From NCBI GenBank assembly GCA_905234625.1, contig CAJOIC010000008.1:1-37441 (forward strand): 37,441 nucleotides of DNA. The letters are read 5' to 3'. This DNA comes from an uncultured Oscillospiraceae bacterium. GTDB lineage: Bacteria; Bacillota; Clostridia; Oscillospirales; Oscillospiraceae. This document shows positions 1 through 37,441 of the stretch, one piece after another. The notes below the pieces were generated by a model. It had not been told where the DNA came from. It did not search any database and worked only from the letters and a program-made list of their open reading frames with translations. The first letter of the stretch is position 1. Each line of letters opens with the position of its first letter. The translations under genes and the position numbers were made by a program.

Positions 1-452
1 ATGTTGGCCTGGACGGCGGGGTTGGCCGCGACCCAGTCCTTCAGATAGGCCTTGTAGCCGGCCTCGTCGGCGGTGTAGCCTTCGCCTGCGGGAGCGGCCG
101 CGGGCACGTACTGAGCGGCGAATTCCTCAAAGGTCATGGGGACGCCCTGGTTCAGCATGCCGTTGTAGATCATCTCGGCGGGGAAGTCCACGAAGTTCAT
201 CTCCTCCACCAGGGGCATGAACTCGTCCTCGATCTGCTCGATGGTCATGTTGGAGTTGACCTCCAGCTCGGCCAGCAGCCACTCGTGGATGTAGTCGATG
301 AACGCGTCCTCGACGGAGACGGCCTCGCCGGAGGCCTCCGCGGAGGGCTCGGCGGACGGGTCGGCGGAGGGCTCGCCGGAGGCGAAAGCGCCGACGGACA
401 GGATCATGCAGAGCGCCAGCATGAGCGCCAGGAGCTTGGACAGATTCTTCAT
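1..452 (-). CDS. Secreted protein with Ser-Gly-Glu linker, C-terminal part beyond the window
   Basis: Reading leftwards from the ATG at 452, the frame stays open to the window edge (150 codons). Residues 1-24 form a typical signal peptide (basic MKN start, Leu/Ala-rich core, AFA|SGE cleavage site). The mature N-terminus is a low-complexity linker of SGEPSA/DPSA/EPSA/EASGEA units. An acidic, probably helical region follows (DAFIDYIHEWLLAELE, then an FEEFAAQY segment), and near the edge there is a similar-looking AGYKAYLKDWVAANP segment, suggesting a repeated helical unit. A GGAGG ribosome binding site lies at 462-466. The signal peptide and linker match the two long secreted proteins at 22816 and 27371. 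Its function is unknown; I infer export to the cell surface or medium. Confidence 0.8.
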   Translation of the reverse strand, partial: MKNLSKLLALMLALCMILSVGAFASGEPSADPSAEPSAEASGEAVSVEDAFIDYIHEWLLAELEVNSNMTIEQIEDEFMPLVEEMNFVDFPAEMIYNGMLNQGVPMTFEEFAAQYVPAAAPAGEGYTADEAGYKAYLKDWVAANPAVQAN

Positions 453-508
453 TGTTTTTTCCTCCATTCGATTTCTGTTTTTCCCTGCAAGGGGAATTCC
501 ACATATGT

Positions 509-537
509 AGTATATATTTTAAAAGTTTATCCGTCAA
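509..537 (-). promoter_or_regulatory. Sigma-A promoter of the secreted protein at the window start
   Basis: On the minus strand a TTGACG -35 box (532-537) and a TATACT -10 box (509-514) are separated by 17 bp, about 55 bp ahead of the ATG at 452. Confidence 0.65.
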
Positions 538-558
538 TTAACAAACAGAAATTTTTTC

Positions 559-590
559 AAAAAAACCGTCTTCCCGGAGTGGGAAGACGG
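559..590 (-). terminator. Intrinsic terminator after the CarD gene
   Basis: A perfect 10-bp stem (566-575 with 581-590, 5-nt loop) is followed on the minus strand by a run of seven T, 15 bp after the CarD stop codon. Confidence 0.85.
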
Positions 591-604
591 GGGATATCAC
601 GGGG

Positions 605-1126
605 TCATACGCCGGGACGGAGGTCGATGCTGAGCCTGTCCTCGATGAAGGTCTGGACGCGGTCCCGCTCGATGTCCAGGGCGACGGCCAGCTCTCCGAA
701 GAGGAGGTCCTCCGCCCGCTCCATGTACCGGCGGTCCACCGCGCCGAACTTGAGCTTTGCCTGCTCCCGCTCGCGCTTTTTCTGGTAGGTGGACATGGTC
801 AGACGGAGCAGGTCCATGCAGTCGTGGCTCTCCAGCTCGGCTTTGTAGTGGTTCTCCAGCTGCTGGAGGTTCTGGTTGTGGTAGGCCTGGACATGGATGT
901 TGGGGATCTCGTCGATGAGGGACATGGCCTCGTCCCGGGAGATGACCGGACGGGTGAACACCTTGCCGTTTTCCACAGGGGTCGTGATGGTGCCTGTCTG
1001 GTACAGCGGGGTGAGGACATAATAGAGCTTCTCCGGTTCGTTACGGGCGAATTTCTTTGCGACGATGTCCGTCACGCGGCATACGCCGGTACCTCCGTAT
1101 AGGATAAGCTCTCCCTTCTGATACAA
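605..1126 (-). CDS. CarD/CdnL-family transcription regulator
   Basis: The protein has 173 residues. The N-terminal MYQKGELILYGGTGVCRV region and the following beta-rich part match the RNA-polymerase-interacting domain of CarD/CdnL proteins, which bind the beta subunit and stabilise open promoter complexes. The C-terminal half is helical and basic (KKREREQAKLKFG, then an ERAEDLLFGELAVALDI helix), as in the DNA-contacting CdnL domain. The start is a TTG at 1124-1126, supported by a strong AAGGAGGG site six bases upstream; no ATG in this frame is as well placed. The gene has its own promoter and terminator, so it is probably a single-gene unit. Its targets cannot be seen from the sequence. Confidence 0.88.
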   Translation of the reverse strand: MYQKGELILYGGTGVCRVTDIVAKKFARNEPEKLYYVLTPLYQTGTITTPVENGKVFTRPVISRDEAMSLIDEIPNIHVQAYHNQNLQQLENHYKAELESHDCMDLLRLTMSTYQKKREREQAKLKFGAVDRRYMERAEDLLFGELAVALDIERDRVQTFIEDRLSIDLRPGV

Positions 1127-1133
1127 CTCGATC

Positions 1134-1141
1134 CCTCCTTA
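1134..1141 (-). promoter_or_regulatory. Strong ribosome binding site deciding a TTG start
   Basis: AAGGAGGG read on the minus strand sits six bases before the TTG at 1124-1126 and supports that codon as the CarD start. Confidence 0.75.
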
Positions 1142-1174
1142 GATAAAAAAGGTTATATTACCCTGAATGATAGC

Positions 1175-1203
1175 ATTATAACATAGAAAAAACAAAAATG
1201 TAA
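1175..1203 (-). promoter_or_regulatory. Sigma-A promoter of the CarD gene
   Basis: On the minus strand TTACAT (1198-1203), a 17-bp AT-rich spacer and a perfect TATAAT (1175-1180) precede the gene by about 50 bp. Confidence 0.75.
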
Positions 1204-1243
1204 GTAAAAAATTCCTGCACCGGGGATGTGCTTTTTGCACAAA

Positions 1244-1663
1244 TCAGGTGTTATCGATCCTTTTCCGCTCCCGGACCAGCATCCCCGACACGGTGATATA
1301 CGCCGCCAGGGCGCCCAGCTCGTCCGTTACCGTCACGTCGAAGAGGCAGGTGCGCCGTCCGCAGCGGATCTCCCGGGCTTCGGCGGTGAGGACCGCGCCC
1401 TTGGCCGCCGCCAGGAAGTGGATGTCGGCGGCGGAGGAGATGTATATGTCCCGGTCGAAATTCGACGCCACGCCGAAGGCGAAATCCGCCAGAGTGAACA
1501 CGGCGCCGCCCATGGGCATGCCCAGGGCGTTCCGGTGGGCCCGCGAAAGCTCCAGGGAGCAGCGGGCATAGCCGGGGCCCACCGCGTCGATGACGCAGCC
1601 CACCGTCTCCGCGGCGAAGGTGTTCTTATAAAATACTTTCCGCGCTCTTTCAAGATCCGTCAT
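1244..1663 (-). CDS. PaaI-like hotdog-fold acyl-CoA thioesterase
   Basis: About 139 residues, normal for single-domain PaaI thioesterases. The segment HRNALGMPMGGAVFTLADFA is the family signature (helix entry with GG and Asp), followed by the beta-strand AADIHFLAAAKGAVLTAEA. These enzymes hydrolyse acyl-CoA thioesters, often aromatic or medium-chain ones, in the cytoplasm as tetramers; the substrate here cannot be inferred. An upstream GTG at 1672 is in frame, but the AGAGGTG ribosome binding site overlaps it and is correctly spaced for the ATG at 1661-1663, so I chose the ATG. It runs in the same direction as CarD, but CarD has its own promoter. It is divergent from the DUF4015 gene. Confidence 0.85.
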   Translation of the reverse strand: MTDLERARKVFYKNTFAAETVGCVIDAVGPGYARCSLELSRAHRNALGMPMGGAVFTLADFAFGVASNFDRDIYISSAADIHFLAAAKGAVLTAEAREIRCGRRTCLFDVTVTDELGALAAYITVSGMLVRERKRIDNT

Positions 1664-1815
1664 TGCCGTCACCTCTTTATCAGTTTACCACATCGCCCGC
1701 CGGGGCGCAAACGGGGGGCTTGCCCCACCGGGTTGCACTTTTGCCGCGTCTGTGGTATTTTATCCTGGGCGGAGCCTCCACTTCGGCGGCGTCCGCATGT
1801 GGGGGAGGCGATGCA

Positions 1816-3654
1816 ATGTCTCAAAAAACGACGACCCGCCGTCCCAGACGGATCAAGGTATGGCAGCGGCTTTTCATCACGCTGGGCATCCTGGTCCTGC
1901 TGGGACTGAGCAGCACGCTCTTCAGCGACCTCAGCCAGTCCCGCGGTGAGGACCCTGCCGAGGCGGAGGAGCTGGGCTGGGAGGAGGAGATCTATGCCTA
2001 CGTGGTGGGCGGGGACGGCGAGCTGACGGTCCCGTTCTACAACGAGGCGCTGGCGGAGGACTGGCGCTGCGGCCGCGGCGCGTATGTCCGCCTGGAGAGC
2101 TGGGAGCCCTTCGTGGCGGAAAACGGGGCGAAATACTATCATGTCTTTTACGACGGCCATTACGGCTATATCCGATACGAGAACATCTCCGACGATAAGT
2201 CGGACGTGCTCCAGGAGACCCAGGTCTATGTCCGCACGGCGGTGGATCTGTACAGCGAGCCGGACGGGATCTCCCTTGGGCAGCTGGCCCGCAAGGGGGA
2301 CCTGCTGCGCATCGTGGGCTATGACTACCTCATGCCCAACGGCAAGGTCCATATGTACGAGGTCAAGATGGGCACGGACATCGGCTGGATCCGCTCCGAC
2401 TATGTCACCCTGTCCTACGCCGAGTCCCTGGAGAACTGGAACAACGAGGAGAACGTCTACGCCTACCATGTCCTCCGGGGCGACACCTACGGCGGCGGCG
2501 ACGCGGCGGAGCTGGACTATTGGCCCCATGAGAAGGGAGATTTCTCCGATGCGGGCAACGTCATGCCCGACGCCTGCTACTGCCTGTATGTGTCCATCAA
2601 CAGCTCCACGCCCGCCGATATAGAGCGGTATCTGGAGCTGGCGGAGGGGACGGCCATCAATACCTTCGTCTTCACCATCTATGACGATATGGAGATGGCC
2701 TACGACGCGGAGATCACGGCGCGGTACGGCCTGCTCGACAGCTACTCCGTGAAGAACACCGAGGCGGAGTTTGCCGAGTCCGTGCGCATGGTGCAGGAGG
2801 CGGGGTATTATACCGTGGCCCGCATCACCGCCTTCAACGACTACTATTTCGCCAGGAAATACCCCGAGTGGAGCATCACGGACCACACGGGGAACCCCAT
2901 CACGGTCAACAACTCGTACTGGCCCAGCGTGTACTGCCGGGAGGTCTGGGAGTACAAGGTGGGTCTGGCGGTGGAGACGGTGGAAAAATTCGGCTTCAAC
3001 GAGGTCCAGTTCGACTATGTCCGCTTCCCGGACTATATCATCAACTACGAGCGGGAGGGGACCGTCGATCTCAAGAACACCTATAACGAGTCCAAGGCCC
3101 AGGCCGTGCAGCGGTTTTTGATCTACGCCACCGACATCCTGCATTCCAAGGGGGTCTATGTCTCCGCGGACGTGTTCGGTGAAATCTCCAACGACTATGT
3201 GGCGCCCTACGGCCAGTACTGGCCCGCCATCAGCACGGTGGTGGATGTCATCAGCGGCATGCCCTACCCGGACCACTACACCTCCTATTACGCCGGCGGG
3301 CGGTTGTACCGCTACTATGAGCACCCCTACAATACCCTGTACGATTGGGGCGTCCACGTGGCGCTGCGGCAGGAGGAGACGTCGTCCCCGGCCATCGTCC
3401 GGACGTGGATCCAGACCTGGGACACCCCCACCTACAGCTACGATTCCCTGGCCATCCAGCGGGAGATCCTGGGCCTGTATGACGCGGGGATCACCGGCGG
3501 ATATATCCCCTGGTACGGCAACGGCGACCTTGGCGTGGCAGACAATCTGGAGGGCGCCATAGACTATGACTACTATGCGCTGTACCAGGAGGCCGAGGCC
3601 GCCGGAAAGCTCCTGTCCGACTACATGGGCATCAGCACCGGCGAGGAAAAATAA
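1816..3654 (+). CDS. Membrane-anchored DUF4015 putative glycoside hydrolase
   Basis: 612 residues from the ATG at 1816, which is chosen because GGGGGAGG lies seven bases upstream; the frame is open further upstream without a good start. A basic N-terminus (TTTRRPRRIKVWQR) and one membrane helix (about 16-36) indicate an extracellular protein anchored by its N-terminus. Residues of roughly 125-195 look like a bacterial SH3-like wall-binding domain (YVRTAVDLYSEPDG, then GWIRSDYVTL). The rest, about 245-600, matches the DUF4015 TIM-barrel-like domain, with acidic motifs typical of glycosidases (FNEVQFDYVRFPD, GVYVSADVFGEI). It probably acts on wall or capsule polysaccharide, but activity in this family is not well established. 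A terminator follows. Confidence 0.82.
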   Translation: MSQKTTTRRPRRIKVWQRLFITLGILVLLGLSSTLFSDLSQSRGEDPAEAEELGWEEEIYAYVVGGDGELTVPFYNEALAEDWRCGRGAYVRLESWEPFVAENGAKYYHVFYDGHYGYIRYENISDDKSDVLQETQVYVRTAVDLYSEPDGISLGQLARKGDLLRIVGYDYLMPNGKVHMYEVKMGTDIGWIRSDYVTLSYAESLENWNNEENVYAYHVLRGDTYGGGDAAELDYWPHEKGDFSDAGNVMPDACYCLYVSINSSTPADIERYLELAEGTAINTFVFTIYDDMEMAYDAEITARYGLLDSYSVKNTEAEFAESVRMVQEAGYYTVARITAFNDYYFARKYPEWSITDHTGNPITVNNSYWPSVYCREVWEYKVGLAVETVEKFGFNEVQFDYVRFPDYIINYEREGTVDLKNTYNESKAQAVQRFLIYATDILHSKGVYVSADVFGEISNDYVAPYGQYWPAISTVVDVISGMPYPDHYTSYYAGGRLYRYYEHPYNTLYDWGVHVALRQEETSSPAIVRTWIQTWDTPTYSYDSLAIQREILGLYDAGITGGYIPWYGNGDLGVADNLEGAIDYDYYALYQEAEAAGKLLSDYMGISTGEEK

Positions 3655-3695
3655 AAGACCGGCCCCAGGCAGAGGCCAGATCCCATGATAAACCG

Positions 3696-3733
3696 AGGAG
3701 CCGACGCGAAAGCGTCGGCTCCTGTTTTGGTTT
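3696..3733 (+). terminator. Intrinsic terminator after the DUF4015 gene
   Basis: A perfect 12-bp GC-rich stem (3696-3707 with 3712-3723) with a GAAA loop is followed by GTTTTGGTTT. Confidence 0.85.
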
Positions 3734-3736
3734 CGA

Positions 3737-3776
3737 TAAAAGGACGGCGGCGGAGCAAAGGAAAACCGTCGCCGCC
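3737..3776 (-). terminator. Possible terminator of the PKTG surface protein gene
   Basis: On the minus strand a GC-rich imperfect hairpin (about ten pairs with one bulge and one mismatch) is followed by TTTTATC, 20 bp after the stop codon at 3796. Confidence 0.4.
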
Positions 3777-3795
3777 CCGGGTTGAGGGGGCTGTG

Positions 3796-5058
3796 TCAAT
3801 ATCCCTTCCGCTTCCGCGTCAGCACGGCGCCGAGGCACAGGGAGGAGCCGATCAGCACCGCCGTCCAGAGGAGGACGCCGCTGTCGTCCCCGGTCTTGGG
3901 GGCGGAGGGAGTCTTGGGGCTCTGGGCGGGAGCTGTTTTGGTGTCGGCGGCCTTCTTATGGATGGTGAAGTCCGTGGAAGCCTCGCCGTTTGTGTACATG
4001 ACGGTCAGGGTGTGCTTTCCTTCGGCCAGGGTGGATAGATAGGAGGCCTTGAGATTCACGATGGTGCTGCCGGAGGCGCTGGTGTAGTTCTCCGGGTCGA
4101 GCAGGGCGCCGTCCACCTTGACGCCGGTGAACAGGGCGTAATCCCCGCTGGCGCGGAAGTACAGATCGGAGCCGCCCTCTGTCCAAGAGCCGTTTTCGCC
4201 CTCCAGGATAACATATTCGACCGGAGCGGGCTCTGTCTCGGGGATAAAGGTCAGCGTGCCGCTCAGCTTATAGGTCTGATGCTTATCTAAGATGGTTTCG
4301 ATCGTGATGGAGCCGCCTGCAGCATACGCATTATCCAACTCGTCCAGATCGCCGACGAGGATCACGTCGCTGTCGGGGTCGGTGGGGGCGGTTTGGGTTA
4401 TTTCGTCATGCACATCATAATAATAGACCAACTCCCCGGAAATGTCGATACTCTGGACGGAGCCCAGCGTGTCCGCCCAGGCGCGGATCTGCTCCTCATA
4501 GTCGGCGATGACGGCGGCGACGGACTTGTCCGTGACATCGCCGTCAATTTCCTCCGAAGTAAGGGTCGTGAATGTGACGGTCTTGCCGGTAACGGCATTT
4601 GTCGCGGTCGCTTCCGCGATCACGGTCGTATGATAGTATGTAGTTATTTTGCGTATGATATCGTCCTGGCCTTCGTCGGCCTCCGTAACATGAGCCTCCA
4701 CGCGATAGAAGGTCTCCTTGCCGTAGTCCCCGGAGGCGATATGCGTCCGGGTGTAATCGTCGTTCACGCCATACGCCCCGGTGAGATAGTCCGAGTCGCC
4801 GATCAGCACGGCGTCCTCGGCCTCGACGTCCTCCGTCTGCTCGCCGGCAGAGACGGGCTCCTCTGTCTGCTCCTCCGTCTGGAGGGGGGCGGGTACGGCC
4901 TCCTCTGGCTGCTCCTCCGACAGGAGGGGAGCGGGTACGGGCTCCTCCGTCTGTTCCGCCGCAAGCCCGTCGGCCTCCGGGGCGTCGGTGAACGCCGAGA
5001 CGCAGACCATGCCGGCCAGCATGCAGAGGATCAGTAATAACGCGCCAAATCTTTTCAT
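3796..5058 (-). CDS. Cell-wall-anchored surface protein with PKTG sorting signal
   Basis: 420 residues from the ATG at 5056-5058, preceded by AAAGGAG; the frame is open further upstream, but only this start gives a signal peptide (MKRFGALLLILCMLAG, cleavage near VSA). The mature N-terminus has three imperfect repeats of the type TEEPVPAPLLSEEQ, a Glu/Pro-rich stalk. The middle is beta-rich and unrecognised. Residues of about 285-370 form an Ig-like unit of the kind found in clostridial surface proteins (ASGDYALFTGVKVDGALL, NYTSASGSTIVNLK, YLSTLAEGKHTLTV), resembling X2 modules. The C-terminus is a sortase signal: APKTGDDS, a hydrophobic helix and the basic tail RKRKGY. It should be linked to peptidoglycan by a sortase not encoded in this window. 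The ligand is unknown. Confidence 0.85.
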   Translation of the reverse strand: MKRFGALLLILCMLAGMVCVSAFTDAPEADGLAAEQTEEPVPAPLLSEEQPEEAVPAPLQTEEQTEEPVSAGEQTEDVEAEDAVLIGDSDYLTGAYGVNDDYTRTHIASGDYGKETFYRVEAHVTEADEGQDDIIRKITTYYHTTVIAEATATNAVTGKTVTFTTLTSEEIDGDVTDKSVAAVIADYEEQIRAWADTLGSVQSIDISGELVYYYDVHDEITQTAPTDPDSDVILVGDLDELDNAYAAGGSITIETILDKHQTYKLSGTLTFIPETEPAPVEYVILEGENGSWTEGGSDLYFRASGDYALFTGVKVDGALLDPENYTSASGSTIVNLKASYLSTLAEGKHTLTVMYTNGEASTDFTIHKKAADTKTAPAQSPKTPSAPKTGDDSGVLLWTAVLIGSSLCLGAVLTRKRKGY

Positions 5059-5106
5059 GGGTGATCGCTCCTTTCCCGCTCTCCGGCGGGGATCGTTGAT
5101 AAAAGC

Positions 5107-5135
5107 ATTATAAGCGAGAAAAACACCGCCTTCAA
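5107..5135 (-). promoter_or_regulatory. Promoter of the PKTG surface protein gene
   Basis: On the minus strand TTGAAG (5130-5135), a 17-bp spacer and a perfect TATAAT (5107-5112) lie about 50 bp before the start codon. Confidence 0.7.
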
Positions 5136-5181
5136 GCCGATTCCGGCATTTGACACATCTGTGCTTTTTTGAGGAATTCCG

Positions 5182-5210
5182 GTGCAATTTCCATGCTGAT
5201 GCGGTATGAT
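5182..5210 (+). promoter_or_regulatory. Possible promoter of the double-HTH regulator
   Basis: GTGCAA (5182-5187) and TATGAT (5205-5210) are separated by 17 bp, about 45 bp before the ATG at 5255. The -35 box is poor, as expected for an activated or weak promoter. Confidence 0.4.
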
Positions 5211-5254
5211 AACGATGATAGTGACGGCGATCATGTTCGTGAAGGGGGCAGCCT

Positions 5255-7000
5255 ATGACATTTCAGGAGACGCTGAACAGCTATATGACACGGATCGGCT
5301 GTACAGGCAAGGAGCTGGCCTCAGCCAGCGGCGTGGCCCCGTCCGTCGTCAGCCGCTACCGCACCGGCATCCACTCCCCGGACATGGACGGCGAGCAATG
5401 GCGGAAGCTGGCGGAGGGCCTGGCCGCGCTGGCGGAGGAACGGGGCGTGCGGGAGCTTGCCCGGGAGGAGATCGAGGACGGACTGCGTCAGGCGCTGCTG
5501 TCGGAGGGAGAGCAGGCGGAGCGGGACAGGAGCGTGTTCCACCAAAACCTGAACGCGCTGCTGGACGACTTTGAGGTCGGCAATACGGAGCTTGCGCAGT
5601 TTCTGCGCTTCGACCGCTCCCACATCGTCCGCATCCGCGCGGGGGAGAGGGCGCCCAGGGACATGGGCTCCTTTTCTCTGAGCGTAGGGTATCATATCGT
5701 CCGAAAATGCCGCGGCGCCGAAGACCTGGCCCGGCTGTCGGCCTTTCTCGGGGCGGATCTGCGCCCCGACGCCCCGGAACAGGAATACGCCGGCGCTGTG
5801 GCCCGATATCTGATGCCAAACAGCGAGCCGCCCAGCACCGGGAGCATCGTCACGCTCCTGCGGAAGATGGACGAGTTCGACCTGGACGAGTATATCCGCG
5901 TCATCCATTTTGATAAGATGAAGGTGCCCACCGCGCCGATCCAGCTCCCCTCCTCCCATGTGTATACGGGGCTCAAGGAGCTGATGGACGCCCAGTTGGA
6001 TTTCCTCAAGACCACCGTGCTCTCCCGTTCGGATGAGGATGTGACGATGTACAGCGACCTGCCCATGACGGAGATGTCCCGGGACGCGAAATTCCCGAAG
6101 AACTGGATGCTTGGCATGGCGGCCATGCTCAAAAAGGGACTTCGGCTGAACATGATCCATGATGTGGAACGGCCTCTCCATGAGATGATGCTGGGGCTGG
6201 AGAGCTATATCCCCATGTACATGACGGGACAGATCTCTCCCTATTATCTGCCGGGGAAACAGAACAGCGTGTTCCGGCACATGCTCTGGGTGTCGGGGGA
6301 CGCCGCCCTGCAGGGGGAGTGCGTGGCCGATCATATCAGGGAGGGGCGGATGTATCTCACCAGCCGCAGGAGCGAGGTGGCTGGCTTCCGGGTGCAGGCC
6401 GGGCAGCTGCTGGACCAGGCCGCCCCCCTCATGGAGATCTACGGGATCGAGAGACAGGCGGCCTTCCGACGGTTTCGAAGCAGGGAGAAGAACGGAACGG
6501 GTCCCCGGCGCTCGATCCTCTCCATGCTTCCCGTCTATACCCTTTCCGAGGAGCTGGCGGCGTGCATCCTGGACAGGAACGGGGTCCCGGAGCCGGAGCG
6601 GGAGGTGCTGATGGAGCATATCCGGGAGGAACGACAGCGGATGGAGGCCGTTCTGAAGCACAGTACCGTCAGCGACACCCTGCCGGAGATCGCCGCAGAC
6701 GAATACAGCAGATGGCCCATGAGCCTGCCCCTGGCGGATATCTTCTACCAGGGCGAGATCCGGCTGACCTACGAGGAATACGCGGAGCATCTTGCCCTGT
6801 GCGACGCCTTCGCCGAGACCCACCCGGGCTATACCTGTCTCCGGGACAGGAGTGCGCCCTTCCGGAATATCCAGATCGTGATCCTGGAAGGGGAACGGGC
6901 GGTCATTTCCAAGAACAAATCCCCGGCGATCCATTTCGTGATACGGCATCCCCGGCTGGTAGAGGCCATCGAAAACATGGTCATGCCCATCACGGACTGA
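5255..7000 (+). CDS. Large XRE-type DNA-binding protein of unknown role
   Basis: 581 residues, with a GGGGGC ribosome binding site before the ATG. Residues 1-60 form a lambda-repressor-like HTH (YMTRIGCTGKELASASGV, APSVVSRYRTG). A second region of about 95-155 (FEVGNTELAQFLRFDRSHI, then VRIRAGERAPRDMG) also looks like an XRE HTH. The remaining 400 residues are mostly helical and I do not recognise them as a known sensor domain; there is no membrane segment. The layout resembles cytoplasmic regulators in which two HTH units precede a large sensing domain. It is divergent from the PKTG surface protein with only 196 bp between them, so it may control that gene. The specific role is unknown. Confidence 0.75.
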   Translation: MTFQETLNSYMTRIGCTGKELASASGVAPSVVSRYRTGIHSPDMDGEQWRKLAEGLAALAEERGVRELAREEIEDGLRQALLSEGEQAERDRSVFHQNLNALLDDFEVGNTELAQFLRFDRSHIVRIRAGERAPRDMGSFSLSVGYHIVRKCRGAEDLARLSAFLGADLRPDAPEQEYAGAVARYLMPNSEPPSTGSIVTLLRKMDEFDLDEYIRVIHFDKMKVPTAPIQLPSSHVYTGLKELMDAQLDFLKTTVLSRSDEDVTMYSDLPMTEMSRDAKFPKNWMLGMAAMLKKGLRLNMIHDVERPLHEMMLGLESYIPMYMTGQISPYYLPGKQNSVFRHMLWVSGDAALQGECVADHIREGRMYLTSRRSEVAGFRVQAGQLLDQAAPLMEIYGIERQAAFRRFRSREKNGTGPRRSILSMLPVYTLSEELAACILDRNGVPEPEREVLMEHIREERQRMEAVLKHSTVSDTLPEIAADEYSRWPMSLPLADIFYQGEIRLTYEEYAEHLALCDAFAETHPGYTCLRDRSAPFRNIQIVILEGERAVISKNKSPAIHFVIRHPRLVEAIENMVMPITD

Positions 7001-7008
7001 TCCGCCAT

Positions 7009-7059
7009 ACCGCAAAAACGAAGGATCCGGGCCATCTCCCGCAGGAGAAGGCCCGGATC
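7009..7059 (-). terminator. Terminator of the desulfurase-azlCD unit, possibly bidirectional
   Basis: A perfect 10-bp stem (7024-7033 with 7050-7059) sits between convergent genes. On the minus strand it is followed by CTTCGTTTTTGCGG, so it best ends the azlD transcript; it may also end the regulator transcript on the plus strand. Confidence 0.75.
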
Positions 7060-7077
7060 GGCTTTGACGACGCGGAG

Positions 7078-7392
7078 TTACCGGAACACGGTCTGCACCA
7101 GCAGCATATACACCGCCGTTCCGGCCAGGATGCTGACGAGGGAGTTGCGCTTCCAGATCTGGAGCCCCGCCACGCAGGCCGCGGCTATGAGCTCCGGCGC
7201 GCCGAAGGGGGACGCCGCGAAGGACACGCTCCTGAGGCAGTAGATCACCAGCATACCGATGATGGCGGGGGGCAGCACCTTTCCGAGATAGGTGACGTAC
7301 TTGGGCGTGCGCTCCCGGAAGATGAGGAAGGGCAGGAAGCGGAGCAGGACGGTGACTGCCGCCATGACCGCCACGAGAACAGCGCTTTTCAT
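7078..7392 (-). CDS. azlD: AzlD-family membrane protein, small subunit of AzlCD exporter
   Basis: 104 residues with four hydrophobic helices, the usual size of AzlD. The segments LRFLPFLIFRERTPKYVTYL and LGKVLPPAIIGMLVIYCL are family hallmarks. AzlCD pairs export branched-chain amino acids (and analogues) from the cytoplasm. The ATG at 7390-7392 overlaps the azlC stop codon by four bases (ATGA), so the two are translationally coupled. It is the last gene of a unit headed by a selenium-type cysteine desulfurase and is followed by a terminator. The substrate is not determined by the sequence. Confidence 0.88.
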   Translation of the reverse strand: MKSAVLVAVMAAVTVLLRFLPFLIFRERTPKYVTYLGKVLPPAIIGMLVIYCLRSVSFAASPFGAPELIAAACVAGLQIWKRNSLVSILAGTAVYMLLVQTVFR

Positions 7393-8081
7393 GGTGCCTC
7401 CGTCGCCTCCTCCCGTCCCCGGAGCAGGGTGAGTACCAGCGTGATGAGCAGCATCGTCGGGATCAGGAAGCGGTCCGGCCCGAAGACGATGAGGCACAAA
7501 AGCGAGCTGCCGATGCCCGTGAGGGCCGGGATGTGGTCGCGGCTTGTCAGCCACTGCTCCGTGAAGGACGCGATGAACAGGGCCGTCATGGAGAACTCGA
7601 TGCCCTCCGTGGAGAAGGGAAGAACGGCCCCCAACAGACTTCCGATGACGCTGCCGGCGACCCAATAGCAGTGATTGAACAGGGACACAAGGAACCGGTA
7701 AAGGCCCGGGTCCGTGTCCCGGGGGACGGCGCCGTCACACAGGAGGGAGTAGGTCTCGTCCGTCAGGGCGAAGATCAGATAGGGCTTGTATACCCCCGTG
7801 TCCTTGTATCGATCGATCATGGAGATGCTGTAAAACAGGTGCCGGGCGTTCACCGTGAGGGTGGTGAGGGCCGCGGTGAGGACAGAGGCGCCTCCCGCGA
7901 TGAGCCCGATGCCCACGTACTGCATGGAGCCCGCGTAGATGAGGGTACTCATGGCAAAGGCCCAAAGCACGCTGTAGCCCGCATTCCTGAGAAGGATACC
8001 GAAGCCGATGCCCAGCACGATATACCCCGCCATCACCGGCAGAGATCTATAAAAAGCCAGCTTTGCCGTTCTGCGATTCAT
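7389..8081 (-). CDS. azlC: AzlC-family amino acid exporter, large subunit
   Basis: About 230 residues, normal for AzlC, with six or so membrane helices. Recognisable motifs are the N-terminal LPVMAGYIVLGIGFGILL, then STLIYAGSMQYV and TLTVNARHLFYSISM. It forms the branched-chain amino acid export system with AzlD. Two ATGs are possible: at 8090 the GGGGGC ribosome binding site is only one base away, so I prefer the ATG at 8079-8081, with ten bases of spacing. Only 42-51 bp separate it from the desulfurase gene upstream, with no promoter or terminator visible, so it is probably co-transcribed. Why an amino acid exporter joins a selenium gene is discussed under findings. Confidence 0.88.
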   Translation of the reverse strand: MNRRTAKLAFYRSLPVMAGYIVLGIGFGILLRNAGYSVLWAFAMSTLIYAGSMQYVGIGLIAGGASVLTAALTTLTVNARHLFYSISMIDRYKDTGVYKPYLIFALTDETYSLLCDGAVPRDTDPGLYRFLVSLFNHCYWVAGSVIGSLLGAVLPFSTEGIEFSMTALFIASFTEQWLTSRDHIPALTGIGSSLLCLIVFGPDRFLIPTMLLITLVLTLLRGREEATEAP

Positions 8082-8132
8082 GTGAAGCATGCCCCCTTTC
8101 CGGGTCCGGCTTACCGGACCGGATCATGACCA

Positions 8133-9272
8133 TCAGGCGTCCGCCGCGAGCTCCGCCAGGGCCCGGACGGCCGTGTCGATCTCCTCCTCCGTGGTGTACC
8201 AGGAGAAGCTGAAGCGCACCGCGCCCTGCTCCTTCGTCCCCAGGGCCTCGTGCATCCGGGGCGCACAGTGGGCGCCGGAGCGGACGGCGATGCCGTAGTC
8301 CTCCCACAGGGCGTCCGCCACGGCTCCCGAGTCCCAGTCCCACAGGTTGAGGGCCACGATGGCGGCCCGGTCCCCGGAGAGATCGCCGTAGACCGTGATC
8401 CCGGGGATGGACCGGACGCCCTCGTAAAAGCGCTTCGTCAGGGCGGCCTCCTTTTCCCGGATGGTCTCGGGACCGATCTTAAGAATGAAGTCCATGGCGG
8501 CGGCAAGGCCCGCCAGGCCGTGCCCGTTCATGGTGCCCGCCTCCAGGCGGGTGGGAAGCTGCTCCGGCTGCGCGCGGCTGTAAGTCTGCACGCCGGTGCC
8601 GCCCACGGCGAAGGGCCGGATATCGACCCCCTCCCGGAGGCAGAGCCCGCCGGTCCCCTGGGGGCCCATAAGACCCTTGTGGCCCGTGAAGCACAGCACG
8701 TCCGCGCCCAGCTCCTGCATGTCCACCGTCCGGGTCCCGGCCGTCTGGGCCGCGTCCACGATGAGAAGGGCGCCGTGGGCGTGGGCGATCTCCCCCACCC
8801 GGCGCAGGTCCACCAGGTTCCCCGTCAGGTTCGAGGCGTGGGTGCAGACCACGGCCTTCGTTTCCGGCCGGATGAGACGCTCGAGAGCCTCGTAGTCCGG
8901 GTTCCCGGCTTTGTCGGCGGGAACGAAGTCCGTGAGGATGCCCCGCTCCGCCTCCAGCCGGTAGAGCGGCCGGAGCACGGAATTGTGCTCGAGATCCGTG
9001 GCGATCACATGGTCGCCCCGGTCCAGAAGGCCGTTCAGGGCGATGTTCAGGGCCTCCGTCACGTTGGCGGTGAAGACGACGTGGTCCGGGCGGGGGCAGC
9101 GGAAGAGCTCCGCCGCCTTCACCCGGGCGCCGTAGATGGTCTGAGCCGCGTCCAGGCTCCCGGCGTGAGCGCCCCGGGCGCTGTTGCCCAGGGTCTCCAT
9201 GGCGTTCAGGACGGCCCTGGCGACCTGGGGCGGCTTTTTCAGCGTGGTGGCGGCGTTGTCCAGATATATCAT
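8133..9272 (-). CDS. EF2568-type cysteine desulfurase-like PLP enzyme of selenium metabolism
   Basis: 379 residues, class V aminotransferase fold. MIYLDNAATTLKKP begins the protein as in NifS/SufS enzymes. PLP contacts are visible: Asp173 and Gln176 (IVDAAQ) and the Schiff-base Lys199 (CFTGHKGLMGP). The sulfur/selenium-accepting Cys336 lies in RSGAHCAPRMHEAL. The short active-site loop resembles the group II (SufS/CsdB) type, which can act on selenocysteine. This matches the family named after Enterococcus faecalis EF2568, which occurs with orphan SelD and molybdenum hydroxylases (established by comparative genomics). Here it is divergent from the DUF3343-yqeC-yqeB-selD operon, supporting a role as the selenium or sulfur donor. 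The ribosome binding site is weak. Confidence 0.9.
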   Translation of the reverse strand: MIYLDNAATTLKKPPQVARAVLNAMETLGNSARGAHAGSLDAAQTIYGARVKAAELFRCPRPDHVVFTANVTEALNIALNGLLDRGDHVIATDLEHNSVLRPLYRLEAERGILTDFVPADKAGNPDYEALERLIRPETKAVVCTHASNLTGNLVDLRRVGEIAHAHGALLIVDAAQTAGTRTVDMQELGADVLCFTGHKGLMGPQGTGGLCLREGVDIRPFAVGGTGVQTYSRAQPEQLPTRLEAGTMNGHGLAGLAAAMDFILKIGPETIREKEAALTKRFYEGVRSIPGITVYGDLSGDRAAIVALNLWDWDSGAVADALWEDYGIAVRSGAHCAPRMHEALGTKEQGAVRFSFSWYTTEEEIDTAVRALAELAADA

Positions 9273-9355
9273 GCTCCGATCCGTCGGGCGCGGCGCGTCC
9301 GGCGGCTCCTCTCCTCTTGATGCGCCGCCCGCGGCAGGACGGCGCTGTTTCTATG

Positions 9356-9384
9356 ATTATAGCGTCTTTGCGCCGGATTGTGAA
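9356..9384 (-). promoter_or_regulatory. Promoter of the desulfurase-azlCD unit
   Basis: On the minus strand TTCACA (9379-9384), 17 bp and a perfect TATAAT (9356-9361). The -35 box overlaps the first of two TTGTGAAG repeats. Confidence 0.72.
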
Positions 9385-9414
9385 GTACCGGGCCGCGCTA
9401 AAACGCTTGTGAAG
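9378..9414. repeat. Direct repeat TTGTGAAG overlapping both divergent -35 boxes
   Basis: TTGTGAAG occurs at 9378-9385 and again at 9407-9414. The first copy covers the -35 box of the leftward promoter and the second covers the -35 box of the rightward promoter. A regulator binding here could control both selenium transcripts. The role is inferred from position only. Confidence 0.45.
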
Positions 9415-9435
9415 AAGGAAAAGCGCTGATATAAT
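9407..9435 (+). promoter_or_regulatory. Promoter of the DUF3343-yqeC-yqeB-selD-lysR operon
   Basis: TTGTGA (9407-9412), a 17-bp spacer and a perfect TATAAT (9430-9435), about 48 bp before the first ATG. Confidence 0.75.
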
Positions 9436-9483
9436 AAGCTTTGGACACATCGACGGCGGCGCGGGCCGCAGGGGGCATCGGAT

Positions 9484-9720
9484 ATGCGAAAGAAGGAACC
9501 CCGGGTCGTCATCACCTTCCACACCACGGCGGAGGCGATGGCGTTGGAGCGGATATGCAGAGAGCAGAGTATCGACGGCCGCCTGATGCCGGCGCCCCGG
9601 GCGCTCTCCGCCGACTGCGGCATCGCCTGGTGCTCGCCCCTTTCCCGGCGGGAGAGGCTGGAGGCGCTCATCGCGGACGGCGGCATCGAGGCGGCGGGCA
9701 TCCACGTTCTGGAGTGCTGA
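9484..9720 (+). CDS. DUF3343 small putative selenium/sulfur carrier
   Basis: 78 residues, the usual size. The pattern TTAEAMALERICREQSIDGRL followed by MPAPRALSADCGIAWC matches DUF3343 proteins, which carry the conserved SxDCG motif (Cys near residue 45) and are proposed selenium or sulfur carriers. It has two further cysteines, in IAWCS and in the final LEC. AGGGGG precedes the ATG. It is the first gene of the operon with yqeC, yqeB and selD, and starts divergently from the cysteine desulfurase, fitting a role in passing selenium from desulfurase to later steps. The carrier function is a proposal, not shown by the sequence. Confidence 0.82.
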   Translation: MRKKEPRVVITFHTTAEAMALERICREQSIDGRLMPAPRALSADCGIAWCSPLSRRERLEALIADGGIEAAGIHVLEC

Positions 9721-9721
9721 T

Positions 9722-10393
9722 ATGGAGATATCGACGCTATTGGAGATACGTCCCGGCGTCACCGCCATCATCGGCGGCGGCGGCAAGACCACGCTGATGC
9801 ATACCCTGTCGCGGGAGCTCATGGGCCGCGGCAGAGTGATCCTCTGCACCACCACCCATATCCTCGTCCCGGAGGATCTTGACGTGGTGACCGGACCGGA
9901 CGCGGCCCGGGTCCGGGGGATCCTGGCCCGCCGGAGGGCGGTGTGCGTCGGCACGCCCTGCCAGGAGAACAAGCTCACCGCGCCGCAGATCCCCATGGAG
10001 GAGCTCTCGGCGCTGGCGGACTATATCCTCGTGGAGGCGGACGGCTCCCGGGGGCTGCCGCTCAAGGCCCATGCGGGGCATGAGCCGGTGATCCCCGCCT
10101 GCGCGGATCAGACGATCCTGGTGGCGGGGGCAGACGGGTTCGGACATCCCATTCGGGAGGCGTGCCACCGTCCGGAGCTCTACGCGCGGCTTTCCGGCGG
10201 GTCCTTGGACGAGCCCGTTTCGCCCCGGCTCGCCGCCCGGGTGATCGTCGCAGAGGGCCTGGGGGACCGGGTCTTCATCAACAAAACGGAAGACGCCGCC
10301 GCCCGGGAGAATGCCCGGGAGCTGGCGGCTCTGCTGGACTGCCCGGCGGTGGGCGGGAGCCTGTGGAAGGGGGAATACGAATGCTTGTGCTGA
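9722..10393 (+). CDS. yqeC: YqeC, selenium-dependent hydroxylase accessory protein
   Basis: 223 residues. A P-loop is clear near the start (GGGGKTT, residues 18-24), followed by CTTTHILVPE and the strand ILVEADGSRGLPLK, the conserved YqeC pattern; LGDRVFINKTED lies near the C-terminus. The protein is a cytoplasmic NTPase-like factor known from comparative genomics to accompany selenium-dependent molybdenum hydroxylases; its precise reaction is not established. The ATG follows the DUF3343 stop codon by one base, and its end overlaps the yqeB start by 13 bases, so translation is probably coupled. Confidence 0.92.
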   Translation: MEISTLLEIRPGVTAIIGGGGKTTLMHTLSRELMGRGRVILCTTTHILVPEDLDVVTGPDAARVRGILARRRAVCVGTPCQENKLTAPQIPMEELSALADYILVEADGSRGLPLKAHAGHEPVIPACADQTILVAGADGFGHPIREACHRPELYARLSGGSLDEPVSPRLAARVIVAEGLGDRVFINKTEDAAARENARELAALLDCPAVGGSLWKGEYECLC

Positions 10394-11181
10394 TCCGGGG
10401 CGCGGGAGATCTCGCCAGCGGCATTGCTCTGCGGCTGCGGCACAGCGGCATGGACGTGGTCATGACGGACATCGAAAAGCCCACCTCCATCCGCCGGACC
10501 GTCTCCTTTTCCGAGGCCATAAGGTGCGGCGCCTGCGCCGTGGAGGATGTGGAGGCCCGGCGGGCCGCGGACGCCCGGGAGGCTCTGGCCCTGTTGGACC
10601 GGGGCGTCGTCCCCGTCCTGGCCGATCCGGACTGCGCCTGCCGGGAGGAGCTCCGGCCCGACGCGCTGGTGGACGCCATCCTGGCAAAGCGAAACCTCGG
10701 CACGGCCATGACCGACGCCCCTGTCGTGGTGGGCGTGGGTCCGGGATTTACCGCCGGACGGGACTGTCACGCCGTGGTGGAGACCATGCGCGGCCATACC
10801 CTGGGCCGGGTCATCTATGATGGCAGCGCCCTGCCCAACACCAACGTCCCCGGGCTCATCGGCGGCTTTGCCGGGGAGCGGGTCCTCAGGGCTCCGGCAG
10901 ACGGCAGCTTCACGGCGACAGCCGATATCGGCGATACGGTGGAGGCGGGGGATACCGTGGGCGTCGTCGCCGGGGCGCCCATGCGCTGCACCATCGGCGG
11001 GGTCCTCCGGGGCCTTCTGGCGGATGGCGTGGAGGTCCGCCGGGGCATGAAGGCCGGAGACGTGGATCCCCGGTCAGACGCGGCCTACTGCCATACGGTC
11101 TCCGACAAGGCCCTGGCCGTGGGCGGGGGCGTGCTGGAAGCGATCCTGCATTTTTCGGGAGGAACAGGCTATGGAAAGTGA
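10381..11181 (+). CDS. yqeB: YqeB, selenium-dependent molybdenum hydroxylase maturation protein
   Basis: 266 residues from the ATG at 10381, preceded by GGGGG in the end of yqeC; the reading frame is open further upstream but no better start exists. The N-terminus has a Rossmann-like GAGDLASGIALRL (from residue 7), followed by MTDIEKPTSIRR and ILAKRNLGTAMTDAPVVVGVGPGF, the characteristic YqeB segments, similar to XdhC-type proteins. YqeB is a marker for hydroxylases with a labile selenium ligand and is thought to help mature the molybdenum centre. It overlaps yqeC and selD on either side. Haft and Self described this family by comparative genomics; the mechanism is still inferred. Confidence 0.93.
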   Translation: MLVLIRGAGDLASGIALRLRHSGMDVVMTDIEKPTSIRRTVSFSEAIRCGACAVEDVEARRAADAREALALLDRGVVPVLADPDCACREELRPDALVDAILAKRNLGTAMTDAPVVVGVGPGFTAGRDCHAVVETMRGHTLGRVIYDGSALPNTNVPGLIGGFAGERVLRAPADGSFTATADIGDTVEAGDTVGVVAGAPMRCTIGGVLRGLLADGVEVRRGMKAGDVDPRSDAAYCHTVSDKALAVGGGVLEAILHFSGGTGYGK

Positions 11182-12211
11182 AGTAAAGCTCACGAAGCTG
11201 GCAAACTGCGCGGGCTGCGGCGCCAAGGTGGGCGCGGGGGTCCTGGCGCAGCTGCTGGGGGACCTGAAGGTCCTCCGGGACCCCAACCTGCTGGTGGGCT
11301 TTGACAGGAGCGACGACGCCAGCGTCTATAAGATCACGGAGGACCTGGCCCTGGTGCAGACGGTGGACTTCTTCCCGCCCATCGCCGACGATCCCTATAC
11401 CTTCGGGCAGATCGCCGCCGCCAACGCCCTGTCGGACGTCTACGCCATGGGGGGCGAGCCGAAGCTGGCCCTCAACATCATGGCGGTGCCGGAAAAGCTC
11501 CCGAGGGAGGCTGTGCACGAGATCCTGCGGGGCGGCTACGAGAAGGCCTACGAGGCCGGGGCCATCATCACCGGGGGTCACAGCATCCTGGACAACGAGC
11601 CGAAATACGGTCTCGCGGTGACGGGCTTCGTCCATCCGGACCGCGTGCTGACGAACAGCGGCGCCAGGCCCGGGGACGTGCTGATCCTGACGAAGCCATT
11701 GGGCATCGGCATCCTGACCACCGCCGCCAAGGTCTCCCTCACCTCGGAGGAGGGCATGGCGCTGGCGGTGAAGCTCATGACCACCCTGAACAAGACCGCC
11801 CGGGACGCCATGGTCCGCTACCGTGTCCACGCCTGCACGGACGTGACAGGCTTCGGCCTTCTGGGCCACGGCGTGGAGATGGCCGAGGGCAGCGGCGCGG
11901 AGCTCCATCTGGACGTGGGGGCCGTCGACCTCATCCCCGAGGCGCTGGAATTTGCCAAAATGGGCATCCTGCCGGAGGGGATGTACCGCAACCGCAGCTT
12001 TGCCGAGCCCCATGTGGACCCCGGGGAGACAGAACTGGCAAAGCAGGACATGCTCTATGACCCCCAGACCTCCGGCGGCCTGCTGATGGCGGTGGACCCC
12101 GGGGACGCGGAGGCGCTCATGGAGGAGCTGCGCTCCGCCGTGCCCTCCGCCCAGCGGATCGGGACCGTCCGGGCCTACCGGGGCGGGAAGCGGATCTATC
12201 TCCACCCATGA
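11171..12211 (+). CDS. selD: Selenide, water dikinase (selenophosphate synthase)
   Basis: 346 residues, full length. SelD makes selenophosphate from selenide and ATP. The active-site motif AGCGAK is present: Cys16 corresponds to E. coli Cys17 and Lys19 to the essential Lys20; the active-site position is Cys, not selenocysteine. Metal and nucleotide contacts are visible in VGFDRSDDASVY, TVDFFPPIADDPY, AANALSDVYAMGG and TGGHSI; DPQTSGGLL lies near the C-terminus. It overlaps yqeB at its start and the LysR gene at its end. No selA or selB lies in the window, so this may be an 'orphan' SelD that serves only molybdenum hydroxylases, but the rest of the genome would be needed to say so. Confidence 0.97.
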   Translation: MESEVKLTKLANCAGCGAKVGAGVLAQLLGDLKVLRDPNLLVGFDRSDDASVYKITEDLALVQTVDFFPPIADDPYTFGQIAAANALSDVYAMGGEPKLALNIMAVPEKLPREAVHEILRGGYEKAYEAGAIITGGHSILDNEPKYGLAVTGFVHPDRVLTNSGARPGDVLILTKPLGIGILTTAAKVSLTSEEGMALAVKLMTTLNKTARDAMVRYRVHACTDVTGFGLLGHGVEMAEGSGAELHLDVGAVDLIPEALEFAKMGILPEGMYRNRSFAEPHVDPGETELAKQDMLYDPQTSGGLLMAVDPGDAEALMEELRSAVPSAQRIGTVRAYRGGKRIYLHP

Positions 12212-12225
12212 AAGGACAGAATCCG

Positions 12226-13128
12226 ATGCTGCTGTTTTCCCTCAAGCAGCTGGAGGCCTTCACCGCCGTGGTGGAGTGCGGCAGCTTTTCCCGGGCCGCC
12301 TCCGAGCTGTTTTTGGCGCAGTCCACGGTCAGCGCCCATGTGAGTGCCCTGGAAAAGATCCTGGGAGAGCAGCTGCTCATGCGGGGGGACCGGCGCCCCA
12401 TCGAGCTCACCGCCGCCGGCAGCCGGGTCTATCCCCTGGCCAAGAGGATCCTGGCGGAGGGCCGGGGGCTGCAGGAGCTCTTCCAGAACGAGGAGGAGGA
12501 CGCCCCTCTGCTGCTGGGCGCGTCCACGGTGCCGGGACAGTACCTCCTGCCGGGGTATCTGGCGGCGTTCCTGCGGAAGCATCCGAACCTGCGCTATACC
12601 CTCCGGCGGGGGGATTCCGCCTCCATCCACCGCCTGATCCGGAGCGGCGACGTGCACCTGGGCTTCGTCGGCGCGAAGCTGGAGCCGGAGACTTACGAGT
12701 ATATCCCCCTGGCCCGGGACACCCTGGTCATGGTGACCCGGAACAACGACCGGTACCGGAGCCTGCGGGAGAGAGGCACCCTGGGCAGGGAGCTTCTGTC
12801 CGAGCCCACCGTGGCCCGGGAGGAGGGCTCCGGCACGGACCGGGCCGTGCAGAATTATATGAGCGCCATCGGATACCCCCGGGATACCCTGCGGATCCTG
12901 GCCCGGGTGGACGATCCCGAGACCATCAAGCGGATGGTATCCCAGGGGGTGGGCGTGTCGGTGCTGTCCGCCCTGGCCGTGGCCCGGGAGGTGGAGGATG
13001 GCACCCTCCTGGCCTTCCCCATGGACGAGGAGGGGCTCCATCGGGACATCTTCCTCCTCTACCGCCGGGACGTCCCCCTGAGCCGGACGGAGCGGCAGTT
13101 CGTCGAATATCTGAAGCGTATCTCCTGA
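12226..13128 (+). CDS. LysR-family regulator at the end of the selD operon
   Basis: About 300 residues. The N-terminal winged HTH is clear (LKQLEAFTAVVECGSFSRAA, then LAQSTVSAHVSALEKIL), followed by a periplasmic-binding-like effector domain (LLGASTVPGQYLLPGYLAAF and GDVHLGFVGAKLE). It resembles the CysB/CysL-like regulators of sulfur and selenium genes. An ATG at 12208 overlaps the selD stop codon, but AAAGGA lies nine bases before the ATG at 12226 and the resulting N-terminus (MLLFSLKQLEAF) is the family's usual one, so I prefer that start. Being inside the operon suggests it senses a selenium or molybdenum-hydroxylase related signal and controls this island; the ligand is not known. Confidence 0.92.
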   Translation: MLLFSLKQLEAFTAVVECGSFSRAASELFLAQSTVSAHVSALEKILGEQLLMRGDRRPIELTAAGSRVYPLAKRILAEGRGLQELFQNEEEDAPLLLGASTVPGQYLLPGYLAAFLRKHPNLRYTLRRGDSASIHRLIRSGDVHLGFVGAKLEPETYEYIPLARDTLVMVTRNNDRYRSLRERGTLGRELLSEPTVAREEGSGTDRAVQNYMSAIGYPRDTLRILARVDDPETIKRMVSQGVGVSVLSALAVAREVEDGTLLAFPMDEEGLHRDIFLLYRRDVPLSRTERQFVEYLKRIS

Positions 13129-13133
13129 CCAGG

Positions 13134-13168
13134 ATAAGCTATTATCGTTTTTTTCGATAATAGCTTAT
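13134..13168. promoter_or_regulatory. Perfect 14-bp palindrome with T7 loop ahead of the yedE promoter
   Basis: ATAAGCTATTATCG (13134-13147) and its exact complement (13155-13168) are separated by seven T. It lies six bases after the LysR stop and 20 bases before the -35 box of yedE, centred near -70. It could be the operator of the LysR protein or an unusual AT-rich terminator; no T-tract follows directly on the plus strand. Confidence 0.55.
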
Positions 13169-13187
13169 TTCTATCGTTTTTGCCTGT

Positions 13188-13216
13188 TTGACAGGAGAAG
13201 GGCGATATTTTACAAT
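13188..13216 (+). promoter_or_regulatory. Strong promoter of yedE and the tusA-like gene
   Basis: A perfect TTGACA (13188-13193), 17 bp and TACAAT (13211-13216), 67 bp before the yedE ATG. Confidence 0.8.
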
Positions 13217-13283
13217 AACTTTGTGGATTCTGTAACACAAAGAGGGCGGTCCTGAGCCGTCCGGGAAGGGAGAGGTTTCACTT

Positions 13284-14390
13284 ATGTCGAAAAGGATCAA
13301 TCCCTGGGTGCTGGTCACGGGCGTCGCCGTAGGTATCGCGGCGCTGGTCCTGACCGCCCTGGGCAACCCCGCCAACATGGGCTTCTGCATCGCCTGCTTC
13401 GTGCGGGATATCGCCGGCGCGGTCAAGCTGCACACCGCGGAGCCCGTGCAGTATTTCCGTCCGGAGATCGTCGGCCTCGTCCTGGGCGCCATGATCATGG
13501 CCCTGGCCACGGGCGAGTTCAAGGCCCGGGCGGGCTCGTCTCCGGCCACCCGCTTCGTCATCGGCATGTTCGTCATGATCGGCGCGCTGGTGTTTCTCGG
13601 CTGCCCGCTGCGCATGGTCATCCGCATGGGCGGCGGCGATCTGAACGCCTTTGTGGGTCTCGCGGGCTTTGCCTTGGGCATCCTGATCGGCGTGTTTTTC
13701 GTGAAGAAGGGCTTTTCCCTCAAGCGCGCCTATACGGTGGGGTCGACCGAGGGCTTTGCCCTGCCCGCCGTGCTGGTGATCCTGTTCGTGCTGTTTCTGG
13801 CGGTGCCCTCCATTTTCGCGTTTTCCGAGAGCGGCCCCGGCTCCAAGCACGCCGCGGTGTTCGCGTCGCTCCTCATTGCCATGGCGGTGGGCGCCCTGGT
13901 GCAGAAGTCCCGCCTGTGCATGGTGGGCGGCATGCGCGACGCTGTGATGTTCGGTGATTTTTCCCTGCTGTCCGGCTTCGCGGCGATCTTCCTCACCGTG
14001 CTGATCGGGAACCTCATCCTGGGCAACTTCAAGGGCTTCTCCACCTATCTTCAGCCCATCTCCCACGCCAGCCAGCTCTGGAACCTGCTGGGCATGGCGC
14101 TGGTGGGGTGGGGGAGCATCCTCCTGGGCGGCTGCCCGCTGCGTCAGCTGATCCTGGCGGGAGAGGGCAACGGCGACAGCGCCGTCACCGTCCTCGGCAT
14201 GCTGGTGGGCGCGGCCTTCGCCCATAACTTCAAGCTGGCCGGCTCCGCCGCCAGCCTGACGGACGGGGTGTATTCCGCCGGCGGCATCTCCGTGAACGGC
14301 AAGGTGGCCGTGTTCATCGGTTTTGCCGTCCTGCTGGTCATCTCCCTTATGAACATATCGAGACAGAAAAAGGAGGCGGCGAAGAAATGA
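13284..14390 (+). CDS. yedE: YedE-type selenium/sulfur membrane transporter
   Basis: 368 residues with about ten membrane helices, in two homologous halves. Family motifs are seen twice: FLGCPLRMVIRMGGGDLNAF in the first half and LLGGCPLRQLILAGEGNGD in the second, plus cysteines in GFCIACFVRD and KSRLCMVGGMRD. YeeE/YedE proteins move thiosulfate or a related reduced sulfur or selenium species across the membrane through conserved cysteines; the selenium-linked subgroup is found next to selenium genes and TusA-like carriers, as here. AGGGAGAGG precedes the ATG. Its stop overlaps the next gene by four bases. Specificity for selenium is inferred from context. Confidence 0.92.
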   Translation: MSKRINPWVLVTGVAVGIAALVLTALGNPANMGFCIACFVRDIAGAVKLHTAEPVQYFRPEIVGLVLGAMIMALATGEFKARAGSSPATRFVIGMFVMIGALVFLGCPLRMVIRMGGGDLNAFVGLAGFALGILIGVFFVKKGFSLKRAYTVGSTEGFALPAVLVILFVLFLAVPSIFAFSESGPGSKHAAVFASLLIAMAVGALVQKSRLCMVGGMRDAVMFGDFSLLSGFAAIFLTVLIGNLILGNFKGFSTYLQPISHASQLWNLLGMALVGWGSILLGGCPLRQLILAGEGNGDSAVTVLGMLVGAAFAHNFKLAGSAASLTDGVYSAGGISVNGKVAVFIGFAVLLVISLMNISRQKKEAAKK

Positions 14391-14590
14391 TCGACGCGCG
14401 TGGTCAGAGCTGTCCCATCCCCGTGGTCATGGTACAGCAGGAGGTCAAGAGGACCCAGCCCCGGGAGCTGCAGGTGCAGGTCGACAGTATGGTGTGCGTT
14501 GAGAACATATCCCGCTACGCCGCGCTGCAGGGCTACGCCGTCACCGTAGACGAGGACGGCGGCGAGTATACCATGACCCTGAAAAAGTAA
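14387..14590 (+). CDS. TusA/SirA-like selenium or sulfur carrier, single domain
   Basis: 67 residues. The motif MIDARGQSCPIPVV contains the Cys9-Pro-x-Pro signature of TusA proteins, in which the Cys carries a persulfide (or a selenium equivalent) between partners. The rest fits the two-layer fold (LQVQVDSMVCVENISRYA, YAVTVDEDGGEYTMTLKK). It overlaps yedE by ATGA, so the transported species is presumably handed directly to this carrier. The longer 'selenium metabolism protein YedF' carries an extra C-terminal domain that is missing here. A terminator follows. Confidence 0.9.
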   Translation: MIDARGQSCPIPVVMVQQEVKRTQPRELQVQVDSMVCVENISRYAALQGYAVTVDEDGGEYTMTLKK

Positions 14591-14609
14591 ACATACCCCC
14601 ACACCCCCC

Positions 14610-14639
14610 GAAACGCCCTGCCGCCGCGCAGGGCGTTTC
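14610..14639 (+). terminator. Terminator after the tusA-like gene
   Basis: A perfect 12-bp stem (14610-14621 with 14628-14639), loop of six bases. The tail is only weakly T-rich (CCCTTTCCC). Confidence 0.65.
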
Positions 14640-14673
14640 CCTTTCCCGGAGGCGGACGGGCCGCGCTTTTTTA

Positions 14674-14701
14674 TTGCATTCCACCGGGATTGTGATAAAA
14701 T
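14674..14701 (+). promoter_or_regulatory. Promoter of the fused molybdenum hydroxylase gene
   Basis: TTGCAT (14674-14679), 16 bp and TAAAAT (14696-14701). The spacer contains GGGATTGTGA, similar to GGATTGTGAAG in the desulfurase/DUF3343 divergent promoter. Confidence 0.6.
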
Positions 14702-14765
14702 AAATTATAAGTACTCAGGGACGTTCCGTCCAAGGCCGGACGTTCTCACCAAAGGAGCGGCGCCC

Positions 14766-17351
14766 ATGGCATCCTTTACCGTGAACGGCATTCCCGTCAC
14801 CGCCGAAAAGAATCAGAAGCTCATCCGCTTCCTCCGGGACGAGCTGCGTCTTACCAGTGTCAAGGACGGCTGCAGCGAGGGCGCCTGCGGCACCTGCCAC
14901 GTCCTCATCGACGGCAAGCCCACCAAAGCCTGTGTCCCCCAGACGGATAAGCTGGAGGGAAAGAGCGTCCTGACGGTGGAGGGCCTGTCCCCCTTCGAGA
15001 AGGAGGTCTATACCTACGCCTTCGGGGAGGCGGGGGCGGTCCAATGCGGCTTCTGCATCCCGGGCATGGTCATCAGCGCCAAGGCGCTCCTGGACGCAAA
15101 TCCCGATCCCACCCGGGAGGAGGCCGCCTTCGCCATCCGGAACAACATCTGCCGCTGCACCGGGTATGTGAAGATCGTCGACGGCATCCTTCTGGCGGCG
15201 AAGCTCCTGCGGGAGGGGACGATCCCGCCCCCGTCGGACAGCGACTATCAGGTAGGCTCCCGGGTCCACCGCATCGACGTGGCGGAGAAGGTCCAGGGCT
15301 ACGGGAAATACCCGGACGACGTATATGTGGACGGTATGTGCTACGGCAGCGCGGTGCGCGCCGCCCATCCCCGGGCGCGGGTCCTGTCCATCGACGCGGA
15401 GGAGGCTAAGGCGCTGCCCGGCGTCGTCTGCGTCCTGACCGCGGCGGACGTGCCGGGCCAGAACTACGTGGGCCACATCAAGAAGGACCAGCCCACCCTC
15501 ATCCCCGTGGGGGAGATCACCCACTATCTCGGGGACGCCGTGGCCCTGGTGTGCGCCCGGGACCGGGAGACCCTGGAACAGGCGAAGAAGCTCGTCCGGG
15601 TGGAATATGAGGTCCTTCCCGCCGTCCACGGTCCCGCCGAGGCGGCGGCGCCGGACGCGCCGCTGGTCTTCGAGACGGACGAGAACAACGTCCAGGCCCA
15701 CAAGCACGTCTCCCGGGGAGACGCGGAGGGGGCGATCCGCCGGAGCAGGTATGTGCTCCATGAGCAGTTCGACACCCCCTGGACGGAGCACGCCTTCCTG
15801 GAGCCGGAGTGCTGCGTGGCGCTGCCTCTGGAAAACGGCGGCGTGAAGCTTTTGACCACGGACCAAAGCTCCCATACCACCCAGCACGAGTGCGCGGCCA
15901 TGCTGGGGGTGGACTTTGACCGCTGCCTGGTGGAGAACCAGCTGGTGGGCGGCGGCTTCGGGGGCAAGGAGGACATGTCGGTCCAGCACCACGCGGCGCT
16001 GATCGCCTATGTGGCCCGGGTCCCGGTGAAGGTGAAGCTCACCCGGGCCGAGTCCATCCTCATCCACCCCAAGCGGCATCCCTTCCACATGGATTTCACT
16101 ATGGGCTGCGACGAAAACGGCCTCATCCAGGGCGTCAAGGCCAGCGTGGTGTCCGATACCGGCGCCTTTGCGTCCCTGGGCGGGCCGGTGCTGGAGCGGG
16201 CCTGCACCCACGCCGCCGGGCCCTACGCCTATGAGGATTTCGAGATCGAGGGCCGGGCCTACTATACCAACAATCCCCCTGCCGGTGCCTTCCGGGGCTT
16301 CGGGGTGACCCAGACCTGCTTTGCGGTGGAGACCCTCCTCAACCGCATGGCGGACCTGGTGGGCATCTCCCCCTGGGAGATCCGCTACCGGAACGCCATC
16401 CGTCCCGGGGGCGTCCTGCCAAACGGCCAGATCGTGGGACCGGAGACGGGCCTCGTGGAGACCCTGGAGGCGGTGAAGCCCTATTACGACGAGGCGGTCG
16501 CCGCCGGCGACCCCGTGGGTCTTGCCTGCGCCATGAAAAACGCGGGCGTCGGCGTGGGCCTGCCGGACTGGGGCCGGGTGAAGCTCATCGTGGAGGAGGA
16601 CGGGAAGGTCCACATCTACTCCGGCGCCTCCTGCATCGGCCAGGGGCTTGGCACGGTGCTGGTGCAGATGGTGGTGACGAATGCCGGCCTACGCCCGGAG
16701 GACATCGTCTACGAGCGGTCCAACACCTGGATCGCGCCGGACTCCGGGGACACCTCCGGCTCCCGCCAGACCCTCATCACGGGAGAGGCCTGCCGCCGGG
16801 CCTGCGTACGGCTGAAGGAGGCTCTGGCGGGCAAGACGCTGGGCGACCTCCGGGGCCGGGAGTTTTACGGCGAGTATCTCGCGGCGACGGACCCCCTGGG
16901 GGCGGACGTTCCGAACCCCGTGTCCCATGTGGCCTACGGCTACGCCACCCAGATGTGCATCCTGGACCGGGAGACGGGCCGGATCAAGAAGATGGTGGCG
17001 GCCCACGACGTGGGCAAGGCGGTCAATCCCCTCTCCTGCGAGGGGCAGATCGAGGGGGGCGTGGTCATGTCCATGGGCTTCGCCCTCACCGAGCAGTATC
17101 CCATCGACGATAACTGCAGACCTACGGCGAAGTTCGGGACCCTGGGCCTGTTCCGGGCGAACGAGACCCCGGAGATCAAGGCCATCGTCATCGACAAGCC
17201 GGGCCTGGATCTGGCGAACGGCGCCATCGGCATCGGAGAGATCACCTCCATCCCCACCGCCCCCGCCATCGCGGACGCCTATTACCGCCTGGACGGGGAG
17301 GAGCGAAACTCCCTGCCTCTCGCGAACACGCCCTACGCGCGAAAAAAATAA
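14766..17351 (+). CDS. Selenium-dependent xanthine-dehydrogenase-type hydroxylase, fused Fe-S and molybdopterin domains
   Basis: 861 residues in a two-part fusion with no FAD domain. Residues 1-80 form a plant-type [2Fe-2S] ferredoxin domain (Cys36, 41, 44, 56), and 90-150 form the helical second [2Fe-2S] domain (Cys94, 97, 129, 131; CGFC...CRCTGY). From about 165 on is the molybdopterin-binding region: VGGGFGGKEDMSVQHHA, PAGAFRGFG, YSGASCIGQGLG, and AIGIGEITSIPTAPAIADA, which holds the likely catalytic Glu. The fused domain order and length match the selenium-dependent xanthine dehydrogenase group (TIGR03311-like), which oxidises purines such as xanthine. It lies in the selD/yqeBC island and is transcribed from its own promoter. 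Substrate is inferred only from the family. Confidence 0.9.
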   Translation: MASFTVNGIPVTAEKNQKLIRFLRDELRLTSVKDGCSEGACGTCHVLIDGKPTKACVPQTDKLEGKSVLTVEGLSPFEKEVYTYAFGEAGAVQCGFCIPGMVISAKALLDANPDPTREEAAFAIRNNICRCTGYVKIVDGILLAAKLLREGTIPPPSDSDYQVGSRVHRIDVAEKVQGYGKYPDDVYVDGMCYGSAVRAAHPRARVLSIDAEEAKALPGVVCVLTAADVPGQNYVGHIKKDQPTLIPVGEITHYLGDAVALVCARDRETLEQAKKLVRVEYEVLPAVHGPAEAAAPDAPLVFETDENNVQAHKHVSRGDAEGAIRRSRYVLHEQFDTPWTEHAFLEPECCVALPLENGGVKLLTTDQSSHTTQHECAAMLGVDFDRCLVENQLVGGGFGGKEDMSVQHHAALIAYVARVPVKVKLTRAESILIHPKRHPFHMDFTMGCDENGLIQGVKASVVSDTGAFASLGGPVLERACTHAAGPYAYEDFEIEGRAYYTNNPPAGAFRGFGVTQTCFAVETLLNRMADLVGISPWEIRYRNAIRPGGVLPNGQIVGPETGLVETLEAVKPYYDEAVAAGDPVGLACAMKNAGVGVGLPDWGRVKLIVEEDGKVHIYSGASCIGQGLGTVLVQMVVTNAGLRPEDIVYERSNTWIAPDSGDTSGSRQTLITGEACRRACVRLKEALAGKTLGDLRGREFYGEYLAATDPLGADVPNPVSHVAYGYATQMCILDRETGRIKKMVAAHDVGKAVNPLSCEGQIEGGVVMSMGFALTEQYPIDDNCRPTAKFGTLGLFRANETPEIKAIVIDKPGLDLANGAIGIGEITSIPTAPAIADAYYRLDGEERNSLPLANTPYARKK

Positions 17352-17374
17352 CGCGATGATATCGCGTCATTTTT
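17343..17374. terminator. Bidirectional terminator between convergent stop codons
   Basis: ACGCGAT (17351-17357) and ATCGCGT (17361-17367) form a 7-bp stem with a 3-base loop. A-rich and T-rich tracts flank it on both sides, so it can act for both the hydroxylase and the MocA-like gene; it overlaps both stop codons. Confidence 0.75.
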
Positions 17375-17960
17375 CCGAAAGCTCATTCAGTTTTTCCGGG
17401 GTGTCCACGTCGGCGAGCTCCAGCGCCTCGGTTTCGAACAGGCGCAGTCGCTCCGGGTGGCGGCGGATCACCGCGCTGCCGCCGGTATCTCCGGTCAGAG
17501 CGCAAAGCTCCGGGAAGAGATCCGCCGGGAAAATGCAGGGATTGCCCCGGACGCCCCCGTGGGCCATGGCGACGATCCTGTCCGGCGCGGCCAGGTAGAC
17601 GTCCAGCATGGCGCTGACGCTCTCCCGCCGGAGCAGGGGCTGATCCGCCACCTGATAGACGATGGCGCCGCATTTGTCCCGCAGGGCCTCGGTGCCGAGC
17701 CGGATCGTATGGCTGACGCCCAGTTCCGGACGGTCGTTCCGGACGCACAGAAAGCCGTATTCCTCCGCCAGCTCCGCGATACGGTCATACTGCGTCACGA
17801 CGCACACGGCGGCGAGCTTCTCCGCCGGGACGGCGTCCAGGGCCCGCCGGATCAGGGTCCTGCCGTTTATAACGGCTTGTAACTTGTTTTCGCCAAAGCG
17901 CGCCGCGTTCCCCGCCGCCATGACGACGCAGCCCACGGGCACGATCCCGTTTCCGTTCAT
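17367..17960 (-). CDS. MocA/YgfJ-like molybdopterin nucleotidyltransferase
   Basis: 197 residues. The N-terminal VGCVVMAAGNAARFGENKLQ is the GT-A nucleotidyltransferase signature (AAGxxxRFGxNK), followed by VYQVADQPLLRRE (metal and nucleotide binding Asp) and the GVRGNPCIFP segment typical of the MocA/YgfJ group. MocA adds CMP to molybdopterin to form the cytosine dinucleotide cofactor; YgfJ-type proteins are linked to selenium-dependent hydroxylases. It sits between the two hydroxylase units on the opposite strand, which supports a cofactor-finishing role. Ribosome binding site GGGAGGG. Whether it makes MCD or acts on the selenium-containing form cannot be told from sequence. Confidence 0.9.
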   Translation of the reverse strand: MNGNGIVPVGCVVMAAGNAARFGENKLQAVINGRTLIRRALDAVPAEKLAAVCVVTQYDRIAELAEEYGFLCVRNDRPELGVSHTIRLGTEALRDKCGAIVYQVADQPLLRRESVSAMLDVYLAAPDRIVAMAHGGVRGNPCIFPADLFPELCALTGDTGGSAVIRRHPERLRLFETEALELADVDTPEKLNELSEK

Positions 17961-17987
17961 TTTTACCCTCCCAGATGTGACACGATC

Positions 17988-18016
17988 ATTATAACCGATA
18001 CTGCAGCTTCACGCAA
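17988..18016 (-). promoter_or_regulatory. Promoter of the MocA-like gene
   Basis: On the minus strand TTGCGT (18011-18016), 17 bp and a perfect TATAAT (17988-17993), just before the start region of the gene. Confidence 0.65.
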
Positions 18017-18040
18017 ATCTCCCGCAGGAGGACACAGACC

Positions 18041-20353
18041 ATGAGCAAGGTCGGAAAAAGCGAAGTCCGTGTCGACGCCTTCGACAAGGCTACCGGGCGG
18101 ACCAAATACTACGAGGACCGCATCCCCCCCGGGGCGCTGTATGTCCGCATCAAGCATGCGGAGAAGGCCCACGCCGTCGTACGCTCCATCGACACCTCCG
18201 CCGCCGCCGCGATCCCGGGGGTGGTGAAGGTCCTGACATGCTTCGACGTGCCGGATATCCCCTTCCCCACGGCGGGGCATCCCTGGTCCCTGGACCCCGG
18301 GCATCAGGACGTGGCGGACCGGCATCTCCTCAACCGCCATGTGCGGTACTGGGGGGACGATATCGCCGTGGTCATCGCGGAAAACGAGATCGCCGCGAAG
18401 CAGGGCGTGCGGGCGCTGACGGTGGAGTATGACGAGCTGCCCTTCGTGCTGGATGTCCAGGAGGCCATGAAGGATGGCGCGCCGCAGCTCCACGAGGGCT
18501 TTCCCAACAACATCCTGAAGCACACGGACATGCGCAAGGGCGATTACGCCGCCGCGATCCTGGAGCCGGGGCTTATCAAGGTGGAGGGCTGGTATGAGAC
18601 TCCCACCGTCCAGCACTGCCACATCGAGAACCACGGCTGCTACGCCTACGAGGAGGGCGGGCGCGTCGTGGTGGTCTCCTCCACGCAGATCCCCCATATC
18701 ATCCGGCGGGTGGTAGGCCAGGCCCTTGGCAGGCCCTGGGCGGACATCGAGGTCGTCAAGCCCTATATCGGCGGCGGCTTCGGCAACAAGCAGGACGCCC
18801 TGTACGAGCCCCTGTGCGCCTGGTGCTCCACCCAGGTGGGCGGGCGCTGCGTCCGCATCGACTGCTCCCGGGAGGAGACCTTCGTATCCAACCGGGTCCG
18901 CCACGCCATCCGCTTCCACATCGTCAGCTGGCTGAAGCGGGACGGGACCATCGCCGCCCGGAAGGTGGAGTGCTTCTCGAACCAGGGGGCCTACGCCTCC
19001 CACGGACATTCCATCGTGGCCAAGGCCATGGGCTCCTTCCCCCAGCACTATCCCTGCGAGAACATGGAGTGTGACAGCTGGACCGTCTTTACGAACCGTC
19101 CCGCCGCCGGGGCCATGCGGGGCTACGGTATGCCCCAGGCCTCCTTCGCGGACGAGTCGAACATCGAGGACTGCGCCGCGGCGCTGGGGATGGACCCCTA
19201 TGAATTCCGGAAGAAGAACGTCATGCCCCAGGGCTTCCACGACGCCTTTTCCGGCAACACCAACTACTACGACAGCTTCCGGGAGTGCATGGAAAAGGGC
19301 GCCGCGTACATCGATTACGAGCGGAAGATGGCCGAATACGCCAAGGATACCGGCCCCATCCGCCGGGGCGTGGGCATGGCGACCTTCTGGTACAACACGG
19401 CGGTCTATCCCATCTCCCTGGAGACCTCCTCCAACCGGATGCTCCTGAACCTGGACGGCACGGTGACCTTCCAGTGCGGCGAGACGGAGATCGGCCAGGG
19501 GGCCGACACGGCGTACGCCCAAATGGTGGCGGAGGCCGTGGGGCTCCGTTCCTACCGGGACGTCCGGGTGAAATCCTGCCAGGATACGGACATCACCCCC
19601 ACAGGCCTGGGGGCCTACGCCTCGCGCCAGACCTATGTGGCGGGCTTTTCCATACGGCAGACGGCGGATATCCTGCGGGAGAAGATCCTCACCTCCGCCG
19701 CGGAGCGCACGGGACATCCCCTCGGCGACCTGGATATCGTGGACGGCTGCATCGTCCGCCGGAGCGACGATTCTCCGGTCATGACCCTCTCCGAGCTTGC
19801 CATGACCGCCCAGTACGACCCCGTGCACAGCGAGCACATCACGGCGGAGAGCACCTTCACCATCCGCAGCAACGCCTATTCCTTCGGGTGCACCTTCGCC
19901 GAGGTGGAGGTGGATATCCCCATGTGCAAGGTGAAGCTGGTGGATATCGTCAACGTCCACGACTGCGGCAAGCTCATAAACCCGGCTCTCGCCCGGGCCC
20001 AGGTCCACGGCGGCATGTCCATGGCCATCGGATACGGCCTTTCGGAGCAGCTTTTGTTCGACGAGAAGACGGGCCGCCCGCTGAACAATAACCTGCTGGA
20101 CTATAAGCTGTCCACCTTCATGGACCATCCGCATCTGGAGGCCCAGTTCATCGAGAATCCGGAGCCGACCTCTCCCTTCGGCACCAAAGCCCTGGGGGAG
20201 CCCCCCGCCTGCTCCGGCGCCCCGGCGATCCGCAACGCCATCTTCCACGCCACCGGCGTCGCCATCGACCGGAATCCCATCAATCCCCATGTCCTGTTCG
20301 AGGAATTCACCAAAGCGGGACTCATCCGCGACAGCTGGCGGGAGGAGGACTGA
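18041..20353 (+). CDS. Molybdopterin-binding subunit of a second xanthine-dehydrogenase-type hydroxylase
   Basis: 770 residues, the size of XdhA-type large subunits. Molybdopterin motifs appear in the usual order: VVKPYIGGGFGNKQDALYEP, PAAGAMRGYGMPQ, CGETEIGQGADTAYAQM, GAYASRQTYVAGFS, and FGTKALGEPPACSGAPAIRN, with the probable catalytic Glu of the GEPP motif. CAGGAGG precedes the ATG. The next two genes encode the FAD and Fe-S subunits, so this is the three-subunit form, unlike the fused enzyme upstream. Context in a yqeBC/selD island suggests that it too may carry a selenium ligand. The substrate (purine, nicotinate or other N-heterocycle) is not visible. Confidence 0.92.
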   Translation: MSKVGKSEVRVDAFDKATGRTKYYEDRIPPGALYVRIKHAEKAHAVVRSIDTSAAAAIPGVVKVLTCFDVPDIPFPTAGHPWSLDPGHQDVADRHLLNRHVRYWGDDIAVVIAENEIAAKQGVRALTVEYDELPFVLDVQEAMKDGAPQLHEGFPNNILKHTDMRKGDYAAAILEPGLIKVEGWYETPTVQHCHIENHGCYAYEEGGRVVVVSSTQIPHIIRRVVGQALGRPWADIEVVKPYIGGGFGNKQDALYEPLCAWCSTQVGGRCVRIDCSREETFVSNRVRHAIRFHIVSWLKRDGTIAARKVECFSNQGAYASHGHSIVAKAMGSFPQHYPCENMECDSWTVFTNRPAAGAMRGYGMPQASFADESNIEDCAAALGMDPYEFRKKNVMPQGFHDAFSGNTNYYDSFRECMEKGAAYIDYERKMAEYAKDTGPIRRGVGMATFWYNTAVYPISLETSSNRMLLNLDGTVTFQCGETEIGQGADTAYAQMVAEAVGLRSYRDVRVKSCQDTDITPTGLGAYASRQTYVAGFSIRQTADILREKILTSAAERTGHPLGDLDIVDGCIVRRSDDSPVMTLSELAMTAQYDPVHSEHITAESTFTIRSNAYSFGCTFAEVEVDIPMCKVKLVDIVNVHDCGKLINPALARAQVHGGMSMAIGYGLSEQLLFDEKTGRPLNNNLLDYKLSTFMDHPHLEAQFIENPEPTSPFGTKALGEPPACSGAPAIRNAIFHATGVAIDRNPINPHVLFEEFTKAGLIRDSWREED

Positions 20354-20356
20354 TCC

Positions 20357-21247
20357 ATGTTCGATATCAAAGCCATCTATGAAGCGCAGAGCGTCGGGGA
20401 CGCGGTCCGGCTGCGGCTGGAGCATCCCGAGGCGCAGATCATCGCCGGCGGGTCCGACGTTCTCGTGCAGGTCCGGGAGGGAAAGCGCGCGGGCCGGGAG
20501 CTCATTTCCATCTATGGGCTGGATGAGCTGCGGGGCGTGAGCCTGGACGGGGAGGAAAACCTTCGTATCGGGTCCCTGACGAGCTTTTCCCACATCACCC
20601 GGGACCCTCTGGTGCAGAAGTACTGCGGCGTTCTCGGCGAGGCGGTGGATCAGGTGGGCTCCCCCCAGATCCGCAACATCGGCACCATCGGAGGCAACAC
20701 CTGCAACGGCGTGACCTCCGCCGACTCCGCCTCCACGCTCCACGCCTGGGAGGCCATCGTGGAGCTGACGGGGAAAAACGGCGTGCGCCGCGTGCCCATC
20801 CACGATTTCTATATCAAAGCCGGCACCGTGGATATCCGCGGGGAGGAGGGCGAGCTGCAGACCGCCATCCTGATCCCCAGGGCAAGCTATGAGAACACCT
20901 TCGGCCACTATATCAAATACGGCATGAGAAATGCCATGGAGATCGCCACCCTGGGCTGCAGCGTGAACGTGCGTCTCAGCCCCGACAAGCGGCGCATAGA
21001 GCGCTGCCGCATCGCCTACGGCGTGGCGGGCCCGGTGCCCATGCGGGCGCCCAGCGCGGAGGCTGCAGCCAGCGGAGCGGAGCCCTCCCTCGCCCTGGCG
21101 GAGGATTTCTCCCGGGCGGTGCTCCGGGACATCCATCCCCGGGACTCCTGGCGGGCCGCCAAGGACTTCCGGGAGCATATCGCGGTGGAGATGGCGAAGC
21201 GGGCCCTGATCGAATCGGTCAGAAAGGCGGGAGGTGACATGGCATGA
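20357..21247 (+). CDS. FAD-binding subunit of the hydroxylase
   Basis: 296 residues. The FAD-binding PCMH segment EAQIIAGGSDVLVQVREGKR opens the protein, and the second FAD motif QIRNIGTIGGNTCNGVTSAD is close to the standard RNxATxGGN pattern. The C-terminal part (ALAEDFSRAVLRDIHPRDSW) matches the CO dehydrogenase flavoprotein C-terminal domain. It transfers electrons from the Fe-S centres to FAD and onward to NAD(P)+ or another acceptor. The gene begins three bases after the large-subunit stop and overlaps the Fe-S gene by four bases, so the three are one operon. Confidence 0.93.
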   Translation: MFDIKAIYEAQSVGDAVRLRLEHPEAQIIAGGSDVLVQVREGKRAGRELISIYGLDELRGVSLDGEENLRIGSLTSFSHITRDPLVQKYCGVLGEAVDQVGSPQIRNIGTIGGNTCNGVTSADSASTLHAWEAIVELTGKNGVRRVPIHDFYIKAGTVDIRGEEGELQTAILIPRASYENTFGHYIKYGMRNAMEIATLGCSVNVRLSPDKRRIERCRIAYGVAGPVPMRAPSAEAAASGAEPSLALAEDFSRAVLRDIHPRDSWRAAKDFREHIAVEMAKRALIESVRKAGGDMA

Positions 21248-21741
21248 GCGCGCAATACAAGCTGGTCCGCTGCAATATCAACGGCAGGGACGTGGAAAAG
21301 ATGGTGGACGTGCGGGCGTCCCTCACCGACATGCTGCGGAACGAGTACCACCTGACCTCCACGAAAAAAGGCTGCGAGGTGGGGGAATGCGGCGCCTGCA
21401 CCGTCCTCATCGACGGGGAGACCTTCAACTCCTGCATCTACCTCGCCATCTGGGCGGAGGGCAAGCATATCGTGACGCTGGAGGGCCTCATGGGCCCCGA
21501 CGGCCAGCTGTCCGATATCCAGCAGGCCTTTATGGACGAGGCGGCGATCCAGTGCGGCTTCTGCACGCCGGGCTTTCTCCTGACCGCGGCGGAGATCCTG
21601 GATATGGATCGGCTGTTTTCCGACGATGAGCTCCGCAAGCTCCTCTCGGGCCACCTCTGCCGCTGCACGGGATATGAGAACATCTTCCGCGCCGTCAAAA
21701 AGACCATGTATCGCCGTCAGGGCCTGGACCCGGAGCTGTGA
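21244..21741 (+). CDS. [2Fe-2S] subunit of the hydroxylase
   Basis: 165 residues, the usual size. It carries two [2Fe-2S] clusters: Cys44, 49, 52 and 64 (KGCEVGECGACTV...C) for the ferredoxin-like domain, and Cys104, 107, 139 and 141 (QCGFC...CRCTGY) for the helical domain. It shuttles electrons between the molybdenum and flavin subunits. The start overlaps the FAD subunit by ATGA. A clear terminator closes the operon 20 bases downstream, marking the end of the selenium island. Confidence 0.95.
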   Translation: MSAQYKLVRCNINGRDVEKMVDVRASLTDMLRNEYHLTSTKKGCEVGECGACTVLIDGETFNSCIYLAIWAEGKHIVTLEGLMGPDGQLSDIQQAFMDEAAIQCGFCTPGFLLTAAEILDMDRLFSDDELRKLLSGHLCRCTGYENIFRAVKKTMYRRQGLDPEL

Positions 21742-21760
21742 CCCGGTCCGATCACTCCAG

Positions 21761-21786
21761 ACGCCGCCCCTCCGGGCGGCGTTTTT
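21761..21786 (+). terminator. Intrinsic terminator closing the hydroxylase operon
   Basis: A perfect 9-bp GC stem (21761-21769 with 21774-21782) with a 4-base loop, followed by a T run. Confidence 0.88.
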
Positions 21787-21825
21787 CGCGCTGTGCGGTG
21801 ACCATGGAACGGCAGGGAGGATAAA

Positions 21826-21853
21826 GGTTACAAATTGCCTCTGGGTTGTAACC
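21826..21853. promoter_or_regulatory. Dyad GGTTACAA-N12-TTGTAACC upstream of the carboxypeptidase promoter
   Basis: Two perfect 8-bp half-sites are separated by 12 bases, ending nine bases before the -35 box. The position fits an activator site. No regulator gene is adjacent. Confidence 0.5.
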
Positions 21854-21862
21854 GGGATCGCC

Positions 21863-21892
21863 TTTACAAAGGGAGGAGGAAGTATTTATAAT
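21863..21892 (+). promoter_or_regulatory. Promoter of the VanY-type carboxypeptidase gene
   Basis: TTTACA (21863-21868), 18 bp and a perfect TATAAT (21887-21892), 45 bp before the GTG start. Confidence 0.68.
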
Positions 21893-21937
21893 CGTTCATA
21901 TAAACTGGAAGACGATATCTTATCTGTGGAGGACACA

Positions 21938-22771
21938 GTGGCAAACCTTACGAGACGGCAAAGAATCCATCTGAGATCTTATGTAAACCTTTTCAAGATC
22001 CTTTTGATCGCGGCGGTCGTGATCGCCGCAGCGGTCCTGCTGATCGTCCGCTCGGCCCGGGGGCGGAGCGGGGAAGAGGCCCCGCGGAGCGTTTCCGAGG
22101 CCTACGCGCAGGAGGCGGAGCCGATATCGGAGCCGGAGGCGGCGGAGGCGGCGCAGACCGAACCGACGCCCACGCCGGAGCCCACCCCCGAGCCCCCGGC
22201 GGCGGACGTCGGTTCCTGGGAGCTGCGGCTGGTGCGGAGCGACATGCTCCTGCCCTCGGACTATGCGCCGGAGCTCATGGAGATCGAAAACGGCCAGTAC
22301 TTCGACGCCCGGGCGGGGATGCACCTCAAAAAGCTCATTTCGGACGCCAGGGACGCGGGCTACACCGTCTTCGTCTGCTCCGGGTATCGGTCCTATGACA
22401 CGCAATACTACCTCTACTGGAACCATGTGGACGACTATATGGCCCAGGGGATGAGCCGGGAGGAGGCGGAGGAGGCCACCCGCGTCGCGGTGAACTACCC
22501 CGGCGGCAGTGAGCACCAGCTGGGTCTTGCCGCCGACCTGCTGGAGTATCAGGGACAGGATATGGAGCCCTACATCGGCGGCTCCGGTCTCATGCTCTGG
22601 CTGGAGGAGCACTGCGCGGACTATGGCTTCATCATCCGCTATCCGGAGGATAAGTCCGATATCACCGGCGTGGAATATGAGCCCTGGCACCTGCGGTTCG
22701 TGGGCTCCTGCGCGGGATATATCATGGGGAACCATCTGTGCCTGGAGGAGTTCCTGGCGCTCTATTCGTAA
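21938..22771 (+). CDS. VanY-type D-alanyl-D-alanine carboxypeptidase
   Basis: 277 residues from a GTG at 21938, chosen because GGAGG lies six bases upstream; the frame is open upstream, but without a comparable site. A membrane helix (about 18-40) follows a basic N-terminus, so the enzyme is anchored and extracellular. A Pro/Thr/Glu stalk (TPTPEPTPEPP) leads to the M15B peptidase domain: SGYRSYDTQ, the zinc motif SEHQLGLAADL (SxHxxGxAxD) and EPWHLRFVG (ExxH with His ligand). It trims the terminal D-Ala from peptidoglycan peptides. It lies 44 bp before the first secreted beta-helix-like gene, with no terminator in between, so they may be co-transcribed. Confidence 0.9.
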   Translation: MANLTRRQRIHLRSYVNLFKILLIAAVVIAAAVLLIVRSARGRSGEEAPRSVSEAYAQEAEPISEPEAAEAAQTEPTPTPEPTPEPPAADVGSWELRLVRSDMLLPSDYAPELMEIENGQYFDARAGMHLKKLISDARDAGYTVFVCSGYRSYDTQYYLYWNHVDDYMAQGMSREEAEEATRVAVNYPGGSEHQLGLAADLLEYQGQDMEPYIGGSGLMLWLEEHCADYGFIIRYPEDKSDITGVEYEPWHLRFVGSCAGYIMGNHLCLEEFLALYS

Positions 22772-22815
22772 GCGAGACACTGAAAATACATATCAAGAAG
22801 AAAGGAAGAATCAGC

Positions 22816-24987
22816 ATGAAGAAGCTACTCAAACCCCTGGCCCTCGTCATGGCGCTGTGCTTCGTCCTGTCCATCGGGGCGTTCGCCAGCGGCGATCCCA
22901 GCGGCGCCCCCAGCGGCGGCTCCTTCGCCCAGGTGGACGATACGCACTGGGCGGGCGACACCCTGACCATCGAAGCCGTGGAGATCGCGGAGGAGTATCA
23001 GGATTACGTGGACGCCACCCAGTTCTGCAACATCGCCAGGATCGTCTATGACGGCGGCGAGATCGACGTGGACTACGCCAAGTACGCCGCGATCCTCACC
23101 GTGGACGGCGTCCAGGAGGATCTGTACAATGCCGCGGGCGAGACCTTCACCGGCGATGTGGTCGTCACCCTGGTGGAGAAGGCGGCCTCCACGAACCAGG
23201 GCAACTCCAAGTTCGGCGACGATGCCGGCAGCCTCATCGGCCCCTTCTCCTATATCGCCGCCGCCTACTTCGACGAGAACGGATACCGGGAGCAGAGCTC
23301 CGTCGTGGAGGCCCAGGACCCCGGCGCGGAGATCACCGATAACTCCGTTGCCGGCATGTACTACGTCTCCGACGGCGACTATATGTCCGCCGTCTACGCC
23401 AACGCCGGCGAGCTCACCGTCAAGGATTCCGTCTTCTCGGCCTACGGCCGCGGCGGCGACGATTTCTCCGGTCAGGGCGCGGCGGTCATCGCTGCGGGCG
23501 ACTCGAAGGTCACCGTGGACGGCTGCTTTTTCGTCTCTGAGGGCGCCCTCCGCTCCGCTATTTGGGCCGGGGCCAGCGCCGAGATGAACGTGGTGGATAC
23601 CGTGGTGCAGACCTACAACGACGAGGATCTGGTGCCTTACAGCCCGGACGACAACTTCGCCACCCCCATGATGCAGCAGGTCCCCTTTGCCCTGGGCCTC
23701 ACCGGCAACATCCGGGCCACCCTTGACTGCGGCCAGGCGGACATCACCTTCACCGACTCCCTCATCGCCTCCAACGGCTGGGCCGTCCTTTCCACCGACT
23801 CCGGCAGCGGCACCCTGGTGGCCACCGATACCACGGCGGTCCTGGGCTACATCAACTACGCTGACGCGGAGGACGCGGACGAGTATGACGAGACTGTCAC
23901 CGTGAACGGCGAGGACTATGTCATCTACTACGGCCGCGCGGGCGAGGATTCCGGCTACATCGCCTACTGCGACGGCTTCACCGACTACGCCTACGGCGGA
24001 CGCTGGTTCGCCCCCGACTATCTCGTCATCATCACCGGCGGCCAGGTCACCATCGGCGCCTCCGAGAAGGGCCGGTTCTACGGCTGGTCCGACCGCATCG
24101 GCTTCATGAGCCATCAGACGAACTCCAACACGCTGCTGGACATTTCCGAGTCCGACTTCGACGTGACGGACACCTTCCTTATGATCAAGTCCAAGGGCGG
24201 CAACGGCGAGACCATCAACCTCACCGACGTCAATGTGAACCTGACGGGCTCCAACCCCTGGGGCGGCAACCTCCTGGAGGTCATCGACTCCGACGATCTG
24301 GGCGGCGGCCCCGGCGCCACCACCTTCACCGTGCCCTATGGTACCTATGACGAGTACCTCGCCGCCGAAGGAAACGGCGACGGCGGCGTCACCACCCTGA
24401 ACATCACCGACTCCGAGCTCACCGGCAACGTCTATGACAGCGTCGGCAGCCAGACCGGCGCCCAGACCAAGTTCCGGAACGACAGCATCGCCGTGAACCT
24501 GGACGGCTCCGTCCTCACCGGCGCGGTCAGCTCCGCCTACGGCATCCACGCGGACGCGGACGGCACGGCCCTCCTGGGCACCATCACCGTGGACTCCTAT
24601 GGCCGCGAGGGTACCTATGACTACCTGGCCATCGGCCGCATCCTGAACTTCGCGGCGCCCACCGTGAACAACTCCGTCTCCCTGTCCCTTGCCGGCTCCA
24701 CCTGGAACGTCACCGGGCTGAGCTATCTCGCCTCCCTCACCGTGGACGGCGCCAGCACCGTGAACGGCGACGTTTACCAGAACGGCCAGAAGATCGACCT
24801 GAAGGCCGGGACCTATGAGAACGTGGTGGTCGTGCCCGCGGACGCCGACTACGCCGCCGCCGTGGCGGACGGCGTGGCCGCCATCGAGGCTGTCACCGCC
24901 GCCGGTATCGTGCCCGCCGACCGGGCCGAATTGGTGGCCAACGTGGACATGGGCGGCTCCGGCGAACCCTCCGGCGAGGCCTCCTGA
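22816..24987 (+). CDS. Long secreted beta-helix-like protein, paralog 1
   Basis: 723 residues from the ATG at 22816 (AAAGGAAG upstream); the frame is open further upstream but the signal peptide fixes this start (MKKLLKPLALVMALCFVL, cleavage at AFA|SGD). A Gly/Ser/Pro spacer follows, then a conserved block SFAQVDDTHWAGDTLTI. The body is built of short beta-rich turns with many Asp, Gly, Thr and Ser, as in right-handed parallel beta-helices; I cannot assign a named family. It ends in SGEPSGEAS. The protein is homologous to the one at 27371 over nearly its whole length (shared THWAGD, TFTGDVVVTLVEK, ATPMMQQ, SLIASNGWAVLSTDSG, RIGFMSH, YDEYLAA). Function unknown; probably surface or extracellular. 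Confidence 0.85.
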   Translation: MKKLLKPLALVMALCFVLSIGAFASGDPSGAPSGGSFAQVDDTHWAGDTLTIEAVEIAEEYQDYVDATQFCNIARIVYDGGEIDVDYAKYAAILTVDGVQEDLYNAAGETFTGDVVVTLVEKAASTNQGNSKFGDDAGSLIGPFSYIAAAYFDENGYREQSSVVEAQDPGAEITDNSVAGMYYVSDGDYMSAVYANAGELTVKDSVFSAYGRGGDDFSGQGAAVIAAGDSKVTVDGCFFVSEGALRSAIWAGASAEMNVVDTVVQTYNDEDLVPYSPDDNFATPMMQQVPFALGLTGNIRATLDCGQADITFTDSLIASNGWAVLSTDSGSGTLVATDTTAVLGYINYADAEDADEYDETVTVNGEDYVIYYGRAGEDSGYIAYCDGFTDYAYGGRWFAPDYLVIITGGQVTIGASEKGRFYGWSDRIGFMSHQTNSNTLLDISESDFDVTDTFLMIKSKGGNGETINLTDVNVNLTGSNPWGGNLLEVIDSDDLGGGPGATTFTVPYGTYDEYLAAEGNGDGGVTTLNITDSELTGNVYDSVGSQTGAQTKFRNDSIAVNLDGSVLTGAVSSAYGIHADADGTALLGTITVDSYGREGTYDYLAIGRILNFAAPTVNNSVSLSLAGSTWNVTGLSYLASLTVDGASTVNGDVYQNGQKIDLKAGTYENVVVVPADADYAAAVADGVAAIEAVTAAGIVPADRAELVANVDMGGSGEPSGEAS

Positions 24988-25007
24988 TCCGCCAGAAACC
25001 ATAAGAG

Positions 25008-25037
25008 AAAGGACTGCCCGCCGGGCAGTCCTTTTTT
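25008..25037. terminator. Strong terminator between convergent genes
   Basis: GGACTGCCC (25011-25019) pairs with 25023-25031 across a 3-base loop, extended by flanking A and T runs. The plus strand has a T6 tail; on the minus strand the tail is weaker (TTTCTCTTA). Confidence 0.88.
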
Positions 25038-25052
25038 GATGGGAGCGTAGGT

Positions 25053-26510
25053 TTACCGCTGGGCGCGGGCGGCTTTTTCCAGGTCCGTCTGCTTCCAGAT
25101 GGTGCTGAAAAGGACGATGGTCACGCAGGCCAGGATGACGCCGAGATAGGTCTCGGAAATGGCGAAGCTGCCGATGTACAGGGGATAGCGCCCCGTGACG
25201 ATCTTCACGCCCACCCAGGCCACGCAGCATACGAAGGTCACCAGGACCCCCGCGCACACACCTCTTTCCGAGGTCCGCTTCCAGTACATGCCGAAGAGGA
25301 TCACGATGAACAGCACGCCCCGGAGGGTATAGGCGGCATAGACGAGGTCCAGCACCGCGGAGGATTTCACCAGAGCAATGGCCATGAGGCAGCAGAGGAC
25401 GCCGGAGACGGCGGTGCCGATCCGGGCCACCTTGGTGATCTCGCCGTCGGAGGCCTGGGGCTTCATGCGGCGCTGATAGATGTCCTTCGTGAACATGGTG
25501 GCGGCAGCCAGGATGATGGGGGACACGGTGGACAGGACCGCCGCCAGGATGGAAGCGAGGATGATACCGCCCACGACCGGGGAGAAATGCATGATGAGGG
25601 TGGTATATGCCAGCTTTGCGTCGGCGATGGGGGCGAGCAGGCCCGTCTCGCTCATGGCCCTGGCTGCCATGCCCAGCATGCAGGTGAAGAAGCCGAAGGG
25701 CACCACGACCAGCACGGAGATCAGGCAGGCCTTCTTTGCCACCTTGGGGTCCTTGGCTGCCAGGACGGGCTGGATGCTGGCCTGGGCCGCGCCCGCCGAG
25801 AGGACGGAGGCCACGATCCAGCTCGTCACCTTCGACGCGCCAACGCCGAACATGGAGAAGTGGCGGGTGCCCTCGGCCGCGTCGATGCCGTCCATGGTCG
25901 CCTTAAAGCTGCTCCAGCCGCCCATCTCCCGCAGGGCGAGGATCACGGCCAGGATCATGCCGAAATACATAAAGCCGATGTGGAGCTTGTTCGTTGCCTC
26001 CACGGAGTCCATGCCGCCGGACATGGTGTAGACGATGAAGATCACCGCGAAGATGCAGCAGGACAGGGTGAAGTCCATCCCCAGGAGGCTCTGGCCCAGC
26101 TTGCCCGCCGCGATCATCTGACTCAGGCCCACGGCGATCATCACAAAGATGAGCAGCACGCTGCACACCGTGCGGGACTTGGGGCCCACCACCTTCTCGA
26201 TGATGCCGGGGATGGTGACCTCGCCGTATTTTCGATAGCGCTCGGCGAAGAAAAGGCCCATCATCAGCATGCCGACGCCGTTGGCGATGGTGTACCACCA
26301 GCCGGAGATGCCGGAGGTGAAGCCGTATTCAGAACAGCCGGTGGTGGCGGTGCCGCCAAGCCATTGGCCGCAGGCGACGCATACGATGGCGAAAACGCCC
26401 ATCCCCGCGCCCACGAAGGAGTCCGACGACGTGGTCTTCCGGGAGGCAAGGATGCCGATGACCATGGTCAGGACAAAGTACAGGATGATGATGATCAGCT
26501 GCCAGTTCAT
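25053..26510 (-). CDS. Sodium:solute symporter family transporter
   Basis: 485 residues with about 13 membrane helices. The SSS pattern is visible: the N-terminal YFVLTMVIGILASRKTTSSD, then VACGQWLGGTATTGCSEYGF and SGISGWWYTIANGVG, and a later VLSTVSPIILAAATMFTKDI segment that matches the sodium-binding helix. Family members import solutes such as proline, pantothenate, sugars or carboxylates with Na+. The substrate cannot be read from the sequence. The gene starts 18 bp after the cytidylate-kinase-like gene and shares its transcript. It lies between the two secreted paralogs, on the opposite strand. Confidence 0.92.
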   Translation of the reverse strand: MNWQLIIIILYFVLTMVIGILASRKTTSSDSFVGAGMGVFAIVCVACGQWLGGTATTGCSEYGFTSGISGWWYTIANGVGMLMMGLFFAERYRKYGEVTIPGIIEKVVGPKSRTVCSVLLIFVMIAVGLSQMIAAGKLGQSLLGMDFTLSCCIFAVIFIVYTMSGGMDSVEATNKLHIGFMYFGMILAVILALREMGGWSSFKATMDGIDAAEGTRHFSMFGVGASKVTSWIVASVLSAGAAQASIQPVLAAKDPKVAKKACLISVLVVVPFGFFTCMLGMAARAMSETGLLAPIADAKLAYTTLIMHFSPVVGGIILASILAAVLSTVSPIILAAATMFTKDIYQRRMKPQASDGEITKVARIGTAVSGVLCCLMAIALVKSSAVLDLVYAAYTLRGVLFIVILFGMYWKRTSERGVCAGVLVTFVCCVAWVGVKIVTGRYPLYIGSFAISETYLGVILACVTIVLFSTIWKQTDLEKAARAQR

Positions 26511-26528
26511 ACGGTCCGCTCCTCCCGC

Positions 26529-27131
26529 TCAGCCGCGGTACATGCCGCAGATCGCTTCGACGCATCCCTCGATGCCCAGACGGTCGGAATTGACCACGGC
26601 GTGATAGAGGTTCGGGTCGTTCCAGTCGCAGCCGGTGTAGTTTTTATAGTATGCCTTGCGGGCGGCGTCGGTGCGCTTGAGCAGGCGCACGGCCTTCCGC
26701 TCCGGCAGGTCCAGGCTCTCCATGGTCCGCCGGACGCGGTAGTCCCGGCCGGCGTGGATGAAGATGTCCAGCACGTCGTCACGGTCCCGGAGGACGTGGT
26801 TGGCGCAGCGGCCCACGATGACGCAGGGCTCCTGCTCCGCCAGCGCCCGGATCAGCTGGAACTGGATCTCCGCCACCCGGGCGCCGGTGGGCAGAGGGTC
26901 CTGATTGTTCGTGTAGTAGTACGCGGCCTCCGCCTGGGAGTACTCGAAGCGGCTCTCCAGCTTCTCGTCGATGTTCGCCACGCGGTTCTGGTCGATGCCG
27001 GTCTCTCCGGCGGCCGCGACGATGAGGAAGCGGTCATAGTAAGGCAGCTCCAGCCGCGCGGCCACCGCCTGGGCGATCTCGTTGCCGGCGCTCTCGAACT
27101 CCCGGTTGATGGTGATGATCCGATAGCTCAT
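26529..27131 (-). CDS. Cytidylate-kinase-like family protein with an atypical P-loop
   Basis: 200 residues from the ATG at 27129-27131, preceded by GAGGGGAC; an ORF extension upstream has no ribosome binding site. The start MSYRIITINREFESAGNEIAQ matches the ITISREFGSGG start of cytidylate-kinase-like (CmkB-like) proteins, but the GSGG of the P-loop is replaced by ESAG, so nucleotide binding may be altered. Later segments match the family (CVIVGRCANHVLRDRDDVLDI for the VGRCADYVL motif, and VRRTMESLDLPERKAVRLLKRTD). Such proteins often neighbour transporters in Clostridia and their substrate is unknown. It is the first gene of a two-gene unit with the sodium symporter. Confidence 0.85.
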   Translation of the reverse strand: MSYRIITINREFESAGNEIAQAVAARLELPYYDRFLIVAAAGETGIDQNRVANIDEKLESRFEYSQAEAAYYYTNNQDPLPTGARVAEIQFQLIRALAEQEPCVIVGRCANHVLRDRDDVLDIFIHAGRDYRVRRTMESLDLPERKAVRLLKRTDAARKAYYKNYTGCDWNDPNLYHAVVNSDRLGIEGCVEAICGMYRG

Positions 27132-27150
27132 GAGGTCCCCTCTTTCTCGT

Positions 27151-27192
27151 GTTATTAAAATAACGATACCATGTCCCGCGGACACTTGTCAA
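27151..27192 (-). promoter_or_regulatory. Candidate promoter and dyad of the kinase-like/symporter unit
   Basis: On the minus strand a perfect TTGACA (27187-27192) is followed after 18 bp by TATCGT, then by a GTTATT-TT-AATAAC dyad (27151-27164) that could be an operator overlapping the early transcript. Confidence 0.5.
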
Positions 27193-27275
27193 CTGTGCGG
27201 AGATACAACAGTTTGATGTGAGGAAATACCAAAAAAATGTGACCGTTCGGCGATTGTCACAAATATTAACAATCC

Positions 27276-27304
27276 TTTACAAAAGAACTTGAATATATTA
27301 TTAT
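27276..27304 (+). promoter_or_regulatory. Promoter of secreted paralog 2
   Basis: TTTACA (27276-27281), 17 bp and TATTAT (27299-27304), 66 bp before the ATG. The remaining part of the 239-bp gap holds only AT-rich sequence and a minor AACTGT/ACAGTT dyad (27191-27213). Confidence 0.65.
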
Positions 27305-27370
27305 GAAAGCCACGATGATTTGTGAAACAAACATCAGGAACAGCATGATCAGAAAGGAAAGGTACAGCAC

Positions 27371-29965
27371 ATGAAAAGATCCGCAAGAATCCTTGCCGTG
27401 CTCCTGGCTCTGTGCATGGCGCTCTCCCTGAGCGCGTTCGCGTCGGGCGAGGCCAGCGGCAGCAGCTTCGCGCAGGTGGACGCCACCCACTGGGCCGGCG
27501 ATTCCGTCACCATCCGGAGCGTGGAGTATGCTCCTGAATTCACCGATCAGGGCTATGTTGACTCTACCCTGTTCACCAGCGTGTCCAAGATCGTCACCGA
27601 CGCCGGGGACATCGACGTGGACAACACCGTTTACACCCCGGTCCTGACCGTGGACGGCGTGCAGGTAGACCTTTACAACATCGCCGCGGCCGAGACCTTC
27701 ACCGGCGACGTGGTCGTCACCCTTGTGGAAAAAGGCGACTCCAACGCAAACCAGGGCGCTCCCTTCGGCGCGGACAAGGCCCAGTCCAGCTTCGGGCCCT
27801 TCTATTACACCGCCGCAGCCTACATCAAGGACGGCGCGTATGACGCCGCCAAGTCCGTGGAAGCCGCTCAGATCGAGGGCGCCGTGACCGATACCGAGGC
27901 AAACGGCCTCACGGTCGGCTCTGAGGGCGACTATTTCTCCGGCCTCTACATCGTGGATTCCGACTACACCGTGAATGACGCTGTCATGACGCTCACCGGC
28001 GCGGGCGGCGACGACTTCAACGGCTGGGGTGCGGGCATCGTTGTGCTAGGCAGCTCCAATGTCGGGATCAACAACAGCTTCATCCTGAGCCAGGGCGTTC
28101 TGCGCTCCGGTCTGTTCACCTCCGGCAGCGCCGTCACCACGGTGAAGGATTCCGTGATCATCGCCCTGAATGACGAGGACGCCGTCCCCTACGACACCGA
28201 GGACAACTATGCTACCCCGATGATGCAGCAGTGCCCCTTCGGCCTGGGCATCCAGGGCAATATCCGCGCCAGCCTCGCCTGCGGCGCGGGCCAGAACGTC
28301 TTTGAAAACTCCCTGATCGCCTCCAACGGCTGGGCTGTACTCTCCACCGACTCCGGACGCTCCGGCGCGGACGCCCTGATCTCCAACGCCTCCGTCGCGG
28401 TCGTCGGCTATGTCGTCGACGCGGACGACGATCGCGCCGACTTTACCTGTGAGGTGGGCGGCGATACCTACGGCGTTGCCGTGGGCCGCTACGGCGAGAC
28501 CTCCGGCTACATCGCCTACGCCGACGCCGGCGTGCTCGATTACGCTTACGGCTCCGCGTGGTACTCTCCCGATTATCTCGGCATCATCACCACCGGCACC
28601 ATCACCATGGCCGACGGCGGCTACGGCTGGTCCGGCCGCATCGGCTTCATGAGCCACTCCGGCGGCGGCAGCTCGGGCCACGGCACCCTGAACGTCTCCG
28701 ACTCCAGCTTCGACATCCAGGATGCCTTCGCCGTCACCCAGCTCTCCGGCACCTACTCCACCTCCACCACCCTGGACAACGTGGATATCTCCCTGGCCGG
28801 CAGCGGCGCGGACATCCTCTACATCCAGCTGAACTCCGACGATAACGCCGGCGGTCCGGGCAACACATCGAACACCCTGACCGATCTGACCTACGACGAG
28901 TACCTCGCCCAGAGTGCTCCCGCCTCCGGCGAGCCCAGCGAGAACTTCAGCGACCTGAACGTCTCCGACTCCGTCGTTCAGGGCAACATCTTTAACGCCG
29001 CCACCGACGACGGCGTGGGTCTGGTCGTAAATCTCGACAACGCCGAGATCGACGGCGCCATCTCCTCCGCCTGGACTTACCACGTGGACGCTGACGGCAG
29101 CGCCCTCGACAGCCCCGTCATCGACTGCGACTACTACACCGGCACCCGGGACGGCGCGAACGGCGTCTATGACTACACCATGTACCTCCGGGTGAACGCG
29201 GAGCCCGCTCCCACCGTGAACAACCCCGTCACCCTGAATATGGCGAACGGCTCCCGCTGGATGGTCACCGGCACGAACTACCTCGCCTCCCTCACCATCG
29301 ACGAGACCTCCTCCGTCCTGGGCATGGGCGTCACCATGACCGTGGACGGCGTGGAGACCGAGATCGCGCCGGGCACCTACACCGGTGAGATCGTCCTGTC
29401 CGCCGGCGATCCGCCTGCCCGTCCCGAGGGCGACGCGGAGATCAAGGCCCCCGTCATCGGCGAGGCCGCCCAGATCGAGGCCGCCTCCGCCGAGGCCGCG
29501 CCTGCCTTCGAGGCCACCGACACCTTTGAGCCCTTCAACGTGGCTGTGGACGACGGCATGGTCCTGCCCTTCTCCTCCGTGGAGCTGGCTGTCAGCGACA
29601 GCGCCGTCAGCATCTTCATCCCCGACACCCAGAAGCTCATCGAGTGCGCCATCGTGAACGGCGAGTGGATCATGGAGGGCTCCGACTTCGTGGACGACGC
29701 CATCATCGCCGCCGCCAAGGCCCTGTATGAGGGCGGCGCCGCCGCGCCCGCCTCCGGCGAGGCTTCCGGCAGCAGATGGGACGCCTGGATCGAGTATCTG
29801 AAGGCCTTCGTGGAGGACGGCAGCATCGACGATATCAAGGATATGGTCCTGTCCGAGCTGGACGCCGCCCGGGAGGAGGACTATCCCGGCATGCTGGACG
29901 GCACGGTGTTCGGCGTCTTCGCCTTCACCTATGACGCCACCCCCTACGAGGATTTCGTGGGCTGA
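27371..29965 (+). CDS. Long secreted beta-helix-like protein, paralog 2, with extra C-terminal domain
   Basis: 864 residues. The signal peptide (KRSARILAVLLALCMALSLS, cleavage at AFA|SGE) is followed by SGSSFAQVDATHWAGDSVTI, the same block as in paralog 1. The beta-helix-like body aligns with paralog 1 (TFTGDVVVTLVEK, ATPMMQQ, SLIASNGWAVLSTDSG, RIGFMSH, YLASLT). It then goes on for about 200 residues absent from paralog 1: an Ala/Glu-rich segment, a beta-rich part (VLPFSSVELAVSDSAVSIF), the linker PASGEASGS and a small helical tail (WDAWIEYLKAFVEDGSI, then DIKDMVLSELDAA). That tail resembles the mature part of the secreted protein at the window start. Function unknown; probably surface-exposed. 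Confidence 0.85.
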   Translation: MKRSARILAVLLALCMALSLSAFASGEASGSSFAQVDATHWAGDSVTIRSVEYAPEFTDQGYVDSTLFTSVSKIVTDAGDIDVDNTVYTPVLTVDGVQVDLYNIAAAETFTGDVVVTLVEKGDSNANQGAPFGADKAQSSFGPFYYTAAAYIKDGAYDAAKSVEAAQIEGAVTDTEANGLTVGSEGDYFSGLYIVDSDYTVNDAVMTLTGAGGDDFNGWGAGIVVLGSSNVGINNSFILSQGVLRSGLFTSGSAVTTVKDSVIIALNDEDAVPYDTEDNYATPMMQQCPFGLGIQGNIRASLACGAGQNVFENSLIASNGWAVLSTDSGRSGADALISNASVAVVGYVVDADDDRADFTCEVGGDTYGVAVGRYGETSGYIAYADAGVLDYAYGSAWYSPDYLGIITTGTITMADGGYGWSGRIGFMSHSGGGSSGHGTLNVSDSSFDIQDAFAVTQLSGTYSTSTTLDNVDISLAGSGADILYIQLNSDDNAGGPGNTSNTLTDLTYDEYLAQSAPASGEPSENFSDLNVSDSVVQGNIFNAATDDGVGLVVNLDNAEIDGAISSAWTYHVDADGSALDSPVIDCDYYTGTRDGANGVYDYTMYLRVNAEPAPTVNNPVTLNMANGSRWMVTGTNYLASLTIDETSSVLGMGVTMTVDGVETEIAPGTYTGEIVLSAGDPPARPEGDAEIKAPVIGEAAQIEAASAEAAPAFEATDTFEPFNVAVDDGMVLPFSSVELAVSDSAVSIFIPDTQKLIECAIVNGEWIMEGSDFVDDAIIAAAKALYEGGAAAPASGEASGSRWDAWIEYLKAFVEDGSIDDIKDMVLSELDAAREEDYPGMLDGTVFGVFAFTYDATPYEDFVG

Positions 29966-29979
29966 ACCGCAGATGAAAG

Positions 29980-30010
29980 ATTCCCGGATGCGCGCATCCG
30001 GGAATTTTTT
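29980..30010 (+). terminator. Strong intrinsic terminator after paralog 2
   Basis: A perfect 26-nt palindrome (29980-30005) with GC-rich core is followed by TTTTTTGC. Confidence 0.85.
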
Positions 30011-30032
30011 GCAAAATCACAAAAACAATTCT

Positions 30033-30060
30033 TTAACAGAAGGCCGATTTGTGTTATCAT
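30033..30060 (+). promoter_or_regulatory. Possible promoter of the small gene at 30105
   Basis: TTAACA (30033-30038), 16 bp and TATCAT (30055-30060), about 45 bp before the ATG. Confidence 0.5.
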
Positions 30061-30104
30061 ATATAAAAAGGCGATACCCGCGTGGCGGCGAGGAGGTCGA
30101 CGGA

Positions 30105-30350
30105 ATGAAATCGAATCGGGAAATGGATAAGGTCGTAGCGGGCCTCGATATCAAAAAGGGCCCGAAGAGGGTGGTCGCCCAGTATGCCAAGGGCATGCTG
30201 GAGGGGATGCATCTGGCCTATGTGTCCGTCGCCCGCAGGATGCTCTGTCAGGGCGAGAGCGAAGCCGCGGTCCGGCGGTTCCTGGCGGGACTTGCGGACC
30301 GGGAGGAGCTGAACGCCATCCTGGCGGACGCCAAGGGCAGCGAAAAATGA
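30105..30350 (+). CDS. Small hypothetical protein
   Basis: 81 residues from the ATG at 30105; GAGGAGG lies about ten bases upstream, which fixes this start, although the frame is open further upstream. The protein is basic at the N-terminus (KVVAGLDIKKGPKRVVAQYA) and largely helical (MLEGMHLAYVSVARRMLCQG, then EAAVRRFLAGLADREELNAI). There is no signal peptide or membrane helix. The last part resembles segments of small clostridial proteins that follow mobile elements, but I do not recognise it as a named family. It has its own promoter and ends convergently with folD, 37 bp apart. Confidence 0.7.
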   Translation: MKSNREMDKVVAGLDIKKGPKRVVAQYAKGMLEGMHLAYVSVARRMLCQGESEAAVRRFLAGLADREELNAILADAKGSEK

Positions 30351-30387
30351 CCGAAAAAGAGCTCCCCGCCGCTTCGGAGGAAGCCGC

Positions 30388-31238
30388 TTATATCGCTCCG
30401 GTCTGCCGCAGGGCGGCCTCGGTCACATGGGACACCAGCACCGCCGTGGTGACGGAACCCACGCCTCCGGGGACTGGGGTGACGGCCGCGGCGACGGTCT
30501 CCGCCTCCTCCGTGCGCACGTCGCCCCGCAGCCGTCCGGCGTCCTCGTCGAAGTGGATGCCAACGTCCGCCACGATCTGGCCCGGGGCGAAGTGCTCCGC
30601 GCCGAAAAAGCCCATCCGACCGATGGCAGCTACCACGATGTCCGCGTTTTTCGTGACGGAGGGCAGGTCCCGGGTCCCGCTGTGACAGATCGTCACCGTA
30701 GCGCCCGCGGCCATCAGCAGCATGGCCAGGGGCCGTCCCACCACCAGGGAACGCCCGCACACCACGGCTCTCTTCCCGGGGAGGAGCACGCCGTAATGGG
30801 ACAGGAGCTCCATGACGGCCTGGGCCGTGCAGGGCGCAAAGCCCGCGCCGCTGCCCGTGAACACCCCGGCCAGCGATCCGTCTGTCACGCCGTCTACGTC
30901 CTTTTCCGGGGCGATGGCCCGGCGCGCCGCCTCATCGTCCAGAGGGGCGGGGAGGGGGCGGAACAGCAGACGGCGGCGTCGGCGTTCAGGTCCGCCAGCG
31001 TGAGCAGGAGCGCAGCCTGCGTCACATCCTCCGGCAGGGCCACGGGGCGGACGGCGACCCCCGCCGCCTCGCAGCGCTTCACGGCGCCCCGCTCGTAGGA
31101 CAGGTCGTCCGCCCGGGCCCCGACCCGTACCATGGCCAGGGTGGAAACGATCCCCGCCTCCCGCAGGGCCGCTGCCTGGGCCGCGGTCCGGTCCGCGATG
31201 GCCGCCGCCACCGGCGCGCCCTTCCATAGCTCCGCCAT
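30388..31238 (-). pseudogene. folD: folD, methylene-THF dehydrogenase, interrupted by a frameshift
   Basis: The N-terminal part starts at the ATG at 31236-31238 (GGGAGG upstream) and runs as MAELWKGAPVAAAIADRT to LNADAAV; the rest continues in another frame as LLFRPLPAPLDDEAA, EKDVDGVTDGS and the NADP motif VVCGRSLVVGRPLAMLL to the stop at 30388. The switch is near 30964-30973. The total (851 nt) matches a normal FolD of about 280 residues missing one base or seven. This may be a true inactivation, a programmed shift or a sequencing error. FolD makes 5,10-methenyl-THF and opens it to 10-formyl-THF. The usual cyclohydrolase Lys (E. coli Lys54) is Ala here (SYERGAVKRC), while Tyr50 and Lys56 equivalents remain. 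It follows fchA by one base. Confidence 0.85.
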
Positions 31239-31239
31239 A

Positions 31240-31857
31240 TCAGCAGTACCTCCCATATACATCGGCGTAGACCTTCTCCGCACGTTTCCAGTATTCCTCC
31301 ATGAGGGAGTCCACCTCGCGGTTTATCTCCTCCGCGTAGTCCCGGCGCTTCATGAGCCGGGTGTTCACCTTCACGTTGATGGCCGCGCCGTACATGGCGC
31401 CCCAAGCCAGCACCGCGCCTGTGGCGGCGTCGGAGGCTGCCATGACGGAGCCCCTGGCGGCGAAAGCCGCCTGCAGCTCGATGACCTCACAGCAAAGCCG
31501 CAGGATCCGCAGGGGGGAGTCCGCCGCCCGGCGCAGGCACGCCTCCAGGACGTCCTCCCGGTCCGGCGCGTCCTTGGGCAGGGCGTAGGCCCGGCTCAGC
31601 GGTTCGAAGGCGACGGCGTCCTCGTCCACGGCCAGGATCAGCTGCCGGCTCAGGACCTGGGCCTTCTCGGTGAGGAGGATCATCTCCGGCTCCACGTCGG
31701 CGTATTTCTTTTTCCCTACGGTGAGGTTCCCTACCATGGCCCCCAGGGCCGCGCCGAGAGCTCCCGCGAGAGCCGAGGCGCCCCCGCCGCCGGGGACGGC
31801 GTCCCCCGAGGCGAGACGTGCGGTGAATTGCGATAAAGTCATATCTTTGAAGTCCAT
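31240..31857 (-). CDS. FchA-like methenyl-THF cyclohydrolase / cyclodeaminase family protein
   Basis: 205 residues from the ATG at 31855-31857 with GGGAGA upstream. The start MDFKDMTLSQFTARLASGDA and the PGGGGASALAGALGAALGAM motif are the hallmark of the formiminotransferase-cyclodeaminase (FTCD_C/FchA) fold; VGNLTVGKKKYADVE also fits. In clostridia FchA converts 5,10-methenyl-THF to 10-formyl-THF; the same fold is used in histidine breakdown as cyclodeaminase. Placement one base ahead of folD makes the cyclohydrolase role likelier. It has a clear promoter upstream. Confidence 0.9.
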   Translation of the reverse strand: MDFKDMTLSQFTARLASGDAVPGGGGASALAGALGAALGAMVGNLTVGKKKYADVEPEMILLTEKAQVLSRQLILAVDEDAVAFEPLSRAYALPKDAPDREDVLEACLRRAADSPLRILRLCCEVIELQAAFAARGSVMAASDAATGAVLAWGAMYGAAINVKVNTRLMKRRDYAEEINREVDSLMEEYWKRAEKVYADVYGRYC

Positions 31858-31892
31858 GACCGTTCTCCCGGTTGTCATAATTTTCTATTATG

Positions 31893-31921
31893 ATTATAGC
31901 ACACAGAAATCGTCTTGAAAA
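31893..31921 (-). promoter_or_regulatory. Promoter of the fchA-folD pair
   Basis: On the minus strand TTTTCA (31916-31921), 17 bp and a perfect TATAAT (31893-31898), about 35 bp before the ATG. Confidence 0.65.
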
Positions 31922-31956
31922 TGCCTTTGACAATTAATTAATTCACCTCCAAACGG

Positions 31957-31985
31957 TTGCAAATCCCGGGATGGCATGGTACAAT
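31957..31985 (+). promoter_or_regulatory. Upstream promoter (P1) of the acyl-CoA cluster
   Basis: TTGCAA (31957-31962), 17 bp and TACAAT (31980-31985). Confidence 0.62.
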
Positions 31986-31997
31986 TTAACCAAGCTG

Positions 31998-32011
31998 TTT
32001 AGCTAACTAAC
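31998..32011. promoter_or_regulatory. TTAGCTAACTAA motif between tandem promoters
   Basis: TTAGCTAA is a perfect 8-bp palindrome (from 31999), followed directly by CTAA; it lies between the two promoters and is a candidate operator. Confidence 0.35.
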
Positions 32012-32028
32012 CTGTGAATATTTGTTAC

Positions 32029-32057
32029 TTGTGTTAATCGTAAATCTCTGGTATCAT
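32029..32057 (+). promoter_or_regulatory. Downstream promoter (P2) of the acyl-CoA cluster
   Basis: TTGTGT (32029-32034), 17 bp and TATCAT (32052-32057), 40 bp before the SDR start. Confidence 0.6.
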
Positions 32058-32097
32058 ACAAATATATGAGAAATACACAGAAGTGAGGTGCCTAGAA

Positions 32098-32883
32098 ATG
32101 AACATTCCCAGCTATGAACTGACCGGAAAGGTCGCTATCATCACCGGCTCCACCCGCGGCATCGGCCGCGCCATCGCCGTCACCATGGGCAAGCTCGGCG
32201 CGAAGGTCGTCATCACCGGCCGCAAGCAGCCCGCCTGCGATCAGGCTGTCGAGGAGCTCGCCGCCGACGGCATCGAGGCTCTGGGCGTCGCCTGCGAGGT
32301 GACGAAGGCCGAGGACCGCGCCGCCCTCATCCAGAAGACCGTGGAGAAGTTCGGCCGGGTCGATATCCTGGTGAACAACGCCGGTCTCGGCGGTCAGCCC
32401 AAGAAGATGATCGACATGGACGAGCAGTACTTCGACAACTACGTCGACGCTGACCTCAAGGGCCTGTACTTCATGAGCCAGCTGGCCGCCCAGCAGATGA
32501 AGGCCCAGGGCCGCGAGGGGGCCGAGAATCCCTACCGTATCATCAACCTCGCCTCCGCCGCCGGTATCAAGGCGCCCATCGGCGATACCGTGTACGGCTC
32601 CTGCAAGGCCGCCGTCGCCCACCTGACCCGCATCATGGCCAACGAGCTGGCCCGCTTCGGCATCCTCTGCAACTCCGTCGCTCCCGGTTATGTCCTCACC
32701 GATATGACCAAGGACGTCATGGCCGACGAGAAGAACGTCGCCGCCGTCACCCGCATGATCTCCGTCCGCCGCTATGCTCAGCCCGAGGAGATCGCCTCCG
32801 TTATCGCGTTCCTGGCCTCCGACGCGGCCGGATATGTCACCGGCGTCCTGATCCCTGTGGACGGCGGCATGACGATCAATTAA
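32098..32883 (+). CDS. SDR-family NAD(P)-dependent oxidoreductase 1
   Basis: 261 residues, classical short-chain dehydrogenase size. The cofactor motif TGSTRGIG is at 16-23, NNAG lies near 90, and the catalytic Ser153, Tyr166 and Lys170 are in place (INLASAAG, VYGSCKAA). The residue after the second strand is Arg (ITGRKQ), which with the Thr-Arg in the Gly-rich motif suggests NADP use, though this is not certain. GTGAGGTG precedes the ATG. It begins an acyl-CoA cluster with a 4-hydroxybutyryl-CoA dehydratase-like enzyme, so a role in reducing or oxidising a hydroxy- or keto-acid (for example succinate semialdehyde/4-hydroxybutyrate) is possible but not shown. Codon use is strongly biased to C-ending codons, a mark of high expression. 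Confidence 0.88.
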   Translation: MNIPSYELTGKVAIITGSTRGIGRAIAVTMGKLGAKVVITGRKQPACDQAVEELAADGIEALGVACEVTKAEDRAALIQKTVEKFGRVDILVNNAGLGGQPKKMIDMDEQYFDNYVDADLKGLYFMSQLAAQQMKAQGREGAENPYRIINLASAAGIKAPIGDTVYGSCKAAVAHLTRIMANELARFGILCNSVAPGYVLTDMTKDVMADEKNVAAVTRMISVRRYAQPEEIASVIAFLASDAAGYVTGVLIPVDGGMTIN

Positions 32884-33021
32884 AACTGCGAAATTCATTT
32901 CGCAGTTTTAGCACTCGCGCTTATCGCAGCGGGTTTGTCGCCCGCTTTGGTCGGCGCGAGAGGCTCGCCCAGGCTCGCCTTATGGTGTTTTTGCTGCGGC
33001 GAAGCCATACCAAAAACGATT
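32882..33021 (+). repeat. Structured intergenic element, copy A
   Basis: About 140 nt with successive pairings: a 12-bp hairpin (32882-32893 with 32898-32909), an outer CTCGCGC/GCGCGAG helix (32914-32920 with 32954-32960) enclosing an AGCGGG/CCCGCT hairpin (32928-32933 with 32941-32946), a direct repeat GGCTCGCC, and a last helix GTTTTTG/CAAAAAC (32987-32993 with 33011-33017). An inverted copy lies at 35648-35782. The first hairpin alone could act as a terminator or attenuator. Confidence 0.85.
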
Positions 33022-33048
33022 CCCCGTCTGTAAAGGAGGAAGATCCCG

Positions 33049-34677
33049 ATGCCCGAGAAATACATTGGTACATATGAGCAGTACAAGGCCCGGCTGCTCG
33101 CCATGAAGCCGAATGTCTACCTGCACGGCAAGAAGGTGGACCGCTCGAACGGCAAGGAGGGCGCCGAGCGTGACCTGGCCGACTGGATCGTGGGCGGCAC
33201 CTACGTCATGAAGCAGTGCTACGACACCGCGAACGATCCCCGTTATGAGGACGTGTGCGTTGCCGAGTCAAACATCCCCGGCATGGAGGGAGCCCTCATC
33301 AACCGCTCCACCAACATCCATCACAGCCGTGAGGATCTGCTGAAGAAGCAGCTCATGACCCGCCTGATCTGCCACCGCGTTGGCGGCTGCATGCAGCGCT
33401 GTATGGGCTCCGATGCCCTGAACGCCCTGTATTCCGTGACGTTCGACTGCGACGAGGCCTGCGGCACCGAGTATCATCAGCGCCTGCTCAAGTACATCGC
33501 CTACTGCCAGAAAAACGACCTCATCTGCAACTGTGCCCAGACCGACGTCAAGGGTTCGAGAAACCCCAAGTACAAGCGCGCTCACATGCAGCCCGACCCC
33601 GACCAGTTCTTCCATGTCGTTGAGAAGGATGTGGACGGCGTTGGCCTGGATGGAAAGCCCTGCAAGGGCATCATCGTCCGCGGCGCGAAGATCTGCAACT
33701 CCTGCGCCCCCTATGTGGATGAGATCATCGCCCTGCCGACCAAGTTCATGAGCCCGGACGATTCCGACTACGCCGTCGCCTTCGCCCTGCCCGCCGACTG
33801 GCCCGGCATCAAGCTCATGGCTCTGCCCGGACAGCACCACAAGAGAAAGCATCTCGAGGCTCCCTGGGCCAAGATCGGCGATGTGGAGTCCCTGACCGTG
33901 TTCGACGACGTGTTCGTGCCCTATGAGCGCGTGTTCATGTGCGGCCGCGACAACGAGGGCGTCTGCCGCTACGCCGGCTACCTCGCCCTGATGTTCGCCC
34001 ACTATCATCGCCACTCCTACACCGGCTGCAAGACCGCCGTGTCCGAGGTCATTGCCTCCCAGGCCGCTCTCGTCGCCGATGTGAACGACATCGCGAAGGA
34101 GTCCCACGTCCGCTCCAAGCTCTGCGACATCATCCAGACCGCCGAGCTCGTGTTCGCCGCCGGTCAGCAGTCCGCTCACCGCGCCGTGGAGTTCCCCTCC
34201 GGTCAGTGGGTCCCCGACGAGATCCTCACGAACGCCGGACGCCGTCTTGCCGGTCACAACATCTATCACGAGTACGAGATCCTCGCCGACCTCTGCGGCG
34301 GCGTGTGCGCTTCCCTTCCCACCGAGGAGAACTTCTTCATGGAAGAGGACAATGTCGGCGCTCTGTGCAACAAGTACATCGTCCGCAACCCGGCCTACTC
34401 CGCCGAGGATACCCATCGCGTCATGCGCATGATGGAAGACAAGCTCTGCGACGCCTTCGAGGGCGCACAGGCCGTGGCCGGCGTCCATGGCGGCGGCTCC
34501 CCCCTGATGGAGGAGATCACCCTCATGAGCCGCTACGATCTCGAGGAGCTCAAGAAGATCGCCAAGTACCTCGCCGGCCTGCCCGGCTATGAGGAGTGCC
34601 CGCGCTACGAGCGCGCCACCAACACGCCGCGCGCCATGCTGGCCCGCTTCGACGCTCTCAAGGCGAAGAAGGCGTAA
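33049..34677 (+). CDS. 4-hydroxybutyryl-CoA dehydratase-like flavin/[4Fe-4S] enzyme
   Basis: 542 residues; AbfD of Clostridium aminobutyricum has 490. The family (HpaB fold with FAD and a [4Fe-4S] cluster) dehydrates 4-hydroxybutyryl-CoA to crotonyl-CoA. All four cluster ligands are present: Cys114 and Cys118 (GGCMQRCMGSDALN), and His320 and Cys327 in HRHSYTGCK, where Tyr324 and Lys328 match AbfD Tyr296 and Lys300. Thr165 and Glu280 match AbfD Thr190 and Glu257. The AbfD base Glu455, which precedes SMHGAGSP, seems replaced by Ala477 (AVAGVHGGGSP). A strong AAAGGAGG precedes the ATG. Genes for SDR, crotonase and 3-hydroxyacyl-CoA dehydrogenase flank it. The reaction may therefore differ from the classical one. 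Confidence 0.88.
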   Translation: MPEKYIGTYEQYKARLLAMKPNVYLHGKKVDRSNGKEGAERDLADWIVGGTYVMKQCYDTANDPRYEDVCVAESNIPGMEGALINRSTNIHHSREDLLKKQLMTRLICHRVGGCMQRCMGSDALNALYSVTFDCDEACGTEYHQRLLKYIAYCQKNDLICNCAQTDVKGSRNPKYKRAHMQPDPDQFFHVVEKDVDGVGLDGKPCKGIIVRGAKICNSCAPYVDEIIALPTKFMSPDDSDYAVAFALPADWPGIKLMALPGQHHKRKHLEAPWAKIGDVESLTVFDDVFVPYERVFMCGRDNEGVCRYAGYLALMFAHYHRHSYTGCKTAVSEVIASQAALVADVNDIAKESHVRSKLCDIIQTAELVFAAGQQSAHRAVEFPSGQWVPDEILTNAGRRLAGHNIYHEYEILADLCGGVCASLPTEENFFMEEDNVGALCNKYIVRNPAYSAEDTHRVMRMMEDKLCDAFEGAQAVAGVHGGGSPLMEEITLMSRYDLEELKKIAKYLAGLPGYEECPRYERATNTPRAMLARFDALKAKKA

Positions 34678-34692
34678 TCAAAAACACATTCT

Positions 34693-34723
34693 CAAAGGCG
34701 GGGATTCATCCCCGCCCTTGAGG
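34693..34723 (+). terminator. Hairpin after the dehydratase gene
   Basis: A GC-rich 8-bp stem (GGCGGGGA with TCCCCGCC) with CTCAA/TTGAG extensions, followed by GCTTGTTTTATAAG. It may terminate or attenuate transcription before the second SDR. Confidence 0.7.
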
Positions 34724-34786
34724 CTTGTTTTATAAGAGTTTGACTCTCAGACATTACTAAGAAGCATTAAAAGGAGAATGGCATCC

Positions 34787-35644
34787 ATGGCACACATGAA
34801 CCGCAAAATGGGCATCCCGTCCTTTGACCTGACCGGCAAGACAGCCATCATCACCGGCGGCACCCAGGGTCTGGGCTTCGGCATGGCCTGCGCGCTGGCC
34901 GCTTACGGCTGCAACGTGGTCATCACCGCCCGTACCGCCGCCAAGGTGGAGGACGCTGTGGCCGACCTGAACGAGAACTACTGCAAGGGCGGACGGGCCC
35001 TGGGCATCCCCGCCGACTCCTCTCAGATGGAGCAGGTGCAGATGGTCATCGACGAGACCGTCAAGGAGTTCGGCGAGCTGAACATCCTCATCAACAACGC
35101 TGGTATCTCCGGTCCCACCGCGCTGATCGTGGAGACCCGCGAGGGCCGTCCCGAGTACACCGTCTCCGACTTTGAGAAGGTCATCGCCACGAACCTGACC
35201 GGCACGTTCATGTTCTGCCAGGCCGCGGCCCGTCAGATGATCAAGCAGAACGCTACCAATGGCAAGAAGGGCGGCCGCATCATCATCACCGCCTCCGTCG
35301 GCGGCCTCATCGGCGGCAAGGGCGTCGTGGCCTACGGCGCGTCCAAGGCTGCCTGCCTGAGCCTGGCCCGCACCATGGCCAACAACTTCGGCCGTGAGAA
35401 CATCACCTGCAACTGCATCTGCCCGGGCTATGTGGTCACCCCGCTGAATGAGAAGTTCTTCATCGACGAGAACGGCAACCAGACCGACTACTACAAGCAG
35501 CAGTCCAAGGCTACCTCCGTCCGCCGCCTCGGCACCATCGAGGAGATCTCCGGTCCCGTCCTGGCTATGTGCTCCGATTCCTTCAGCTACATGACCGGCA
35601 CCTATATCCTCTGCGACGGCGGGCAAAGTATACCTGCTGAGTAA
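34787..35644 (+). CDS. SDR-family NAD(P)-dependent oxidoreductase 2
   Basis: 285 residues from the ATG at 34787; another ATG at 34778 is only one base after AAGGAG, so the second, with ten bases of spacing, is preferred. TGGTQGLG is at 23-30, NNAG near 98, and the catalytic residues are Ser170, Tyr183 and Lys187 (ITASVGG, VAYGASKAA). The protein shares about the same start (IPSFDLTGKTAIITGGTQG) as SDR 1 (IPSYELTGKVAIITGSTRG), so the two are probably ancient paralogs, but SDR 2 has insertions of about 20 residues. It lies between the dehydratase and copy B of the structured element. Substrate unknown; it may act on a hydroxyacid linked to the acyl-CoA pathway. Confidence 0.87.
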   Translation: MAHMNRKMGIPSFDLTGKTAIITGGTQGLGFGMACALAAYGCNVVITARTAAKVEDAVADLNENYCKGGRALGIPADSSQMEQVQMVIDETVKEFGELNILINNAGISGPTALIVETREGRPEYTVSDFEKVIATNLTGTFMFCQAAARQMIKQNATNGKKGGRIIITASVGGLIGGKGVVAYGASKAACLSLARTMANNFGRENITCNCICPGYVVTPLNEKFFIDENGNQTDYYKQQSKATSVRRLGTIEEISGPVLAMCSDSFSYMTGTYILCDGGQSIPAE

Positions 35645-35647
35645 ATG

Positions 35648-35782
35648 AATCGTTTTTGAGGCAGCTTTGCCGCCTCAAAAACGCCCTGAGGCGAGCTTGG
35701 CGAGCCCTCGCGCCGACCAAAGCGGGCCTTGGCCCGCTGCGATAAGCGCGAGTCTCAAATTGCGAAACCTGTTTCGCAATTT
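35648..35782 (-). repeat. Structured intergenic element, copy B (inverted relative to copy A)
   Basis: Read on the minus strand it repeats copy A in the same order: a 12-bp hairpin (35757-35768 with 35771-35782), a CTCGCGC/GCGCGAG helix (35707-35713 with 35746-35752) around an AGCGGGCC/GGCCCGCT hairpin (35721-35728 with 35731-35738), and a 12-bp helix with CGTTTTTGAGGC/GCCTCAAAAACG (35651-35662 with 35672-35683). Blocks such as ACTCGCGCTTATCGCAGCGG are identical to copy A, whereas hairpin arms differ while keeping pairing. Confidence 0.85.
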
Positions 35783-35808
35783 ATCTTTGAAAGGAGACGT
35801 GACACCCC

Positions 35809-36735
35809 ATGCACAAGGAATATGAAAATGCCATTCTCGACATCACCGAGGAGGGCATCGCTACCATTACCCTGAACCGCCCCAAGGCCCTCAACGCCCT
35901 CTGCGGCGAGATCAACCGCGACATGATGGCGGGCATCCAGGAGGTCCTGGCCGATCCCACCGTCCGCGTCCTCATCATGACCGGCTCCGCCCGGGCCTTT
36001 GCCGCCGGCGCGGACCTGAAGGAGATGCTGGAGGTCACGCCCCGCCAGGCGCGGGACATCTGCCAGCTGGCCAAGGACATCAACGAGCTTCTGGAGTCCA
36101 TGCCCATCCCCACCATCGCGGCCGTGGGCGGCTTCGCCTTTGGCGGCGGCTTCGAGCTGGCGCTGGCGTGCGACTTCCGCGTGGGCGGTCCCCGGACCAC
36201 CGTGTCCTTCCCCGAGGCCGGTCTCGGTATCATTCCCGGCGCCAACGGCATGATTCGCGCGGCCCATATCGTCGGTCCCTCCAAGGCCAAGGAGCTCTCC
36301 ATGCTCAACTCCATGGTCTCCGGTGAGGAGGCCTATCGCCTGGGTCTGCTCAACTGGTTCGTGAAGGCCGACGCCGAGCTGGACGCCGCCGCTGCCGCTG
36401 CCAAGAAGGCCCAGAAGGAAGCGAAGAAGTCCGGCGACGAGGCCGCTCTCGACGCCGCCAAGAAGGCCGCCAAGGCCGCCGAGGCCGCCGCGTCCCAGTC
36501 CGAGTACGACGCCATCTACGGCAAGGCCGTGGAGGTGGCGAAGCAGCTCTGCACCAAGCCCGCCAAGGCCCTTGAGAGCGTCAAGAAGGTCATCTATGAC
36601 GCGGTGAACGTGAACGCCCAGCAGGGCAAGCTGAGTGAGACCGCCGAGTTCTCGCTGCTGTTCAATACCCACGACCAGCGCGAGGGCATGACCGCCTTCG
36701 GCGAGAAGCGCCCCCCGGTCTATACCAACGACTGA
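35809..36735 (+). CDS. Enoyl-CoA hydratase (crotonase) with a Lys/Ala-rich insertion
   Basis: 308 residues; typical crotonases have about 260. The oxyanion-hole segment FAAGADLKEM and both catalytic glutamates are present: Glu116 (FGGGFELALACDF) and Glu136 (VSFPEAGLGIIPGANG). It hydrates crotonyl-CoA to 3-hydroxybutyryl-CoA in the cytoplasm. Between about 190 and 235 an extra segment rich in Ala and Lys (AAAAAKKAQKEAKKSG, later AAKKAAKAAEAAA) interrupts the C-terminal helical part; it probably forms a long helix. AAGGAG lies 12 bases before the ATG, rather far. The downstream neighbour is 3-hydroxybutyryl-CoA dehydrogenase, the next enzyme in the route to acetoacetyl-CoA. Confidence 0.92.
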   Translation: MHKEYENAILDITEEGIATITLNRPKALNALCGEINRDMMAGIQEVLADPTVRVLIMTGSARAFAAGADLKEMLEVTPRQARDICQLAKDINELLESMPIPTIAAVGGFAFGGGFELALACDFRVGGPRTTVSFPEAGLGIIPGANGMIRAAHIVGPSKAKELSMLNSMVSGEEAYRLGLLNWFVKADAELDAAAAAAKKAQKEAKKSGDEAALDAAKKAAKAAEAAASQSEYDAIYGKAVEVAKQLCTKPAKALESVKKVIYDAVNVNAQQGKLSETAEFSLLFNTHDQREGMTAFGEKRPPVYTND

Positions 36736-36787
36736 TCTGTCAGCAAATAACCCTTACATACAATAATTTAACAGGAGGATTCCACCA

Positions 36788-37441
36788 ATGATTCAGAAGA
36801 TCGCCATCCTTGGCCAGGGCTCCATGGGCTCCAGCATCACCCAGCACGCCGCTTCCTGCGGCTTCGAGGTCATTCTCTGGGGCCGCAACCCCGAGAAGGT
36901 CGCCGCCGCCGTCGCGAAGATCGGCGCCGCCTACGACAAGCAGATCAAGAAGAACCTCGAGAAGGGCAAGATCAACGCCGAGCAGGCCGCTGCCGCCCAG
37001 GCTGATGCCGACGCCGCCAAGGCCCGCATCACCGGCACCTCTAACTGGGATGATATCGCTGCCGCCGATCTGGTCATCGAGGCTATTTCCGAGGATCCCG
37101 AGCTGAAGAAGGAGACCTTCAAGAAGCTCGAGGCCATCTGCAAGCCCGACGCCATCCTGGCCACCAACACCAGCTCCATCTCCATCACCGAGATCGCTAC
37201 CGCCATCAGCACCCCCGAGCGCTTCATCGGCATGCACTTCTTCAACCCCGTTCCCCTCATGAAGCTCGTTGAGATCATCAACGGCGAGAAGACCTCCGAG
37301 GCCACCTACGAGGCCGTCAAGGACTTCTGCGACAACGGTCTGAAGAAGATCTCCGTCAAGGTCAAGGACGCCCCCGGCTTCATCGTCAACCGCGTCCTGT
37401 TCGCCTACTTCCTGGAGTGCATCCACATCTATGAGGACGGC
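36788..37441 (+). CDS. hbd: 3-hydroxybutyryl-CoA dehydrogenase, cut by the window edge
   Basis: The frame is open from the ATG at 36788 (AACAGGAGGA upstream) to the end, 218 codons; the usual length is about 280-290. The NAD-binding start MIQKIAILGQGSMGSSI has the GxGxMG fingerprint. ADLVIEAISEDPELKKETF, NTSSISITEIA and the catalytic HFFNPVPLMKLVEII (His-Phe-Phe-Asn-Pro) are standard, followed by DAPGFIVNRVLF. It oxidises 3-hydroxybutyryl-CoA to acetoacetyl-CoA, or the reverse during butyrate synthesis. A short Ala/Lys-rich stretch (residues 38-66) resembles the family's variable region. It lies 52 bp behind crotonase, probably in the same operon. Confidence 0.95.
   Translation, partial: MIQKIAILGQGSMGSSITQHAASCGFEVILWGRNPEKVAAAVAKIGAAYDKQIKKNLEKGKINAEQAAAAQADADAAKARITGTSNWDDIAAADLVIEAISEDPELKKETFKKLEAICKPDAILATNTSSISITEIATAISTPERFIGMHFFNPVPLMKLVEIINGEKTSEATYEAVKDFCDNGLKKISVKVKDAPGFIVNRVLFAYFLECIHIYEDG

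Follow-up and report, generated by a model that had tools for sequence, protein, structure and literature searches.

The window, a stretch of 37,441 nucleotides from an uncultured Oscillospiraceae bacterium, carries two intergenic copies, A and B, of a real and widespread mobile repeat of the MITE kind, which is undescribed in the sources that we searched. Two features of this repeat are the most unusual: its ends vary around a core that stays constant, and terminator-like hairpins are duplicated in full. We consider it probable, at roughly 70%, that A and B are MITE-like hairpin-chain elements, composed of palindromes around the conserved core and moved by structure-targeting transposases of the IS1182 type.

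Copies A and B and the spread of the repeat

Copy A (positions 32882 to 33021, forward strand; 137.5 bits with R1, a covariance model built from 27 copies out of eight genomes) is a compact form of four hairpins followed by GATT. It is flanked by the genes for SDR 1 and the dehydratase, with its first two bases falling within the SDR 1 stop codon. Folding and the four-hairpin structure derived from the 27 copies place hairpin 1, AAAACTGCGAAAT-TC-ATTTCGCAGTTTT, at 32882 to 32909; the core hairpin 2, which holds the conserved internal strands ATCGC and TTGGTCG, at 32914 to 32960; hairpin 3, GGCTCGC...GCTCGCC, at 32962 to 32979; and hairpin 4, GTTTTTG...CAAAAAC, at 32987 to 33017, all on the forward strand, the inner portion of hairpin 4 being partly unpaired in the register used. 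Copy B (35648 to 35782, reverse strand; 149.2 bits with R1) lies 2.6 kb away in inverted orientation, flanked by the SDR 2 gene and the gene for an enoyl-CoA hydratase. Its hairpin 1 (35757 to 35782, again from folding and the four-hairpin structure), core hairpin 2 (35707 to 35752), hairpin 3 (35690 to 35706) and hairpin 4 (35652 to 35682) are all on the reverse strand. The preliminary description had reported such an opposite-orientation pair, with shared sequence blocks and with hairpin arms that differ and yet stay paired. The pair was recovered by blastn within its own genome (80% identity, E 1.2e-25), the named blocks are present in both copies, and the differing arms do retain their pairing.

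The same blastn search gave five strong copies in this genome (G000), namely A, B, C56:12958-13068, C80:1940-2072 and C16:9465-9569; a sixth row came from hairpin 1 of A, a palindrome, aligning to itself on the opposite strand. A search with R1 added one weak, rearranged relative on contig C18 (E 4.8e-5). Of the 35 genomes of the window's genus, two, G000 and G204, gave strong R1 matches; G204 had 22 matches in all, weak ones included. Among the other 33 congeners, 26 gave no match, and the only match in each of the remaining 7 was weak (E about 1e-3 to 1e-5); two of these weak matches, L035 and L037, have a different core within the same frame. As a side observation, L035, L037 and the C18 relative (L051, G000:C18:1546-1676) keep hairpins 1 and 4 around a core of the CTGCTGCAGCGCA...ACGTTTGC...GAGAAGTG type, and L035 and L051, both weak R1 matches in the window's genus, also keep a fifth hairpin.

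The repeat extends well beyond the genus. With the best 8 candidates per genome scored, 61 of 400 genomes and 25 of 106 genera of the family matched R1 at E<=0.001, many by single and weak matches, while twenty chosen carriers held 7 to 98 matches each when 150 candidates were scored. Cores were diverged in four weaker carriers of this set that were inspected, G020, G070, G147 and G236 (loci L087, L085, L090 and L086). A scan of the order at E<=1e-5 yielded matches in 26 of 394 genomes, 17 of 169 genera and 8 families, and copies were inspected in five of these eight families. The core stands out clearly in f1, f7 and f13 and in some of f15; in f19 and a different f15 genome, one strand motif (e.g., CGCGCTTATCGC) or less is kept, with the partner rearranged. 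A core pattern occurred in at least 118 stretches of GTDB contigs, and the 80 matches listed are metagenome-assembled genomes with Oscillospiraceae, Ruminococcaceae, Clostridiales, Clostridia or Eubacteriales in their titles, many of which name a rumen or gut sample. The core gave no blastn match to phage and plasmid records, and one exact core pattern gave none to viral contigs.

Copies tend to resemble others from their own genome most closely. Using the 107 of 114 rows that were distinct and at least 125 nt long, 64 of 98 copies had their nearest neighbour in their own genome, against a mean of 7.8 and a maximum of 19 with shuffled labels. This is thus a dispersed repeat in genome-specific subfamilies, patchy among close relatives. 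The preliminary description had recognised no known family, and our searches agree: across 4227 Rfam families there were 0 matches at gathering score, a lax search returned matches only far below gathering scores, and no description of this repeat was found in the open-licence literature searched.

Pairing, covariation and the choice between DNA and RNA

The proposed conservation of pairing in the face of sequence change is well borne out. Over 27 copies from eight genomes, pairing holds in 95.3% of 1229 cells of the four-hairpin structure, and both sides have changed in 26 of its 47 pairs. Sliding the partner strand lowers pairing to 36-45%, a comparison in which the structure is favoured by having been drawn partly from the tested copies. 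The covariation score of 0.241 compares with a shuffled mean of 0.089 and with at most 0.059 for slid partner strands, and none of 500 shuffles, a control that leaves kinship among the copies in place, reached the real value on any of five measures. RNAalifold by itself predicted 38 pairs, 19 of them compensated. As for the internal strand TTATCGC, which had been described as invariant and unpaired, ATCGC is indeed unchanged in 27 of 27 copies but the leading TT is not: the first T is an A once, and the second position is T in 16, G in 7 and C in 4 copies. The internal letters that never vary in this set are ATCGC and TTGGTCG.

These results dispose of one alternative, a local duplication with coincidental pairing, for which the closeness and inverted orientation of A and B might speak and which the preliminary description would have preferred had related genomes held no further copies and had significant covariation been lacking. 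Such copies were found: three more strong ones in the same genome and matches in 61 of 400 genomes of the family. Together with covariation in excess of all 500 shuffles, they refute this explanation, to which we give practically no weight.

A further question is whether the pairing is kept in RNA. One could regard the repeat as a multi-copy structured RNA, either a small RNA or an intercistronic mRNA element, that is under selection as a transcript and whose dispersal is secondary. The 26 compensated pairs would be expected of such a molecule, as would the constancy of ATCGC and TTGGTCG in all 27 copies and the retention of the CGCGCTTATCGC motif in some diverged copies of other families. Moreover, in the folding set (93 of 114 copies, distinct and with at least 40 pairs formed) the plus strand had the more stable fold in 83 of 93 copies as RNA and in 61 of 93 as DNA; part of this stability comes from three near-invariant G.U pairs in the core. 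Hairpin 1 of copy A also has the A-then-T order of a terminator. On the other hand, hairpin 4 has a T run ahead of its stem and an A run behind it in 27 of 27 copies, which is the reverse of a terminator, and presence among close relatives is patchy. Variable stem pairs contain G.U 82 times, A.C 70 times and other mismatches 84 times, compared with 17, 5 and 1 in a small control of 18 tRNAs from the same loci (Fisher p 0.04), and the near equality of G.U and A.C is unlike what selection on one RNA strand would lead us to expect. Neighbouring genes are likewise oriented in a mixed fashion, with 19, 15, 14 and 7 cases in four classes; this tally comes from a crude ORF caller and covers the 55 classable copies of 111, a further 47 being covered by predicted ORFs, many of them probably spurious, and 9 unclassed.

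Given the G.U and A.C counts and the mixed gene orientations, we favour pairing that is kept at the DNA level, and the selection on RNA structure suggested in the preliminary description appears distinctly unlikely. The three near-invariant G.U pairs nevertheless leave room for a strand-specific role, and together with the plus-strand preference in RNA folding they fit a role of one strand better than one of the double-stranded form. Stem pairing might then be kept mainly as palindromic DNA, or through re-copying by template switching, rather than for the sake of an RNA product. This carries a general caution, namely that strong covariation in a multicopy element does not on its own count as evidence for an RNA.

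Insertion sites, ends and an IS1182-family transposase

Orthologous sites in relatives are consistent with mobility. Orthologues of the dehydratase gene beside A were located in congeners, and the spacer between SDR 1 and the dehydratase is without the element in 7 of 7 relatives read (G205, G163, G200, G204, G201, G203 and G206). The spacer between SDR 2 and the enoyl-CoA hydratase is similarly without it in 8 of 8 (G205, G163, G200, G206, G095, G203, G204 and G201). Exact insertion points are not visible because the spacers are too diverged to align, and repeated loss of the element is, in formal terms, an alternative account of the empty spacers. By eye, a plain stem-loop is present at the A spacer in G205 and G203 and at the B spacer in G163, G200, G095, G203 and G201; these stem-loops would fit stem-loop replacement, without proving it. 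A different hairpin repeat, AATAACGGGTCTTTTTCCGC...CCCTCGTTATT, was seen in the B-orthologous spacer once in G206 (L365) and about three times in tandem, the last one incomplete, in G204 (L346).

An indication of how such elements may move comes from another genus, that of G330 and G415, where the element around the same core is longer: it has one more hairpin on the left, a fifth hairpin and, on the right, the tail CTTTGTCTACAGTCTGAA. This tail recurs, inverted and imperfect, as the left end, TTGAGCGTGTCGACAAAG, which also pairs as a hairpin with an inverted copy of itself and which many copies in G330 and G415 lack. Allowing up to 3 mismatches, the right-end pattern has 62 matches in G330 and 40 in G415 (0 and 2 for the reversed pattern). 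With up to 2 mismatches it occurs in 42 of 61 genomes of the genus, 21 of which have five or more matches, the reversed-pattern control giving 1 to 3 matches in 9 of the 61. The same ends, without the core, bound other small elements, which are around 165 and 222 bp long. The fetched loci contained 26 two-ended elements, 10 of them core-bearing (9 by script test plus L300, which is element L156 on the other strand); the latter measure 217-245 bp, apart from one composite of 394 bp.

Many of these elements sit between copies of a hairpin. A direct repeat scoring >=16 was present in the flanks of 12 of the 26 two-ended elements but in none of 650 mismatched flank pairs, which scored 15 at most, and it was found with the core (6 of 10; five by script test plus L300) as well as without it (6 of 16); 14 of the 26 fell below the threshold. 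The duplicated repeats are hairpins, identical over up to 28 nt on either side, and look like intrinsic terminators. In some cases, for example at L303, L319 and L336, the flanking hairpins have common arms and different loops.

A candidate enzyme is encoded in the same genus. The transposase domain PF05598 was present in 22 of 62 of its genomes, and the partial protein at L423, used as a query, found matches in 31 of 102 genomes, with identity >=80% in 8. Insertion sequence (IS) copies from these searches begin with TTCAGACTGTAGACAAAG or a similar left end, and the transposase starts 92-95 bp inward. Contigs end inside the IS at L420, L423 and L424, which may be why it is rarely seen whole. 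One complete copy, L441 (genome G484, of the same genus as G330), is about 1.64 kb long and retains both ends, which depart from the pattern by 1 and 2 mismatches. It contains an intact ORF of 507 aa that matches the IS1182 transposase model NF033551 with 444.9 bits (cut-off 270) as well as PF05598 and PF13751. L443 is a second two-ended copy, with its transposase match split. The autonomous IS was not found in G330, nor PF13751 in G415. Core-bearing forms in G330 and G415 thus have terminal inverted repeats in common with an autonomous IS, albeit with imperfect left ends.

The IS itself also adjoins hairpins. All 8 left ends tested, which belong to closely related copies and include L445 with an end of 4 mismatches, abut a hairpin with a stem of 8 to 14, whereas 67 of 3000 random positions had a stem of at least 6. 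At L441 and at L443, however, the hairpin on the left side differs from that on the right, so that duplication alone does not explain everything. Two distant IS1182 copies behave comparably: L448 has a different hairpin at each end, and at L447 the left-end hairpin lies within tolerance, the right-end one slightly further off, and the two differ. These observations link the elements of the G330 genus strongly to IS1182-type transposition and, as judged from sequence, such an enzyme would be their probable mobiliser. We envisage that an IS1182-type transposase might recognise the hairpin-forming ends and join them to the feet of a target stem-loop, after which repair would duplicate this stem-loop or, as published for IS1272, remove it. 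The mobile alternative in the preliminary description, a REP- or MITE-like element, is hence favoured not only by the multiple copies, patchiness, genome-specific subfamilies and element-free orthologous sites, but also by ends held in common with an IS1182-family IS in another genus.

How far this extends to the compact copies, including A and B, is less clear-cut. None of 64 copies outside G330 and G415 had a flank duplication scoring >=13, although 18 of the 64, from G204, G322 and G156, have long forms that extend past the right flank tested; among the 46 compact copies outside all five genomes, 0 scored >=13 and the maximum was 11. The five copies of the window's genome scored 5 to 7, with A and B at 6 and 6. 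Terminal inverted repeats were not recognised in compact copies by search or by eye, the right-end tail was not seen at A or B, and PF13751 was not found in the window's genome, which is 82% complete. Hairpins with a stem of at least 7 were mildly enriched, lying near 7 left and 9 right ends of the 64 copies (control 1.4), several of them being the element's own fifth hairpin or a tandem copy in L007. By eye, three G322 loci (L142, L144 and L145) have similar hairpins on both sides, and G204 copies have other ends, of the GTAACTGTTCAG type. A and B agree with MITEs in the wide sense in being short, non-coding, present in several copies and lacking from corresponding sites in relatives, and depart from them in showing no target site duplication; from MITEs of an IS1182-family IS they differ by the lack of IS-shared terminal inverted repeats. 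Since neither inverted repeats nor duplications were seen at compact copies, a transposase of the same kind can only be inferred for A and B, from homology of core and layout.

This leaves a place for a competing account, in which the compact element is mobile DNA moved by an unrelated enzyme (e.g., of the Y1/RAYT type or of a new kind) and its core was captured by IS1182-type ends in the G330 genus only. Besides the ends of the compact copies just described and the GTAACTGTTCAG-type ends in G204, the swapping of cores between frames would suit it. However, compact hairpin 1 resembles the palindromic left ends of the IS1182 type, down to a TTCA-like start (by eye), and no gene family recurs as a possible mobiliser, since no cluster among 488 predicted ORFs lay beside more than five loci. 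We judge this account to be rather unlikely, and continue to prefer movement by IS1182-type transposases. Of the 10 carriers searched for PF13751, one gave a match; G000, G204, G330 and G415 gave none. The IS of the sole positive carrier, G174 (L339), was considered as a mobiliser and rejected, as it shows no related inverted repeat.

Our results also allow a broader and more tentative reading: a modular superfamily of hairpin chains across the order, in which the core (CGCGC-TTATCGC ... TTGGTCGG-GCGCG) is passed among elements with different ends and rival cores, and IS1182-type insertion takes place at the feet of terminators with duplication of the stem-loop. We hold it to be less likely than not. 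If true, it would make the core a functional part, binding a host factor or the transposase on folded single-stranded DNA, and the elements would remodel gene ends throughout the genome.

Several loci show other arrangements of interiors and ends. At L121, L123, L159, L170 and L180 (in G415 and G330), the core is interrupted by a small repeat, AGAACAACGC...GCATTGTTCTTCC or close variants, and in some of them a rival core (GAATGAG...ATATGGAG or of the ATGGAG type) occupies the same slot. At L386, L378, L379 and L389 (G330 genus), the same terminal repeat bounds an insert of the GCGGGAATCCG...GGTTCGCAATGAC type, and one set of ends thereby carries several unrelated interiors.

Relation to known repeats

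The closest parallel is with IS1272, of the IS1182 family, and TnSha1 of staphylococci. IS1272 is described as acting on stem-loops, which it removes with no duplication left behind (Wan et al. 2017, PMC5678879; PMC4923244), and both elements insert at inverted repeats and terminator hairpins with no consensus in primary sequence (PMC5678879; PMC4923244). In one branch of the model in PMC5678879, the ends are joined at the 5' feet and the entire stem-loop is thereby duplicated. The likeness lies in the transposase family, which is that of the IS with matching ends. The difference is that the staphylococcal elements delete or replace a stem-loop and leave no duplication, whereas here the same stem-loop flanks 12 of 26 small two-ended elements on both sides; the window copies, for their part, are non-coding, with neither deletion nor duplication of a stem-loop seen. 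A DDE transposase that recognises stem-loops as its targets was proposed in the IS1272 work, and the small elements of the G330 genus look like natural products of the duplication branch of this model. Because both such products and a likely enzyme have been identified, the duplication model becomes directly testable.

Prokaryotic MITEs, as reviewed in PMC10969869, are likewise short, non-coding and multicopy, and the elements of the other genus have ends in common with an IS. Our repeat differs in that the core is kept while the ends change (in four families, and in a fifth on one strand) and in consisting of four to six hairpins in a chain; in some other genomes the element extends further at one end or at both. 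MITEs are typically AT-rich according to the same review, whereas copies here have 48-67% GC, and the text of the review that was searched does not mention IS1182.

Short structured intergenic repeats of other hosts offer a looser comparison, made by description rather than alignment, with BOX and RUP of pneumococcus, ERIC of enterobacteria and bcr1 of Bacillus cereus. BOX also consists of modular hairpins. Duplication of a terminator hairpin is not known from BOX, RUP, ERIC or bcr1. The present data add a repeat family that is widespread among Oscillospiraceae and their relatives and has no Rfam entry.

The window also contains direct repeats between 22997-24761 and 27546-29316, about 4.55 kb apart and with 74-90% identity over 30-133 nt, which are probably two paralogous coding regions.
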